64,000 nt of DNA from Acidobacteriota bacterium (lineage in GTDB: Bacteria; Acidobacteriota; Terriglobia; Bryobacterales; Bryobacteraceae): NCBI GenBank assembly GCA_025354885.1, contig JANXLY010000058.1, positions 1 to 64,000 of the forward strand, read 5' to 3'. The translations under genes were made by a program, and so were the position numbers. Below are positions 1 to 64,000 of this stretch, in pieces (position 1 is the stretch's first letter; each line of letters starts with the position of its first letter). The notes below the pieces were generated by a model. That model had not been told where the DNA came from and made no database searches. It saw only the letters and a program-made list of their open reading frames with translations.

Positions 1-33
1 CACTTTCAAGGCACTTTTGCCCCAAACAGCGCG

Positions 34-426
34 TCATTGCTTGGCTTTCTGTTTTGTGCTTTGCGCCCTTGTTTCACGCAGATCGCTCTCATCGAGGTGA
101 AACTTGTGCAAAAAACGGTGCACCAGCGGAGCGAAAATCACCCCCGCGCACATCACCAGCATCAGTCCGGAATAGAGCGCGTAACAACCCGCAAAAATCT
201 TCGCGCCCGTCGTCTCGGGTGTTGCCAGCGGTCCCATCCCGGAGAGCAGCATGGCGGCGTTGACGAACCTATCCGCCCAATCGAGCTTCGGGAAAAAATA
301 GCCGTAGCCGATCATGCCGATCGCCAGCGAAACCGCAATCATGCCGACGCCAAGCAATACTGCGCGTAGCAGTCTCGAAGCAAACTGTCGGCGTGGCAGG
401 AGCGGCCTGGAGACGTGTTCAAACAT
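34..426 (-). CDS. small membrane protein with hydrophobic segments (possibly ion-channel-like), hypothetical
   Basis: ORF 130 aa with hydrophobic segments (LLRAVLLGVGMIAVSLAIGMIGYGYF; IFAGCYALYSGLMLVMCAGVIFAPL); GC-rich left-edge block. Confidence 0.55.
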   Translation of the reverse strand: MFEHVSRPLLPRRQFASRLLRAVLLGVGMIAVSLAIGMIGYGYFFPKLDWADRFVNAAMLLSGMGPLATPETTGAKIFAGCYALYSGLMLVMCAGVIFAPLVHRFLHKFHLDESDLRETRAQSTKQKAKQ

Positions 427-476
427 GCGTGCAGTCTACTGATTTCGTCCGTGTTGTAACTTGGTTATGCGCTGCG

Positions 477-1376
477 CTACTTTGTCGCAATGCTCGCTGC
501 CGGGACCGACACCGTGATGCAGCCGACATCGATGAAGCCATCGAAGCCATCCATCACATGCGCGAACGCGCGCACAAACGCCGGGTCGGTGGCGCGGTAG
601 ACAGCACCCACCGCGGGCTGGTGGCACTTGCCGAATTCATACACCGCCGCATGCCCGTTGCGCACCTGCCACGCCGTCCCGCCGCGATCGGCCAGCAGCA
701 GCGCCACCACGCCGTGCGCGAACAGCTCACCGTCGGCGAGGTAGCTGCCCATCGGTCGCTGGTTGCGGCCTGCGGGCGTCTGCTTTGCCATGCGCGACAC
801 GCCGCCCAACAGCACAGTGGCTTCGTGCGGCAGCCTGGCCACGCGCGTGGTCACCACCGCGACGACATTCGCCGCCATGCGTTCATCGCGGGACCGGCTG
901 TCCCCCGCGCGCGTCTCGTCATCAAAGGCAAACAGGTGTGCCGCACGGCCTGCCTGACGCTGCACGCGTACCCAGTCGATGACCTGCAGCATTGCGTCGC
1001 TTGCGCGTCCATCCTGCTGTGGAATTGGTCGTGACCAATGTGGCGAACGCAGGAGAGCGCGCCGGTCGTCGGGCTTACCTGACGATGCGAGATAAGTGTC
1101 GATCAACGCCTGATCGGCTTGCGGCATCTCCACGCCGATGCTGACGGCACCGCGCTCCTTCAGGAAATGACAGGCAATATCGACAAACGCGCGCGGCATT
1201 TCATTGGTACCGTGCGATTCACCGACCAGCACGATGCGCGCGCGGGTGACAGCCTCCGGAAGCTCGAGTTTGGAATTGCATTGCAGCGGCACCGGCGCGG
1301 GTCGTGCGGCCGGGATCGAAGTGCAGGCGGCAACAACAGCGGCGAGCGTGAACGCGCTCAGCACGCGGCGGCACAT
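477..1376 (-). CDS. ChaN-like (haem-binding uptake, Tiki-type) lipoprotein
   Basis: Start MCRRVLSAFTLAAVVAACTS gives a lipobox; RIVLVGESHGTNEMPRAF and IGVEMPQADQALID resemble the ChaN/DUF399 family. Confidence 0.6.
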   Translation of the reverse strand: MCRRVLSAFTLAAVVAACTSIPAARPAPVPLQCNSKLELPEAVTRARIVLVGESHGTNEMPRAFVDIACHFLKERGAVSIGVEMPQADQALIDTYLASSGKPDDRRALLRSPHWSRPIPQQDGRASDAMLQVIDWVRVQRQAGRAAHLFAFDDETRAGDSRSRDERMAANVVAVVTTRVARLPHEATVLLGGVSRMAKQTPAGRNQRPMGSYLADGELFAHGVVALLLADRGGTAWQVRNGHAAVYEFGKCHQPAVGAVYRATDPAFVRAFAHVMDGFDGFIDVGCITVSVPAASIATK

Positions 1377-1474
1377 CACTCCGACAGCGTGCTGGATTTT
1401 CAAATCCCCCGAAGCCACGAAGCTTCGATTGCGTAGACGATTCAACACAAACAAATCAAATCCCGGGCTGGCAC

Positions 1475-2716
1475 TCATTGACGCTGTCCGCGCAAAGTAT
1501 TCGCCAGCATCGAAAGCACATCGGCAATTTTTCCTGCCGTTTCCGGTGGTGGCAACGGCAGCTTTAGACTTTGCGCCCCGGTTCGTGGATCGCGCTCGAC
1601 CCAGGGATGCGTCGGCGCATCCGGGTTGGCGGCTGCGCCAAGGGCCGCGACCAGTTGCGCGCCAAGCTGGGTCAATGCCTGCCAGGGATCGATTTGACCT
1701 TGCGCCGACGGTTCCCGTGCCGCTTGCGCCACACCCGCGGTGTCTGCCGCCTCGTCAGTGCCTGACGCATTCTCTGCGGCCGCTGCGGGCGCGGATGTCG
1801 CTTCAGGGATGCTCGCCACGCCTGCCGCCTCTTCGGCTGGCGTCATGGTCTCCGCCGCACCCATCTGGCCGGTGACGTTCTCGACTTCTTTCATGAAGCG
1901 GTTCAGTCGTGAGCCGCCCAGTGATATCTCTCCAATACCGCCATCGAGAATGCCTGCTGACAATGATCGCTTGAACGCCAGCACCGAGAGCATGCCCTCC
2001 TCGATGGTTCCCTTGGCGACAAAATTGACAATCTGTACCGGTCGCTTCTGCCCCATGCGGTGGATGCGGGCAATGCGTTGTTCGAGCAATGCCGGATTCC
2101 ACGGCAAGTCCATGTTCACGAGCGTCGATGCATGCTGCAAGTTCAGGCCGGTTGCGCCAGCATCGGTCGAGAGAAACACGCGGCAACCCGGGTCGTCGCG
2201 GAACCGCTCCACCAGCGCCGGACGCTTCTCGGATGGCACACCACCGTGAAAACTCACGTAGCCGATGCCACGCGCTTCCAGCCGTCGAATGACGATATCG
2301 TGCGTACGCCTCCACTGGCTGAATACGACCGCCTTGGCGTCTTGCTGTGCGAACAAGTTATCGAACAGCGCCGCCAACTCATCGGCCTTGACGCCATGAT
2401 CACTCTCCTGATCGAGCAGATACGTGCTGTTGCACGACATGCGCATGTTTTGCAGGGCGCAAGTCAGGCGCCGCTGATCCTGATCCGACAGAAATTTCAG
2501 CTTGCGCCAGCGATTCACGATCTTGGTGACGACCTCCGCGTTTTCCTGGTGGTAGACCATCTGCAGTTCGGTCATCGGCACCATGAGATTCTGGTCGGTG
2601 CGTGCCGGCAACTGGGTCAATACTTCTGACTTGCGTCGGCGAAGCATGATCGGCGCGAGCGTGTGGCCGATTTTTTCCAGTCCGGTGTAGCCGGTGACGC
2701 GCCCGGTTTCGTCCTT
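1475..2716 (-). CDS. SNF2-family helicase, C-terminal half only (truncated at its 5' side by the junction)
   Basis: The reading frame continues upstream of the listed Met (KDETGRVTGYTGLEKIGHTLAPIMLRRRK); helicase C motifs VVFSQW, FLSTDAGATGLNLQ, ARIHRMGQKRPVQIVNFVAKGTIEE; a stop codon appears in this frame just past the junction, and no ATPase N-half is present. Confidence 0.8.
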   Translation of the reverse strand, partial: KDETGRVTGYTGLEKIGHTLAPIMLRRRKSEVLTQLPARTDQNLMVPMTELQMVYHQENAEVVTKIVNRWRKLKFLSDQDQRRLTCALQNMRMSCNSTYLLDQESDHGVKADELAALFDNLFAQQDAKAVVFSQWRRTHDIVIRRLEARGIGYVSFHGGVPSEKRPALVERFRDDPGCRVFLSTDAGATGLNLQHASTLVNMDLPWNPALLEQRIARIHRMGQKRPVQIVNFVAKGTIEEGMLSVLAFKRSLSAGILDGGIGEISLGGSRLNRFMKEVENVTGQMGAAETMTPAEEAAGVASIPEATSAPAAAAENASGTDEAADTAGVAQAAREPSAQGQIDPWQALTQLGAQLVAALGAAANPDAPTHPWVERDPRTGAQSLKLPLPPPETAGKIADVLSMLANTLRGQRQ

Positions 2717-2724
2717 TAATGTCT
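2713..2724. other. probable chimeric/recombination junction between two unrelated genomic backgrounds
   Basis: SNF2 homology ends at KDETG (minus strand, ~2716) and RlmI homology starts at WVYRGEI (plus strand, 2724); abrupt change in base composition and codon style. Confidence 0.75.
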
Positions 2725-3830
2725 GGGTTTATCGAGGGGAGATCCAGGAGGAATTGCCTGAGGGGTATCTCGAGACAGTCCTGCTGGTGGATGAGCGGGG
2801 AAGATTGCTTGGTAGCGCGCTGGTTGATGCCTTGTCGCCAGTGCCTGTGCGTCTGTATTCTCGACGGGAGGAAGCTTTTGATCTGCAGTTGATTGCATCG
2901 CGTCTGGAGGCTGCCCATGCCTGGCGGGAGCGAGTAGTTCGTGATGGTAGTACGGGGTATCGCCTTGTCTTTAGCGAGGCTGATGGCTTAGCTGGATTGA
3001 CGGTGGATCGCTTTGGATCAGCGTTGGCACTTCAGTTGAATTTACGGAATTACGGCCCATTTGCCAGGCAGATTGTAGCTAAGATCGATGGATTGCTTCC
3101 GCAAGGCACTGGAATCAATTGCGCAGTGATTGAACAACAAGGGGTGCGGAGTTTGTTAGTGGGAACAGCAGAGAATTGCCGACCTGTTTATCAATCGAAC
3201 GGATTGAAGTTTGAAGCTGATTTATTGGAAGGGCCGAAGACCGGGGCATTTCTCGATCAACGGGAGAATTATCAGGCGGCTGCAGAGTGGGCAAAGCGAT
3301 TGGGGCTTGCGGGGCGAGGACTGGACCTTTACTCATCTTCGGGCGGTTTTGCGATGAATCTGGCCTCAGGTCTGGCCAAGGTGGATGCGGTAGATTCCTC
3401 TAAGAGTGCAGTGCTACGAATTGAAGCAAACTGCAGGCGGAATGGAATTGGTAATGTTCGAGCAATTGAGGCAGACGTAAAACAATTCTTGCGTGGCTTG
3501 ACTCAAGCGCGCCAGCGATATGAGTGCGTCATCGTAGATCCGCCCGCATTTGCAAAGCAGACGAAACAAAAAGAAGAGGCCACGCGGGCTTATTACGAAC
3601 TGAATGTCAGAGCGTTAAGCGCGGTGGCCCCTTCCGGGTTGTTTGTGACTTGTTCGTGTTCTCACGCAATCAGCGAAAGCGATTTGCTGTCTATTGTGAG
3701 AGAGGCAGCTAGTGAGAGCCGAAGAACACTGAGCATTCTCGAGAAAAGAACGCAGGCATTAGACCACAGAGAAATCGTGACAATTCCAGAAACGAGTTAT
3801 CTCAAGTGTCTCTACTTTGGCGTTCAATAG
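2724..3830 (+). CDS. RlmI/YccW-type class I SAM-dependent rRNA (cytosine-C5) methyltransferase, 5'-truncated
   Basis: WVYRGEI (normally preceded by HP and an N-terminal PUA segment), TGAFLDQREN, LDLYSSSGGFAMNLA, VDPPAFAK, CSCSH; the normal first residues are missing. Confidence 0.8.
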   Translation, partial: WVYRGEIQEELPEGYLETVLLVDERGRLLGSALVDALSPVPVRLYSRREEAFDLQLIASRLEAAHAWRERVVRDGSTGYRLVFSEADGLAGLTVDRFGSALALQLNLRNYGPFARQIVAKIDGLLPQGTGINCAVIEQQGVRSLLVGTAENCRPVYQSNGLKFEADLLEGPKTGAFLDQRENYQAAAEWAKRLGLAGRGLDLYSSSGGFAMNLASGLAKVDAVDSSKSAVLRIEANCRRNGIGNVRAIEADVKQFLRGLTQARQRYECVIVDPPAFAKQTKQKEEATRAYYELNVRALSAVAPSGLFVTCSCSHAISESDLLSIVREAASESRRTLSILEKRTQALDHREIVTIPETSYLKCLYFGVQ

Positions 3831-3850
3831 CCCCCGAGTAAGAGCCGGTA

Positions 3851-4123
3851 CTATTCTGCCTTCTTGCCTTTGCGGAAAGCAGCCCAGCGCTTCTTTTGAG
3901 CTGCGGCAATGCGCATGCGAGCTTCTTCACTGAGTACGCGTTTGCGACGGGTTGGGCCTGCAGCGTGGGCAGGGGCAGATGAGGTAGCAACCGATTTGCG
4001 GCCTGAGAGCAAGCCGCGAACCATTGCCATCTGATCCTCAATACGTTTGCGTTGTAATTCGAGACCTTCCAGTGCTGCTGCGAGCAGCGAGGGGTCTTGG
4101 AGTGATGAAGGGGGACGAGCCAT
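3851..4123 (-). CDS. small basic hypothetical protein
   Basis: 90 aa, Lys/Arg-rich C-terminus SEEARMRIAAAQKKRWAAFRKGKK. Confidence 0.55.
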   Translation of the reverse strand: MARPPSSLQDPSLLAAALEGLELQRKRIEDQMAMVRGLLSGRKSVATSSAPAHAAGPTRRKRVLSEEARMRIAAAQKKRWAAFRKGKKAE

Positions 4124-4170
4124 TGTTGATTGTTCCTTAATTGAATGTTACAGCTTTGACCATAAGCATA

Positions 4171-4620
4171 TCAAAACAATTTTCCAGAATCGATCAAAAT
4201 AGTTATAGGGCCATCATTAACCAACTGAACCTGCATGTGAGCGCGGAACTTGCCGGTGGCGACAGGAGTGCCGAGGCTTTGGATGGTGGAGGCGAGTGAA
4301 TTGAACAAAAGCTGGGCGGCTTCTGGCAATTCTGCAGCGTCGAAAGAGGGTCTGTTTCCCTTGCGTGCGTCCCCAAACAAAGTAAATTGACTGACAAGAA
4401 GAATGGCACCAGCGACTTGGCGCACATTCAGATTCATCTTGCCGGCATCATCTTCAAAGATGCGGAGCTCGCATAGCTTGTTTGCAATGTAGTCGACCTG
4501 CTGCTGGCTATCGCCTTTGCCAACTGCGGCAAGTACAAGAAGACCGGAGTCAATGCTGGCGATAGTTTCGCCCGCGACTGAGACGGATGCGGAACTTACG
4601 CGCTGGACTACAGCCCTCAT
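4171..4620 (-). CDS. dtd: D-aminoacyl-tRNA (D-Tyr-tRNA) deacylase
   Basis: MRAVVQRVSSASVSVAGE, LLVSQFTLFGDARKGNRPSF, PVATGKFRAHMQVQLVNDGP; start set at Met 36 of the listed ORF. Confidence 0.95.
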   Translation of the reverse strand: MRAVVQRVSSASVSVAGETIASIDSGLLVLAAVGKGDSQQQVDYIANKLCELRIFEDDAGKMNLNVRQVAGAILLVSQFTLFGDARKGNRPSFDAAELPEAAQLLFNSLASTIQSLGTPVATGKFRAHMQVQLVNDGPITILIDSGKLF

Positions 4621-6707
4621 AGAGATTGGGCCTTTGATAGCGACTCGGACCAAATGTTGAGACGACGGCGGAAGACCGGGTTCTGACTCAGATCGTTGAG
4701 GTTTGAGGCGATGCGATGTTGCCAATTGGGTGACTCAGAAGTGGTACCGGGAAGGTTTTGCTGGTCCTGCTCGCCGGTGAGTTCTTCGAGGTTGATGAGT
4801 CGCATCTGAGACGGCGATGCGGCGAGAAAACGACAGAGAGCAGCAAAGAAGACATGCGGGTCTGCTGCTTCCGGATGAATCTGAAAGGCGTTACGGAGTT
4901 GTGAGATGGCATGAGAGCGGGCAGAACGGGCATCGGGGAGTTCGCTCGGATTGAGGATTCCGGCTTGCACTCTTGCATCGAGATCCTTGCCGGATAACCA
5001 GCCGTCAAAGGTGGGAAGATCATGGGTTGTAAAAGCAGCGATAGCTTGTTGGGGGTATTCGGATGAGGAGCGGAATTGATCGCCAGTTCGCTCAAACAGG
5101 ATGAGCCGGTAGCTGAGTATGCCGAAGTCATCGAGAGCCTTGCGAAAGTAATCGGGCACGGTACCCAAATCTTCACCTACAACGATGAGATTTCCGCGTT
5201 TGCTTTCGAGTGCGAGGATGCGAAGGAGATCCTGGAAATTGTCCCTGACATAGGCACCGTCGCGAGCACTCATGCCGTCTGGAATCCAGTAAAGGCGGGC
5301 GAGGCGCATGACATGATCGAGACGAATTGCACCCGCAGAGCGTGAGGCGCAGCGGATGGATTCGATGAAATAGCGATAGCCGGAATCTGCGTGCCGTTGG
5401 GGATGAAGGGCGGGGAAGCCCCAGTCCTGTCCATTTTCGTTGAAGTCGTCTGGCGGAGAGCCGACACGGACTCTGGCAGCAAAGAGATCCTGGTAGGCCC
5501 AATAATCGGCACCAACGCGATCCGTTGCGAGTGCGAGGTCGTGATAAAGGCCGAGGGAATAGCCGAGGGACTGGATGTGCTTGTGCGCGAGGTCGAGTTG
5601 TTGCTCGAAACGCATTTCGATGAAGGCGAGGAAATCGATTTGCCGTGCGAGTTTGAGCTTGAGTGCAAGGGATGCTTCGGAATTGGGGGACTGAAAGGCG
5701 AGCGGCCAGTGGTGCCAGTGCCAGGCGTTCGGATCGCGACGGTGAAAGTAGCGATCGAAGGCCATGTAGGTGCAGTAGTTCTCAAGCCACGGCCCGCGGA
5801 GATCACGGTAGGATTCGAGTTCCGTGGAAGCGTGCTTCTTGAATTGCCTATAAAGGAGGAGGAGAAAGAAGGTCTTGATGCGAGCGACCTTTTCGTAGGC
5901 GACGAAATTCGCCTCACGCAGGGAAGTGAGCTGGGTGTTTATCGGAGTTGAACTGCGGAGGCGTTGAATCGCAGGGGAAGCAGCGAATTCCGGGATACGT
6001 TCTATGTCGAGATAGAGGAGGTTATGAGTGAAGATACTGAGCGGCAGATAGGGGCTGGTGTTGTAAGGCGCACGGTTGTGAATGGCATGGAGAGGGTTGA
6101 GGGCGATGAAGTCGAGGGGTGTTTGTTCACGGATGAGCTTTGCGAAATCGGTGAGGTCAGTGAGATCGCCACAACCCCAGTTGCGTTGGCTTTGAAGCGA
6201 AGGGAGGAAGCAGTTGATGCCGTTGAGGGGTTGAGAGTCGGGAGGAAAATAGCAGCGGTCTGGAGTGAGGATCCAATGGATTCGAGCCTGTCGATGGAGT
6301 GTTCTTATGGTGAGAGTATGGTAGCCGTGAGTTGCCAGATTATTGAGGATTGAGTCGCCCAGACGGCAGTAGGTGAGTGCGGAGTTTTCCCATTCGATCA
6401 GAAGGTCGACTGGAGCTAGCTGCTCTTCGGGTGTGAGCTGGAGCTGGAGCGAGGAAAGAGGGGTGGATGCGTTTTCGACGAGAGTCAGATGGGGAGTGAG
6501 TTTTGCGGTGGAAGCGGAGTTGCTGGATTCGAGATAACGATTGAGTTGGCTCGTGTTGTCGAGATCGATGTTTGTACCGGTGAGTGAAGCGGCGATGGCA
6601 TTGGCTGTTTCAACTGAGACATGGCGAAGATGCCCCCAGATGGTCTGGTAGCTGAGTTCGAGGCCGAGTTGAGCGGCGAAGGTGTTGCGTGGATCGATTG
6701 AATTCAG
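4617..6707 (-). CDS. malQ: 4-alpha-glucanotransferase; probable CTG start
   Basis: The frame stays open upstream of the ATG at 5765 and encodes MalQ motifs (LSYQTIWGHLRHVS, NCFLPSLQSQRNWGCGDLTDL, LNPLHAIHNRAPYNTSPYLPLSIFTHNLLYLDIERIPEF, YRDLRGPWLENYCTYMAFDRYFH, IRLDHVM, VVGEDLGTVP, TTHDLPTF); 4-nt overlap with dtd. Confidence 0.9.
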   Translation of the reverse strand: MNSIDPRNTFAAQLGLELSYQTIWGHLRHVSVETANAIAASLTGTNIDLDNTSQLNRYLESSNSASTAKLTPHLTLVENASTPLSSLQLQLTPEEQLAPVDLLIEWENSALTYCRLGDSILNNLATHGYHTLTIRTLHRQARIHWILTPDRCYFPPDSQPLNGINCFLPSLQSQRNWGCGDLTDLTDFAKLIREQTPLDFIALNPLHAIHNRAPYNTSPYLPLSIFTHNLLYLDIERIPEFAASPAIQRLRSSTPINTQLTSLREANFVAYEKVARIKTFFLLLLYRQFKKHASTELESYRDLRGPWLENYCTYMAFDRYFHRRDPNAWHWHHWPLAFQSPNSEASLALKLKLARQIDFLAFIEMRFEQQLDLAHKHIQSLGYSLGLYHDLALATDRVGADYWAYQDLFAARVRVGSPPDDFNENGQDWGFPALHPQRHADSGYRYFIESIRCASRSAGAIRLDHVMRLARLYWIPDGMSARDGAYVRDNFQDLLRILALESKRGNLIVVGEDLGTVPDYFRKALDDFGILSYRLILFERTGDQFRSSSEYPQQAIAAFTTHDLPTFDGWLSGKDLDARVQAGILNPSELPDARSARSHAISQLRNAFQIHPEAADPHVFFAALCRFLAASPSQMRLINLEELTGEQDQQNLPGTTSESPNWQHRIASNLNDLSQNPVFRRRLNIWSESLSKAQSL

Positions 6708-6753
6708 GATAAGTGCTCCATCTCTATTCTAGGAAGCATGGAATAATGAGTGT

Positions 6754-7302
6754 ATGGAGAATCGTACCGATCTTGGTGCCGCGCCGGCGGATTTATTTGC
6801 CCGCATTGATCAGGAATTTTCAGGGAATGAAGGCGAGGGTATCATCACGACGACACTCGACAGTGCGATCAACTGGGCGAGGAAGAACTCAATTTGGCCG
6901 ATGACCTTTGGGCTGGCTTGCTGTGCGATTGAGATGATGGCCATGAGCGCGTCGCGATACGACGTGGCCCGGTTTGGAGCGGAAGTGTTTCGCGGATCGC
7001 CGCGGCAATCGGATCTGATGATCATTGCGGGACGATTGTCGAACAAGATGGCGCCAGTGGCGCGCCAGCTTTACCAGCAGATGCCGGAGCCTAAGTGGGT
7101 GATATCGATGGGGGCTTGTGCAACATCGACCGGGGTATTCAGTAATTATGCGCTGGTACCTGTGAATCAGGTAATTCCGGTGGACGTATATGTGCCTGGG
7201 TGTCCGCCGCGTCCGGAGCAATTGATTTACGCATTGATGCTGCTACAGGAGAAGATTCAGAAGGAACAGGGTAGCCTGCTCAAAACGCTGAACCTCGCAT
7301 AA
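6754..7302 (+). CDS. nuoB: NADH-quinone oxidoreductase subunit B (isolated copy)
   Basis: [61 protein letters not shown]. Confidence 0.95.
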
Positions 7303-7435
7303 TTTTCTCAAGTTATTGATTTCTTTTCCGATACGTTTGGTACACGCAGATAGTTTAAGTTCCAGACTTCGGATAACAGAGTGGATCGTCGCTCTCCCCG
7401 ATGGCTGGGCCATTGGAAGGCAGGGTAGGTGAACC

Positions 7436-7735
7436 ATGAAACTCGCAGATGCCGTTTCGATATCCGCCCCCTCAATTGGGAGCGATTCAGAAGTGTCCAG
7501 TGTCTCAACACGACAAGAAGCTGTGGAGCGCCGTGCGGTGCTTGCGGCGGTGAAAGAGTTAGATCTTCCCGAACTCTCTTTGCCGAATCGTGGCTTGAAT
7601 ATTTCATTTGACCGGGAAACGAAACAGAGCATTGTCCAGGTGGTGGACCGGGACAGCGGGGAAGTGGTGCAGCAAATACCGGGCAAAGAGGCAGTGGAGC
7701 GGGCGCGCTACTATCGCCAAATCTCTGGTTTGTGA
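7436..7735 (+). CDS. flaG: FlaG-family flagellar protein
   Basis: LNISFDRETKQSIVQVVDRDSGEVVQQIPGKE is the FlaG signature. Confidence 0.85.
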   Translation: MKLADAVSISAPSIGSDSEVSSVSTRQEAVERRAVLAAVKELDLPELSLPNRGLNISFDRETKQSIVQVVDRDSGEVVQQIPGKEAVERARYYRQISGL

Positions 7736-7792
7736 AGTTTAGGTAGTTGCCTCTAGATTGTTCCGTTGGCACCGATAAGGAATTTGTAAGCA

Positions 7793-8254
7793 ATGACCAG
7801 TTACGATTCGCCTCAAGGTTATCTCGAAAACGAGCAGAATTTTCAACAGCAACGGGTGCAGCAAGCTTCGCCGCTTGAGCTGACCTGCATTCTCTATGAA
7901 GGGGCAATCCAGGCAGTGGAGCAGGCCCAAGTTTTTCTGAAGAGAGGAGAAATTCTTGCTCGAGGCCGATCGATTGCGAGGGTCCAAGGAATTCTAATGG
8001 AGCTGACTGAGAGTCTGGATCGCAAGAACGGCGGCGATTTTGCGGCCCGTCTTGGGCTTCTCTATGACTATATGCTGAGAAAACTGAACGAAGCTCATAC
8101 GCAACAGAACTTGCAGCCACTAGTTGAGGTACGCCAGTTGCTGGCAGATCTCTTATCTGCGTGGAGGGAAATTGCACCCGAGACGAGTGTCGTTGGTTTT
8201 ACAGATGTTGCTGACGCAGAGAATGTACGTAGCAGACTAGATCTGGCGGTTTAG
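7793..8254 (+). CDS. fliS: flagellar export chaperone FliS
   Basis: ASPLELTCILYEGAIQAVEQA, EILMELTESLD-type core and LGLLYDYMLRKLNEAH. Confidence 0.9.
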   Translation: MTSYDSPQGYLENEQNFQQQRVQQASPLELTCILYEGAIQAVEQAQVFLKRGEILARGRSIARVQGILMELTESLDRKNGGDFAARLGLLYDYMLRKLNEAHTQQNLQPLVEVRQLLADLLSAWREIAPETSVVGFTDVADAENVRSRLDLAV

Positions 8255-8536
8255 AGACTTCGACAGGGTCTTGGCGATGCCGAAAGCGCCTTGCTTCGCC
8301 ATCGACTTGGCAATATGCTGCTCTGCGAAATCGAGGATGCCGTCACTACCGGCACTGGATTCGCCACCGAGCCACCCGGTACCGTTTGACTCGCGTGCAG
8401 TGCGAAGCAGGGCAGAAGCGAAGAGCGCCTCAAATTCTTCGAGTGCCTGATCGAGACCAGGTGCCTGTTTCGGTTTGTCTGAATTGCTGATTGATGTTTT
8501 CAGGATCGGGCTTGTTGCGAGAGCATCCGTCTTCAT
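8237..8536 (-). CDS. flgJ: FlgJ-type rod-binding protein (N-terminal domain only)
   Basis: ALEEFEALFASALLRTARES, LDFAEQHIAKSMAKQGAFGIA. Confidence 0.75.
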   Translation of the reverse strand: MKTDALATSPILKTSISNSDKPKQAPGLDQALEEFEALFASALLRTARESNGTGWLGGESSAGSDGILDFAEQHIAKSMAKQGAFGIAKTLSKSLNRQI

Positions 8537-9642
8537 AAAACCTCGATTTCTGCTTCCAAAGCGCCAGCACTCTTGAGTGCTTGGAGGATTGCGATGACAT
8601 CGCGAGCGGTCGATCCAATTTGCTTGAGGGCCTGAACCAGTTCGTCGACACTTGCGCCTGCCCCCAGTGAAATTGATTTGGCTTTGTCTTCTTTGACTCC
8701 AACGCCAACCTGAGGAGTGACAACAGTCTTGCCACCGCTCAATGGTTCGGGTTGTGAAGTGACGTAGGAAGTGGAAATGTCGATGGACAGCGGGCCGTGC
8801 AGGATGGCGATTGGGCGCAGACTGACCTCTTTGCCCATGATGATGGTTCCTGTTCGCTCATTGATTACTACTTTTGGAATTCGCTCCACGGGGACGGCAA
8901 GATCTTCGATTTGAGCGTAGAACTCTACCTCCCGGCCTAAGAACTCATCCGGGGTACGGACGGAAATCAGCCCTGGATTTTGAGCGCTGGCAATGGATTC
9001 CTTGCCGGAGAGTTTGGGGAACTTGCGATTGATCGCATCTGTGATACGCGAAGCGGTGCCAAAGTCTGCTTTGAGAAGTTGCAGCTTTAGGGCAGGGCCT
9101 GGGGCTACTGACGGAGCGTCTGCTTCGAGCAGGGCTCCGCTAATGACTCGCCCGACTGTCGGATGGTTGGTAGTTTGCTGGTTACCACGGCCGCCGGCGA
9201 CAAAGCCTCCGGTAACGAGCGGACCTTGAGCCACGGCGAAGACTTTTCCGTTGGCTGCGCGTAGGGGCGTTTGTATCAAAATGCCTCCCTGGAGATTTTG
9301 AGCGTCGCCGATTGCAGCGACCGTGACGTCAATCTTGGTTCCGTTTTGAGAGTAAGGAGGAAGTGTTGCCGTTACCATGACTGCGGCGATGTTACGAACC
9401 AGCATTGCAGTTGGGCTGACTTGAACGCCCATGCGGTCGAGCAAGCTTGCAAGGCTTTGGGAGGAAAAAAAGGTCTGACGTTTGTCGCCCGTCCCGTTCA
9501 GCCCAACGACCAAGCCGTAGCCGAGGAGTTGGTTGTCTCGGGCACCTTCGAGGGAGACGAGCTCGCGCACGCGAATTGGCTTCGAGTCTGCGGCGACTAG
9601 GGGCAATGCCAGGAGCGCGAGAATCAACAATAGGTTTATCAA
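8533..9642 (-). CDS. flgI: flagellar P-ring protein
   Basis: RVRELVSLEGARDNQLLGYGLVVGLNGTGDK, NVAAVMVTATLPP-type and VVINERTGTIIMGKEV motifs. Confidence 0.97.
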   Translation of the reverse strand: MINLLLILALLALPLVAADSKPIRVRELVSLEGARDNQLLGYGLVVGLNGTGDKRQTFFSSQSLASLLDRMGVQVSPTAMLVRNIAAVMVTATLPPYSQNGTKIDVTVAAIGDAQNLQGGILIQTPLRAANGKVFAVAQGPLVTGGFVAGGRGNQQTTNHPTVGRVISGALLEADAPSVAPGPALKLQLLKADFGTASRITDAINRKFPKLSGKESIASAQNPGLISVRTPDEFLGREVEFYAQIEDLAVPVERIPKVVINERTGTIIMGKEVSLRPIAILHGPLSIDISTSYVTSQPEPLSGGKTVVTPQVGVGVKEDKAKSISLGAGASVDELVQALKQIGSTARDVIAILQALKSAGALEAEIEVL

Positions 9643-10259
9643 AACGGTAGTAGTCCCATCAAGATTCGATAAACGATGTTCGGCCGGCGAATGGAATCGG
9701 ATACGAGGCCCTTCCCATTGAGCTGGATGCTCATCATTCCAATCCGATCACTACGCACCTGATTGTTTGCAGAGACATCATTCCAGCGTACAATTCCACG
9801 GACCGCCAACTGATGCTTTTCAGAGTTGACTCCAATCTCCTTGGTGGCTTGTACGACGAGGTCTCCATTAGGGAGAACTTCGACAACGCGACCGGAGAGA
9901 GTACTTGTCAAAACATTGGACCGATTGGTGGAGCCTGTGCCATCCAGCTTCGTTGAACCATTGACGGCAGCGAGATTTTGCAAAGCGCCCAAGGCGCTAG
10001 GCTTGCCAAGCAACGAGGAAATGCTTGAGTTGGCCGAGGATTTTCTGGCGGAGGCGGAACTTCCCGCGCTAGTCGCATTCAGACGGTCTGATACGACAAT
10101 TGTGATCGTGTCGCCGACGCGGCGAGCCCGCAAATCGCTTGCCAGATCGCTATAGCGCCCGGTATCAGCGTACGTGGATCCAGGTGCACTTTGTGGTGCA
10201 GCTGTAAGTGCTGACAACGCGGATAGAGCAAGAATTAGTCGCAGTACAAGATTTGTCAT
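9639..10259 (-). CDS. flgH: flagellar L-ring protein
   Basis: DLRARRVGDTITIVVSDRLNATSAGS, LSGRVVEVLPNGDLVVQATKEI, VRGIVRWNDVS. Confidence 0.95.
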   Translation of the reverse strand: MTNLVLRLILALSALSALTAAPQSAPGSTYADTGRYSDLASDLRARRVGDTITIVVSDRLNATSAGSSASARKSSANSSISSLLGKPSALGALQNLAAVNGSTKLDGTGSTNRSNVLTSTLSGRVVEVLPNGDLVVQATKEIGVNSEKHQLAVRGIVRWNDVSANNQVRSDRIGMMSIQLNGKGLVSDSIRRPNIVYRILMGLLPF

Positions 10260-11164
10260 TGTTCTTTCTTTACAGCGCCGGTGCGAATTTCAACGATACC
10301 GGGCGCGACCGCGACAGCGCGTAGCAAGCGCTTTCCATCGAGGGTTGCGATAAGTAAGGGATCCCCGAGTCGGGCCTTTCCCCGGGCGATTGCTGGAGTA
10401 CGGATGCTGGCTCGCCCCGCCTGGCTAATCAATTCCACGGTGTCTCCGGGTCTGATCAGCGGTGCCTCCATCAAATGGCTGGCATGCAGAATTGCTCCCT
10501 TTGTGAGCGAGCGGCGGAGGACTCGGCCCTCAAACTCGATTGTCGACTCTTTGATGCCACTCCCTGCCGGTTGCCACGGGAGTATGATGCTCTCGAGGTC
10601 TGAGGCCTCCACCAACTTTCCAGCAGGCAGGTTGCGGGCAGCAACCATACGCGACTGGCCGTGTTTCATGGTGAAGTTGATTCGAAGCGCTGCGTATCCT
10701 GATGGGCCGTCGATTTTCCCGTGCCAGATATATTGCTTCTTTACGGTGTCGTAGGATAAACCATTCCGTTGTAAGGCTATGTGGCCCATTGGTCCGGGAG
10801 AAATTCTCTTGTCCCGGATGTCGATTTCAGCATCCTGGACTTGTAGTCCAAACAAATCGTTGAGAGCTTGACGGAGCTCAGACTCCCATGCAAAGTCTTC
10901 GGCAAGGGCTGCCCGACGGTATACGCAAACGGGATCGAATTCAGATTTCGAAAGCGAATGGCTCGTAGCCCAGAGGCGAAGCGTTTGGCTGGTGAGATCT
11001 CTTCTTACACCGAAATTGGGAGAACTTGCGAGCACTGTTGTGGGTGCGAGAGTAGCGAAAGCAGGCAGCCGCGGAACAAGATCTCGAGCCTGAATCTGGG
11101 GCCCCTCGACTATCAGGCAGGGGTCGAGGGGAAGCAGGATTAGCGTGAGTAAGAGATAGAGCAT
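10256..11164 (-). CDS. flgA: flagellar basal body P-ring formation protein
   Basis: Position between flgG and flgH; SAF-like region MVAARNLPAGKLVEASDLE, LRRSLTKGAILHASHL, RPGDTVELISQAGRASI. Confidence 0.9.
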   Translation of the reverse strand: MLYLLLTLILLPLDPCLIVEGPQIQARDLVPRLPAFATLAPTTVLASSPNFGVRRDLTSQTLRLWATSHSLSKSEFDPVCVYRRAALAEDFAWESELRQALNDLFGLQVQDAEIDIRDKRISPGPMGHIALQRNGLSYDTVKKQYIWHGKIDGPSGYAALRINFTMKHGQSRMVAARNLPAGKLVEASDLESIILPWQPAGSGIKESTIEFEGRVLRRSLTKGAILHASHLMEAPLIRPGDTVELISQAGRASIRTPAIARGKARLGDPLLIATLDGKRLLRAVAVAPGIVEIRTGAVKKEQ

Positions 11165-11955
11165 TAGCGGGTCACGTTATTGGCTTGCTGATACATTTCG
11201 TCGGCAGCGCGCACGATTTTGGAGTTGGCCTCGTAGGCTCTTTGAGCCACGATCAAATTGATAAATTCGCTTACAACACTGACATTGGATTGCTCAACGT
11301 AGCCTTGCAGCAATGCACCCATGCCCTCTTGGCCACCGGGCGTGCCAATCTGAGCTTCGCCAGAGGAATCTGTGGGCATGTATAGATTTTTGCCGATGCT
11401 ATTCAAGCCAGCCGGGTTCGCGAAGTTGGCGATCTGAATCTGACCGGCAACCTGGGTAGCCGTTTGACCCGGCAAAGAGTAACTCACAGTGCCGTCAGCA
11501 CCAATGGTGACTCCCTGGGCCTCGGCGGGGATGGTAATTTGCGGCTCGAGTGCTTCGCCGTCGCTTGTCACGATGTTGCCATCGCGGTCCAGATGGAAGC
11601 CGCCGGACCTGGTGTAAGCGGTCTCTCCTGTTGGACGACGGACCTGGAAGAAGCCTTTGCCCTGAATGACCAGATCGAGGGGGTTGTTGGTCATAGAAAA
11701 ATCTCCCTGTGAAAAGAGAATTTCATTGGAGACCGTGCGTGTTCCCAAACCAAGTTGAAGGCCGGTGGGAATCGTTGTCTGTGCGCCCGCTGAAGCGCCG
11801 GGCTGCACGAGGGTCTGATACATCAGATCCTGAAACTGCGCCCGCCGCATCTTGAAGCCGGTGGTATTGGCATTGGCGAGGTTGTGGGCGATGTTGTCCA
11901 CATTCAATTGCTGTGCGGACATACCTGAAGCCGCGCTGTAGAGTGCTCGAATCAT
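11164..11955 (-). CDS. flgG: flagellar basal-body rod protein FlgG
   Basis: MIRALYSAASGMSAQQLNVDNIAHNLANANTTGFKMRRAQFQDLMYQ; EFINLIVAQRAYEANSKIV. Confidence 0.97.
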   Translation of the reverse strand: MIRALYSAASGMSAQQLNVDNIAHNLANANTTGFKMRRAQFQDLMYQTLVQPGASAGAQTTIPTGLQLGLGTRTVSNEILFSQGDFSMTNNPLDLVIQGKGFFQVRRPTGETAYTRSGGFHLDRDGNIVTSDGEALEPQITIPAEAQGVTIGADGTVSYSLPGQTATQVAGQIQIANFANPAGLNSIGKNLYMPTDSSGEAQIGTPGGQEGMGALLQGYVEQSNVSVVSEFINLIVAQRAYEANSKIVRAADEMYQQANNVTR

Positions 11956-11964
11956 AGTCGTTTC

Positions 11965-12720
11965 CTAAACTCGACCCACTTCTTCTGTGGATCGCTTCCC
12001 CATCTCGCCGTGCAATTGCAGGGCCTTTTGCAACATTTCAAATTGGCGCGAGATTTTGACGAGCTGAATCCCGCCTGTTGTCGGGTCTGCGTTGGACTTC
12101 TCGAGCCAGCCCTGGTGGACTTCTACACCTGCAGCACGCCTGAGGCTTGCTATATCGCTGATGGCGAAGTAGGAGTCCCCTGCCTTGCGGAGTTGTTCGC
12201 GGTTAGCAGGCTCCATCAATTCGACACGCGCCAAAGCCGTGTTGTCCTGATGCAATACGCCTTGAAGATCGATGTTCAGTTGGCGAGTTGGGTCAAAGCG
12301 AAAGGTGGGAGGCAAGGGCCTTCCGTCAGGCAGAGTCAGTTTCACTTTGAATCCTTCTCTGGTTCGAAGTTGACCATCGGTTCCAATTTGGAAACTGCCG
12401 TTGCGCGTCAATAAATTGCCAGATGGCGATTCTGTGACGAAGTAGGCATTGCCATCAAGCGCCAGGTCGAGTGGGCGTGAGGTGGATTCGAGAAGGCCCT
12501 GATTGAAGTTGATCCACGACTGCTTGAGATCGGGAGACAGGCCTGTAAAATCAGGGCCGCCATTGCCAGCGAGAGCTTCTTCCGAGCCGTAGAGAGTGTA
12601 TCGCTCCAGCTCCGATTTGAAGGCCGGCGTGCCGCTATTAGCCAAGTTATTGGCGACGATGTCGAGGCTCTCGGCGCGAGCTCTGAGCCCGCTGGCAAGA
12701 ATGCTGGTTGTAGAGTCCAT
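11965..12720 (-). CDS. flgF: flagellar basal-body rod protein FlgF
   Basis: LDIVANNLANSGTPAFKSELERY; FFVTESPSG-like; start MDSTTSILASG at 12720. Confidence 0.9.
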   Translation of the reverse strand: MDSTTSILASGLRARAESLDIVANNLANSGTPAFKSELERYTLYGSEEALAGNGGPDFTGLSPDLKQSWINFNQGLLESTSRPLDLALDGNAYFVTESPSGNLLTRNGSFQIGTDGQLRTREGFKVKLTLPDGRPLPPTFRFDPTRQLNIDLQGVLHQDNTALARVELMEPANREQLRKAGDSYFAISDIASLRRAAGVEVHQGWLEKSNADPTTGGIQLVKISRQFEMLQKALQLHGEMGKRSTEEVGRV

Positions 12721-12740
12721 ATAAGGTCCACCACGGTATA

Positions 12741-12756
12741 GGCAATCGTCATGCCA
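12741..12756 (-). promoter_or_regulatory. sigma54-like -24/-12 element driving flgF-flgG-flgA-flgH-flgI-flgJ
   Basis: Minus strand TGGCATGACGATTGCC versus consensus TGGCACGNNNNTTGCW; correct GG-GC spacing. Confidence 0.6.
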
Positions 12757-12772
12757 AAGCCTTGCATGGTTT

Positions 12773-12788
12773 TGGCACTGCGCGTGCT
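12773..12788 (+). promoter_or_regulatory. sigma54-like -24/-12 element driving fliK-flgD-flgE... operon
   Basis: TGGCACTGCGCGTGCT; GG-GC spacing of 12 as in sigma54 promoters. Confidence 0.55.
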
Positions 12789-12800
12789 TAAGCATTCTGC

Positions 12801-14663
12801 GTGATGCAATCCGTGACAGCCACCGAGGTGCCAGTTCCGCAGTTGAGCAAGGAAGCTTGTCCCGGTGCATCTCGACTATCGGGGAGCAATGAGGACGCCA
12901 AAGTGGAGGGGAGCGAGTCGGGGCTGGAGGCATTGCTGACGGCCTGGACTGCAATTTTTCAGCAGCAGATATTGCCTGAGGCGCAGGATGTGTCGGCCGG
13001 CGAGATGAGTTTCGAACTGGTGGATGGCGCGACGGGAGGAGAGGTGAAGGGGGCGGGGTCTAGGCAGATTTCAGCTCTGCAGCCTGACACGAACAAAACA
13101 GCCGACATCCTCGGATCGGTTGCGGGTCGTGCGGCGATTTTCTGGCAGAAAGAGATCGTGCCTTTCGGAAGCGCGAGTTTGGGTGCAGATACAAAGGTCG
13201 AAACAACGGTCGAGCCGCCAATGGCCTTCGATTTGGTGAGCGCGGTCCTTCCAGTAGTCGGGCCCCCTGAGCTTGAGGGCGTCCATGTGCCTGTTTCAAA
13301 AGGTCAGAAAAGCCAGCAACTCGTGAACCCAATCGATGCCAAGAGTGGAAACGAAGAAATCCATTTGCCAACTGAAGGCAAGATTCCAGAAGCAACAAAG
13401 ATCCCTGCTCGTGTTTTGGCGCCTGCTGCATCAGGTGGCGAGATTTTGACGGATGAGGTTTTGATAGGCAATCGCACGGCGGTCGATGAGCACATTGAGA
13501 CTGAGCTTGTTGCTGTAGAAGTGGGACAGATTGAGGCGAAGCTTCAGACTTCACAAGTACTGCCACAAACTCCGCAAGTACAACTGCAGATACCACAAGA
13601 ACAAGTAGTGCCGTCCTTGGTGAAGCAGAATCCACCCGTTGAGAACCCGGGGAAGATCACCCGTGCAGCAGCTCCAAGACGGGCTGCGGAGGTGGTCGGT
13701 CTCGGAGATACGTCGCTTCAAAAAGTGCAAGTGGCTGCCGAAAGCAAAGTGCAAGATTCTCCATTCACCAAGCCGATTCGATTTGACACCGAGGTCAATT
13801 TGGAGAGTGAGGGCCTGTCTCGCTTCAAGGCTGCTCTTGATAAGGCTGCGATACGGGTGCAGCATTCCGATCCACAGCCAGTCGAGAGGCCGGAGTTGGA
13901 ATTAGGGAAAGTGCGGGAAGAATCGACCTCGACAGCGGCCGCCGAATCATCTTCGCCAATTGAAAAAAATGAGATGCCAATTCAAGACCGCAAACAGGAA
14001 GTGCCGATTGGACCTGTTCTGACCGAGACGTTGATCGTCGAGCACCCAAGGGAGCAAGTGGTCGTGTCCCAGGCCGCACCAGAAATACCGAAACGGGAAT
14101 CTGTTGCAATGCCTCCAGCTCAGGATGCACCGGCAAAGAGTGTGCCAGTTCAAAAAAGCGAAATTCAGGCTCCACTGACGATGGCGAATGGAGAGGCGAA
14201 GACGATTTCCATTCGAATTCCGCTAACAGATACAAGCTTGGCGGGAACGGGAGAGGCACGACATATCGATCTGGTCTTCAATAATCGCAACAGCAATCTG
14301 ACTTTGCAGTTTCATTCGCCCAGTGCCGAAATCCAACAACGGATCGAGGAGTCAATGCCTACACTTCTGGACAAACTCCAAACCGCAGACTGGACTTCGA
14401 AGCCTCCTGAGGTTGGAGCTGCATCGGGGGCAGTCGAAGCAGTAGTTGAGCCAAAGAAACGCGCGGAAACTTTTCTAGCGACGGGAATGACTACGGAAGC
14501 AGCGCGTGATCTTTCGACGGCCGCAACTTCCAGTCAGCAAGGCTCGCACCTGGACGACTCTTCGGCCAATCGACGTGAACAGCAGTCACAAAACTCGGCT
14601 GCGAGAAACCGCAAAAAAGATCAGGCTTGGCAAACCGAGTTTGACGAACAACTAGAACCATAA
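12801..14663 (+). CDS. fliK: FliK-like flagellar hook-length control protein
   Basis: Long low-complexity N-terminus, C-terminal IRIPLTDTSLAGTGEARHIDLVFNNRNSNLTLQFHSPSAEIQQRIEESMPTLLDKL; position directly upstream of flgD/flgE. Confidence 0.75.
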   Translation: MMQSVTATEVPVPQLSKEACPGASRLSGSNEDAKVEGSESGLEALLTAWTAIFQQQILPEAQDVSAGEMSFELVDGATGGEVKGAGSRQISALQPDTNKTADILGSVAGRAAIFWQKEIVPFGSASLGADTKVETTVEPPMAFDLVSAVLPVVGPPELEGVHVPVSKGQKSQQLVNPIDAKSGNEEIHLPTEGKIPEATKIPARVLAPAASGGEILTDEVLIGNRTAVDEHIETELVAVEVGQIEAKLQTSQVLPQTPQVQLQIPQEQVVPSLVKQNPPVENPGKITRAAAPRRAAEVVGLGDTSLQKVQVAAESKVQDSPFTKPIRFDTEVNLESEGLSRFKAALDKAAIRVQHSDPQPVERPELELGKVREESTSTAAAESSSPIEKNEMPIQDRKQEVPIGPVLTETLIVEHPREQVVVSQAAPEIPKRESVAMPPAQDAPAKSVPVQKSEIQAPLTMANGEAKTISIRIPLTDTSLAGTGEARHIDLVFNNRNSNLTLQFHSPSAEIQQRIEESMPTLLDKLQTADWTSKPPEVGAASGAVEAVVEPKKRAETFLATGMTTEAARDLSTAATSSQQGSHLDDSSANRREQQSQNSAARNRKKDQAWQTEFDEQLEP

Positions 14664-14682
14664 GAAAGAAAAGGAGCATTTC

Positions 14683-14997
14683 ATGATTTCATCCTCAGAT
14701 TTGATTCGCAGCCCTCAGGCAGCATTGGACACTACAAGGCAGGCCGGCAGGGCCGACGAGACAAATAAGGTCAAGCAACCGAATCCGAATGATCTCGCGA
14801 GCAAGGACGTATTTCTTCAACTCCTGATCGCCCAGATCAAGAATCAGGATCCCAGCAAGCCGGGTGACAGCATTCAATATATTACACAGCTCAGTCAATT
14901 CTCCGGGGTCGAGCAGCTGGTGGATATCAAGACCCAACTCCGCGATCTGATCGCCAAATTGACACCAGCAACTACGACGGAAAAGCCGGCCGCCTAG
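14683..14997 (+). CDS. flgD: flagellar hook assembly protein FlgD, short form
   Basis: DVFLQLLIAQIKNQDPSKPGDSIQYITQLSQFSGVEQL; only the N-terminal capping segment (104 aa). Confidence 0.9.
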   Translation: MISSSDLIRSPQAALDTTRQAGRADETNKVKQPNPNDLASKDVFLQLLIAQIKNQDPSKPGDSIQYITQLSQFSGVEQLVDIKTQLRDLIAKLTPATTTEKPAA

Positions 14998-15044
14998 AGC
15001 GGATCGGACACGAAACACAGGAATCAAGGAACCCCAAAAACTAA

Positions 15045-16286
15045 ATGTTTACATCATTTTCAACTGCCCTATCCGCCCTCAGCGCGCACTCAACTGCCGT
15101 CGATGTAGTCGGAAACAATCTTGCGAACCTGAATACTCCTGGCTTCAAGGCGAGTACGGTTTCGTTTTACGATCTCGTTACGCAATCACTTGGAGCCGGC
15201 CTCGGGGATACCCAGGTCGGATTTGGCGTAGGGCGTCCTATCACGCTTCGGAATTTCTCACAGGGTGCGATTCAGGTCAGTAGCGGACCGTTGGATGCAG
15301 CAATCCAGGGCGACGGATTCCTGATCTTGAAAGGGCAACAGGGACAAACGGTATATTCGCGTGGTGGCAGTCTCATCGTGGACAAATCGGGAAACCTCCT
15401 GACAGGAAAGGGCTACAAAATCCAGGGTTGGACCAATCAAGGAAACACTCTTGACACAACGGGTCCTGTAGGGGACATCGTAATTCCAGTAGGTTCCATC
15501 AAGCCTCCAGTTGCCTCGACAGCATTCCAGTTCGACATGAACCTGAATGCTGCTGCCAGTCTTGGGCCCCCGCCTGAAAGTTTCCGGACTTCTATTGAAA
15601 TCTTCGACTCACTTGGCACCAGCCATGTGGTGTCTGTTGCTTTCACCAAGTCGGCAACGCCGAATGCCTGGGATTACAGTATTTCGATTCCAGATGCTGA
15701 TGTCGCAGCACCCGTTGCTCCTCTCACTGGCACCATGCAATTTGACAGTAACGGGAAGCTGACGTCGCCTGATGCTGTTACTCCAATCAGCTTTGCCATT
15801 GCAGGCTTGGCAAATGGCTCTTCCGATATCAATTTGAACTGGGGAATCTATAACGGACTCACCCCACGCATTACGCAGTATGCGCAGCCGTCTGCGGTAA
15901 GCGCAAACTCACAGGATGGTCAGCCTTCCGCGCAGTTGATTCGAGTCGGGGTAGGGGATGGGGGCAGGATTCTTGCTCAATATTCCAACGGGGTTCAGTC
16001 GGCTGTGGGCCAAGTCGCTATGGCTTCGATTCGAAATCCGGAATCACTGGTTGCCGTTGGCGATAGCGCATTTCAACTGAGCGAGAAAAGTGCTCTGCCT
16101 GCAATTGGAACCTCTGGCACTGGCGGCCGTGGTTCGATTCTGGGCGGGGCGATTGAGGCTTCGACAGTTGACATCGCTAGAGAGTTTACAAACCTGATCA
16201 TCTACCAGCGTGGGTATCAAGCGAACACGAGAGTAATCACAACAGTTGATGAGATCAGCCAGGAAACGATCAACCTGAAGCGTTAA
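15045..16286 (+). CDS. flgE: flagellar hook protein FlgE
   Basis: TALSALSAHSTAVDVVGNNLANLNTPGFKAS; LIIYQRGYQANTRVITTVDEISQETINLKR. Confidence 0.96.
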   Translation: MFTSFSTALSALSAHSTAVDVVGNNLANLNTPGFKASTVSFYDLVTQSLGAGLGDTQVGFGVGRPITLRNFSQGAIQVSSGPLDAAIQGDGFLILKGQQGQTVYSRGGSLIVDKSGNLLTGKGYKIQGWTNQGNTLDTTGPVGDIVIPVGSIKPPVASTAFQFDMNLNAAASLGPPPESFRTSIEIFDSLGTSHVVSVAFTKSATPNAWDYSISIPDADVAAPVAPLTGTMQFDSNGKLTSPDAVTPISFAIAGLANGSSDINLNWGIYNGLTPRITQYAQPSAVSANSQDGQPSAQLIRVGVGDGGRILAQYSNGVQSAVGQVAMASIRNPESLVAVGDSAFQLSEKSALPAIGTSGTGGRGSILGGAIEASTVDIAREFTNLIIYQRGYQANTRVITTVDEISQETINLKR

Positions 16287-16292
16287 TTTCTT

Positions 16293-16556
16293 ATGGCCTC
16301 AGCACACATGCAGCATCTCGAGCAATTCGCGCATTACCTGGATATGCCACTAACGGTTGAGGCCGTTCTTGACCAGAAGACGATGACAATTTTCGAAATC
16401 CTCGCTCTGGAAGAAGGAAGCGTAATCAAGCTGAATCGCTCTGCCGGGGAGAACATAGACCTCATCATTGGCGGCACTTCTGCTGCCTTTGCGGAGGTTG
16501 TAATTATCGACGAATCCATGGGCGTTCGAGTGACGGACCTGGCTTCAGAAGGCTAA
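16293..16556 (+). CDS. fliN: short FliN-type switch protein (SpoA domain)
   Basis: PLTVEAVLDQKTMTIFEILALEEGSVIKLNRSAGENIDLIIGG. Confidence 0.85.
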   Translation: MASAHMQHLEQFAHYLDMPLTVEAVLDQKTMTIFEILALEEGSVIKLNRSAGENIDLIIGGTSAAFAEVVIIDESMGVRVTDLASEG

Positions 16557-16568
16557 CGGAGAACTGCG

Positions 16569-16844
16569 ATGTGGAAGAAACTTTTAAAGCTTTGGGAGGA
16601 CACGGCATTGCGCCGTGCAGCTCAGCAAAGCGGACAAGCCCGGACGAAGATCAATTTGGCAGGCCAAAAGTGGTTTGGTTCGGGAGAATGCCTCCGTATC
16701 GTCGAAATTGAGACGGAGGGCGGCAGCTACAGAATTGCCATATGGAATGGCAAAACATCAAGCCAGATGGTCGAGCTCAGCCGAGGAGTTCCGCTTGAGA
16801 GTCCAGCCCTGCTTGCGCGTTCGGTCGGCGGAGGAGTTGCTTGA
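16569..16844 (+). CDS. FliO-like protein (position-based)
   Basis: 91 aa between fliN and fliP; LRIVEIETEGGSYRIAIWNGKTSSQMVELS resembles the FliO soluble domain. Confidence 0.5.
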   Translation: MWKKLLKLWEDTALRRAAQQSGQARTKINLAGQKWFGSGECLRIVEIETEGGSYRIAIWNGKTSSQMVELSRGVPLESPALLARSVGGGVA

Positions 16845-17551
16845 AGCGCTGGCTTATCTTGTTTGCACTGAGCCCAGCACTGCTGGCGGCTCCGGTGTCG
16901 GCAGCTAACGCTGAGGCTGGTGGCACTGCTTTGCGGCTTGCGATTCAACTCACCCTCGCTGCGCTCGTGCCAATGTTCTTTGTGACGCTGACGCCGTTTT
17001 TGAGGATCAGCGTTGTACTTCATTTCCTTCGACAGGCACTTGGAACCCAGACCGTTCCTTCAAACCAGGTGGTGATCGCGCTGGCTTCTCTTCTGACCTG
17101 CCTGTCGATCACTCCGCAATTGACTGCAATCTATGAAGGCGTCATTCAACCCTACAACAAAGGCACGATCACAGAAGAGAAGGCCCTCGCCGCTGGCGGT
17201 GCGCAGATGAAGAGCTATATGGTGCCGTTTCTTGGCGAGAAAGAAATTGCCCTGATGCTTCGCGTTTCACATAGTGCAGCCCCAAAGAGTCCCGCAGATC
17301 TGGCCTTTCCAGTGATTGCTGGCGCTTACATGCTGAGCGAGTTGAAGAGCGCTTTCAAGATCGGGGTCCTGCTCTACATGCCGTTCCTGATTATTGATCT
17401 GATTGTTTCGGCTGTGATTGTTACGCTTGGCATGATTCAGCTTCCCCCGGTGATGGTCTCCGCCCCGTTCAAAATTCTGATCTTTGTGCTTGCAGATGGC
17501 TGGACTGTGATTATCGATGCGGTGATGAAGTCGCTTGAGGTAATGCGCTGA
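16841..17551 (+). CDS. fliP: flagellar type III export protein FliP (TTG start)
   Basis: FVTLTPFLRISVVLHFLRQALGTQTVPSNQVVIAL; LPPVMVSAPFKILIFVLADGW. Confidence 0.96.
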   Translation: MKRWLILFALSPALLAAPVSAANAEAGGTALRLAIQLTLAALVPMFFVTLTPFLRISVVLHFLRQALGTQTVPSNQVVIALASLLTCLSITPQLTAIYEGVIQPYNKGTITEEKALAAGGAQMKSYMVPFLGEKEIALMLRVSHSAAPKSPADLAFPVIAGAYMLSELKSAFKIGVLLYMPFLIIDLIVSAVIVTLGMIQLPPVMVSAPFKILIFVLADGWTVIIDAVMKSLEVMR

Positions 17552-17820
17552 TGGAGACCGTTGTTGCTGTCGAAATTGTGCGCAACGCGATTCTCACTTC
17601 GATCCTGATTGCTGCGCCGCTTTTGGGCATCTGTCTGATCTGTGGCATCTTCTTCAACCTGATTCAGGTGGCAACTTCCATCCAGGACCCAGGTTTTAGT
17701 GCAATTCCCCGCTTCGCTGTGTGTGCTTTCGCTTTTCTCCTGCTACTTCCCTGGATGCTCAACCAGATGTCCGGTTTTATCGCCCGTACAGCAGAAATGA
17801 TTCCAAGGATTGCCCGATAG
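17551..17820 (+). CDS. fliQ: flagellar export protein FliQ
   Basis: LIAAPLLGICLICGIFFNLIQVATSIQDPGFSAIPRF. Confidence 0.94.
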   Translation: METVVAVEIVRNAILTSILIAAPLLGICLICGIFFNLIQVATSIQDPGFSAIPRFAVCAFAFLLLLPWMLNQMSGFIARTAEMIPRIAR

Positions 17821-17822
17821 CG

Positions 17823-18575
17823 ATGCCCCCTATTGAATCAGCAGCCGCATTGTTCGCTACGGAATTGGCTCGGGCCGGGACTGCTGTTGGCGTGTTGCAT
17901 TTGCCCGGATTCCGGCAGTTGCCAACTTCGGCGAGGGCTTTTCTTGCTCTGTGTATTGCCTTCGCCTGTTTCTCGGCCAAATGGGCAACAGCCGGTTCGA
18001 CGGAGCTTGCCGTGGGAGAGTTTTGGTTGGTCTGCGGCCGCAATCTGGTTGCGGGACTGGTGGTGGCCCTTTGCTGGAATGTTGTGCTCGAGGCTTGCGC
18101 GCTCGCAATACAGCTTGCGAGTATCCAGTCTGGTCTGAGCTATGCCTCGATCATCGATCCGACCAACGATACGGAAAGCGGATCACTGCTGAGTATTACG
18201 CAGTTCTGTGTGCTCCTGACTTTTCTCGCAGCGGGCGTGCATCTCGAATTTCTTGGGTTACTGCTTGAATCGGATTCACTTTGGGTGAGGTTGAGTGGGA
18301 CAGGTGTGATCGTAGGCGTGCTCAAAGCAATACTGGGGTTCAGTTTCAGAACTGGAATACGCCTGGCCGCCCCATTCATTGCCAGCATGTTGCTGCTCGA
18401 TTTTGCCTCTGCGCTGGGAGCCCGCTTCGCCGATCGATTCCAGCTCAGCATGCTGCTATTCCCGCTAAAGTGGGCGGCGACCCTCGCGATCCTTCTGGCG
18501 TCTACCGTGACCCTGCATTATCTCGAGGCAGGGTTGGCGAAGCAGGCAATTGGCCTGTTGGGGGGGGCGCGTTAA
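17823..18575 (+). CDS. fliR: flagellar export protein FliR
   Basis: Hydrophobic protein, LPTSARAFLALCIAF, SYASIIDPTNDTESGSLLSITQFCVLLTFLAAGVH; between fliQ and flhB. Confidence 0.92.
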   Translation: MPPIESAAALFATELARAGTAVGVLHLPGFRQLPTSARAFLALCIAFACFSAKWATAGSTELAVGEFWLVCGRNLVAGLVVALCWNVVLEACALAIQLASIQSGLSYASIIDPTNDTESGSLLSITQFCVLLTFLAAGVHLEFLGLLLESDSLWVRLSGTGVIVGVLKAILGFSFRTGIRLAAPFIASMLLLDFASALGARFADRFQLSMLLFPLKWAATLAILLASTVTLHYLEAGLAKQAIGLLGGAR

Positions 18576-18578
18576 GTT

Positions 18579-19643
18579 ATGCCGCAGAACGGGGAGAAGA
18601 CTGAAGACGCTAGTCAACGAAAACTAGAGAAGGCGCGTGAAGACGGCAAGATTGTTTCCAGCCGCTACCTCGTAATTGCTGTGCAGTTCATTGCTGGCTT
18701 TCTTTACTTCAGCGGCGTTAATGAGCACGTGGGGCCTGGGTTGCGGCATTGGAAGACCTGGCTCGGCTCTTCGTTTGATGCAGCACTTCAAGGCGATCAG
18801 ATGCTTGTGCCCAGTTTGCACTGGACCAAAGACGCACTACTTTATTTCTTTTGGGCTGGTGCGGTAACTACTGGATCGGTGTTGGCTTCGCAACTGGTTC
18901 TGAGTCAGGGCTATATCAGCTTGAGCCGTGCCAAGCCCGACTTTTCGAAGGTGTTCAGCACTGGACGTCTGGGAAATCAAATGAAGGAAGGGCTGAAGTC
19001 ACTTCGCGCGAGTTTACTGATCCTCGTGTTGGCAGTGATTGCCTTGGCGCTCTATTGGCAGGAGCTTTTGAGCTGGAGCATCTTTCTCGCCCGGCTCTCT
19101 GTCCTTGGTCAGGTCTTTGAGCAATCCAGACAGTTTTTCGGGGCAGGGAAGCTGTGTTGTCTTGTCTTTCTTCTCATGGGCGCGGGCGACCTCATGATGG
19201 CGATGCGAAAGCACGGGTCAGAACTCAAGATGTCCAAGCAGGATTTGAAGGAAGAGTTCAAAGAGGGAAACGGCAATCCGGAAGTGAAGGCCAAGATCCG
19301 CCGGTTGATGAAGGAATTCGCAGGCAAGCGGATGATGTCGCAGGTGCCGAACGCGACCGTTGTGATCACGAATCCCACGCATTATGCCATTGCAATCCAG
19401 TACAACTCCGAAGAGATGAGCGTGCCGGTCGTGCTTGCGAAAGGCATGGACCACGTTGCGCTGCGTATTCGAAAAATCGCGATGGATCGCGAGATTCCGA
19501 TTATCGAAAACCCGCCTCTAGCACAGGCGCTTTATAAGTCGGTTGAAGTTGGCCAGGAGGTTCCGATGCACCTCTATCGCGCTGTTGCTGAAGTGTTGGC
19601 CTATGTTTACCGCGTGCTCGGACGCAATGCTGCCCGTTATTAG
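18579..19643 (+). CDS. flhB: flagellar export protein FlhB
   Basis: EKTEDASQRKLEKAREDGKIVSS; ATVVITNPTHYAIAIQY with the NPTH autocleavage motif. Confidence 0.97.
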   Translation: MPQNGEKTEDASQRKLEKAREDGKIVSSRYLVIAVQFIAGFLYFSGVNEHVGPGLRHWKTWLGSSFDAALQGDQMLVPSLHWTKDALLYFFWAGAVTTGSVLASQLVLSQGYISLSRAKPDFSKVFSTGRLGNQMKEGLKSLRASLLILVLAVIALALYWQELLSWSIFLARLSVLGQVFEQSRQFFGAGKLCCLVFLLMGAGDLMMAMRKHGSELKMSKQDLKEEFKEGNGNPEVKAKIRRLMKEFAGKRMMSQVPNATVVITNPTHYAIAIQYNSEEMSVPVVLAKGMDHVALRIRKIAMDREIPIIENPPLAQALYKSVEVGQEVPMHLYRAVAEVLAYVYRVLGRNAARY

Positions 19644-19648
19644 ACCCC

Positions 19649-21796
19649 ATGAACCCTTCACTTCCACTTTCTCAGAAACCAATCGCAGCGCTGCGGACGA
19701 GCGGTGCTCCAGAGCAGGCGAGACCCATCTTCAGCTGGCAAATGTTGCGCAAGGCGGAAGTTGGAGTGCCCCTGGCGGTAATGGGCATTCTGATGGCGAT
19801 GATACTGCCCTTGCCCGCAATGCTTCTGGACCTGCTCATCTCGGCCAATATTGCCGTCAGCGTTCTCGTCTTGCTCGTGTCCATGTACATCCTGAAGCCG
19901 GTTCAATTTTCCATTTTCCCGTCAGCGCTCCTGTTGCTGACACTTTTCCGGCTGGCCCTGAATATTTCGTCCTCTCGGCTGATCCTGATGTATGGAAATC
20001 TTGGCACCTCTGCTGCCGGCGATGTGATCGAATCCTTCGGCCAGTTTGTGGTTGGCGGGAGTTTTATTATCGGCCTGGTCATGTTTCTCATCCTGATCGG
20101 CATCCAGTATGTCGTTATCAATCACGGCGCAGTTCGTATTTCGGAAGTGACGGCCAGGTTTACGCTCGATGCATTGCCGGGCAAGCAGATGTCGATTGAT
20201 GCTGACCTGAACGCAGGATTGATCGATGAGGCCGAAGCCAAGGACCGACGTAAAAAACTTGCGCAGGAGACGGAGTTTTATGGAGCGATGGATGGTGCGA
20301 GCAGGTTCACGCAACGAGATGCTGTCGCCAGCATTTTGATCCTTCTCATCAACGTTTGTGCAGGGTTCCTGATTGGTGTCCTGCAATACGGAATGGATCT
20401 TGGCAAAGCTTTCGAGACCTATACAATTCTCACGATCGGCGATGGCTTGGTGACGGTGATTCCGGCACTGATGATCTCGCTTGCTGGTGGACTGATCGTG
20501 ACACGGGCCTCGAGCGAAGGACAGCTCGATTCAGAGATTCGCCGTCAGTTGTTTGTCAATCCAGAGCCAGTTGCATTGGCTGGACTTGTGCTCGTGCTAC
20601 TGGCGCTTGTCCCTGGTTTGCCCAAGATTCCATTCCTTGGACTGGGGGCAGCAGCTCTTTATGGAGCAAAGCGGCTGGTTGAAAAGAAACATTTCAGCGA
20701 CATGGCGAAACCGGAGCCCGTTGTCGCACCGAGCGCGAAAGACAATATCGATTCGATGTTGCGCGTGGATACGGTTGCCGTTGAAGTAGGTCTTGGGCTG
20801 GTGCGCCTGGTGGAGGGTGGAGGTCAGAGTACACTTCTGCAGCGGATCTCTGGTGTACGTCGACAGATGGCCTCTGATCTGGGTTTCGTACTTCCTGCGG
20901 TTCGAGTTACAGATAATCTCTCACTGCGGGCGACCGAGTATCGAATTCTCATCAAAGGCAATGAGATGGCGCGTTTTGAGATGATGCGTGGCTACGAGTT
21001 GGCATTGCTTTCTGTAGACCCGAAAGAACGCCACAATTCTCAATTGGCGGCGAGGCTGACGGCCCAGGGCGCGATCCCGGCCAAAGAGCCAGCCTTCCAG
21101 CTGGATGCCCTATGGGTGCCGACAGCTTTGGTTGAGACTGCCCGTATGGAGGGCTGTACGATCGTCGACGCAGCCAGCATTGTTGGTACACATTTTGCAG
21201 AAACGATGAAGCGGAGCACCGCCGAAATTTTCACCAGGCAGGACGCGAAACGCTACGTGGATCGAGTTGCCGAGGAGACGCCAAAGCTGGTGGAGGATTT
21301 GGTCCCTAAATTGCTTCCATTGAGTACTGTGCAGAAGATATTGCAGAATTTGCTACGAGAACGCGTTTCAATCCGGGATGGCGTTTCCATTCTGGAAGCA
21401 ATGAGCGAAGGCGGGGCGATGACGCGGAACCCGACGCTGATTACAGAATTCGTTCGACAGTCGATTCGACGCACTATTACAAGGCAACATTTGAGTGCAG
21501 CAAACGATCTGAACGCCTGGCTCCTGAATCCGGAGCTGGAGCAGGAGCTTGAGGCTTCTGTCGAGCACGGTGAGTTCAACAGCCACCTGACTGCGGGCCC
21601 GGCAAAAGTGCGCGATCTGCTTTCGCGGTGCAAACAGGTTTTTGAGAATCCGCTTGCCTCGGGTGTGATTCTGGCTGGTTCCAATGCCCGCTTCTTCATA
21701 CGCCAATTGACTGAGGCTTCGTTTCCCAATCTGAGCGTGGTTTCCCATTCCGAAATCGCCTCGGGGATTCAAGTCAACTCGCTGGGACAGATTTAG
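19649..21796 (+). CDS. flhA: flagellar export protein FlhA
   Basis: LPLPAMLLDLLISANIAVSVLVLL; ARFTLDALPGKQMSIDADLNAGLIDE; GDGLVTVIPALMISLAGGLIVTRAS. Confidence 0.97.
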   Translation: MNPSLPLSQKPIAALRTSGAPEQARPIFSWQMLRKAEVGVPLAVMGILMAMILPLPAMLLDLLISANIAVSVLVLLVSMYILKPVQFSIFPSALLLLTLFRLALNISSSRLILMYGNLGTSAAGDVIESFGQFVVGGSFIIGLVMFLILIGIQYVVINHGAVRISEVTARFTLDALPGKQMSIDADLNAGLIDEAEAKDRRKKLAQETEFYGAMDGASRFTQRDAVASILILLINVCAGFLIGVLQYGMDLGKAFETYTILTIGDGLVTVIPALMISLAGGLIVTRASSEGQLDSEIRRQLFVNPEPVALAGLVLVLLALVPGLPKIPFLGLGAAALYGAKRLVEKKHFSDMAKPEPVVAPSAKDNIDSMLRVDTVAVEVGLGLVRLVEGGGQSTLLQRISGVRRQMASDLGFVLPAVRVTDNLSLRATEYRILIKGNEMARFEMMRGYELALLSVDPKERHNSQLAARLTAQGAIPAKEPAFQLDALWVPTALVETARMEGCTIVDAASIVGTHFAETMKRSTAEIFTRQDAKRYVDRVAEETPKLVEDLVPKLLPLSTVQKILQNLLRERVSIRDGVSILEAMSEGGAMTRNPTLITEFVRQSIRRTITRQHLSAANDLNAWLLNPELEQELEASVEHGEFNSHLTAGPAKVRDLLSRCKQVFENPLASGVILAGSNARFFIRQLTEASFPNLSVVSHSEIASGIQVNSLGQI

Positions 21797-21814
21797 TAAC
21801 AGGGACTTCATCCT

Positions 21815-22783
21815 ATGAAAATCAAATCATTTTATGCCGACTCGATGGATTTGGCAATGCAGAGCGCGAGCAAAGAACTGGGCGATGAGGCCCTGATCTT
21901 AAATTCTCGCGAGGCCCCGCTCGAATTCCGTCACTTCGGCAAATATGAAGTTGTCTGTGCCTGCGCTCATGTCGCCCTCACAGACCGCAAGCCGGAGCCA
22001 GTTTCACGAAAGACCCCGCCGGTGACGGCCGAAGCGGGGACGACTTCCTCCAGGAAAGCGCGAGTCGTTGTTCTGGTAGGGCCGAGCGGAGCTGGAAAAA
22101 GCACTGCCTGTGCAAAGATTGCGATCCACTCGAAATTCACTAAAGGTCGTCCCACCGCAGTACTGAGTTGGGATAGCGGCAGAGTTGGCGGTTCAGACTC
22201 CGTTCGGTCCTATTGCGAGATTGCCGGAATTCCATTTCGGGAAGTCGAGACTCGTGATTCTTTTGACAAAGCGCTGGTTGAATGGAAAGACATCGATCTG
22301 ATTCTTGTAGATACTCCTCCAATGGAGGGCAGCGAGTTTTTGATCGAAGAACTCGCCGGTGCGATCACCGGTACCCAAGATATCGAGACGCACCTGGTTT
22401 TGTCGGGAACGTTTTCCCCTGCCTATCTCGATTTCGCTTATTCGAGCTATGCGCCCTTCCGCGCTACGAAGCTATTGCCTACGCATCTCGATGAGGCCCA
22501 GATGGATCTTGCCGCTCCAGGAATGGAGCGGGTAGGAGCGCTCAGCATTCAATGGTGCGGGACTGGCCGCGGTGTTCCAGAGGACTTGCAGGATGCAAGT
22601 GACGTGCTTGAGCAGGTCGCAGCGCTCACGCCACGGCAGGAAGTGATTCAAGCCCCTCCAGCTCAAGTTCCAGCAATTCCTTCGGCGAAAAGCGCGATTG
22701 AATCGATACTCAGGAAACTCCGGCGAGAAGACCTGGATCCGAACGCGCAAATTGTCCGCGCACCCAGGACCAGCGCGGCCTGA
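21815..22783 (+). CDS. flhF: flagellar SRP-like GTPase FlhF
   Basis: MKIKSFYADSMDLAMQSASKELGDEALILNSR; VLVGPSGAGKSTACAKIA; LILVDTPP. Confidence 0.93.
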   Translation: MKIKSFYADSMDLAMQSASKELGDEALILNSREAPLEFRHFGKYEVVCACAHVALTDRKPEPVSRKTPPVTAEAGTTSSRKARVVVLVGPSGAGKSTACAKIAIHSKFTKGRPTAVLSWDSGRVGGSDSVRSYCEIAGIPFREVETRDSFDKALVEWKDIDLILVDTPPMEGSEFLIEELAGAITGTQDIETHLVLSGTFSPAYLDFAYSSYAPFRATKLLPTHLDEAQMDLAAPGMERVGALSIQWCGTGRGVPEDLQDASDVLEQVAALTPRQEVIQAPPAQVPAIPSAKSAIESILRKLRREDLDPNAQIVRAPRTSAA

Positions 22784-22814
22784 CGGTCCCGCGAAGAGAA
22801 CAGGCGAGCAAGCC

Positions 22815-23606
22815 ATGAGACGCGATACAGAGTCCTCAATCGGAGCCGAATTAGAAATGTATTATTCCCCAACACAGACCTCAAACGCAGCTGAGGATCG
22901 AGAGCAAATGATTCTCGAGCACCTTCCGCAGGTTCGTTTGATCGCACGCCGCATTCATGAGCGTCTGCCGGAAAGCGTCAGCCTGGAAGACCTGGTCTCG
23001 ACCGGGATTCTTGGGCTGATTCATGCAATTGATCGCTTTGACCCCAGCCTGAATGTAAAGCTCAAGACTTACGCGGAGTACAAAATTCGGGGTGCAATCC
23101 TCGATAGTCTTCGCGGGCTTGACTGGGCACCCCGCCAGCAAAGAAAGAAAGCGAAACAGATTGAAGCGGCCATCTGCTCCGCAGAGCAACGACTTAAGCG
23201 GGCACCACGCGAGGAGGAGATTGCTCTTGAGTTGAAACTTACGATTCAGGAGTATCACGAGTGGCTCGTTGAAGTTCGAGGTGTCAATCTCGGAAGTCTT
23301 GAGTCCGGCGGAAGTGATGAAGCGAATCGAGATCTACTTCGCTTTATTGCGGATAAAGAGGAAAACTGGCCCTCCAACCTGGTGGAACGTTCGGAACTGG
23401 AACGCCTATTGGCCGAGGCGATCCAGCGCATGCCACAAATCGAGCGTACCGTGCTGAGCCTCTACTACCAAAAGGAACTCACGCTGCGTGAGATTTCGAA
23501 AGTTGTTAACCTCCACGAATCGCGGATTTCTCAACTCAAGAGTCAAGCGGTGCTTCGCCTGCGAACTTATCTCGAAAAACGCTGGCCCGTTGTGAAGGGG
23601 AGCTGA
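22815..23606 (+). CDS. fliA: flagellar sigma factor sigma28 (FliA/WhiG type)
   Basis: LPQVRLIARRIHERLPESVSLEDLVSTGILGLIHAIDRFDPSLNVKLKTYAEYKIRGAILDSLRGLDWAPR; start MRRDTESS. Confidence 0.95.
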   Translation: MRRDTESSIGAELEMYYSPTQTSNAAEDREQMILEHLPQVRLIARRIHERLPESVSLEDLVSTGILGLIHAIDRFDPSLNVKLKTYAEYKIRGAILDSLRGLDWAPRQQRKKAKQIEAAICSAEQRLKRAPREEEIALELKLTIQEYHEWLVEVRGVNLGSLESGGSDEANRDLLRFIADKEENWPSNLVERSELERLLAEAIQRMPQIERTVLSLYYQKELTLREISKVVNLHESRISQLKSQAVLRLRTYLEKRWPVVKGS

Positions 23607-23629
23607 AGCTTGCCGGGGTTGAAGGCGCA

Positions 23630-24466
23630 ATGAAAGCTACAATTTCAAAAGACGAAGTTCTTGCCAAGCTCAAAGAGAGCTTGTCGACACGTCTCGGTCA
23701 GGCTCTCGAAGGAATGACAGGGAACACGCAAGGCTGTTCCCTTGTACCGAACTTCATTTCATTTCCAGAAGCTGAGACCGCAGAAAATTATCTTGGCTGG
23801 ACCGCCGACTACTCGGGTGGCGAGAAGGTGCAACTTCGGATTTTTGCAAGCCCAGAAAATTGGCGCTTGATCGGAAAGACTGTTCTTGAAGCGGCCGGTC
23901 TTGACACCTTCGATGATCCATCCCTCGAAAGCACGTACCTGGAGACAATTGCTCAGGCAGCTTCCTCCTGGTCCAATGACCTTTCTGGACTGGCGGGAGC
24001 TAAGTGGGAAGTCTCGACGACAAGGCCTACTGGTGAGGCTGAAAGCAATGCGACGACCTGGGCGTATCATCTTCCGATGAGTGAGGGCGAAGCGCAGGTC
24101 ATCATTCAAATCTCCGAAGAACTGCTGAGCGAGCTATTGATGCAGCCGCCGACTCCCGAACCGATTTTGCAAAATGCAGCAGTGGAACAAGAGATCAGCG
24201 CAAATCCGACACAGTTCGATTTGCTGCTCGATGTGGAATTGCCAGTCAGCGTAAGCTTTGGCCGAGCCTTGGTCGCATTAAAAGAAATTTTGAAATTGAG
24301 CTCTGGTTCGATCGTGGAATTGAATCGAGCCGTGACAGAACCCGTTGAGGTAATTGTCAACAATTGTGTGATTGCGCGCGGAGAAGTAGTTGTAGTTGAA
24401 GGAAACTATGGCGTGCGAATTCAACAAATTGTCAGTCGGCAGGACCGGCTTCGAACCGTGAACTAG
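23630..24466 (+). CDS. FliN/FliY-type switch protein (long N-terminal domain plus C-terminal SpoA)
   Basis: C-terminal FDLLLDVELPVSVSFGRALVALKEILKLSSGSIVELNRAVTEPVEVIVNNCVIARGEVVVVEGNYGVRI. Confidence 0.88.
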   Translation: MKATISKDEVLAKLKESLSTRLGQALEGMTGNTQGCSLVPNFISFPEAETAENYLGWTADYSGGEKVQLRIFASPENWRLIGKTVLEAAGLDTFDDPSLESTYLETIAQAASSWSNDLSGLAGAKWEVSTTRPTGEAESNATTWAYHLPMSEGEAQVIIQISEELLSELLMQPPTPEPILQNAAVEQEISANPTQFDLLLDVELPVSVSFGRALVALKEILKLSSGSIVELNRAVTEPVEVIVNNCVIARGEVVVVEGNYGVRIQQIVSRQDRLRTVN

Positions 24467-24476
24467 GAGACCCCTC

Positions 24477-24887
24477 ATGATTGAAAATCAGATCGCAACG
24501 ATTTTTCTCGCCCTTGGACTACTCGCGTCACTTTATCTGACATTGCAGATCAAGATGGATGTGCGGCGCAGCGAACGCAACTGGCAAAAGGAGATGGAAC
24601 AAGTCCGATTTCAGCTCAACGACCAGCGCAGTAGCTGGATCCAGGCAATTCGACGTGAAGCGCCTGTGCTCGAGCCGAAGGTTCCTCTTCGCGCCGAAGT
24701 CGCATTCCCCCTGCGCGCATCGGCACAGCCAATGGTCAGTTCTCTTTGGGGCGACGCGACGAAATCGAAAGCAATCGAGATGGTAAAGCGGGGGGAGTCT
24801 ACTGCAAACATTTCTGCGGCCCTCTCGCTTCCCAAACCCCAGGTAGAGTTTTTGATGAAGCTCGAAAAGGCCGCTACAAAGAGTTAG
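24477..24887 (+). CDS. membrane-anchored HTH-like protein, flagellar-associated (DUF2802-like)
   Basis: N-terminal TM, C-terminal AIEMVKRGESTANISAALSLPKPQVEFLMKLEK; last gene of the flagellar run. Confidence 0.55.
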   Translation: MIENQIATIFLALGLLASLYLTLQIKMDVRRSERNWQKEMEQVRFQLNDQRSSWIQAIRREAPVLEPKVPLRAEVAFPLRASAQPMVSSLWGDATKSKAIEMVKRGESTANISAALSLPKPQVEFLMKLEKAATKS

Positions 24888-24908
24888 ACTCGGGCAACCA
24901 TGAAGCGT

Positions 24909-25856
24909 CTAATCCTGGAATTTGTTCTGGATGCTGCGCGAACGAGGTGCCACCGCTGCTGGAGGCTCATCCTCAAAGGTGACCTTCATAGCGATCTCCT
25001 TCTTGTCTCGAACCAGGCTCAGATTTACGGTTTTCCCTGAAGAACGCGCGTTCCGAACCGCGCTGGTAACTTCGCGTGGCGATCCTACATTTGTGTCTTC
25101 CACTTTGACAATTACATCTCCGGCCTTGATTCCAGCCTTTTCGGCAGGAGTGTCTTTCCCCACGGAGCGGACCAACACTCCCTGTTTTACTCCAAAGAAA
25201 TCGGCCAACTGATTGTCCAGGGATTCAGCTTCAACGCCCAAGGTTGAGCTTTTCCAGTACATTACCGCTCTGGGGCTGTCGAGCGAACCCATCATGCCAC
25301 GAATGTCGATCTGCGGCATTGGCGCTATGCGAACGGTCCGCGACATTCTTGATTGTCCACTTTCGGGCTTGGCCGTGAGCGTCACCAGGTTGCCCGCGCG
25401 CGTGACGCCGATCTTGACTTCGCGTCCAGCGGGGGTCTCACGCACCATGCGGATGAATTGCTCCATGCTCTCCACACGAGTACCGGCATATTCGAGCACG
25501 ACGTCGCCGGTTTTCAGGCCAGCCTTCGCAGCGGGCGAATCTTCTTCAACGCTTGTGATTTCCGCTCCACGCTCTTCTTTGAGGTTGAGCGCTCGCTTCC
25601 GCTCAGCATCCACATCGCGAACTCCGACGCCAAGATAGCTGCCGTTCGCGGCCATAAGCCGCATGAGACTCTGCATCGGGGGCACTGGGGCGGTCGGAGG
25701 ACTTGGCGCTCCCACAGCTGCTGGAGGTGCTGGCGGCGCGGCCTGTACGAGGTACACGAAGTCTCCCGGTCCGGAAACGACAATTTGAGCAGTCAGCAAG
25801 CTACTAAACATGGACACCAGAAGCATGCTGATCAGCAAAGACAATTTGATTTTCAT
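24909..25856 (-). CDS. exported protein with two PDZ domains, no protease domain
   Basis: Signal peptide; YLGVGVRDVDAERKRALNLKEERGAEITSVEEDSPAAKAGLKTGDVVLEYAG and LADFFGVKQGVLVRSVGKDTPAEKAGIKAGDVIVKV. Confidence 0.85.
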   Translation of the reverse strand: MKIKLSLLISMLLVSMFSSLLTAQIVVSGPGDFVYLVQAAPPAPPAAVGAPSPPTAPVPPMQSLMRLMAANGSYLGVGVRDVDAERKRALNLKEERGAEITSVEEDSPAAKAGLKTGDVVLEYAGTRVESMEQFIRMVRETPAGREVKIGVTRAGNLVTLTAKPESGQSRMSRTVRIAPMPQIDIRGMMGSLDSPRAVMYWKSSTLGVEAESLDNQLADFFGVKQGVLVRSVGKDTPAEKAGIKAGDVIVKVEDTNVGSPREVTSAVRNARSSGKTVNLSLVRDKKEIAMKVTFEDEPPAAVAPRSRSIQNKFQD

Positions 25857-25948
25857 ACCCTTATCGACGGTCCTTTATCGTATTCGTCTCACCTGGCGCA
25901 GTCCATCCAATAGATTCGCCTGTGCTCAAACGGCAAATCGCAGCGAGG

Positions 25949-26842
25949 CTAAAACACACCCGGTGACGCCCGCATCTGACTCAGCACGCGCAAGCACCGC
26001 GAGCGCACATAATCGTTCTCATCACGGCGGATTACTTCTTGCAAGGTGCCAACGATTTCTGCCGGAGGACGATCCACTAAAAGATCAATCGCCTGCACAC
26101 GCAAATTCGGATTGCTGTCTTTGAGCAGCACTCGGGTCAGTGCCTGCCGGACTTCAGAGTCGTTCACATGTGGACGCAGAGCTTCGAGCGCACGCAAGCG
26201 GACACTTGGGCTATCGTCGTGCTCCAGCGTCTGCATGATTGCCTTGCGCACATCATCGCGATTGCAGCGATTGCGCAATAAATCGACACTTTCAAGCCGC
26301 ATCCCCGCATCCGGCGATTGCCTCGTCGCCGCCATCAACGCCTGCTCGATACCCGCTTCACTCAGAGCGCCTTCAATCATCCTCTGGCGCGGCTCCTCTA
26401 GCACAATCTGCACCATGCCATTGCCAGTACCCTGAATCGTCCGGATTGTGGAAGTAGGCAACCCGGCGGCTGAGACCGACTTCCGTTCCTCCACCTGCCT
26501 ACCCGCATAAAAACTCAGTGCCAGCATAGCGAAGCCAATCGCCGGCCTCATCAAGCGAGGCCAAGCTGGCATCCAGTCACGCAATTGACCAAACCAGGTA
26601 GACTTCACCGCAGTCTCGGCCTGCAAGTGGTGTCTAAATGCCTGCCGACATTGTCCGAGCAGGGCTGGTGGAGGCTCAATCTCAACCTGATTCATCAAAC
26701 GCAGAATCGAACGGTGTTCTTCAATCAACGACTGGCAATGGGGACACTGCCCGGCGTGGCCTTCGAACTCTTCCTCTTCGTCGAAGTCCAGCTCCCCGAA
26801 AACATAAAGCTCAACCCGGTCTTTGACGAAATCGCAGTTCAT
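25949..26842 (-). CDS. zinc-finger anti-sigma factor with C-terminal HEAT repeats
   Basis: zf-HC2: DEEEEFEGHAGQCPHC; single TM; repeated LRALEALRPHVNDSEVRQAL / LRVQAIDLLVDRPPAEIVGTLQ units. Confidence 0.85.
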   Translation of the reverse strand: MNCDFVKDRVELYVFGELDFDEEEEFEGHAGQCPHCQSLIEEHRSILRLMNQVEIEPPPALLGQCRQAFRHHLQAETAVKSTWFGQLRDWMPAWPRLMRPAIGFAMLALSFYAGRQVEERKSVSAAGLPTSTIRTIQGTGNGMVQIVLEEPRQRMIEGALSEAGIEQALMAATRQSPDAGMRLESVDLLRNRCNRDDVRKAIMQTLEHDDSPSVRLRALEALRPHVNDSEVRQALTRVLLKDSNPNLRVQAIDLLVDRPPAEIVGTLQEVIRRDENDYVRSRCLRVLSQMRASPGVF

Positions 26843-27408
26843 ACAAAATCCCCGAGTGCTGCCCGCATTTTTTGCGTGGCGCGGAACAGACAATTCTTGG
26901 CGGCTTCTTCGGTGGTACCCAAACCCTCGCCAATGGCCCGCAAACGCATCCCCTGGTAGTGTCGCATTTCAAAAACCATACGTTCCCGAGGCGTAAATCC
27001 CGACAATGTAGACTCGATTTTCTCGCGCAACTCGCGACTCAGCAGTTTGCGTTGCGGATCGAGATCCGCACGATGGTCGGTGGCCATTTCCAGCCGATCT
27101 TTCGGTCCATCACTGGTTTCAACAACCGCTGGCTCTTCCTTGCGAACCTTCTTCTTGCGCAAGGCATCGAGGCAAAGATTCGTCACGATGCGGTAAAGCC
27201 AAGTGTGAAAGCTGCAATCAAAGCGGAACTTCTCCAGATTCTTGTGCACTCGGAGAAAGGCTTCCTGATAGATGTCGTAGGCCTCTTCGCTCGAACGGAG
27301 GAGATTAAAGGCGAGGCGCAAAACCTGCTGGTCATAAGTCATGACCAGGGCTTCAAAGGCGTCCTGGTCACCGGCCTGCGCGGCCCGTATCAATGCGGCT
27401 TCGTCCAT
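26839..27408 (-). CDS. ECF RNA polymerase sigma factor (RpoE type)
   Basis: MDEAALIRAAQAGDQDAFEALVMTYDQQVLRLAFNLLRSSEEAYDIYQEAFLRVHKNLEKF; 4-nt overlap with anti-sigma. Confidence 0.93.
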   Translation of the reverse strand: MDEAALIRAAQAGDQDAFEALVMTYDQQVLRLAFNLLRSSEEAYDIYQEAFLRVHKNLEKFRFDCSFHTWLYRIVTNLCLDALRKKKVRKEEPAVVETSDGPKDRLEMATDHRADLDPQRKLLSRELREKIESTLSGFTPRERMVFEMRHYQGMRLRAIGEGLGTTEEAAKNCLFRATQKMRAALGDFV

Positions 27409-27547
27409 ATTGCGTCGATCTGCGGGCAGCCGTAGCGTTGCCGCAAGCACCGCCTGCCCTGGAATTTGATAGCTCACCACTGCTTTGGACGGGCCAGAGG
27501 AAAAAATGTCACGCGGGCAACAAAAAAATCCTGCTCCCCTCGAAAAA

Positions 27548-29257
27548 TTAGTCAGCCAGCGAAATTTCGATGCGTTTCTGAGCCACATCCATCGCTGTGA
27601 TTTTGAACTGACGGATCTGCCCGACGTGAACCTGATTCTTGTCCGCATCGTCGCCCGCGCCTTCTTTCCATCGCGCGTTCAACATCGCGCTCAGGGAGGT
27701 GAGGTCGGCCTTGCCGGATCCACCCGCACTGGCGCTCGCCCCTTCCGGTTTAGGGAGCGGACAATTCACAGTGACGCCTTCAGCGAGTTGCACCTTGGCA
27801 CGGCCCTCTTTGACATCGCTCACTCGCCCTGTTATCACCTCGCCCACCTGGTGTTCGGCAATAAAATGATCTGCGCTGGTTGGCTCAAGCTGTTTGATAC
27901 TCAAACGAATCCTGCGCCGGTCCACTTCAAATTCGGTGACGGCGGCCTTGACGATCTGGCCGACTTTCAGTATGTCCTTCGGGTGTTCAATCCGCTTTTC
28001 ACGCGTGATGTCCGCAACGTGAATCATGCCCTCAACGCCAGGGCCAAGAGCGATGAAGGCACCAAAAATCTGCAAGTCCGTTACAGCCGCTTCGACCACA
28101 GATCCCAGTGGGTACTTTAACTTCGCAGCTGCCCACGGGTCTTCTACCAACTGCTTCAACCCAAGACCGATCTTGCGTTCGCCCGGCTTCAGATCGAGGA
28201 TCTGCACTTCTACGATGTCGTCGATCTTTACAACGTCCTCCGCCTTGCGGATCCGCTTGTCCCAGGTCAGATCGATCATGCGGATCAACCCTTCGATGCC
28301 AGGCATCAATTCGACAAACGCTCCAAAGTCTGCGAGGCGCATCACTTTACCCTGCAGGCGTTGGCCCACCTGGAATTGGTCGGCTACCTGAGCCCAGGGC
28401 TCTGGCTGCAACTGCTTCATGCCGAGCGAGATCTTGCGCGTAGTGGCGTTGACCTTGAGAACCTTGACTTCTACTTCGTCCCCTTCTTTGAGAAGGTCTG
28501 AGGGCTTGGCGATGCGTGTCCAGCTCATGTCGCTGACGTGCAGCAATCCATCCACTTCGCCAATCGTGACAAAAGCACCAAAGTCAGTGAGCGTGCGCAC
28601 GCGACCCTTGAGCACCGTGCCCTCGGCAATCGTCGAGAACGCTTCCTGCTTGCGCACTGCAGACTGCTCTTCGAGCAGCACGCGACGGTCCACCACTACG
28701 TCTTCTTTTTCTTTATCAAATTTAGTGATGCGACATTCAATCTTCTGCCCCACCAGCTTGGCCATCTCGCTCACATCGCGAGCCCCACTGCGGGATGCCG
28801 GCATAAAGGCCCGCTCACCCACATCGACACGCAACCCACCCTTCACCACTTCCAGCACGGTGCCAGTAACGGTGACCTTGTTCTCAAAGGCCTGTTCGAT
28901 GCCGCTCCAGTCTTTTGGTGCCTCTACCTTCTGCACGGCGAGGCGATAATAGCCCGTGTCCGTGCGTCCAGCAACGCTGACCTCGAGGGTCTGGCCCAGT
29001 TGCACGATCACTTCGCCATCGCGCCCCTTTACCAGATCGAGAGGCAGCAGGCCTTCCATCTTGCGACGGATATCGACAACCACACCGTCAGGGGTGATTC
29101 GCAGTACCTGTCCTTTGATCATGCCGCGACCGACATTTTCGCCGTCCGGCTTCTTTTGCGTTTCAAATTCACGCAAGATATCGCCGAAACCGCTGTCCGC
29201 TAGGTTTTCCGTTGTTTCCAGATCTAGATCCGGGTTCAAAGGCTGAGTGTTTTCCAT
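27548..29257 (-). CDS. rpsA: 30S ribosomal protein S1 / multi-S1-domain protein
   Basis: Repeated S1 motifs GRVRTLTDFGAFVTIGEVDGLLHVSDMSW, GKVMRLADFGAFVELMPGIEGL, VTDLQIFGAFIALGPGVEGMIHVADI. Confidence 0.92.
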   Translation of the reverse strand: MENTQPLNPDLDLETTENLADSGFGDILREFETQKKPDGENVGRGMIKGQVLRITPDGVVVDIRRKMEGLLPLDLVKGRDGEVIVQLGQTLEVSVAGRTDTGYYRLAVQKVEAPKDWSGIEQAFENKVTVTGTVLEVVKGGLRVDVGERAFMPASRSGARDVSEMAKLVGQKIECRITKFDKEKEDVVVDRRVLLEEQSAVRKQEAFSTIAEGTVLKGRVRTLTDFGAFVTIGEVDGLLHVSDMSWTRIAKPSDLLKEGDEVEVKVLKVNATTRKISLGMKQLQPEPWAQVADQFQVGQRLQGKVMRLADFGAFVELMPGIEGLIRMIDLTWDKRIRKAEDVVKIDDIVEVQILDLKPGERKIGLGLKQLVEDPWAAAKLKYPLGSVVEAAVTDLQIFGAFIALGPGVEGMIHVADITREKRIEHPKDILKVGQIVKAAVTEFEVDRRRIRLSIKQLEPTSADHFIAEHQVGEVITGRVSDVKEGRAKVQLAEGVTVNCPLPKPEGASASAGGSGKADLTSLSAMLNARWKEGAGDDADKNQVHVGQIRQFKITAMDVAQKRIEISLAD

Positions 29258-29300
29258 GGAATTAATACCGATCCGTGAGAGTATTTTTATAGTCTCATAG

Positions 29301-30494
29301 ATGAAACGCCGACTCTTCCTTCAAAGTTCTACCCTTGCCGCCTTGTCTCCCGCACCGGCCGCCAATGACGATGCCGCCTGGCTCAAAATTCGCAAGGAAC
29401 AATTCGCCTTGCCGGAGTGGCGGGCCTATCTCAACACCGGTAGCGTCGGCGCTGCACCCAACCGTGTTGTCAAGGCGAGTAACGACTATTTGGCCCAGGG
29501 CGCAAGCTACTCTACCGATCAATACCCGCGCTGGGGCTACGAAGCGATGGACTCTCACCGGATCGCTCTCGCCAAATTTCTTGGCACCAGCAAAGAAGAA
29601 CTCGCACTCACCCACAACGCCACGGAATCGATGAGCCTCATCGCAAATGGGCTTGATCTCAAGAGCGGGGACGAAGTGTTGATGACCGATCAGGAGCATC
29701 CTTCCGGACGTGGCTGCTGGCTGCTCAAGCAGGCCCGTACCGGCATTCGCGTCCGAGAAGCCAAGATCCCGATTCCGCCCAAGAGCTCCGACGAAATCGC
29801 CGACGCGCTTCTTTCGCAGATCAGGCCCGAGACCCGCGTTCTTTCTTTCTCTGGTATCACTACGCATTCCGGCCTGCTCTTTCCGATTCGCAAGATCTGC
29901 GATGCCGCGCGTGCCAAGGGCATCATTACGGTAGTCGACGGCGCACACCTCGCAGGTCAGGTCCCCTTTCGCCTCGACGATCTTGGTTGCGATGTTTTCG
30001 CCGGCAGTCTGCACAAATGGATGCTCACGCCCCCAGGCTGCGGTGTCCTCTATGTACATCGCGATTTCCAGCGCAAGCTCTGGCCCACCATTGTTGTCGA
30101 TGGCTGGCAGAACTCGAAGGATGCTGTGAAATATATGCAGCTCGGCTGCAACAACCGCGCCGAGCTCGAAGGCGTGCTCGAAGCGTTGCGCTTTATCGAC
30201 GAGCTTGGTGCCCAGCGCATTTACGACCGCATCCATCATCTGGCGCAATACGCTTACAGCCGTGCCAAACAGTTCCCCTACGTCAAGCTGCTTAGCTCCC
30301 CCAATCCCGCTCTGTATGGAGGTATGGTGGCTTTTGAAGTGGACCGGCCTGATTACACGCCCCTCTGGACCAAGCTCGCACAGCGCAAAGTCTGGACTCT
30401 TCGAGGCCCCAAGATCCGCATCTCCTCGCACATCCACACGCGCCCCTCCGACATCGATCTCTTCTTCGACACCCTCAAAGAAGTCTTCGGTTAA
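29301..30494 (+). CDS. class V aminotransferase (cysteine desulfurase / isopenicillin-N epimerase type)
   Basis: YLNTGSVGAAPNRV, LALTHNATESMSLIANGL, VVDGAHLAGQVPFRLDDLGCDVFAGSLHKWMLTPPG. Confidence 0.9.
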   Translation: MKRRLFLQSSTLAALSPAPAANDDAAWLKIRKEQFALPEWRAYLNTGSVGAAPNRVVKASNDYLAQGASYSTDQYPRWGYEAMDSHRIALAKFLGTSKEELALTHNATESMSLIANGLDLKSGDEVLMTDQEHPSGRGCWLLKQARTGIRVREAKIPIPPKSSDEIADALLSQIRPETRVLSFSGITTHSGLLFPIRKICDAARAKGIITVVDGAHLAGQVPFRLDDLGCDVFAGSLHKWMLTPPGCGVLYVHRDFQRKLWPTIVVDGWQNSKDAVKYMQLGCNNRAELEGVLEALRFIDELGAQRIYDRIHHLAQYAYSRAKQFPYVKLLSSPNPALYGGMVAFEVDRPDYTPLWTKLAQRKVWTLRGPKIRISSHIHTRPSDIDLFFDTLKEVFG

Positions 30495-30500
30495 TTGCGG

Positions 30501-31199
30501 CTAGTTGCGATTGAGTCGATAACCTACGCCGCGCACCGTCAGCAGGCATTCCGGATGCGCCGGGTCCGTCTCGATATATTTGCGCAGCCGCACTATAAAA
30601 TTGTCGATCGCCCGCGTGTCGGTATCGCTTTGCACCTGCCAGACTTTGTCGAGTAATTCGGCGCGGCTCACTACCTCGCCCTCATGGGCAAGCAGATACT
30701 TCAGCAAGTTCACCTCGAGTAGCGTGAGCGGCTGGCGTTCGCCCTCAACTTCAATCTCCAGCGTCTTGAAGTAGATCGTACGCCCATTGATCACGATGTT
30801 TTCTGCCGGCTCCTGCGCAGTGGTTGCCAGCCACTCCCGCCGCCGCATCAAGCCTTTGATGCGGGCAATCAAAACGCCCAGATCAAAGGGCTTGGCCAGA
30901 TAGTCGTCTGCTCCGGCGGCGATCCCTTTCACGACATCATCGGGACGGCTGCGCGCGGTCAGCATTAACGTTGGCAGAAAATGACGCGCATCGCGCAATC
31001 GCCGAATCACCTCAAATCCATCGATGCCCGGCAACATGACGTCGAGAACAAGCAAATCGTAGCGTTGCTTCTTAGCTTCGAAATCGGCGAGTGCATCTTC
31101 GCCAGATTCCCGCACGGTCACATCAAAGCCTTCGGCCTCCAGATTGAATCGCAATCCTTCTGCCAGATGTTGTTCGTCTTCCACTACCAATACATGCAT
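30501..31199 (-). CDS. OmpR-family response regulator
   Basis: MHVLVVEDEQHLAEGLRFNLEAEGFDV, LVLDVMLPGIDGFEVIRRLR, C-terminal winged helix VVSRAELLDKVW. Confidence 0.95.
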   Translation of the reverse strand: MHVLVVEDEQHLAEGLRFNLEAEGFDVTVRESGEDALADFEAKKQRYDLLVLDVMLPGIDGFEVIRRLRDARHFLPTLMLTARSRPDDVVKGIAAGADDYLAKPFDLGVLIARIKGLMRRREWLATTAQEPAENIVINGRTIYFKTLEIEVEGERQPLTLLEVNLLKYLLAHEGEVVSRAELLDKVWQVQSDTDTRAIDNFIVRLRKYIETDPAHPECLLTVRGVGYRLNRN

Positions 31200-32131
31200 C
31201 AGCTCACCAAACCTTTGGGCCTGAATTCACTCTGTAATTCCATTGTGAAGGTGCTCCCCAGTCCTGCGCCGCCACTCTCGGCGTAGACGCGTCCCCCATA
31301 TCGTTTCGCCACGCTGCGCACGATAAACAAGCCGAGCCCTGTGCCTTTCACCTTCTGTGAATTGATTCCTGGAATTCGATAAAAACGCGCGAAGATCCGC
31401 TTCAGTTCCGCCTTGGCCATGCCCATGCCCTGGTCTCGAACTTTCACAGCCACACTGTGCGGGGTCAGTCGCTCCAGTTTGATCGTGACTTTCACATCAC
31501 CTGCAGAATACTTGACCGCATTCTCGATCAGATTGCTCACCGCGCTTTTCAGTTCTTGTGCGTCGCCGCGTACAATCGCCTGATCGCCCGTGGGCAGCTT
31601 CTTCTCGACATGCAGACGATCATTCTCGAGGTGATGCCGTTCCTGTGCCACCTGCACGCAATCGGCGATGACATCCGTCATAGAGACTTCATGTTTGCCG
31701 CGATCATTGCGGTTGCCGATGCTGCTTGCCTCCAGCACCTGTTCGATCGTACCCATGAGGCGGTTGGAATCGTCGAGCATGATCCGGTAGAACTCGCGGC
31801 GTTTGGTTTCGGGGACTTCGCGCCGCTCCAGCGTTTCGAGATAGAGCTTGATCGAGGCAACCGGGGTTTTCAGTTCATGTGTTACCGCATTCAGGAATGC
31901 GTCATGCTGTTCGTTCTTGCGAATAGCGCGGACGAGGAAAATTGTATTCAACACCATGCCAGCGATGGCGAGTAAGAAGAAAATCAGGCCAAGGACGAAA
32001 TAGATTCCGGTACGCCAGTTCAGCACGATCCAGCCGAAACTGAGCACTACCGTCAGGACAATGACAACGATCCCCAGCACCGTGAAGAGGATCGCCTGCC
32101 GTCGCCGTCCGGGCATGATCATACTATCCAT
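31199..32131 (-). CDS. membrane sensor histidine kinase
   Basis: FLNAVTHELKTPVASIKLYLETLE; LKSAVSNLIENAVKYS; GTGLGLFIVRSVAKRYGG. Confidence 0.95.
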   Translation of the reverse strand: MDSMIMPGRRRQAILFTVLGIVVIVLTVVLSFGWIVLNWRTGIYFVLGLIFFLLAIAGMVLNTIFLVRAIRKNEQHDAFLNAVTHELKTPVASIKLYLETLERREVPETKRREFYRIMLDDSNRLMGTIEQVLEASSIGNRNDRGKHEVSMTDVIADCVQVAQERHHLENDRLHVEKKLPTGDQAIVRGDAQELKSAVSNLIENAVKYSAGDVKVTIKLERLTPHSVAVKVRDQGMGMAKAELKRIFARFYRIPGINSQKVKGTGLGLFIVRSVAKRYGGRVYAESGGAGLGSTFTMELQSEFRPKGLVS

Positions 32132-33198
32132 CTAACATCAAGATGACCCTGCTCTGCTTCAGCAAATTGCAAGAGACGCTCGCCCTCAGCCTGAATCGCA
32201 TCGCGAACGGCCTTCGGCTGCCTGCCGAAGATCTCAACTACGAGACGAGTCTGCTTCTTGTCTTTTTCGAGCTTCCAGGCACCAGAGACCAAACCGTCCA
32301 CCAGCACCGTGGCGCGCACTCTCCCCGCTGTGAGAAAAACCTGCTTGCGATGCACCTCCGGGACGATGCGCGAGCGGTCTGCGTGCGCGAGCACGAGGTT
32401 GTCGTATTCGGCGACGAAGCGCAAGGGAGCGGGAATGTCACCGGGGATGATTTTGGTCTTTGGTAAGTCGTAGAGGATGCGCCCGTCTTCGTCCTTGTAA
32501 GTGCTGAGTTCATCGCGCATTGCTTCCATCGTTTTGCCGATTGCGCTGAAGCCCGCCCAGGCTGCGATGTCCTTGGGCGTCGCTGGGCCAAAGGCCGCCA
32601 GATAGCTGCGGACCAGGCGCGTCGCGTCAGCCTTGGGCGCGACTTCGACAAGCACATAACGTGCCGCTGTACCGCCCTTCCATGAGCCAGCCGGACTCAC
32701 CTGCACGAGTGGCAGATGGGTTCGCACCCCGTATTCCATGGCCTCTTTGTTCCAGGCGGGGAAGCGCTTGAGCAGCTCGTCGCTCAGCGCTCTCATCGAG
32801 ATCGGTCCAGCGTTTAGAATTTCCCGCGCCACTTGGCAAAGAGGTTGGACTTCGATGCTGGATTTACGAACGCCAAAGAAGCCCTGCCAGGCACGTTCGA
32901 GGGCGGGTTGAAGGATGGGTCGGATCCAGGTGTAGTCGGAGGCTCTCACCCAGTGCAGCGTGGATCGTAGCAAGGCTGCCCGCACTGCTTTACCCTGATC
33001 ACGCAATTTCATCAAGTCAGATGGGCTAAAGCCTTCCACACGCGACCAAAGTCCGAAGTACGGCGGGCTGGCGACTTGGGCCTGTAGCGCTACCAACCGC
33101 TCCAGCGCCTGCAAGGTCTTCACTTTCGAAGGTGCCAAGAGCAGTTGGCGGTCGAGCAGCGTCCGGTTCAATTCGCGTTGAGTGATCGTTTTCGCCAT
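32119..33198 (-). CDS. AlkZ-like winged-helix DNA-binding protein (DNA glycosylase family)
   Basis: MAKTITQRELNRTLLDRQLLL; LRSTLHWVRASDYTWIRPILQPALER; RFVAEYDNLVLAHADRSRIVPEVHRKQVF. Confidence 0.8.
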   Translation of the reverse strand: MAKTITQRELNRTLLDRQLLLAPSKVKTLQALERLVALQAQVASPPYFGLWSRVEGFSPSDLMKLRDQGKAVRAALLRSTLHWVRASDYTWIRPILQPALERAWQGFFGVRKSSIEVQPLCQVAREILNAGPISMRALSDELLKRFPAWNKEAMEYGVRTHLPLVQVSPAGSWKGGTAARYVLVEVAPKADATRLVRSYLAAFGPATPKDIAAWAGFSAIGKTMEAMRDELSTYKDEDGRILYDLPKTKIIPGDIPAPLRFVAEYDNLVLAHADRSRIVPEVHRKQVFLTAGRVRATVLVDGLVSGAWKLEKDKKQTRLVVEIFGRQPKAVRDAIQAEGERLLQFAEAEQGHLDVRWIV

Positions 33199-33221
33199 GC
33201 GCTTCCGGTACGATAACAAAG

Positions 33222-34604
33222 ATGGCCTCACACGCGACCCTAACTTTGCTCCGGCCTGCGAAAACTCTTGTAGAGGCCGCAATCACTTTAGAGCCCTCTC
33301 CACTTGCAACCAACGAGGAACTCGATGCCTTCTACCGCGAAGAGGTACAGACGGTGCGCGGCGTGGATCGTCTGGGCCGAATCAAGCTTGAATTGAGCGA
33401 TGCAATTGGACAGAACCGTCCCTACAAAGCTTTTTTGATGGGGCATCCTGGTGTTGGGAAAACCACAGAACTCCTGCGCCTCACTCGCTCTTTCTCCGAT
33501 CAATTGGAGCCACTACACCTCAGCGTAACCTCTGAGCTGAATCCGGGTAGCTTTCGCCATTACGATGTTCTTCTGCTGATCCTCATTCGACTCGTTGAGG
33601 CTGCGTCCAGTCCTGTGCTTATTGGCTTTGAAGAGCACAGCTTGAAGCCCTTGATGAAGCGCGTTTACGACAATCTATCGGGGAAATGGCAGGACTATCT
33701 CCAAACTCAAGAGGCCAACATTGAGGTTGGGATGGACCTCTTCATTGCCAAGGTGAAAGGCACTTTGAAGCAAGGCAGGACCTTCAAGAAAGATGAGCAA
33801 CGCTTCGAGGCATCCTTCGTATCTGAGCTCGTTGACTTGATCAATGACGTTTTCGACACTTGCAATGAGATCCTCTATCTCCACCACAAGAAGCAATGGA
33901 TCATTGTTGTCGAAGATTTTGAAAAGCTCGGCATTGAACAAGGGGCACTGGGAGCATTGTTTGGAGGATTACGCGCCAGCCTGCTCAGTCTCCACGCACA
34001 CATGCTCGTCACAATTCCAATCTGGTTGCACTACTCGCTGGATTCCCAGGATATTCTGCCATCCAATTTCCATCGCTTTGTTCTTCCTGACATCGCGGTA
34101 TATACAAAGGAAAAACAAGCAGACCGGGCTGTTATTGATGCGCTATCTGAAGTGATCCACTCCCGCATGAACTCGTCTTTGCTAGAGAAGGGGGTCGCGG
34201 AGCGTTGCATTCGGGCTTCGGGCGGGAGTCTTCGCGATCTTTTTACTCTCTTGCGAGAGAGCATGCTTTATGCGCGTCTCCGTGGGGCCGAGATCATTGC
34301 GTTGAAAGATGTGGATTTCGCAATCCAGGACTTACGCAGCGATTACAAGCTGCGCCTTGGCTCCACTGCTACCAGCCAACCGGGAGTGAGTCTCGAGCAG
34401 AAGCTGGATCGGCTGGCTCTAATTTACAAGCGCGAAGATTCCACCGTTGAAGTGCCTGATGCTGTTCTATACAACCTGCTCCGGCAACGGTTTGTGCTTC
34501 AGTACAACGGCACGGCCTGGATGGGGATACATAGTTTGGCCGTGGATCTTCTAATGGAATTTGGCCGCCTTGAGCCAAATTCTCCTGGCGGTAGCTTGGC
34601 TTGA
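33222..34604 (+). CDS. AAA/STAND-like P-loop NTPase of unknown function
   Basis: Walker A FLMGHPGVGKTTELLRL, Walker B QWIIVVEDFEKL, arginine-rich sensor region, C-terminal winged-helix-like end. Confidence 0.8.
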   Translation: MASHATLTLLRPAKTLVEAAITLEPSPLATNEELDAFYREEVQTVRGVDRLGRIKLELSDAIGQNRPYKAFLMGHPGVGKTTELLRLTRSFSDQLEPLHLSVTSELNPGSFRHYDVLLLILIRLVEAASSPVLIGFEEHSLKPLMKRVYDNLSGKWQDYLQTQEANIEVGMDLFIAKVKGTLKQGRTFKKDEQRFEASFVSELVDLINDVFDTCNEILYLHHKKQWIIVVEDFEKLGIEQGALGALFGGLRASLLSLHAHMLVTIPIWLHYSLDSQDILPSNFHRFVLPDIAVYTKEKQADRAVIDALSEVIHSRMNSSLLEKGVAERCIRASGGSLRDLFTLLRESMLYARLRGAEIIALKDVDFAIQDLRSDYKLRLGSTATSQPGVSLEQKLDRLALIYKREDSTVEVPDAVLYNLLRQRFVLQYNGTAWMGIHSLAVDLLMEFGRLEPNSPGGSLA

Positions 34605-35722
34605 GTTCCCGGGATTCCATCGACGGCATAGTTGAAGCTGTCCTCGAATGGATCCGCCTCCAGGCCCACGGCGTAATCTGGATCCGCTACTCAAGCGATG
34701 TGAGTCGAGACCAATGTATTCAAAGGCTTCGCGACAAGCTTTCAACAGCGCCGTTGCTGTTTGATCCGCCAGACCCTGCTTTTGCAGCGAGCTGGCTTGA
34801 ATCGATACTCGACTCGATTCCGGACGCGCAACCCTTGCCGGTTTTAAGCCTCCAATTTCCAATCGCAATTCGCGGTTCCGAAGAAGATCTATTAGCTGCC
34901 TTCCACGCGCTAAATCTTCGCCGGGAATTGCTGCTGCAGCGCCCGCTGATTCAGTTGTGGTGGATTTCTGATCGTCTCTCTCCCAAGGTTGAAATCGTTG
35001 CCCCGGATCTGGCCTCTTGGTTTAAGGTGAGGCTCCGGTTGAGGGAGGTCGTTGGATCTGCTTTGCGATCTGATGATGACACTGGATTCAATCAGATGCG
35101 CATGGACTCAGATGCACAACGCGCAATATCCTTGGCACACGCCAAATCAGATGTTCAGGCTGCACGCCGGAGAGTTGCATTATGTGAGCAAGGGGCCAGT
35201 TACGATTTGGCCATAGCATTAGGGAGCCTGAGCATCAAATTTGCGGCTTTGGGTGAGCTTCAACCTGCACTTGAATCGGCAACAGAGTCTCTCTCGATAT
35301 TGAGATTACTGGAATCGTCAGGAAAAGTGGACAGCGCTGAGATCGCAGGAGCGCTGAATAATCTGGCGAATCGGCAGAGCGAAGTGGGGAAGCGTGAGGA
35401 GGCGCTGGGGACGGCGGAGGAGGCGGTGAAGAACTATCGCGAGCTGGCGGGGCGGAACCGGGATGCCTTCCTGCCGGATCTGGCGATGTCGCTCGGCGCG
35501 CTATCGCAAGTCCATGTTGCACGACAGGAGCATGATCGCGCCCACGACTGCCTCAAAGAAGGACTTGAGCTCATAGTTCCGTTGTACGAATTGTTGCCTG
35601 CGGCCTTTGTGTCGCTAACGCTCCAACTCGCCAACGACTACCGCGCCGCCTGCGAGCAGACCTCCCAAGCCCCCGACCAATCTCTCCTCGACCGCATCGC
35701 CGCCCAACGCCCTCCCCAATAG
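34601..35722 (+). CDS. partner protein: unknown N-terminal domain plus tetratricopeptide repeats
   Basis: 4-nt overlap with NTPase; TPR units IAGALNNLANRQSEVGKREEALGTAEEAVKNYREL and LAMSLGALSQVHVARQEHDRAHDCLKEGLELI. Confidence 0.75.
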   Translation: MSSRDSIDGIVEAVLEWIRLQAHGVIWIRYSSDVSRDQCIQRLRDKLSTAPLLFDPPDPAFAASWLESILDSIPDAQPLPVLSLQFPIAIRGSEEDLLAAFHALNLRRELLLQRPLIQLWWISDRLSPKVEIVAPDLASWFKVRLRLREVVGSALRSDDDTGFNQMRMDSDAQRAISLAHAKSDVQAARRRVALCEQGASYDLAIALGSLSIKFAALGELQPALESATESLSILRLLESSGKVDSAEIAGALNNLANRQSEVGKREEALGTAEEAVKNYRELAGRNRDAFLPDLAMSLGALSQVHVARQEHDRAHDCLKEGLELIVPLYELLPAAFVSLTLQLANDYRAACEQTSQAPDQSLLDRIAAQRPPQ

Positions 35723-35751
35723 AAAAAGGCCGCCTGCCTGAGCAAGCGGCC
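35723..35751 (-). terminator. Rho-independent terminator for the desaturase gene
   Basis: GGCCGC...GCGGCC stem (35728-35733 / 35746-35751) followed on the minus strand by TTTTT. Confidence 0.75.
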
Positions 35752-35773
35752 CCTCTCAAAATCATCAAGCCAA

Positions 35774-36631
35774 TCAGGCTGCCTTACGCACCGGAATGAA
35801 CCCTTCCACACTCGCTACCTGCAAGTTCGAAATGATTCCAATCTTCTGCAACACCCACAACTGCATATAGGTGATATCCAGCTCATACCAAGCCAGACCA
35901 TGACGCGCACTCACCGGATGGGCATGGTGGTTATTGTGCCAGCCTTCTCCAAAAGTCAACAGAGCCACCCACCAGTTGTTCCTCGAATCGTCACCGGTAT
36001 TAAAACGCTGTGCGCCCCACAAATGCGTCGCACTATTCACAAGCCAGGTGGAGTGCAGGCCGAGCGTCACCCGCAAAAATACTACCCACAACACCATCGT
36101 AAAGCCGCCGAAAATCCACGCAGTAATTCCCAGCGCAACAAGCGGAACCCAGTGCCAGTTGTTCAGCCAAACCATAAACTTGTCGCGTGCCAGATCGGGA
36201 GCATGCTTCGCCAATCCAACGGTATCGCTATGCTTGGCATCGCCCACGCACATCCAGATCAGATGTGCCCACCACGCTCCATCGCGCGGGGAATGCGGGT
36301 CTCCAGGAAGGTCGCTCTTCTGATGGTGGATGCGGTGTACTCCTACCCAGAAAATTGGACCACCTTCAAGACACAGTGCTCCACAAATGGCAACGAATCG
36401 CTCAAACCACAGCGGGCACTTGTAGCCGCGATGTGTCAGCAGGCGATGGTAGCCCATGCCGATGCCCCAACTGATCGAAAACCAATAGACTGCAAAAGCA
36501 GTCAAAAAATTGGTCCAGCTAAAGAAGAACAGCGCTGCAATTGCGCCAATGTGGAAAATGGAAAACGCCGCGATCGTCACCGAGTTGGGCTTGTCGGGGT
36601 TGGTATGTACGAGGGATTTTGTTGATGCCAT
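35774..36631 (-). CDS. acyl-CoA / fatty acid desaturase (delta-9 type)
   Basis: His boxes HRLLTH, HRIHH, HNNHH; multiple TM segments. Confidence 0.95.
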   Translation of the reverse strand: MASTKSLVHTNPDKPNSVTIAAFSIFHIGAIAALFFFSWTNFLTAFAVYWFSISWGIGMGYHRLLTHRGYKCPLWFERFVAICGALCLEGGPIFWVGVHRIHHQKSDLPGDPHSPRDGAWWAHLIWMCVGDAKHSDTVGLAKHAPDLARDKFMVWLNNWHWVPLVALGITAWIFGGFTMVLWVVFLRVTLGLHSTWLVNSATHLWGAQRFNTGDDSRNNWWVALLTFGEGWHNNHHAHPVSARHGLAWYELDITYMQLWVLQKIGIISNLQVASVEGFIPVRKAA

Positions 36632-36731
36632 ATAAATTTTTTCGATGATTCCTTGTTTGGGTACTACATCGACCAAATTATCAGTGGCACGAGCCTGGCT
36701 GTGTAAGAGTTGTGTAATTCCTGATGGCGGT

Positions 36732-37376
36732 CTAAAGCTTTCGCCTTGAGGCCCGAACTGCCAGCAACACCAACCCGGCTCCAATCAAGCCAAGCGAAGC
36801 CGGCTCCGGAACACCCTCAACCACTCCCTGTGTGCCGTAGATTTTCAGATCGCCCTGGGCTCCACCCTGATCGTTCACGGTCAATGTCGGATTCGCGAAA
36901 TTCCCATAATTGAAGTTGGGAGTAATCGTGCTCAGGCCGTTCTGGCTCGTCACCGTGAAAGTGTATGTCAGCGTATAGGCAGCGTCGCCGATGACTCCGA
37001 AATAATAGGTGTTCCCTGCATTCAGGACCAAGCTGAACGCATTCGACTGGAATGACGAAGTGACGTTTGATGCCGCTACAGCCTGCGCTGTCCCCCAATA
37101 GAGATTCGTGGTCCCCAGGCTATCCCAGATCATGAACTTCATGTTGCCGCCATCCGGCATGAAGAAATCCATAGCGAATCCAGTAACTGTGGTTGTGGTG
37201 CTAAACGAAACGCCGACAGCAAATCCCTCCCCATTCCCAGGCCCGCGATCCGTCGTGTTGCTCCCGACTCCCGTATCCAGCAGCAAAGCAGCATTTGCGC
37301 TCGCGCTGCTCAGGATCGTGAAGAGAATTAGGGGAAGTGCCCGACTCGCGAATTTGTTTGAAAGAAAAGATTGCAT
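36732..37376 (-). CDS. PEP-CTERM sorting-domain exported protein
   Basis: Signal peptide; C-terminal VPEPASLGLIGAGLVLLAVRASRRKL. Confidence 0.9.
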   Translation of the reverse strand: MQSFLSNKFASRALPLILFTILSSASANAALLLDTGVGSNTTDRGPGNGEGFAVGVSFSTTTTVTGFAMDFFMPDGGNMKFMIWDSLGTTNLYWGTAQAVAASNVTSSFQSNAFSLVLNAGNTYYFGVIGDAAYTLTYTFTVTSQNGLSTITPNFNYGNFANPTLTVNDQGGAQGDLKIYGTQGVVEGVPEPASLGLIGAGLVLLAVRASRRKL

Positions 37377-37439
37377 AGCTGCAAAGCGCGATTCGTCCTG
37401 CTAATCGATCCCCGTACAGCAACTTGATTTTGAATCATG

Positions 37440-38636
37440 CTAAGCCGTCTCCTTCACGCGGAAAAACCCAACAAACAACCCCGCGCACAGGATCGTCAGC
37501 ACCAGTGGAACGATAAACACTTTCGAGTAATCCACCACCCCTCCCACTCGAAACGCGTCGCTCACGGCACCAGCAAACCAGCTCCCCACCACCAGCCCCG
37601 CCCCCAACAACACAAACGCAATCAGGCCTTGTGCCGAGGCCCGGATATCCGGAGGCGCGATCTGGTCCACATAGATGTAGCTCGCCGTAAAGAAGCACAC
37701 ATAGCAAAGTCCATGCAGCGATAACGACGCGAGGATCAGCCACAGCGGCCCTCCCATCGCAAACACTGCATAGCGCAAAGGCCAGGCGAGAATGCCCACC
37801 ATCATCGTTCCTCGGATCCCCCACTTCTTCAGCATCGCCGGCAAAAAGATCATCGTCACAATCTCGGCTGCCTGCGCGATTGCCATCCAGGCCGGTGCCG
37901 ACCCCGCGCCGATCCCTACCTTGTACAAGAACGGTCCCGTCAAAATGAAGTAAAACATCAGCTCAGTCGCAACCACAAATGCGATCCCCAGAAACACTGC
38001 AAACTCCCGATTGCGCAACATCTTCAATGCCCCCAAAAATGCGAAAGGGCTAGCACCCCTACCCGCAGGCGGGGTATGCGGCAGGAACAAGCACCACAAG
38101 CCCATCACCACCGAGAGCACCATCGACAGCCACATGCCGTCAAAGCCTCCCAAGGGCCCAAGCAGCGCCGGCATCCACTCGCGCAAGCCTACTCCCAGCA
38201 GCAAGCCCACGACAATCCAGCCAATCGTTCCCCACACTCTTACCAGTCCGAAGTTCCCTTCTGCCGCTGGCATGTGATGAAAGCAAATTGAATTCGTCAG
38301 TGCCAGCGTTGGTCCAAACAGCATTGCCCACGCGCACATCCACATCCAAACTCCGTCGTAGCTGGTTGCGCTCGCCATCACATACAACGGCACTGCTCCC
38401 AGCAAATGCAAGGCTGCCAACAATCGATCCGTTGGAAAGTAGCGATCTGCAATTTGACCTGCCACAAAGGGTGCCACCATACACCCAATTGGCAAGAGGG
38501 CATAGATTGCGCCAACCTGGCCGTCAGTAAAACCCAACACCTTGCCAAGGTAGGCCGAGAAGTCTGGATACCAGGCTCCCCAAACCATGTATTCGAGCAG
38601 CATCATCACGCTCAAACGGAAACGAATTGACATCAT
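37440..38636 (-). CDS. MFS transporter, nucleoside:H+ symporter-like
   Basis: 12-TM-like hydrophobic protein; MMLLEYMVWGAWYPDFSAYLGKVLGF, FVAGQIADRYFPTDRLLA, IRASAQGLIAFVLLGAG. Confidence 0.85.
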   Translation of the reverse strand: MMSIRFRLSVMMLLEYMVWGAWYPDFSAYLGKVLGFTDGQVGAIYALLPIGCMVAPFVAGQIADRYFPTDRLLAALHLLGAVPLYVMASATSYDGVWMWMCAWAMLFGPTLALTNSICFHHMPAAEGNFGLVRVWGTIGWIVVGLLLGVGLREWMPALLGPLGGFDGMWLSMVLSVVMGLWCLFLPHTPPAGRGASPFAFLGALKMLRNREFAVFLGIAFVVATELMFYFILTGPFLYKVGIGAGSAPAWMAIAQAAEIVTMIFLPAMLKKWGIRGTMMVGILAWPLRYAVFAMGGPLWLILASLSLHGLCYVCFFTASYIYVDQIAPPDIRASAQGLIAFVLLGAGLVVGSWFAGAVSDAFRVGGVVDYSKVFIVPLVLTILCAGLFVGFFRVKETA

Positions 38637-38684
38637 CCCTCCAGTTCACCCTGTACATTTTGCGCGACAGAGCAAAAACTTCCA

Positions 38685-38701
38685 GTACTAAAAATTAGTA
38701 C
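38685..38701. promoter_or_regulatory. operator-like palindrome GTACTAA-AAA-TTAGTAC
   Basis: Perfect 7-bp inverted repeat with 3-nt spacer in the divergent MFS / ECF sigma intergenic region. Confidence 0.5.
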
Positions 38702-38777
38702 CGCGACGCTATCGCGCCTATTTTCAATCACTTCGCGCTCAGTGTAAGAATGGCACACCAAATGCTAAGTAAACAGC

Positions 38778-39311
38778 ATGACCTTAGCCGTACTACCCGA
38801 AGCTCGCCCTCTCTCACGAGAAGACTACGCGCACGCTTATCAGGAAGGCTACAGCAAGACAGTGCGATTTCTTGCTTCCACTGGCGCGCCGATGGAGCTC
38901 GCTGAAGAAGTTGCCCAGGCTGCATGGGCCCGTGGCTGGGAACGGTTGAGCCAGTTGCGTCATGCGCAGGCGCTTTGCTTCTGGATCAATTCCATCGCCA
39001 AGAATTTGCTGCGCAGCAATTTTCGCCGGCAGCAACTCTCGGCTGAACTCCTCGAAACCAGCCTTGTGATGAACCCTCTGGAATCGGAACCAATCGATGC
39101 CCGGCGCATGTTTGACGGCTGTTCTGAAACCGAGAAGCAACTGCTGCAGCTTTACTATGTGGAAGGCTTTACGAGTCAGGAACTTTCTGGAACTCTTGGA
39201 CTTTCGGCGGTTGGCGTACGCGTACGCCTCACCCGCCTCAAAAAAACTCTGGTGGGTAGGATGAACCTGGAGGTCGATCCTGCTGTGGCTTTTGCGCAAA
39301 TAGCTGCATAA
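38778..39311 (+). CDS. ECF-type sigma-70 family factor
   Basis: AEEVAQAAWARGWERLSQLRHAQALCFWINSIAKNLLRSNFRR; ETEKQLLQLYYVEGFTSQELSGTLGLSAVGVRVRLTRLKKTL. Confidence 0.85.
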   Translation: MTLAVLPEARPLSREDYAHAYQEGYSKTVRFLASTGAPMELAEEVAQAAWARGWERLSQLRHAQALCFWINSIAKNLLRSNFRRQQLSAELLETSLVMNPLESEPIDARRMFDGCSETEKQLLQLYYVEGFTSQELSGTLGLSAVGVRVRLTRLKKTLVGRMNLEVDPAVAFAQIAA

Positions 39312-39331
39312 CACTGGATATCCGCTGCGGT

Positions 39332-40564
39332 TTGTTGGGCAGAATAGACCGCAGCGGGCGCATAATAAAGGTAGTGCTACCCCTAGTCGCCTTGTTCGCG
39401 CTCTGGTCCCAAGTGCCCGCCTCCTTTGAAGGCTCCATGGTCTACGACCTTCAAAATGGACCCATCCTTTACAACCAGGCCCCAGATAATCAGATCACGC
39501 AAATCAAGACGCGTATCGTTTATGAACCGCGCCACGGCTACCTCCTCAGTGTTCTCAAGGCCCTGAACATTCCACTCTCGAGCCAAACCCTTGTCTTTTC
39601 GAAGACCAGCTTTCAGGCCCCTCTCATCTTCCCATCCGCGCCGCGAGCTGTCTTTTTCAACGACGATACCTATATCGGCTGGGTAAAGGGTGCCGACTAC
39701 CTCGAAGTCTCTACGGCAGACCCCGCCCTTGGCGCAGTCTTTTATGTGATGGAGCAGGAGCCCAAACCAAAGCCCCGTTTCATCCGTCACGATGACTGTC
39801 TGCAATGTCATCATTCCCCGCGCACTGCCGGCGTCCCCGGGCATATCGTCCGCAGTGTCTACACGCAGCCCAGCGGTCAGATCCACACCAACACGAGCAC
39901 CTACGTTACCGACCATCGCAGCCCCATTGAAGAACGCTGGGGTGGCTGGTATGCATCCAGCAAGACGGAGGTCAAGCATCTTGGCAATCAGCTTTTTCCT
40001 ACCCTTGATTCTTCGGTTCCACTCAAGCCCTTCGACTCTCCAGCCTGGCCTGCACAAAGCTCCGACATCGTTGCACTCATGGTGCTCGAACACCAGACTA
40101 TGGGGCACAATTACATTGCCCGTCTCAACTACGAAACACGCGCCGCTCTGCAGCTCCAGCGAATCATGAACGAGATGGACCAGAAGCCCGATATCGAAGA
40201 CAGTTGGAGTGAATCCACTCGTAGGCGCATCACCAACGCGATTGAAGCCACAGTTCGTTACCTTACCTTTGCCGATGAAGCTCCTTTTCCCAAGCCGATC
40301 CGGGGCGACAGCACTTTCACGGAAGATTTTTCTGCGAAGAACCCACTGAAGAAATTCAATCTTGATAACCGCCTCTTCGAATATCCGCTCTCTTACCTGA
40401 TCGATTCCAAGGGGATTGCCGCCCTCACGCCGCTGGTCCAGCAAAAGCTCCGGGTGCGTCTCCAGCAGGTGTTGCTCGAAGAAGCCGGCACCAAAACGTA
40501 CTCCCACTTGAACGCGGATCGGGCCAAACAAGCCTGGCGCATCTATCAGAATTCACACCCATAG
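39332..40564 (+). CDS. exported protein with single CxxCH haem-binding motif, unknown function (TTG start)
   Basis: N-terminal signal/anchor; FIRHDDCLQCHHSPRTAGVPGHIVRSVYTQPSGQ. Confidence 0.7.
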   Translation: MLGRIDRSGRIIKVVLPLVALFALWSQVPASFEGSMVYDLQNGPILYNQAPDNQITQIKTRIVYEPRHGYLLSVLKALNIPLSSQTLVFSKTSFQAPLIFPSAPRAVFFNDDTYIGWVKGADYLEVSTADPALGAVFYVMEQEPKPKPRFIRHDDCLQCHHSPRTAGVPGHIVRSVYTQPSGQIHTNTSTYVTDHRSPIEERWGGWYASSKTEVKHLGNQLFPTLDSSVPLKPFDSPAWPAQSSDIVALMVLEHQTMGHNYIARLNYETRAALQLQRIMNEMDQKPDIEDSWSESTRRRITNAIEATVRYLTFADEAPFPKPIRGDSTFTEDFSAKNPLKKFNLDNRLFEYPLSYLIDSKGIAALTPLVQQKLRVRLQQVLLEEAGTKTYSHLNADRAKQAWRIYQNSHP

Positions 40565-40747
40565 CGCGCGCGAACCTGACTCTCTCCGGTTCCATAAATT
40601 CGACTTGCTCCCGACTGCCGGTCACCTGTAGCTTCAGTATCCTGGCCTGCTTCTCCAATTCCACTCAGGCAACCGGCTGGATGAAGACCTTGGCCGAATT
40701 CCCAAGCCAGATCACCTTATTCCATCAAAGCTCCTAAGGGTATAGAA

Positions 40748-40798
40748 ACTGCCCTAGCGAACTCGCTATACTGGCAGTACTTTGACCCCAAAAGTACT
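40748..40798 (+). promoter_or_regulatory. two overlapping hairpin-forming inverted repeats at the start of the serine protease gene
   Basis: ACTGCC-c-TAGCGA-ac-TCGCTA-tact-GGCAGT and AGTACTTT-gacccca-AAAGTACT, sharing nt 40776-40778; second covers the TTG start. Confidence 0.45.
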
Positions 40799-41729
40799 AG
40801 GCTCGCGCCATCGATCGTTTTCTTTGGTGCTACTCGGACTGCTCGCGTTGAGCCACAACGCCCGCGCCATCGTCGTCGGCGGTGGAAACGCCAACGACCC
40901 GATCTACGCCGCCTCTGGCCTCACCGGCGTCGGCTTCTCGAATGTTTCGAATGTCGGTTCCTGCTCCGGTTCGCTGCTCGGCAGCGGTATGCACTTCCTC
41001 ACGGCCGCCCATTGCATCCTCGATTCAAACGGCCTCGCCAGCGGCACTGCCACCGTCACCTTCACCAGCGGCGCTGGCACCTTTGCCTACACTGCCACGG
41101 CCATGATTGCCAACTCAGCATTCAATGCTGGCAACTTCTTAGGCGGTTCTGACCTCGCCATCATTACGCTGAACCAGGTCGTCGACCTCAGCATTGATCG
41201 TTATTCCCTTTACTCCTCCGCCGCCGAATTGTCCCAGATTGGTACTCTGGTCGGCTATGGCCGCGAAGGCACCGGCAACACAGGCGGTGAAGGCGGCACT
41301 TTCGGTACCAGGCGCAAAGGTCAAAACGAGATCGACCAGATCGTTGGCGGCAACATCCTTTTCTATGACTTCGACAACGGAAACTCGCTGCAGAGCACTC
41401 TAGGTGGCAATGGACTCGGTGTGAATGAAGTAGGGCTCTACAAAGGCGACTCCGGTGGCCCAACCTTTATTGGCAACCAGATCGCGGGCATCCATTCTTT
41501 CATTAGCTGCATTCCCGGGCCCGGCTCCACCTGCCTGAATCCCCCTGACTTCGACACCACGCTCAACGGTTCATTCGGGGAACGCTTCGGCGACACCCGA
41601 GTTTCTACCTACGTTTCCTGGATCAATGGGGTAGTCGATCCGCTCACTGTCCCGGAACCCGCAACCTATGTGGCAGGCCTGATCGCCCTTGCTCTCTGTG
41701 CCGCTAAAGCTCGTAAAACTCGTACCTGA
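40782..41729 (+). CDS. trypsin-like serine protease with PEP-CTERM anchor
   Basis: FLTAAHC, GGSDLAIITL, GDSGGPTFIGNQIAGIHSF catalytic triad motifs; C-terminal VPEPATYVAGLIALALCAAKARKTRT. Confidence 0.92.
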   Translation: MTPKVLGSRHRSFSLVLLGLLALSHNARAIVVGGGNANDPIYAASGLTGVGFSNVSNVGSCSGSLLGSGMHFLTAAHCILDSNGLASGTATVTFTSGAGTFAYTATAMIANSAFNAGNFLGGSDLAIITLNQVVDLSIDRYSLYSSAAELSQIGTLVGYGREGTGNTGGEGGTFGTRRKGQNEIDQIVGGNILFYDFDNGNSLQSTLGGNGLGVNEVGLYKGDSGGPTFIGNQIAGIHSFISCIPGPGSTCLNPPDFDTTLNGSFGERFGDTRVSTYVSWINGVVDPLTVPEPATYVAGLIALALCAAKARKTRT

Positions 41730-42666
41730 TCGACCAGCGAAACTCTTTGCCTGGCGCGATCTCCATCTTTACGTAAGGCTCTGGCGACAGCACACTCCGA
41801 ATCGACCAGAAGATTACTTTCGATAGCGGCCGGTTCCCGGTAATGTGTACGCCAGTTCCAGACTTCTTGTTCTCCACCCGAAATTCATAATCTCTCGCCT
41901 CTGCGCCAAAGCCTTCAAACTCGCTCATCACCGTCTGCCCGCTTTGCAGTTCATTCTTATAGCCAAGTGTTTTTCCTTCGAGCGCAGCATTCGGCGCAAG
42001 CGTCGATTTCGCTTTCGCCGCAAAGCCAAACTTCACTTGCATATTCGGACCGGTCGGCTCACCGTCGATCACAAAAAAGTTGTGATTGTAGCTCGAAGAC
42101 GCAATCAACTTCTTGCCCGTATTTTTGAGCCGATGCTCGATCACCATCTCCGCCTTTGCCCCAACCAGCCGAACCGTCTTCTCGTATACATACGAGTAGC
42201 CGCTCGAAGCATCCTCGAGCACCTGTCGAAACACAACCCGGTCCTTCTTCTTCGTCACAGTCCACTTGCCAGGGTCCACAACCGTGTACCGTCCAAAGCG
42301 TTCGAACTTGGCATTGTTCTCCTTACGCAAGGCCCCGATTCCGATCCGCACAAAATTCCCACCCGGCTTCGCTTCGCTGTATCCAAGCGCCTCATCGCCG
42401 GACAAGAATTCCTCTACCGGCCCCGTAATCGCGTCATGGTGCAACGGATCATACTTGTCAAACCACACTCCGAAATAAGAGTGCTTCCCGAACGACAAAC
42501 TCTTCACCACTCCGGACCAGTCAAATCGGGCCCCGCGGTAATATCCATCCTTCGAATCCGGCAGATAAAACGTTGCCTTCAAAGCGCCATTGTCCAGCTT
42601 CGCCTCCGGAGCCTCCGCTGCGAACACTCCACAAGCCGTTATTGTCAAAATTAGAAATCGAATCAT
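41704..42666 (-). CDS. exported aldose-1-epimerase-like hypothetical protein
   Basis: Signal peptide; YRGARFDWSGVVKSLSFGKHSYFG, IEHRLKNTGKKLIASSSYNHNFF. Confidence 0.7.
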   Translation of the reverse strand: MIRFLILTITACGVFAAEAPEAKLDNGALKATFYLPDSKDGYYRGARFDWSGVVKSLSFGKHSYFGVWFDKYDPLHHDAITGPVEEFLSGDEALGYSEAKPGGNFVRIGIGALRKENNAKFERFGRYTVVDPGKWTVTKKKDRVVFRQVLEDASSGYSYVYEKTVRLVGAKAEMVIEHRLKNTGKKLIASSSYNHNFFVIDGEPTGPNMQVKFGFAAKAKSTLAPNAALEGKTLGYKNELQSGQTVMSEFEGFGAEARDYEFRVENKKSGTGVHITGNRPLSKVIFWSIRSVLSPEPYVKMEIAPGKEFRWSIRYEFYEL

Positions 42667-42711
42667 TTCGCGTTCAAACTATCACGAGATGCGTCTGGAG
42701 TCCAATGCAAT

Positions 42712-42725
42712 TCGCTGATCAGCGA
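42712..42725. promoter_or_regulatory. 14-bp perfect palindrome TCGCTGATCAGCGA, operator-like
   Basis: Located 12 nt upstream of the ATG at 42738 in the divergent intergenic region. Confidence 0.4.
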
Positions 42726-42737
42726 TAAACTACTCAC

Positions 42738-42947
42738 ATGCCGTTGCCTCCCACTCCCGACTGGGCCAAGCTCGTCGAAGCCACTTATCCTCATCTCTCC
42801 GTCTCAGAGCGCGAAGCACTGCGCAAGATCTGGGCCACCAACTACCAGAACTTCGCACCTCTAAAAGCGCAGCTCAGTGGCGAGATCGATCCAGACCCCA
42901 TCTTCGACGTCATCTCAACCGGCAGCACGGGAGAACAGCACAAATGA
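42738..42947 (+). CDS. small hypothetical protein coupled to amidase
   Basis: 69 aa, 4-nt overlap with the amidase start. Confidence 0.65.
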   Translation: MPLPPTPDWAKLVEATYPHLSVSEREALRKIWATNYQNFAPLKAQLSGEIDPDPIFDVISTGSTGEQHK

Positions 42948-44335
42948 CCCTGATTGAAGCCGCCGCCGCACTCCGAGCCAAAAAAGTTTCCAGCGTCGAA
43001 CTCACCCGCCAGAGCCTCCAGCGCTCCAGAGATCTGCAACCCAAACTCAACGCATTTCTCACCCTCACCGAAGATGCCGCTCTCGCCTCCGCAAAGCAGG
43101 CCGATGACGATTTCGCCAGGTCCATTGACCACGGCCCGCTCCAGGGCATCCCCATTGCAGTCAAGGATCTTTACTACACCAAAGGCACCCGCACTACTGC
43201 GGGTAGCAAAATCTTCGGCGACTTCGTCCCAACCTATGACGCAGCTGTCGTCGAAAAGCTCAAGGGCGCAGGCGCAGTCCTCACCGGGAAACTCGGCATG
43301 CACGAACTTGCCTTTGGCATCACTTCCAACAACGCCCACTATGGTGCCATACGCAATCCCTGGGATCCCACTCGCATCCCCGGTGGTTCTAGCGGTGGCT
43401 CCGGCGTTGCTGTCAGCGCGGGTATGGTCTTTGCCGCTATGGGCTCCGACACCGGCGGTAGCATCCGCATCCCTGCCAGCTACTGTGGCACCGCTGGTAT
43501 CAAACCCACCTACGGTGCCGTCAGCCGCTACGGTACTTTCCCGCTCGGCTTCACGCTCGACCACATGGGCCCTCTCGCCTTGACCAGCCGCGATTGCGCT
43601 GCCGTTCTCAACGCCATCTCGGGTCCAGACTCGCGCGACGCCTACGCACGTAAAGATGTTTTCCCGCAAATCACGATCCCCAGTCAGGTCAAACTCGAGG
43701 GCCTCCGCATCGGTTTCAGTGAAGAATTTCTCCTCGAAGGCATCGATCCAGAAATTCGCGCCATGGTCGAATCTGCGCTCCGCGCCTTCCATGAATGGGG
43801 CGCTACAGTCGTGCAACTCAAACTCGGGTGGCTCCGCGATGTTGTCGCCATCAGCCATGTCATCCTGCCCGCCGAAGCCGCCAGCGTCATTGAGCCACAC
43901 CTCTCCCGTCGCGAAGACTTCGGTGCCGAAGTACTCCCCCTCTTCGAAGCAGGCCGCCTCATTCCTGCCGTCGACTATCTCCAGGCTCAAAAACTGCGGC
44001 GCATTTATCGGGCAAAAGCCACAAGTGACCTTTGGAAACATTGCGATGTCCTTATCTCCCCTTCCACGGCGATCACTGCTCCCAAGATCGGCGAGCAAAT
44101 CGTTACTCTTGGCTCTGGCCAACAAATCGAAGTCCGCGCAGCATCCACTCTGCTCGTCCGCGCCTTTAATGTCCTCGGCACTCCGGCCCACTCCATTGTT
44201 GGTGGTTTCCATTCGAATGGTCTGCCCATGAGCCTCCAACTCATCGCCAAACCTCTTGCCGACGCAACCGTTCTTGCCGTCGGTGCCCGCTTTGAAGACG
44301 AAACGTCCTTATACAGGCGTAAGCCGCCTGCATAG
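42944..44335 (+). CDS. amidase signature family protein (GatA-like)
   Basis: [57 protein letters not shown] with the Ser-Ser-Lys triad context. Confidence 0.93.
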
Positions 44336-44372
44336 TCGTAGTCCTAAGTTAAATAACCTATGACCTTTGTCT

Positions 44373-44413
44373 AATCCTCACTGCGGATCTGGCCGATAAG
44401 ACCTGTGAGGATT
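44373..44413 (+). promoter_or_regulatory. structured leader sequestering the ribosome-binding site of the LuxR regulator
   Basis: Perfect 9-bp stem AATCCTCAC/GTGAGGATT plus inner GGaTCT/AGACC; SD GAGG lies in the 3' arm, ATG at 44418. Confidence 0.55.
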
Positions 44414-44417
44414 TCTA

Positions 44418-45068
44418 ATGTCGGCTCATCGCATCTTCATTTGTGAAGCTCAGCCCGTTGTTATCGAGGGCTTCGCCCGGATTCTGGCTGATTCTCCCGA
44501 TTTCGAATTGGTTGGCACGGCCGCATCGCCTGTCGAATCGATCGCCCGCATCCCCGCGCTCCAGCCTGACATTGTCATGATCGATCAAGCCTCCGGCATC
44601 CGTTCTGTCTTCTCCTTACTGAGCGAGCTGAAGATCGCCAGCCCAAATTCGAGATCCATTCTCTGGATCGTCGAACTGGCTGAGATCGAATGCTTCCGCG
44701 CGCTCCAGCTCGGTGCACGCGGCATCCTCCGTCGCAGCTTGCCCGTTGCCACCATGTTCGACTGTCTGAACACCGTGGCCAAAGGGAATCTGTGGCTCGA
44801 AAATTCGATCAGCGACCAGGTGGTTGGCTTCCTGAGTCGTAAGAGCAGCAACCGTCTCACCCCTCGAGAACGCGAAATCGTTCGCGCTGTCTGCCGTGGC
44901 ATGAAGAACAAAGAAGTTGCCGATCTTCTTCACATTACTGCTGGCACCGTCAAAGTCCACCTCATGCACATCTTCGAAAAAACCGGAGTCAAAGACCGTT
45001 TTGAGCTCGCCCTCCAGGGCCCCAAGCTCCTTGGTCTCGAACATGAGGAGAGCATTAGCGCCAGCTAG
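44418..45068 (+). CDS. NarL/LuxR-family response regulator
   Basis: Receiver-like N-terminus; LTPREREIVRAVCRGMKNKEVADLLHITAGTVKVHLMHIFEKTGVKDRFELAL. Confidence 0.9.
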   Translation: MSAHRIFICEAQPVVIEGFARILADSPDFELVGTAASPVESIARIPALQPDIVMIDQASGIRSVFSLLSELKIASPNSRSILWIVELAEIECFRALQLGARGILRRSLPVATMFDCLNTVAKGNLWLENSISDQVVGFLSRKSSNRLTPREREIVRAVCRGMKNKEVADLLHITAGTVKVHLMHIFEKTGVKDRFELALQGPKLLGLEHEESISAS

Positions 45069-45080
45069 ACAAGAACCATC

Positions 45081-46649
45081 ATGCTGAAACGTCTGCTGCG
45101 CCCGACTTTCGTCGATCTGATCTTCACTGCCCTGATTGCATGGCTTTTCGTCCTGCGTCCCAAGGGCTGGAGTCTGCTCCTGAGCGACGGCGATACCGGC
45201 TGGCACATTCGCACCGGAGAATGGATCCTCAAAAATCGTCAGGTCCCTCTTCACGACCTCTTTTCCTTCACCCGGCCAGGCGCAGAATGGTTCGCCTGGG
45301 AATGGTTATCCGACATTCTCTTCGCGGTTCTTCATGCCACCGGAGGACTGCCGCTCCTCGTATTCTTCTGCGGCTTTCTACTGGTTGGCACCAGTATCAT
45401 TGCGCTCCGCTGGATGATCTGGAGAGGCTCCAGCGTTCTGGTTGCCTTTCCGCTTCTGATGCTGGCCGTCGGCGGCTCCACCATGCACTACCTGGCCCGT
45501 CCGCATCTGTTTACTCTGCTTTTTCTTGTCCTCGAGCTCTGGCTCCTCGATGCCGAGCGCCGCAACCCTTCCCGTAAGATCTGGCTTCTAGTGCCGCTCG
45601 CCCTGCTCTGGACCAATCTCCATGGCGGCTGGCCTGCGCTCTTTGTTTTTCTGGGAATTCAGATTGCCGCACGCATCGTTTATCGCGATCCTGTCTGGCG
45701 CAAAGAATTACTTGTCGCATTGGCATGCGCAGCAGCCACAATGGTCAACCCTTACGGTTGGCACCTCCATCAGCACATCTTTGGCTTTCTCCAGAGCAAC
45801 TGGATTCGCGATGCGGTCGATGAGTTCCAGAGCCCTAAATTTCGTGCCGAGAATCTGCTTCAATTTGAGGTGCTGCTGATCCTCGGGATCGCAACAGCCT
45901 GGGGTCGCGCCTTCCGTGGCTTTGCCGGCCTTACGGAGGCCGTCAGCGTCTGGGTCTGGGCCCACTTGGCGCTCGGGGCTGTCCGCCATGCTCCGATCTT
46001 TATTATCGCCGCCACCCCGGTAATCGCAACCGAGCTCACGTACTTGCTCGAATCATTCTGGCAGACGGCGAAGCGCTCTTCGATTCGCGGCATCTTTCGC
46101 GACCTCGATTCTGATCTTCGCCCAAAATTCGCCCTGAACTCTGCCTGGGCAGTCCTCTTGCCAGTTCTGCTCTGCTTGTTGGCACCGCAAGAGCTGCCGA
46201 GTGATTTTCCCGAAAAATCGTTCCCTGTAGTCGCTGCCAATACCCTTGGTGCTAGATTGCAGGGTCAAAAAATTCTAACTTCGGATCAGTGGGGCGACTA
46301 TCTCATTTATCGCTTCTGGCCAGCCACTACCGTCTTCATGGATGGCCGAAGTGACTTCTATGGCCCGGAGCTGGGGCGAGAGTATCTTGCCATGGTCAAC
46401 GGATCCCCAGCCTGGCGCCAACACTTTGCCAAGCACCAGATCAACTTCGTCCTCTTGCCCCGGGTCAGTGATCTCGGTGGCCAGCTGGAGCGGGATCCAG
46501 ACTGGCAAATGATTCATTCCGATCTGCTTAGCACCGCATTTGTGCGGCGTTTGCCAAATCGCCCGAACCCAGACTCCGCAAGGCTTTTTTCCCCGTCCAG
46601 ACTAATGAAAGCCCCCCCATCATCCGAAGGAATAAGGGAGAACCGCTAA
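45081..46649 (+). CDS. polytopic membrane protein, GT-C glycosyltransferase-like
   Basis: Many TM segments; first loop SDGDTGWHIRTGEWILKNRQVPLHDLFSFTRPG; TAATG overlap with cpaA. Confidence 0.6.
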   Translation: MLKRLLRPTFVDLIFTALIAWLFVLRPKGWSLLLSDGDTGWHIRTGEWILKNRQVPLHDLFSFTRPGAEWFAWEWLSDILFAVLHATGGLPLLVFFCGFLLVGTSIIALRWMIWRGSSVLVAFPLLMLAVGGSTMHYLARPHLFTLLFLVLELWLLDAERRNPSRKIWLLVPLALLWTNLHGGWPALFVFLGIQIAARIVYRDPVWRKELLVALACAAATMVNPYGWHLHQHIFGFLQSNWIRDAVDEFQSPKFRAENLLQFEVLLILGIATAWGRAFRGFAGLTEAVSVWVWAHLALGAVRHAPIFIIAATPVIATELTYLLESFWQTAKRSSIRGIFRDLDSDLRPKFALNSAWAVLLPVLLCLLAPQELPSDFPEKSFPVVAANTLGARLQGQKILTSDQWGDYLIYRFWPATTVFMDGRSDFYGPELGREYLAMVNGSPAWRQHFAKHQINFVLLPRVSDLGGQLERDPDWQMIHSDLLSTAFVRRLPNRPNPDSARLFSPSRLMKAPPSSEGIRENR

Positions 46650-47149
46650 TGACACTTGAGACAGCCGTCGCGCTCAGCATCGGACTCGCCGCTTCCGGCG
46701 AAGATTTGTGGCGCCGAAACATTTCAAATTGGATACCCGCTACCGCCCTCGCCGGAGCTCTCGTTGTTCAGACGATGAACGGCGGATGGCACGGCGTCTG
46801 GCAATGGTTTCTGGGCGCTGTTTGTGGTTTTAGCGTATTTCTCATCTTTTACATCCTCGGTGGTATGGGTGGGGGTGACGTAAAGCTCATGGCCGGATTT
46901 GGTGCCCTCCTCGGTACCTCCCGCCTCCTTGAGGCAACGATCCTGACCGCCGGCATCGGCGGCATCATCGCTTTGCTCGTTGTTCTTCGGCGTGAAATTG
47001 TGCGCTTTTGGCGCCGCCGCCGGAATGTGGTCGATAAGAATACTGAGGCCGGCCTCGAGCCTGCCTCCCAACAAGAAGATAGTTACATCCCGTATGCCCC
47101 GGCAATCACTCTTGGTAGCTGGCTTGCGTTGATTCCGAAAGGGGTTTGA
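46649..47149 (+). CDS. cpaA: prepilin peptidase (CpaA/TadV type)
   Basis: ASGEDLWRRNISNWIPATALAGAL; GGMGGGDVKLMAGFGALLG with catalytic Asp motif GGGD. Confidence 0.88.
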   Translation: MTLETAVALSIGLAASGEDLWRRNISNWIPATALAGALVVQTMNGGWHGVWQWFLGAVCGFSVFLIFYILGGMGGGDVKLMAGFGALLGTSRLLEATILTAGIGGIIALLVVLRREIVRFWRRRRNVVDKNTEAGLEPASQQEDSYIPYAPAITLGSWLALIPKGV

Positions 47150-47157
47150 GTTTTATT

Positions 47158-48123
47158 ATGGACCGCAGATTTCTCACAGTATTAGGCGTCAGCCTATTGT
47201 TTGCGCTTGTGATTTCAAGCGTTTTCTACCAGATGTCAGCCCGCTCGAGCTCCGGCCCGGCCAGACCTGAGCAGGTAGAAATGAAAGACCTTGTGGTCGC
47301 TGCCAAGGCTCTCAATGTCGGCACCACTATCAAACCCGGTGACGTTACTGTCAACAAGGTTCCCCTCGCTGCCTTTCCCAAGAGCGGATTCATGAAGGTC
47401 GAAGAAGTGCTTGATCGCCCGGTTGTCTCAAACATCCTCGCTGAAGAAGCGGTCATCGAAGGCCGGCTTGCTCCTCGTGGATCCGGTGCCGGTCTTGCCC
47501 CAGTAATTCCGGTCGGCATGCGCGCTGTAACCGTTCGCGTTAATGACGTAGTCGGCGTTGCTGGCTTCGTACTCCCTGGAATGAGAGTCGATATTACCGT
47601 GACCGGACGCCCGCCCGACGGCAAAGAAACCCTGACGACAACTGTCCTTCAGAACATCACCGTTCTCAGCGCCGGACAGACGATGGCTCCTGACGCTCGT
47701 GGCCAGGCAATCAATGCTCCCACTGTCACGCTGCTCGTTACTCCTGAACAGGCTGAGGTCATTATCCTCGCTGGTTCAGAAGGCCGTATTCAGCTTGTGC
47801 TGCGTAACGGCAGTGACAACGACATCCAGAAGACCAGAGGCGTAACCGCAAACTCGCTCTACGGCAGCCGCAAGGGTGCTGGTCCCCGTCCCTCCGGCGG
47901 AGATACCAGCGACGCTCAAACTGACGAGAGTGCCGCCCCGAGGCGACGTATTCGAGTCGCTGCTGCTCCTGTCGTGGTCGCCGTTGCGCCCCCACCGCCT
48001 GCTCCTGTCCTGCCGCCTGTTCCCGACCAGATCCTCGTGATCCGTGGTAACGCCCGCTCGATGGAAACCGTTGGTATGAAGCCTGGTACGGCCGCTGCCC
48101 CCGCCGCAGTCGCAATCCCGTAG
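47158..48123 (+). CDS. cpaB: Flp pilus assembly protein CpaB/RcpC (SAF domain)
   Basis: VVAAKALNVGTTIKPGDVTVNKVP; MRAVTVRVNDVVGVAGFVLPGMRVDITVTG. Confidence 0.92.
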   Translation: MDRRFLTVLGVSLLFALVISSVFYQMSARSSSGPARPEQVEMKDLVVAAKALNVGTTIKPGDVTVNKVPLAAFPKSGFMKVEEVLDRPVVSNILAEEAVIEGRLAPRGSGAGLAPVIPVGMRAVTVRVNDVVGVAGFVLPGMRVDITVTGRPPDGKETLTTTVLQNITVLSAGQTMAPDARGQAINAPTVTLLVTPEQAEVIILAGSEGRIQLVLRNGSDNDIQKTRGVTANSLYGSRKGAGPRPSGGDTSDAQTDESAAPRRRIRVAAAPVVVAVAPPPPAPVLPPVPDQILVIRGNARSMETVGMKPGTAAAPAAVAIP

Positions 48124-48201
48124 AGCTCGAATTCGATGGCTTCCAATATGACTTTTTCAATGGCATTCTCGATGGTTTTGATGAAACCGAGGAATTTACG
48201 T

Positions 48202-50175
48202 ATGTCTTATCTCAGTAACGCTCAAAAGCTTCTGTCCTTTGCATTGGTGGGCATTCTGGTGCTACCTGCGCCAACCCCACTCGCTGCCCAGACGATGAAT
48301 GTCGTCGACCTCAGCATGACCATTGGCAAGAGCCTGGTGATCGACTACCCAGTCGAAATCGGACGTATCTCGACTTCGAGTCCCGAAGTTGTGGATGCTG
48401 TTCCCGCCACCTCCAAAGAATTCCTCCTCCACGGCAAGGGCCATGGAGCGGCGACTGTCGTGGTTTGGGCCAAATCCGGTGCCAGAACCATGTATAACGT
48501 CACCGTGGAGCACAACGTGGATCCAATCCGCAAGCTCATGAGCGAGACCTTCCCCAATGAAGACATTCGCGTCCAGAGCGGTCGAGATTCGATCACCCTG
48601 GTGGGTCGTGTCTCAAGCAAAGAAGTCGCAGACCGTGCCGTTGCGATTGCGACCCCGCTCGCGAGAACTGTAGTTACGAACCTGCAACTCGCTCCTGCCC
48701 CGGTTGAGCAGCAGATCATGCTGCACGTCAAGTTCGCTGAATTGAACCGAAGTGCCGGTATGCAATTCGGCGTCAATCTCCTGAGTACGGGCGCAACGGG
48801 TACGATCGGTTCGACATCCACGAATCAATTTTCGTCTTCCAACACCTCAACCATCCGAAGTACAGGCAGCAATGGCGTAGTTCAGCCGACAACCTTTAAT
48901 CTTACGGATGCGCTCAACATATTTGCCTTCCGGCCCGATCTCAATTTGGGTGCAGTAATCCGCGCTCTCCAGAGTCAGGATGTCCTGCAGATTCTTGCTG
49001 AGCCCAACCTCACAACACTCAATGGCAAAGAAGCCAGCTTCCTTGCTGGTGGTGAGTTCCCAGTACCAATCCTGCAAGGCGGCGGCAATGCCGGCGCGGT
49101 CACAGTTCAGTTTCGTGAATACGGAATCCGCCTCAATTTCATTCCGCAAATCACGGCGAGCGGCACGATTCGCATGTACGTCAAACCTGAAGTTTCCACC
49201 ATCGATTTGTCAAATGCCGTCTCCTTATCGGGATTCACCATCCCCGCCTTGGCAACCCGCCGCATCGAGACCAATGTCGAACTTAAAGAAGGCCAGAGCT
49301 TTATGATTGCCGGCTTGATCGATGATCGCGTTACCGAGCAGATGTCCAAGATCCCTGGTCTGGCGAACATCCCGATTCTCGGCAACCTTTTCAAGAGCCG
49401 CCTCGAGCGTAAGTCCAAGACGGAACTGATTATCATCGTAACGCCTGAAATCGTCAAGCCTTACAATGCAGACGATAAACTGCCAGTTCCAGAATTCCCG
49501 AAGGATTGGTTGCAACCGTTCAAGGTCACCAAGAAGATAGCCGAGCCGATTAAGCAAAGCTCCGCTGCAACTCAGGTCAAGAAAGCCGAGGCTGACACTA
49601 AGAACCCCTTCCTGTTCTGGAAGAATTCGAAGAAGGTCGCTCAGGCAACTTCCGGCACTCCTGCGGTCCAGGACGCCGCAGCTCAATCCGACCAGGTCAG
49701 TGATGCTGGCACCGCTTCGATGAACGCTGCTGCGCCCGTGTTTGCCCCGATTGCTGGTACAGCCTTGACCAACTCCGTTGCGCCAAGCCCAAGCTCGGCA
49801 AATCCGGATACAAGCCTTGCCGCCAGCCCTGCTGCACCTGCAAACCCTGTAGCTGCCAGCCCTGCTGCCGCCGACTCCGGCTCGCCTAGCCCCGAACCAA
49901 ACGTTTCTGCCCCGACTTCCTCTGCCCCGACTTCTTCTGCCCCGACTTCTTCTACACCGACGGCACCCGCACCGACCGCACCTGTAGTCGTACAACCGAC
50001 CCCCGAGTCGCCCATTACTGTCATCGAAGCGCCTGGCGCTTCGGTCCCTCAGCCTCATGGCAAGGCCTTGCCTCCTACACCGGTGCGCCGAGCAGCCGTG
50101 TCCGCTTCTTCCCCTGCTGCGTCAACTCTCAGCGCCATTCCGGATCAAACCGTCGTTGCCGGGGGCGGGAACTAG
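48202..50175 (+). CDS. cpaC: Tad/T2SS secretin CpaC with long Pro/Ala/Ser/Thr-rich C-terminal extension
   Basis: GKSLVIDYPVEIGRISTSSPEVVDAVP; ILAEPNLTTLNGKEASFLAGGEFPVP; KSRLERKSKTELIIIVTPEIVKP. Confidence 0.93.
   Translation: MSYLSNAQKLLSFALVGILVLPAPTPLAAQTMNVVDLSMTIGKSLVIDYPVEIGRISTSSPEVVDAVPATSKEFLLHGKGHGAATVVVWAKSGARTMYNVTVEHNVDPIRKLMSETFPNEDIRVQSGRDSITLVGRVSSKEVADRAVAIATPLARTVVTNLQLAPAPVEQQIMLHVKFAELNRSAGMQFGVNLLSTGATGTIGSTSTNQFSSSNTSTIRSTGSNGVVQPTTFNLTDALNIFAFRPDLNLGAVIRALQSQDVLQILAEPNLTTLNGKEASFLAGGEFPVPILQGGGNAGAVTVQFREYGIRLNFIPQITASGTIRMYVKPEVSTIDLSNAVSLSGFTIPALATRRIETNVELKEGQSFMIAGLIDDRVTEQMSKIPGLANIPILGNLFKSRLERKSKTELIIIVTPEIVKPYNADDKLPVPEFPKDWLQPFKVTKKIAEPIKQSSAATQVKKAEADTKNPFLFWKNSKKVAQATSGTPAVQDAAAQSDQVSDAGTASMNAAAPVFAPIAGTALTNSVAPSPSSANPDTSLAASPAAPANPVAASPAAADSGSPSPEPNVSAPTSSAPTSSAPTSSTPTAPAPTAPVVVQPTPESPITVIEAPGASVPQPHGKALPPTPVRRAAVSASSPAASTLSAIPDQTVVAGGGN
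49909..49955 (+). repeat. tandem 15-bp repeat (GCCCCGACTTCTTCT x ~3) in cpaC
   Basis: Encodes APTSS-APTSS-APTSS-TPTAP. Confidence 0.8.
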
Positions 50176-50199
50176 ATTCTCTAGCTAAGGTCGACAACG

Positions 50200-51417
50200 A
50201 TGAATTCACAATCACTTGGATCGAATGGAATGGAGCTCACCGCGATCCTGATTTGTCAGGATCGCGAGCTAGCCACCGTCTTCACTCGTTCTGTTGAGAA
50301 TTCACGATCCTTTCAGATCATGGCGGATCTCAAAGGCTATCCACCAAGGCAAACTCTTGAGATCCGCTTACGCCAGGTTCAACCGGATGTCGTGCTGATC
50401 GATCTGGTTTCGAGTCTCGATGCAGCTTGCGAATTGATTCAGATCATCACGCAAGTTTCGCCATTGACGCACATTATAGGCCTACACAATGCCAATGATT
50501 CTGATGCTCTTTTGCGCTCGCTCCGGCTCGGTGCCAGTGATTTCCTGTACTCTCCTTTTGATCCTGCCGCTCAGCTCGATGCTGCAGATCGATTGCGGCG
50601 TCTGAAGGAACCGGATCAGCCAGCCGACCGCGAACTGGGCCGGGTGATTGCATTTGCCAGTTCAAAGCCTGGCTCCGGCGCATCCACGCTCAGTGCGCAG
50701 ACCGCGTTCACGCTCAAGAAACTTACTGGCCGTCGTGTTCTACTCCTCGACCTCGACTTGATGGGCGGCACGATTGGCTTCTATTTGAAATTGAATCATG
50801 CTTATTCGATGCTCGATGCGATCGAGCATTCTAGTCGACTGAATCCCGCAGTCTGGAGCTCGATGATCGCCCATTGCGGGGGTATCGATATTCTCCCCGC
50901 TCCTGATGCTCCAGTTTCGGCTGAAGTGCCGGGCGATCGGCTGCACAGCGTTCTTCAATACGCACGAATGCTTTATGACTGGGTTGTTGTGGATTTACCA
51001 GCTATCTTTTATCGCCCAAGCCTGTTGATGCTGACCGAAGCCGACTACATGTTTCTCGTTTCTACTGGAGAGTTGCCCAGCCTGCATCTGGCCCGTAAAG
51101 CGATCACAATGTTGACCCAACTCGGGCTGACCAAGGATCGCTACAAGCTGCTCGTGAATCGCGTCAACAAGCGCGACGGTATCGGCCTCGCCGACCTCGA
51201 AAAAATATTCAATTCTCCCGTGGATGCAATGTTTCCCAACGACTATTTTTCTCTTCACCGTGTGGTTACTCTTGGCCAGCCCCTCGGTGCAGACTGCGAG
51301 CTCGGGAAGGCCGTGGAGGGCCTTGCCCGCAAAATCTCGGGCAGCGGAGTTGCTGAAAAAAAGTCGAAGTCGTCAAGCATGCTTGAGGCGGCTCGCCCCG
51401 CCATGTCCCAGACCTGA
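50200..51417 (+). CDS. cpaE: Tad pilus localisation ATPase-like protein CpaE/TadZ
   Basis: Receiver-like N-terminus; GRVIAFASSKPGSGASTLSAQTAFTLKKLTGRRVLLLDLDLMGGTIGFYLKL. Confidence 0.9.
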   Translation: MNSQSLGSNGMELTAILICQDRELATVFTRSVENSRSFQIMADLKGYPPRQTLEIRLRQVQPDVVLIDLVSSLDAACELIQIITQVSPLTHIIGLHNANDSDALLRSLRLGASDFLYSPFDPAAQLDAADRLRRLKEPDQPADRELGRVIAFASSKPGSGASTLSAQTAFTLKKLTGRRVLLLDLDLMGGTIGFYLKLNHAYSMLDAIEHSSRLNPAVWSSMIAHCGGIDILPAPDAPVSAEVPGDRLHSVLQYARMLYDWVVVDLPAIFYRPSLLMLTEADYMFLVSTGELPSLHLARKAITMLTQLGLTKDRYKLLVNRVNKRDGIGLADLEKIFNSPVDAMFPNDYFSLHRVVTLGQPLGADCELGKAVEGLARKISGSGVAEKKSKSSSMLEAARPAMSQT

Positions 51418-51458
51418 ACCAGGCGAATCGCGGAAATGGATTATAAGGATTCTGAACA

Positions 51459-52820
51459 ATGAGTACCTCTCTAGATAGCGGATCGAAAACACAACTGAGC
51501 TGGGAGCAACGGCTTCTGAAGAATGCCGGAAAACCCAAGGTGCAGCTCAAGCCTGAGTATCAGGAACTGAAATTCACGCTGCACCGAAAACTCCTCGACA
51601 AGATCAACCTCGAGGCTCTTGCGACGATCGATAACCAGCGAGTCCGTGGAGAAGTTCGCCAGGCCTTGATTACCTTGATTGACGCCGAGCCGACTCTTCT
51701 CAGCGCGCTTGAGAAGCAGCAGATCTGCGATGAAGTTCTCGACGAAGTGTTTGGCCTTGGTCCGCTTGAAGCAATGCTTCAGGACCCCACGATCTCGGAT
51801 ATTCTGGTCAACACCCATAAACAGGTTTATGTTGAGCGCAAGGGCCTGCTCGAGCTCACCAATGTCACCTTCCGCGACGACCAGCATCTGCTCCGCATCA
51901 TCGACAAGATTGTGAGCCAGGTCGGTCGCCGCATCGATGAATCAAACCCGATGGTCGACGCTCGTTTGCTCGACGGTAGTCGCGTGAACGCAATCATTCC
52001 TCCCCTCGCAGTCGATGGCCCCCTGCTCTCGATTCGCCGCTTCTCAACCGACAAGCTCATGCCTCCCGATCTGGTAGATCGCAAGGCCATGACCAAAGGC
52101 ATGATGGAGTTGCTTGAGGCCGCAGTCAAAGCCAAGCTGAACATCATCATCGCCGGTGGTACGGGTGCCGGGAAGACCACTCTACTTAACGCACTCAGCT
52201 TTTTCATCAGCCCCAAAGAGCGCATTGTCACCATTGAAGACGCAGCCGAATTGCAGCTTAAACAGCCGCACGTGGCCCGCCTCGAAACTCGCCCGGCCAA
52301 TCTCGAAGGCCACGGCGCCATCCGCCAGCGTGAACTGTTGGTCAATAGCTTGCGTATGCGCCCGGATCGCATCGTCGTCGGCGAAGTCCGCGGTGAAGAA
52401 GCTCTCGACATGTTGCAGGCCATGAATACGGGTCACGATGGCAGCTTGACAACCGTCCACGCCAACACGCCGCGTGATGCCGTCTCCCGTCTCGAAGTCA
52501 TGGTCAGTCTTGCCAATTCCAATATGAAGCTGGAATCAGTCCGTCAGCAGATTTCAAGTGCAGTGAATCTCTTCGTACAGGCGGCCCGCCTGAGCGACGG
52601 TTCCCGCCGCGTTACTTCGATCACCGAAGTAACGGGTATGGAAGGCGAAATTATTACGATTCAGGATATTTTCGTGTTTGAAAAACGAGGCTTGTCTCCC
52701 GAGGGCAAGGTGCTCGGACGATTTGCAGCAACCGGCATTCGCCCAAAATTTTACGAAAAGCTTCTGGCCGCAGGCATCCGTCTGCGCCCCGATCTGTTTG
52801 ACGAAGTCGAAGAGGTCTAA
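51459..52820 (+). CDS. cpaF: Tad secretion ATPase CpaF/TadA
   Basis: NIIIAGGTGAGKTTLLNALSFFISPKERIVTIEDAAELQL; RPDRIVVGEVRGEEALDMLQAMNTGHDGSLTTVHANTPRDA. Confidence 0.97.
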   Translation: MSTSLDSGSKTQLSWEQRLLKNAGKPKVQLKPEYQELKFTLHRKLLDKINLEALATIDNQRVRGEVRQALITLIDAEPTLLSALEKQQICDEVLDEVFGLGPLEAMLQDPTISDILVNTHKQVYVERKGLLELTNVTFRDDQHLLRIIDKIVSQVGRRIDESNPMVDARLLDGSRVNAIIPPLAVDGPLLSIRRFSTDKLMPPDLVDRKAMTKGMMELLEAAVKAKLNIIIAGGTGAGKTTLLNALSFFISPKERIVTIEDAAELQLKQPHVARLETRPANLEGHGAIRQRELLVNSLRMRPDRIVVGEVRGEEALDMLQAMNTGHDGSLTTVHANTPRDAVSRLEVMVSLANSNMKLESVRQQISSAVNLFVQAARLSDGSRRVTSITEVTGMEGEIITIQDIFVFEKRGLSPEGKVLGRFAATGIRPKFYEKLLAAGIRLRPDLFDEVEEV

Positions 52821-52912
52821 AAGTCAGCCAGCAGGCAGTTGTGATTTGTCCGTGGAACAAGGCTTGGTATTGAAGGTTTGTCCGTCCGTAGAGGCAACGA
52901 AAGAGGGTTAAT

Positions 52913-53890
52913 ATGGGATTTTTCATCATGATCGCGATCGCCGTGTGGGTTGGCTCCATGGTGGTCTGGTATCTCGTCTCCAACCTTCTCAAGTCGAAGG
53001 ATGTCGACAAAATCAAATCCCGTCTCGCCGGTAAAGAGCCCAAGGTCAAGCTCAAGAAGAAGGATGGCGGCCCAGCGCTCATCCGGTCCGAAGACTTGCA
53101 AACCGGTAAATTTGCCCTGCGAATTCTAAAGAAATTCGACCTTCAGCCCAAGCTCCAGACAATGCTCGAACAGGCTGGCCTCAAATGGCGGGTTGCACGC
53201 CTGATCCATGCCTGTCTTGCCTGCTTTCTGATCGGGTATCTTTGCGTACACTTTTTCCTGCCACCCAAATTCAGAGTTCTCGGGCTGATTCCCGCTGTCC
53301 TGTGCGGACTGCTCCCGATCCTTCATGTCAGCCGGACCAAGGCCTCCCGTTTGCATCGATTTGAAGAACTTTTCCCTGATTCACTCGAATTCGTATCGCG
53401 CTCGATGCGCGCCGGACATGCCTTTTCTGTTTCACTCGAAATGATCCATCGTGAGTTCCAGGAGCCGCTGGCGAGTGAGTTCAAGCGCGCTTTTGAAGAG
53501 CACAACCTTGGCTTGCCACTCGATGTGGCGCTCGAAAAACTTGCCAAACGAGTTCCGCTTCTTGACGTGCAGTTCTTCGTTTCCGCAGTGCTCTTGCAGA
53601 AACGAACCGGTGGCAACCTCGCTGAAATTCTCGACAAACTGGCCGGTATCATTCGCGAGCGCTTCAAGCTTCGTGGCAAGATCCGATCTATTTCCGCGCA
53701 CGGAAAAATGACAGGAACAGCCCTCAGCAGCATTCCGATCGTAGTGTCAGTGCTCATGTACTTCTCCAACAGGGACTACATCTTGTTTTTCTTCAATGAC
53801 GAACTTGGAAATTACATGATTGTTGCTGGTATTGCGCTTCAGTTGCTCGGTTACTGGATCATTCAACAGATTGTGAAGATCGAGGTTTAA
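52913..53890 (+). CDS. tadB: Tad inner-membrane protein TadB (T2SS F domain)
   Basis: LFPDSLEFVSRSMRAGHAFSVSLEMIHREFQEPLASEFKRAFEEHNLGLPLDVALEKLAKRV. Confidence 0.94.
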   Translation: MGFFIMIAIAVWVGSMVVWYLVSNLLKSKDVDKIKSRLAGKEPKVKLKKKDGGPALIRSEDLQTGKFALRILKKFDLQPKLQTMLEQAGLKWRVARLIHACLACFLIGYLCVHFFLPPKFRVLGLIPAVLCGLLPILHVSRTKASRLHRFEELFPDSLEFVSRSMRAGHAFSVSLEMIHREFQEPLASEFKRAFEEHNLGLPLDVALEKLAKRVPLLDVQFFVSAVLLQKRTGGNLAEILDKLAGIIRERFKLRGKIRSISAHGKMTGTALSSIPIVVSVLMYFSNRDYILFFFNDELGNYMIVAGIALQLLGYWIIQQIVKIEV

Positions 53891-53901
53891 AAGGTACTCC
53901 C

Positions 53902-54825
53902 ATGATCATGATTCTTGCCGCTTTTGCCATTTTCATTTTGGTAGCCATTGCGATATCCACTGTTGGAATGCGCATGTGGGTACAACCGAAAGAAGCCATT
54001 GAGCGCGTTACCGGCGTATCGATGGAGCTCTCAGATGTCGCTCCAAAACATCCGAGTCTGGTTTTCCATGAACTCGTACAGAAGCTGGGCAACGTCCTCC
54101 CCGCCTCTCCCAAAGATGTTTCCATCATGCAGCGGAGGCTGATCCGCTCTGGCATGCGTGGCCCGAATGCCCTGAAAATTTTCTACGGCTCCAAAGTCCT
54201 GTTTGGTGTAGTGGTGCCAGTGGCGATGAGTCTCCTGGTCGCCGGTTCGCCTGCGGATGCCAGCAATAAGTTTCTCGCTGTGCTTGCCAGCGTTGCCGCC
54301 GGATTCTTTGGCCCCAATGAATACGTGAGCATCATGGGCAAGCGGCGTCAGAAACAAATTCAGCGCGGGCTAGCCAATGGGCTCGATCTACTGGTCGTTT
54401 GCGTCGAGAGCGGCCTTGGCCTCGATCAGGCCATCCTGCAGGTTTCAAAGGAACTCGAACACGCGCATCCGGAAATCTGCGAAGAATTTATGCTCGTGAA
54501 TCTCGAGCTCAAAGCCGGTAAACGCCGCGTCGAAGCTCTCCGCAACCTGGCCGAGCGCAGTACTGTAGACGACTTGAAGAAGCTCGTCGCCGTACTGATC
54601 CAGGCCGACCGCTTCGGTACCGGCATCGCCCAGAGCTTGCGCGCCCACGCCGATTTCATGCGTGTCCAGGCTCGCCAGATTGCAGAGGAAAAAGCTGCAA
54701 AATTAGGCGTAAAACTCATTTTTCCGATCTTCTTCTGCATTCTCCCAACGCTCTTTATTGTGACCGTTGGCCCTATCGGAGTTCGTATCGTTCGCGAACT
54801 AATGCCGATGATGAACAACATGTAA
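53902..54825 (+). CDS. tadC: Tad inner-membrane protein TadC (T2SS F domain)
   Basis: GLANGLDLLVVCVESGLGLDQAILQVSKELEHAHPEICEEFMLVNLELKAGKRRVEALRNLAERS. Confidence 0.94.
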   Translation: MIMILAAFAIFILVAIAISTVGMRMWVQPKEAIERVTGVSMELSDVAPKHPSLVFHELVQKLGNVLPASPKDVSIMQRRLIRSGMRGPNALKIFYGSKVLFGVVVPVAMSLLVAGSPADASNKFLAVLASVAAGFFGPNEYVSIMGKRRQKQIQRGLANGLDLLVVCVESGLGLDQAILQVSKELEHAHPEICEEFMLVNLELKAGKRRVEALRNLAERSTVDDLKKLVAVLIQADRFGTGIAQSLRAHADFMRVQARQIAEEKAAKLGVKLIFPIFFCILPTLFIVTVGPIGVRIVRELMPMMNNM

Positions 54826-54918
54826 GCCTGAAGTTTTACAGGTAAACAGCCGAAGTATTAAACAAAGACGACTACAGGTCGCGGAAATAAGAATCGTAAC
54901 TGGAAAGGAGAACTCGAA

Positions 54919-55014
54919 ATGGATGCATCGATGTTTCGAATCATTTGCGTAGTACTCGCAGTCAGCCTGCTTGGTCTGATTGTGCTGCGCCGCAAGAAGA
55001 ATGTTGAAGAGTAG
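54919..55014 (+). CDS. 31-aa single-TM membrane microprotein
   Basis: MDASMFRIICVVLAVSLLGLIVLRRKKNVEE*, preceded by GGAAAGGAG; below the cutoff of the ORF track. Confidence 0.55.
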   Translation: MDASMFRIICVVLAVSLLGLIVLRRKKNVEE

Positions 55015-55023
55015 GTAGGACGG

Positions 55024-55065
55024 GCCGGGAGCTTGTCGTCGAGGGAATGAAAAGCTCCTTGCCGG
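55024..55065 (+). terminator. possible imperfect hairpin terminator downstream of the microprotein
   Basis: GCCGG-GAGCTT ... AAGCTC-(cttg)-CCGG stem followed by TTCTTTG. Confidence 0.3.
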
Positions 55066-55104
55066 TTCTTTGATGAGTTTCACCTGTTTTATAGGGAGGG
55101 TTGA

Positions 55105-58100
55105 GTGATGAAAGGCATATTGGGCATGAAATTGGCAAACAAGATATTCAACTGGGCCGGCGCGCTTTTAAGCTGCTGCGTCCTCGCCGGGCTCGTCACG
55201 GGCAATGCATCTGCGGCTACCTTCGGAAGGCCAATCATAATCGGCGGCCAGGCTGCGGATCTTGTGATTGACGAAGGCCGTGGCGTACTTTATGTCGCAA
55301 ATTTCACAGCAAATCGCATTGAAGTTATGTCACTCGAGACGGGGTCGATTCAGACCTCATTCAATGTTGCTCCCCAGCCGGGCTCGCTCGCCTTGTCTCC
55401 AGACCGGCGCTGGTTGTTGATTGCCCACTACGGCAACTTCGCAGCCCCAAATCAGCCGCGTAATGCACTGACGCTGATCAACCTCGAGTCCAATCAGAGG
55501 CAGACTTTCTCCCTCTCCGCAACGCCTCTCAGTGTTGCCTTTGGCTCCGATGGGCTGGCACTTGTTGCTACTTCAAACGCATTTCTCCTCTTCGATCCGA
55601 TTACGGGAACAACGAGGACTTTGCTGACGATTACTGATCTCGCTCTCAAGACACTGCCGGTACCCTTTAACAATTTCCCCCCAAACGTAGTTGCCAGTTC
55701 CAGCCAGTCGACACGCGACTTTACGCGTATCTATGGTGTGCTGCAAGGCTCGGCAAGTGACGCAGATGTTTTGGTTTACCGCTATGACGTCGGTCAGATT
55801 CTTCTCACTGCGGGAAGGGTTTCACAGCCTGCCCTCGCACCTCGTACTCTAAGCATCAACGGTGCTGGCACAAATCTTCTCGTCGGCTGGGCGCTGCTCA
55901 ACGAAAACTTTGTAAATGTTTCCCAGTTCCCCAATGCCAGTGGTGTCCTGAATGTAGGCGGGCATGTTTTTGATTCAGCTCGTAATCTGATCTATGCACA
56001 GATGAACGAAGTAATAACAGCAAGTTCCACTGGCACAACCGGAACTGGAACTGGCACTGGAACTGGAGCTGCATCGATCGACCAGGCCAAAATTCTTCAG
56101 GTCCTAGATGCAGACAACCTTACCGTTCGCGAACGTGTGAAGCTTCCCGAAAATCTCTCAGGCAAGGCAATTCTCAGCTCGGATGGCAACACCATGTACG
56201 CCAGCAGCGAAAGCGGCGTCATGATTCTGCCTGTAGGCGACCTTTATCGTCAGCGCAAAGTTGTATCCAGCGTCCCAGACCTTGTATTCCGGGGAAACTT
56301 CTGTGATCGCCGTATTGCGGTCCAGCAGTTTGTCGTCGCTGATTCGAGCGGCCTGAATACAGACTTTGCCTTCAAAAATATTCCGGCTGGTGTCAATATC
56401 GAGCCGCTTGCTGGTATCACTCCAGCCGTGATCACGGTCACAGTAGACCCACTTACTTTCAGCAACACGCGTGGAACAGTTTCCCGTACAATCGACATCG
56501 TTTCTGATGGTTCGATCCTGACCACCTCAAGTATGCGCCTGCTGATCAACTCAAAAGAGCCCGATCAACGTGGCACTAGCGTAAGCGTCCCTGGCACTCT
56601 TGTCGACATCCTCGCCGACCCGTCTCGCGACCGCTTCTTCGTCATTCGCCAGGACAACAACAGCGTTCTGGTCTTTGATGGCAGCTCTTACCAGCGGATC
56701 GCAACTCTTCGCACGGGCAATACCCCAACGCAGCTTGCAGTCAGCTTTGATCGTCGCAACCTCCTGATCGGCAGCGATAATTCCCAGGTCATCTACGTTT
56801 ACTCCCTTGAGACCCTGCAGCAGCAGCCATCGATCCAGATGCCCGGTGGTCACTACCCGAGAAGCATTGCCAGCGCCGCCGGCGCCACTTTGGTTGCCAG
56901 CCGTGTCGCAGGACCACAACACAAAATTTCCCGGGTCGACTTCGCGTCCCGTCGCGCAACCGAACTGGCGACACTTGATGTATTCGAAAACAACATCAAC
57001 GTTGATACAGTTCTCGTTGCCTCGCCGAACGGGGCCAAGATCCTCGGAGCCTCAAAGGATGGTACGACTTTCCTTTTCGATGGCAACTCAAACTCGTTTG
57101 TCACAACGAGAAAAGACAATACAGCTCTCGGGGGCTCTTACGCCGCTTCGAGCTTTGATCAGTTCATTGTCGGCAACTTTGTCCTGAACGGTTCTCTGGT
57201 TCCGATCCGTCGTCTTGCTCCTGATACGCAGCCGACTTATGGCTTCGCTTTTGTGGACAACATTGGCTTCCGCACTACTTCAGCCGCTATTGATGGCCCA
57301 GGCACAATTCAACGCATTTCGTTCCCCACAGGAACAGCTCAGATCGGCACTCGAACCGTTGAGTCACCTCTTTTGTCGAATGCTACTACGCAGCCTTTCA
57401 TCCGCACAGTGGCTCCCTTGTTCTCGCGCAATTCGATCGTAATGCTGACTGTTTCAGGCTTTACCGTATTGCCCTGGACCTACGACGCTGCTGTCGCAAC
57501 TCCCAAAATCACCAAGGTGACCAACCTCGCCGATGGCACAACTGCCATCGCTCCTGGAAGCCTCGTAAAGATTGAAGGTAATGATTTGAGCCCGATCAAT
57601 CAGGCTTCACGTGAACGCCCGCTTCCGACCGCTCTCGGCGAGAGCTGCATCACGGTCAACGGTCTCCCAATTCCGCTGATCTTCGTCAGCGCCAAAGAGA
57701 TCAATGCCCAGATTCCGTTTGAAGTGGTTGGTAATACAACCTTGATCCTCCGCACCCCCGGTGGTGTGAGTGACAACTTCAATCTCTCGGTAGCGCCCAC
57801 TGCGCCCAGCATCTTCCGTACACTGGTTGAGGGCATCGATGGCCCTGTTGCGACTATTGTAAATGGACGTAACGGGCTCCTGACCACCAACTCGAACCCT
57901 GTCAAACGTAGCGATACGATCGTCATTTACCTGACCGGTCTCGGAAAGACCTTTCCAACTGTAGATGCCGGCCTGAGCTCGCCATCAGACCCGCTGGCCA
58001 GGGCGCTTGTGGAGCCAATTGTTTCGCTGGGCGGTGTCGAACTTCCGGTTACTTACTCTGGATTAACGCCCGGTGAAGTCGGTGTCTATCAGATCAACGC

Positions 58101-58197
58101 TCAAATCCTCCGCTGGGTCCCAACCGGATTCAGTATCCCTCTGAAAATCAATCAGGGCGGTTCGATCACAACGATCGAAGTACGAGTGATCGAATAA
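55105..58197 (+). CDS. secreted beta-propeller-like protein with TIGR03437-type (Solibacter) C-terminal domain
   Basis: Repeated propeller-like blades (LYVANFTANRIEVMSLETGSIQTSF; MYASSESGVMILPVGDLYR); C-term KIEGNDLSP...INAQIPFEV...YLTGLGKT...VGVYQINAQI. Confidence 0.85.
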   Translation: MMKGILGMKLANKIFNWAGALLSCCVLAGLVTGNASAATFGRPIIIGGQAADLVIDEGRGVLYVANFTANRIEVMSLETGSIQTSFNVAPQPGSLALSPDRRWLLIAHYGNFAAPNQPRNALTLINLESNQRQTFSLSATPLSVAFGSDGLALVATSNAFLLFDPITGTTRTLLTITDLALKTLPVPFNNFPPNVVASSSQSTRDFTRIYGVLQGSASDADVLVYRYDVGQILLTAGRVSQPALAPRTLSINGAGTNLLVGWALLNENFVNVSQFPNASGVLNVGGHVFDSARNLIYAQMNEVITASSTGTTGTGTGTGTGAASIDQAKILQVLDADNLTVRERVKLPENLSGKAILSSDGNTMYASSESGVMILPVGDLYRQRKVVSSVPDLVFRGNFCDRRIAVQQFVVADSSGLNTDFAFKNIPAGVNIEPLAGITPAVITVTVDPLTFSNTRGTVSRTIDIVSDGSILTTSSMRLLINSKEPDQRGTSVSVPGTLVDILADPSRDRFFVIRQDNNSVLVFDGSSYQRIATLRTGNTPTQLAVSFDRRNLLIGSDNSQVIYVYSLETLQQQPSIQMPGGHYPRSIASAAGATLVASRVAGPQHKISRVDFASRRATELATLDVFENNINVDTVLVASPNGAKILGASKDGTTFLFDGNSNSFVTTRKDNTALGGSYAASSFDQFIVGNFVLNGSLVPIRRLAPDTQPTYGFAFVDNIGFRTTSAAIDGPGTIQRISFPTGTAQIGTRTVESPLLSNATTQPFIRTVAPLFSRNSIVMLTVSGFTVLPWTYDAAVATPKITKVTNLADGTTAIAPGSLVKIEGNDLSPINQASRERPLPTALGESCITVNGLPIPLIFVSAKEINAQIPFEVVGNTTLILRTPGGVSDNFNLSVAPTAPSIFRTLVEGIDGPVATIVNGRNGLLTTNSNPVKRSDTIVIYLTGLGKTFPTVDAGLSSPSDPLARALVEPIVSLGGVELPVTYSGLTPGEVGVYQINAQILRWVPTGFSIPLKINQGGSITTIEVRVIE
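56029..56070 (+). repeat. hexanucleotide tandem repeat (ACTGGA/ACTGGC) encoding a (TG)n linker
   Basis: actggcacaaccggaactggaactggcactggaactggagct, translates TGTTGTGTGTGTGA. Confidence 0.8.
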
Positions 58198-58251
58198 AAC
58201 ATTTATACTTAAAAATGTTTTCATTACAATTTTCGTAGAAGGAGTTAACGA

Positions 58252-58908
58252 ATGCTTGATTTGCGTCTGACCGCCCGCGTGGGCACGATCCTTGCCATGG
58301 GCTTATTGGCAACCACTTCGGCAATGGCCCAGCGCTGGGAATTTGGGGCTGGCGCTGCTGGCACCTTCTACACATCAAAAGATGTCTCTGTGGGCAGTCT
58401 GAAAGCAAAAGCTGGCTTCAAGAGCGGATGGGGTGGCAGCGCCTGGCTTGGCAATGACATGCACAAGTATATTGGTGGAGAAATCCGCTACATGTTTCAA
58501 CAGAACGACTTGAAGCTGGAACAGGGCGGCAAGAGTTACATCTTTGGGTCTCGCTCACAAACCATCCACTACGATTTTCTAATCCATGCTGCTCCTAGAG
58601 GATCGAAAATCAGGCCTTTTCTCGCTGCTGGCGCAGGCTTCAGAGGATATGAAGGCACGGGCAAAGAATTGGCTGTGCAACCGCTCAACAACTTCGCCTA
58701 TCTAACCAAGACATCGGAGTGGGTTCCTGTAGTTTCGGTTGGCGGCGGCATCAAGTTCATGGCCTCCAAGCGGCTCGCCTTCCGTGCCGAGTTCCGGGAC
58801 TACCTCTCGCCTGTACCCAACAAAGTCCTCACTCCAGCGCCAGGCGCCAAAATCGATGGCTGGTTCCATAACTTCGTTGCCTTGTTCGGCGTCTCCGTAC
58901 TGTTCTAA
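58252..58908 (+). CDS. outer-membrane beta-barrel protein
   Basis: Signal peptide; FGAGAAGTFYTSKDVSVGSLKAKAGFKSGWGGSAWLGNDMHKYIGGEIRYMF; ends in aromatic LFGVSVLF. Confidence 0.75.
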   Translation: MLDLRLTARVGTILAMGLLATTSAMAQRWEFGAGAAGTFYTSKDVSVGSLKAKAGFKSGWGGSAWLGNDMHKYIGGEIRYMFQQNDLKLEQGGKSYIFGSRSQTIHYDFLIHAAPRGSKIRPFLAAGAGFRGYEGTGKELAVQPLNNFAYLTKTSEWVPVVSVGGGIKFMASKRLAFRAEFRDYLSPVPNKVLTPAPGAKIDGWFHNFVALFGVSVLF

Positions 58909-58946
58909 ACCGTTCTAGCCCCGATCGCGAGTTAGGATGGGGAGGG

Positions 58947-59591
58947 ATGACGGGAAAATGCTCCACTTGTGGCACTCGAAGGTCAAAGCGCTATTGCCCT
59001 GCACTCAGGGCTGATATCTGCCCGCAGTGCTGCGGCAAAGAGCGCGAAGAAACCATCGCCTGCCCATTTGATTGCGAATATCTCAATCAGGGGCGGGATC
59101 ATGAGTGCTTGCGCGAACTCAAACCCGAAGAAATTCCTCACGCAGACATTGTCGTCAAAGAAGACTTCCTCCGAGATCACGAACCACTGGTGCTCGTGTC
59201 GGCTGCAGCCATTGCCGAAGGAGTGGATCGGCTGGAAGGGCTGATCGATCAGGATGCTCGCGAGGCACTTGAAAGTCTTGTTCAGACCTACCGCACGCTT
59301 GGAAGTGGCCTCATCTACGAGACCAAACCCAAGAATCCAATCGCCGCAGCTCTTCATGAACTGGTGCAATTGCGGGTCAGTGAATTTCGGCAACGAATCC
59401 AGCAACAGGCCGGTTACGCTGGCATCCTTGATAGTCATGTGCTTGGTGTCGTTATCTTTCTCCAGCGTATGGAGTTGCAACTAAACAACGGCCGCAGGCG
59501 TGGGCGGAGCTTTCTCGATGCAATTCGACGTTTTATTCCTCCCCCGGTACCGGCAAATCCCGCGACAATAGGAATATGGCAACCGGAGTAG
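58947..59591 (+). CDS. Cys-rich putative zinc-binding protein
   Basis: KCSTCGTRRSKRYCPALRADICPQCCGKEREETIACPFDCEYL. Confidence 0.6.
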   Translation: MTGKCSTCGTRRSKRYCPALRADICPQCCGKEREETIACPFDCEYLNQGRDHECLRELKPEEIPHADIVVKEDFLRDHEPLVLVSAAAIAEGVDRLEGLIDQDAREALESLVQTYRTLGSGLIYETKPKNPIAAALHELVQLRVSEFRQRIQQQAGYAGILDSHVLGVVIFLQRMELQLNNGRRRGRSFLDAIRRFIPPPVPANPATIGIWQPE

Positions 59592-59956
59592 TCGTATTCG
59601 CGCATGGCTCAAGTGTAGAAAGCGCTAATGAAGCAGTACGGATCGTGGCGAGAGTCATTTCCGAGGACAAGAATTTTCCTCTTGTCGCAACATGTTTCCT
59701 CGATGGTGGCAAGCCAGACTTGCCTGGCGCGGTGGATGATCTTGTTTCACGGGGAGCGGACCGGATCCTGGTCGTTCCATACTTCCTTACTGTGGGACTT
59801 CACTTGAAAAGAGACCTTCCAGACTTGATTGCAAAAATCAAGGAAGAGCGCGCGGATCTGCCCATTCAGGTGACGCATCCACTCGATGGGCATGTAGGAC
59901 TCGGGGCTATTTTGCGGGATCGGGCGCTAGAGGGTTTGGATCAATGGCCCTCATAG
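59576..59956 (+). CDS. CbiX/SirB-type sirohydrochlorin chelatase family protein
   Basis: VVVFAHGSSVESANEAVRIVARVI; RGADRILVVPYFLTVGLHLKRDLPDLI. Confidence 0.85.
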   Translation: MATGVVVFAHGSSVESANEAVRIVARVISEDKNFPLVATCFLDGGKPDLPGAVDDLVSRGADRILVVPYFLTVGLHLKRDLPDLIAKIKEERADLPIQVTHPLDGHVGLGAILRDRALEGLDQWPS

Positions 59957-60648
59957 AACGGCAGGCGAGGCTCGTTGAGATCTTCGATCTGGGGCCTGGA
60001 ATCCGGCACTTCCGATTTGAGTTCCCGGACGTCGAAAACTTTGAATTCATTCCGGGGCAGTGGGTCTCGATGACAGAGACGGTTGACGGCAAAAAAGTGA
60101 CGCGGGCTTATTCGATCGCCTCGCTTCCGCATGCGAATCAATTTGAAATCTGCCTGAACAAGGTCGAAGACGGCATGTTCACTCCCTACTTGTTCTCCTT
60201 GAAGCCAGGCGACAGTGTGCCAACCAAAGGGCCTGTCGGGTCGTTTACCCTGCGAGCGAAAGACCGGGAGGCTATCTTCGTTGCTACCGGCACGGGGGTG
60301 GTTCCGTATCGACCGATGCTCGCTCAGGCTGGTTACCTCGAGCAGGGAAGTCCAACGACTTTAATCTTTGGGGCGCGTTATGCGGAGGGGCTGATGTTTC
60401 GCGACGAGTTTGAAGTTCTCGCGCAACGACATTCGAATTTTAAGTTCCTGCCGACGGTCACACGTCCGCCAGAAGGCTGGGCAGGTCGTAGCGGTAGAGT
60501 GCAACCCTTACTTTGGGACGTATTGGGGGAGCGGACGGATGTGGACGTTTACGTTTGCGGGCTGAAGGAAATGGTAGAGAACGTGCGCGATGAACTCAAA
60601 GCACGAGGCTTGGATCGCAAGCAGATCATTGTTGAGAAATACGATTAA
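59944..60648 (+). CDS. ferredoxin-NAD(P)H reductase-like flavoprotein
   Basis: FIPGQWVSMTETVDGKKVTRAYSIAS; IFVATGTGVVPYRPM; DVYVCGLKEMVENVRDELKARGL. Confidence 0.9.
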   Translation: MALIERQARLVEIFDLGPGIRHFRFEFPDVENFEFIPGQWVSMTETVDGKKVTRAYSIASLPHANQFEICLNKVEDGMFTPYLFSLKPGDSVPTKGPVGSFTLRAKDREAIFVATGTGVVPYRPMLAQAGYLEQGSPTTLIFGARYAEGLMFRDEFEVLAQRHSNFKFLPTVTRPPEGWAGRSGRVQPLLWDVLGERTDVDVYVCGLKEMVENVRDELKARGLDRKQIIVEKYD

Positions 60649-60656
60649 TCACACAA

Positions 60657-60899
60657 ATGGAACTAAGTGGAACCCGAATTGTCACTCTGGTGTTGTTGGA
60701 TCTGGTCATCTTTGGAATCGTGACTTTTGTCATGCTGCAGTGGATGCCCAGGCCGCTGAAGCCCGTAGACTATCTGCTTGCTGGCGGGGTAGGAACGCTG
60801 GTGAGCTTGTTGGGCGTTTGGCTGCTTGTCTGGCGCGAGGCTCCCAATCGATCGGAAATGCTGTTCAAGCGACGTGCGAAAAAGGTGGATGAGGAATGA
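60657..60899 (+). CDS. small two-TM membrane protein
   Basis: 80 aa; TLVLLDLVIFGIVTFVMLQWM and LLAGGVGTLVSLLGVWLLVW. Confidence 0.6.
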   Translation: MELSGTRIVTLVLLDLVIFGIVTFVMLQWMPRPLKPVDYLLAGGVGTLVSLLGVWLLVWREAPNRSEMLFKRRAKKVDEE

Positions 60900-61534
60900 G
60901 CTGGATTTACTGGGATGTGAGCGTTGCTTTGAAAGATGGTATGGCCTGTTGGCCTGGCGATCCTGCGCCACGCATCGAGCAGGTTGCTTTTATGGATCAG
61001 GGCTCAGTCTGCAACGTTACGAAGCTACACATGAGCGCGCACACTGCGACCCATATGGATGCTCCGCGACACTTCATCAACGAGGGAGTTGGCATTGACC
61101 AAATGCCGTTCGATTCGGTGATCGGGAAGGCGCGGGTGGTGGAGATTCATGACCCGGTGGCGATTCGACGGGCGGAACTCGAAGGGTTGGACTTGAAAGC
61201 GGGAGAGCGGATCCTCTTCAAAACCCGCAACTCAAGCTATGCGTGGGAGCAGCCCGAGTTTTTCAAAGACTTCGTTTATATTGCTGACGAAGGGGCGCAG
61301 TATCTGGTGGAGCGGGGCGTGAAGACGGTGGGGGTGGATTATCTATCGATCGGCGGCTTCTATCACGACACAGTAGAGACGCATGTGACGATCCTTGGGG
61401 CGGGGATTGCCGTTATCGAGGGGCTGAATCTGAGTGAAGTGGAAGCCGGCGAATACGAACTGATTTGTCTGCCTCTAAAGATTGCGGGCGCCGATGGGGC
61501 GCCCGCTCGTGTCGTATTAAGAAGACCAGTCTAG
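60896..61534 (+). CDS. cyclase / kynurenine formamidase-like family protein
   Basis: MACWPGDPAPRIEQ; HMSAHTATHMDAPRHFINEGVGIDQMP. Confidence 0.88.
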   Translation: MSWIYWDVSVALKDGMACWPGDPAPRIEQVAFMDQGSVCNVTKLHMSAHTATHMDAPRHFINEGVGIDQMPFDSVIGKARVVEIHDPVAIRRAELEGLDLKAGERILFKTRNSSYAWEQPEFFKDFVYIADEGAQYLVERGVKTVGVDYLSIGGFYHDTVETHVTILGAGIAVIEGLNLSEVEAGEYELICLPLKIAGADGAPARVVLRRPV

Positions 61535-62496
61535 GCGACTTCGCCGTCGCGGTGGACGCGATGACGCATCGCGGTGGATTCCTTCCTCTTGTAGGTCTCA
61601 ATCTTGGAGCCGTGCGGGCCCTTTGAGGTGCGGTCGAGGATGGACGACATCTCGGCTGGGGACATCTTCTTGAGTGTCTTGAGCACGGCGATGTTTTGTT
61701 CAAGCTGATCGACGGACTCGACTCCAGATACGAGCGTGTTCGGGTTTTGTGTCCAGGCGAAGCGGAGGCATTCTTCGATTGTGGCGATGCGCATCTTTCC
61801 GATGCCGCCCATGGCGTTCGACTTCATACCGATCAGGCCGAGGCCGCGCTCACGCACCTTTGGGTGAACGTTCTGGATGAAGCTCAGGTAGTGTGGGTCG
61901 ATCAGATTGACAGGGCACTGGACGGTTTCCCAGCCGGAGTAACCTTCAAGCAGCTTCAAATGGGTTTTGGGATCAGCATGTCCGGTGAAGCCGATGTGGC
62001 GAACCTTGCCCTGTTCCTTGGCTTTGACAAAGGCTTCAAGCGAACCATTGGGTCCGAAAATCTTTTCGACTTCGTCGAGGGTGACTACTTCGTGGCACTG
62101 CCAAAGATCGAGATAGTCGGTCTTCATGCGCTTCAGGGTGTTCTCAAGCTGGAGCATGGCCCCATCGCGGTCGCGTTTTTCGGCCTTCGACATGAGGAGG
62201 ACCCTTTGACGGAGGCTGGGAGAATCTCCAAAGGCCTTGCCATAAGTGACGTCGCTTTCACCGCCATGATACTTGGCGGCGCTGTCGAAAAAGTTGACTC
62301 CGAGTTCAAGGGCCCGGTTGATGATGCGGACGCCGGAGATCTCGCCACCGACACGCATGTGATAACCGCCAAGACAGAACTTGGAGACCTTGAGTTGCGA
62401 CTTTCCGAGGATATCCATCGGCATGGGCATTTGCGCGAGGGCAGCGGAGGAGATGCCGAGTGCGGCAGTGCTCTGGATGAATTTGCGGCGTTGCAT
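61531..62496 (-). CDS. Tat-type exported aldo/keto reductase
   Basis: MQRRKFIQSTAALGISSAALA; GVNFFDSAAKYHGGESDVTYGKAF; RHIGFTGHADPKTHLKLLEG. Confidence 0.88.
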   Translation of the reverse strand: MQRRKFIQSTAALGISSAALAQMPMPMDILGKSQLKVSKFCLGGYHMRVGGEISGVRIINRALELGVNFFDSAAKYHGGESDVTYGKAFGDSPSLRQRVLLMSKAEKRDRDGAMLQLENTLKRMKTDYLDLWQCHEVVTLDEVEKIFGPNGSLEAFVKAKEQGKVRHIGFTGHADPKTHLKLLEGYSGWETVQCPVNLIDPHYLSFIQNVHPKVRERGLGLIGMKSNAMGGIGKMRIATIEECLRFAWTQNPNTLVSGVESVDQLEQNIAVLKTLKKMSPAEMSSILDRTSKGPHGSKIETYKRKESTAMRHRVHRDGEVA

Positions 62497-62509
62497 AGTG
62501 CGATTGTAT

Positions 62510-63700
62510 CTAGTCCTGGCCAGGGAAGAGTTTGCGCAGGCGGTCGAAGAGGCTGGTGTCGGTGTTGGGAGGGAGGGGGGCTTTGGTACTGACGGGCGGT
62601 GCGTCGGAAGGCAGATTGTAGGGCTGCTTGCCAAGCGATTTTACGCGGGTACCGTCGAAAGCGTAGGCCTTGAGCCAGAGCTTGCCGGAATCGTCTTCGA
62701 CGATGATGCGGAATTCAGGAGCACTCACCAAGACAGGGAAGAATCCACGGATGTTTCGTTCGCGGTAGGCGGTTTCGTAACGGTGGCGGCGAGGGTTGTA
62801 GGTGAAGAGGCGGAGGCCGTCAAATTCGAAGGGCGCGTTTTTTTGACTTTGAGTGGTCCAGAGGTAATGGTTGTGGACCTTGCCGTCGTCGTGGACTTCG
62901 CCCATGGGAAAGTAAGCAGTGATACGCTTGCCTTCGGCGTACTGTGCGACGTCATCGGGGACTTCAAGGAAAATTGCATTACTGACGGCCCAGCCCACGC
63001 GCCCATCTTTGTTGCGGACGAGCGCGAGGTCGTCCATCGGTTTTGAGGGAACGGGTTTGGAGTCGGCACTTGAAGCTTCGCTTGCACTGCGGGACAGCTC
63101 AAGCCAATTGTCGGGGAGCTTGGGGGCGGCAGGCGAGGGTGGAGGCGTGATCGCAGGCTCTTTTTTTTGGCGCTTCTTTTTTGCTATGACCTTTGGTGTG
63201 TCGTCATCGATCTCAATCGTTTCGCCCTGATAGGGGACTCGAAGGACAACCCTGTGGCCGATGATGTCGAAGTGTTCCTTCTCCTGGATCTGGAGGAAGG
63301 TGGGCGAAGAACGATTGGGGTCCGTGTGTATGTTGAGGGTGTCGAAGACGGTGGCGCGGCCCATACTTGGGGAGTCTTTGTAGCGCTTGGCCAACTCGTC
63401 GAGTTGCTCCATCTGTTTGGCGCTGATGAGGAGGCGGATGTCGACCCAGCCGATAAGCTGAGTCTTGGTGCGGACTTGAAGGTAGCGGCGGCGACGGTCG
63501 AGGATATCGAGCCTTTCACCGTGCTGCACAGTTGCGATGACAGGAGAACGGAGAGAGACGTCCTGACGAAGGGGGAGTTGATTGGGGCCAGCAAAGGCTT
63601 CGCCGATGACACGATAAACCGGAGCCTCCTTCTGCTTCTGGCAGGAAAGGAGGCCGGAGAGGAAAGCGATGCTAAGGAGTGCAAACAGCCGGACTAGCAT
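62510..63700 (-). CDS. lipoprotein with bacterial SH3-like N-terminal repeat(s)
   Basis: SIAFLSGLLSCQK lipobox; LPLRQDVSLRSPVIATVQHGERLDILDRRRRYLQVRTKTQLIGWVD. Confidence 0.7.
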   Translation of the reverse strand: MLVRLFALLSIAFLSGLLSCQKQKEAPVYRVIGEAFAGPNQLPLRQDVSLRSPVIATVQHGERLDILDRRRRYLQVRTKTQLIGWVDIRLLISAKQMEQLDELAKRYKDSPSMGRATVFDTLNIHTDPNRSSPTFLQIQEKEHFDIIGHRVVLRVPYQGETIEIDDDTPKVIAKKKRQKKEPAITPPPSPAAPKLPDNWLELSRSASEASSADSKPVPSKPMDDLALVRNKDGRVGWAVSNAIFLEVPDDVAQYAEGKRITAYFPMGEVHDDGKVHNHYLWTTQSQKNAPFEFDGLRLFTYNPRRHRYETAYRERNIRGFFPVLVSAPEFRIIVEDDSGKLWLKAYAFDGTRVKSLGKQPYNLPSDAPPVSTKAPLPPNTDTSLFDRLRKLFPGQD

Positions 63701-63724
63701 TTGGATGGGCTAGAACCAGTGTAG

Positions 63725-64000
63725 TTAGACTGCCTGGGCGATTTCGAGCAAAGAATCTTCAAACGAGTAATCTGTTCGCTTGCGCTTGACGGCGTTGCGA
63801 AGATACCAACGGTAAGTTTCCTTGAGGCCGGTGGCGAAGTCGCGCGGTTTGAGCTTGAGCATGCGCTGGGCCTTGTTGGTGACCATGGTGATCGGGGCGA
63901 CATCGAAGTAGTAGCCGAAGTAGAGCTGCGGACCCATGGGGTGGCCGCCGGCGAGCGCGATCTGGCGGCGAGGCACGCGGATAATCTGCGGCTTTTTGCC
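63725..64000 (-). CDS. NAD-dependent epimerase/dehydratase-type protein, C-terminal part (runs off window)
   Basis: GKKPQIIRVPRRQIALAGG... TNKAQRMLKLKPRDFATGLKETYRWYLRNAVKR resembles the extended-SDR C-terminus; frame open to window edge. Confidence 0.55.
   Translation of the reverse strand, partial: GKKPQIIRVPRRQIALAGGHPMGPQLYFGYYFDVAPITMVTNKAQRMLKLKPRDFATGLKETYRWYLRNAVKRKRTDYSFEDSLLEIAQAV

Follow-up and report, generated by a model that had tools for sequence, protein, structure and literature searches.

Contig ends are a usual site of bad joins, and interspecies chimeric contigs are familiar from draft and metagenome assemblies. The contig considered here, C359, resembles them in several respects: it carries a foreign piece at its end with a shift in composition, the join lying 2.7 kb from that end; two genes are cut at one point; and the true continuation is found on a second contig whose end overlaps it exactly. 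Compared from sequence, C359 differs in nothing notable from such contigs. One of the two cut genes resembles the RlmI-like 23S rRNA cytosine-C5 methyltransferases (NCBIfam NF053718, PRK15128), in which a PUA-like domain is followed by a SAM-dependent methyltransferase domain, and the match of its ORF in the window covers almost all of NF053718, from position 16 onwards. Unlike those genes, it is split over two contigs, and since it scores below the equivalog cut-offs the assignment does not fix the exact target base. The other resembles the bacterial SNF2-family helicases of Proteobacteria, to whose C-terminal half it is up to 84% identical, although the window holds the C-terminal 414 residues only.

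The window, that is, the whole stretch of DNA analysed (64,000 nucleotides), comprises bases 1-64000 of C359. The contig is 68,386 bp long, and the draft genome to which it belongs totals 6.6 Mb in 431 contigs, with completeness rated at 98.8% and contamination at 5.4%. Since window base 1 is contig base 1, the foreign piece is exactly the contig end. We conclude that C359 is almost certainly chimeric: a 2.7-kb proteobacterial fragment has been attached within rlmI, the break falling at 2719/2720, and the sequence that truly lies upstream has been left as the end of a second contig, C242. The features concerned are:

1 to 2719: foreign, proteobacterial fragment, in all likelihood misjoined to the contig (GC and tetranucleotide outlier, proteobacterial SNF2, one copy at the contig end)
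34 to 426, minus strand: 130-aa ORF in the foreign fragment, without Pfam or NCBIfam match
477 to 1478, minus strand: ORF of the foreign fragment, ChaN-like by a Cofac_haem_bdg match that falls short of the gathering score
1475 to 2719, minus strand: C-terminal 414 residues of an SNF2-family helicase, cut at the junction (Helicase_C 8.9e-24, SNF2-rel_dom 5.8e-07)
2694 to 3830, plus strand: hybrid called ORF, nine antisense SNF2 codons and then the RlmI-like methyltransferase from 2721
2719 to 2720: junction, almost certainly false, where the sequence parts from both C242 and the SNF2 relatives
2720 to 2832, plus strand: 113 bases identical to the C242 end (C242:18283-18395; exact match), which carries what is almost certainly the true upstream sequence
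2720 to 5765: genuine chromosome in genus-conserved order, with the rest of rlmI (plus strand), a small ORF at 3851-4123 (minus), dtd (minus) and malQ (minus)

The left piece and its affinities

The minus-strand frame from 1475 to 2719 is open right up to the junction, and its 414-residue product matches the end of the SNF2-related domain together with the Helicase_C domain. Relatives were drawn from species genomes and the best 80 of 296 were kept; 78 of these 80 carry a Proteobacteria label (top identity 84%), the remaining two being metagenome bins labelled Thermoflexus and Nitrospirae. Within its own genome and genus the fragment finds about 34% identity at best elsewhere, with short stretches up to 40%, and some order-level relatives reach 42-46%. 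The left piece occurs once in the genome, at the contig end. Judged by these affinities it is proteobacterial in origin, as the earlier note had proposed when it read the left 2.7 kb as part of a different genome.

That note had also remarked on a sharp change in base composition, and a shift at the junction is indeed present by GC and by tetranucleotide frequencies. GC content is 61.3% in the left piece versus 54.7% on the right side, where none of 235 equal-sized stretches exceeds 57.3%, and the tetranucleotide frequencies of the two sides correlate at 0.70, whereas each of 118 control stretches reaches at least 0.73. Composition-corrected tetranucleotide z-scores (0.35 versus 0.41 +/- 0.095) are non-discriminating at such a length.

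The helicase is truncated at the junction. Its relatives run about 400 residues further N-terminally than the window fragment, the upstream frame staying open for 414-496 more codons in nearly all of the 30 that were checked (in the exceptions L043 and L060 the frame extends to where the fetched DNA begins, and in the exception L049 it has 240 codons), and the motif HRLGPTWKLLHEHQVKDE-GRVTGYTGLE spans the point at which the window fragment breaks off. A search for the N-terminal half across the contigs of the genome found it absent, the matches obtained being to other SNF2 proteins at 32-36%, and a search of the same genome for the rest of the donor likewise found none. Seven other genomes of the genus all lack a counterpart of the ChaN-like ORF. 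Narrowing the donor through the neighbours of the SNF2 gene was also tried and abandoned, the ChaN-like and 130-aa ORFs being unmatched in the fetched surroundings of the 80 relatives.

A foreign fragment could also reach rlmI by recent transfer. Proteobacterial DNA would then lie within rlmI in some cells of the sampled population, htpX-rlmI would be uninterrupted in others, and both branches would have been assembled. Such a polymorphism would also yield the two branches that are seen in the assembly; nothing else that we found speaks for it, and we regard it as highly improbable. No recombinase or transposase is present among the ORFs examined in 1-2719, there is one junction only, at which genes are cut, and the other side of the fragment is simply the end of the contig. 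A plasmid origin was rejected, the only plasmid matches being short, 71-79% identical and confined to the helicase, a result that also counts against such an insertion.

The junction and the overlap with C242

SNF2 homology is clear as far as 2716, where it had earlier been said to stop. The following codon, 2717-2719, encodes Leu at a position where the relatives have mostly Val and sometimes Leu or Ile, and these three bases are the only ambiguous ones at the break. Since the SNF2 frame runs to 2719 and the RlmI-like frame runs from 2720, the break falls at 2719/2720, within a few bases of the position first suggested.

On the plus strand from 2720 lies an RlmI-like methyltransferase minus its first residues, the abrupt start that the first reading had described. 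When the genome was searched with window positions 2400-3000, a second match came to light: the final 113 bases of C242 coincide with window 2720-2832 at every position, and the two sequences part immediately before 2720. The frame on C242 is open upstream of the overlap and supplies the missing N-terminus in frame (MKLGRKASQRIEKGG/VWVYRGEI...), which aligns to the start of each of seven RlmI proteins from the genus. With its N-terminus on C242, the RlmI-like gene has PUA-like and SAM methyltransferase domains over its full length, PUA_3 and Methyltrans_SAM both scoring above cut-off.

The ORF called at 2694 is accordingly a hybrid, unfit for annotation. Its GTG start sits in antisense helicase sequence, and its first nine codons (MTRPVSSFN), where about ten had been estimated, derive from that sequence.

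Upstream of rlmI, C242 carries the order rpsD-rpoA-rplQ-hsp20-htpX (htpX, hsp20 and rpoA assigned by Pfam; rplQ and rpsD named from sequence). Because rpoA and S13 are each present in one copy in the genome, both on C242, this contig is part of the same genome. Nor do their single copies point to large-scale proteobacterial contamination of the bin, and this we counted against a chimera; a foreign piece of 2.7 kb, however, needs no such contaminant.

Gene order across the genus

In all seven same-genus genomes hsp20-htpX-rlmI lies in one piece. Upstream of it rplQ is found in six of the seven and rpoA in five; downstream of rlmI, the counterpart of the small ORF at 3851-4123 follows in six and dtd-malQ in five. 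In genomes without the full block the contig or the fetched DNA stops short, except in G001, where a search of 4 kb ahead of hsp20 found no rplQ. Neither the SNF2 gene nor the other left-hand ORFs have a match in these regions of the seven genomes. The right-hand RlmI is 55-71% identical to its counterparts in the genus, so that, placed separately by homology, the left side is proteobacterial and the right side belongs to the genus. Since the block order is kept across the genus, a conserved block is merely divided here between C242 and C359. The earlier note had favoured an assembly chimera as the simplest reading, and the exact 113-base overlap and the htpX-rlmI order in seven of seven genomes support it.

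The same comparison bears on the converse arrangement, in which the C359 junction would be real chromosome and the end of C242 the misassembly. Logic permits it, and we found nothing in its favour. The order rpsD-rpoA-rplQ-hsp20-htpX-rlmI is consistent with the other genomes of the genus, among them G006, which is assembled in four contigs, and neither the reading frame nor the protein sequence is interrupted at the C242-C359 join. We give it virtually no credence.

The spacing between rplQ and hsp20 varies, although the block is otherwise conserved: it is about 1.3-3.2 kb in four of the same-genus genomes (L027, L030, L031 and L032) and less than 0.2 kb in L026, L029 and C242.

Origin of the join and correction of the contig

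If C359 is chimeric, as we conclude, the false join would have been made during library preparation or assembly. A chimeric molecule or read seems somewhat likelier than a shared repeat or a repeat-driven graph error, because the two parents have no visible sequence in common where they meet; shared sequence was considered as the cause, and comparison of the continuation expected from the SNF2 relatives with the rlmI side revealed none. A fixed assembler overlap was also considered. The starts of C242 and of another contig, C47, share 141 identical bases, unequal to the 113-base overlap, and since the two lengths differ no k value is inferred.

These two contig starts (L003:1-262 and L124:1-262) align over 262 bases, with the first difference after 141. 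Their common start resembles the last part of a duplicated EF-Tu gene, and a repeat of this kind at contig ends is ordinary.

The significance of the junction is one of data quality only, and the artefact is useful solely for correcting the contig: C359 needs cutting at 2719/2720, and C242 belongs ahead of 2720. The genes in 1-2719 and the hybrid ORF should be taken neither as this organism's own nor as evidence of gene transfer. The genuine part of the contig, in which we saw nothing odd, carries flagellar genes (a hook/rod FlgE-F-G-type protein and FHIPEP/FlhA) and a secretin with a T2SSE-type ATPase at 15045-21796 and 48136-52820.
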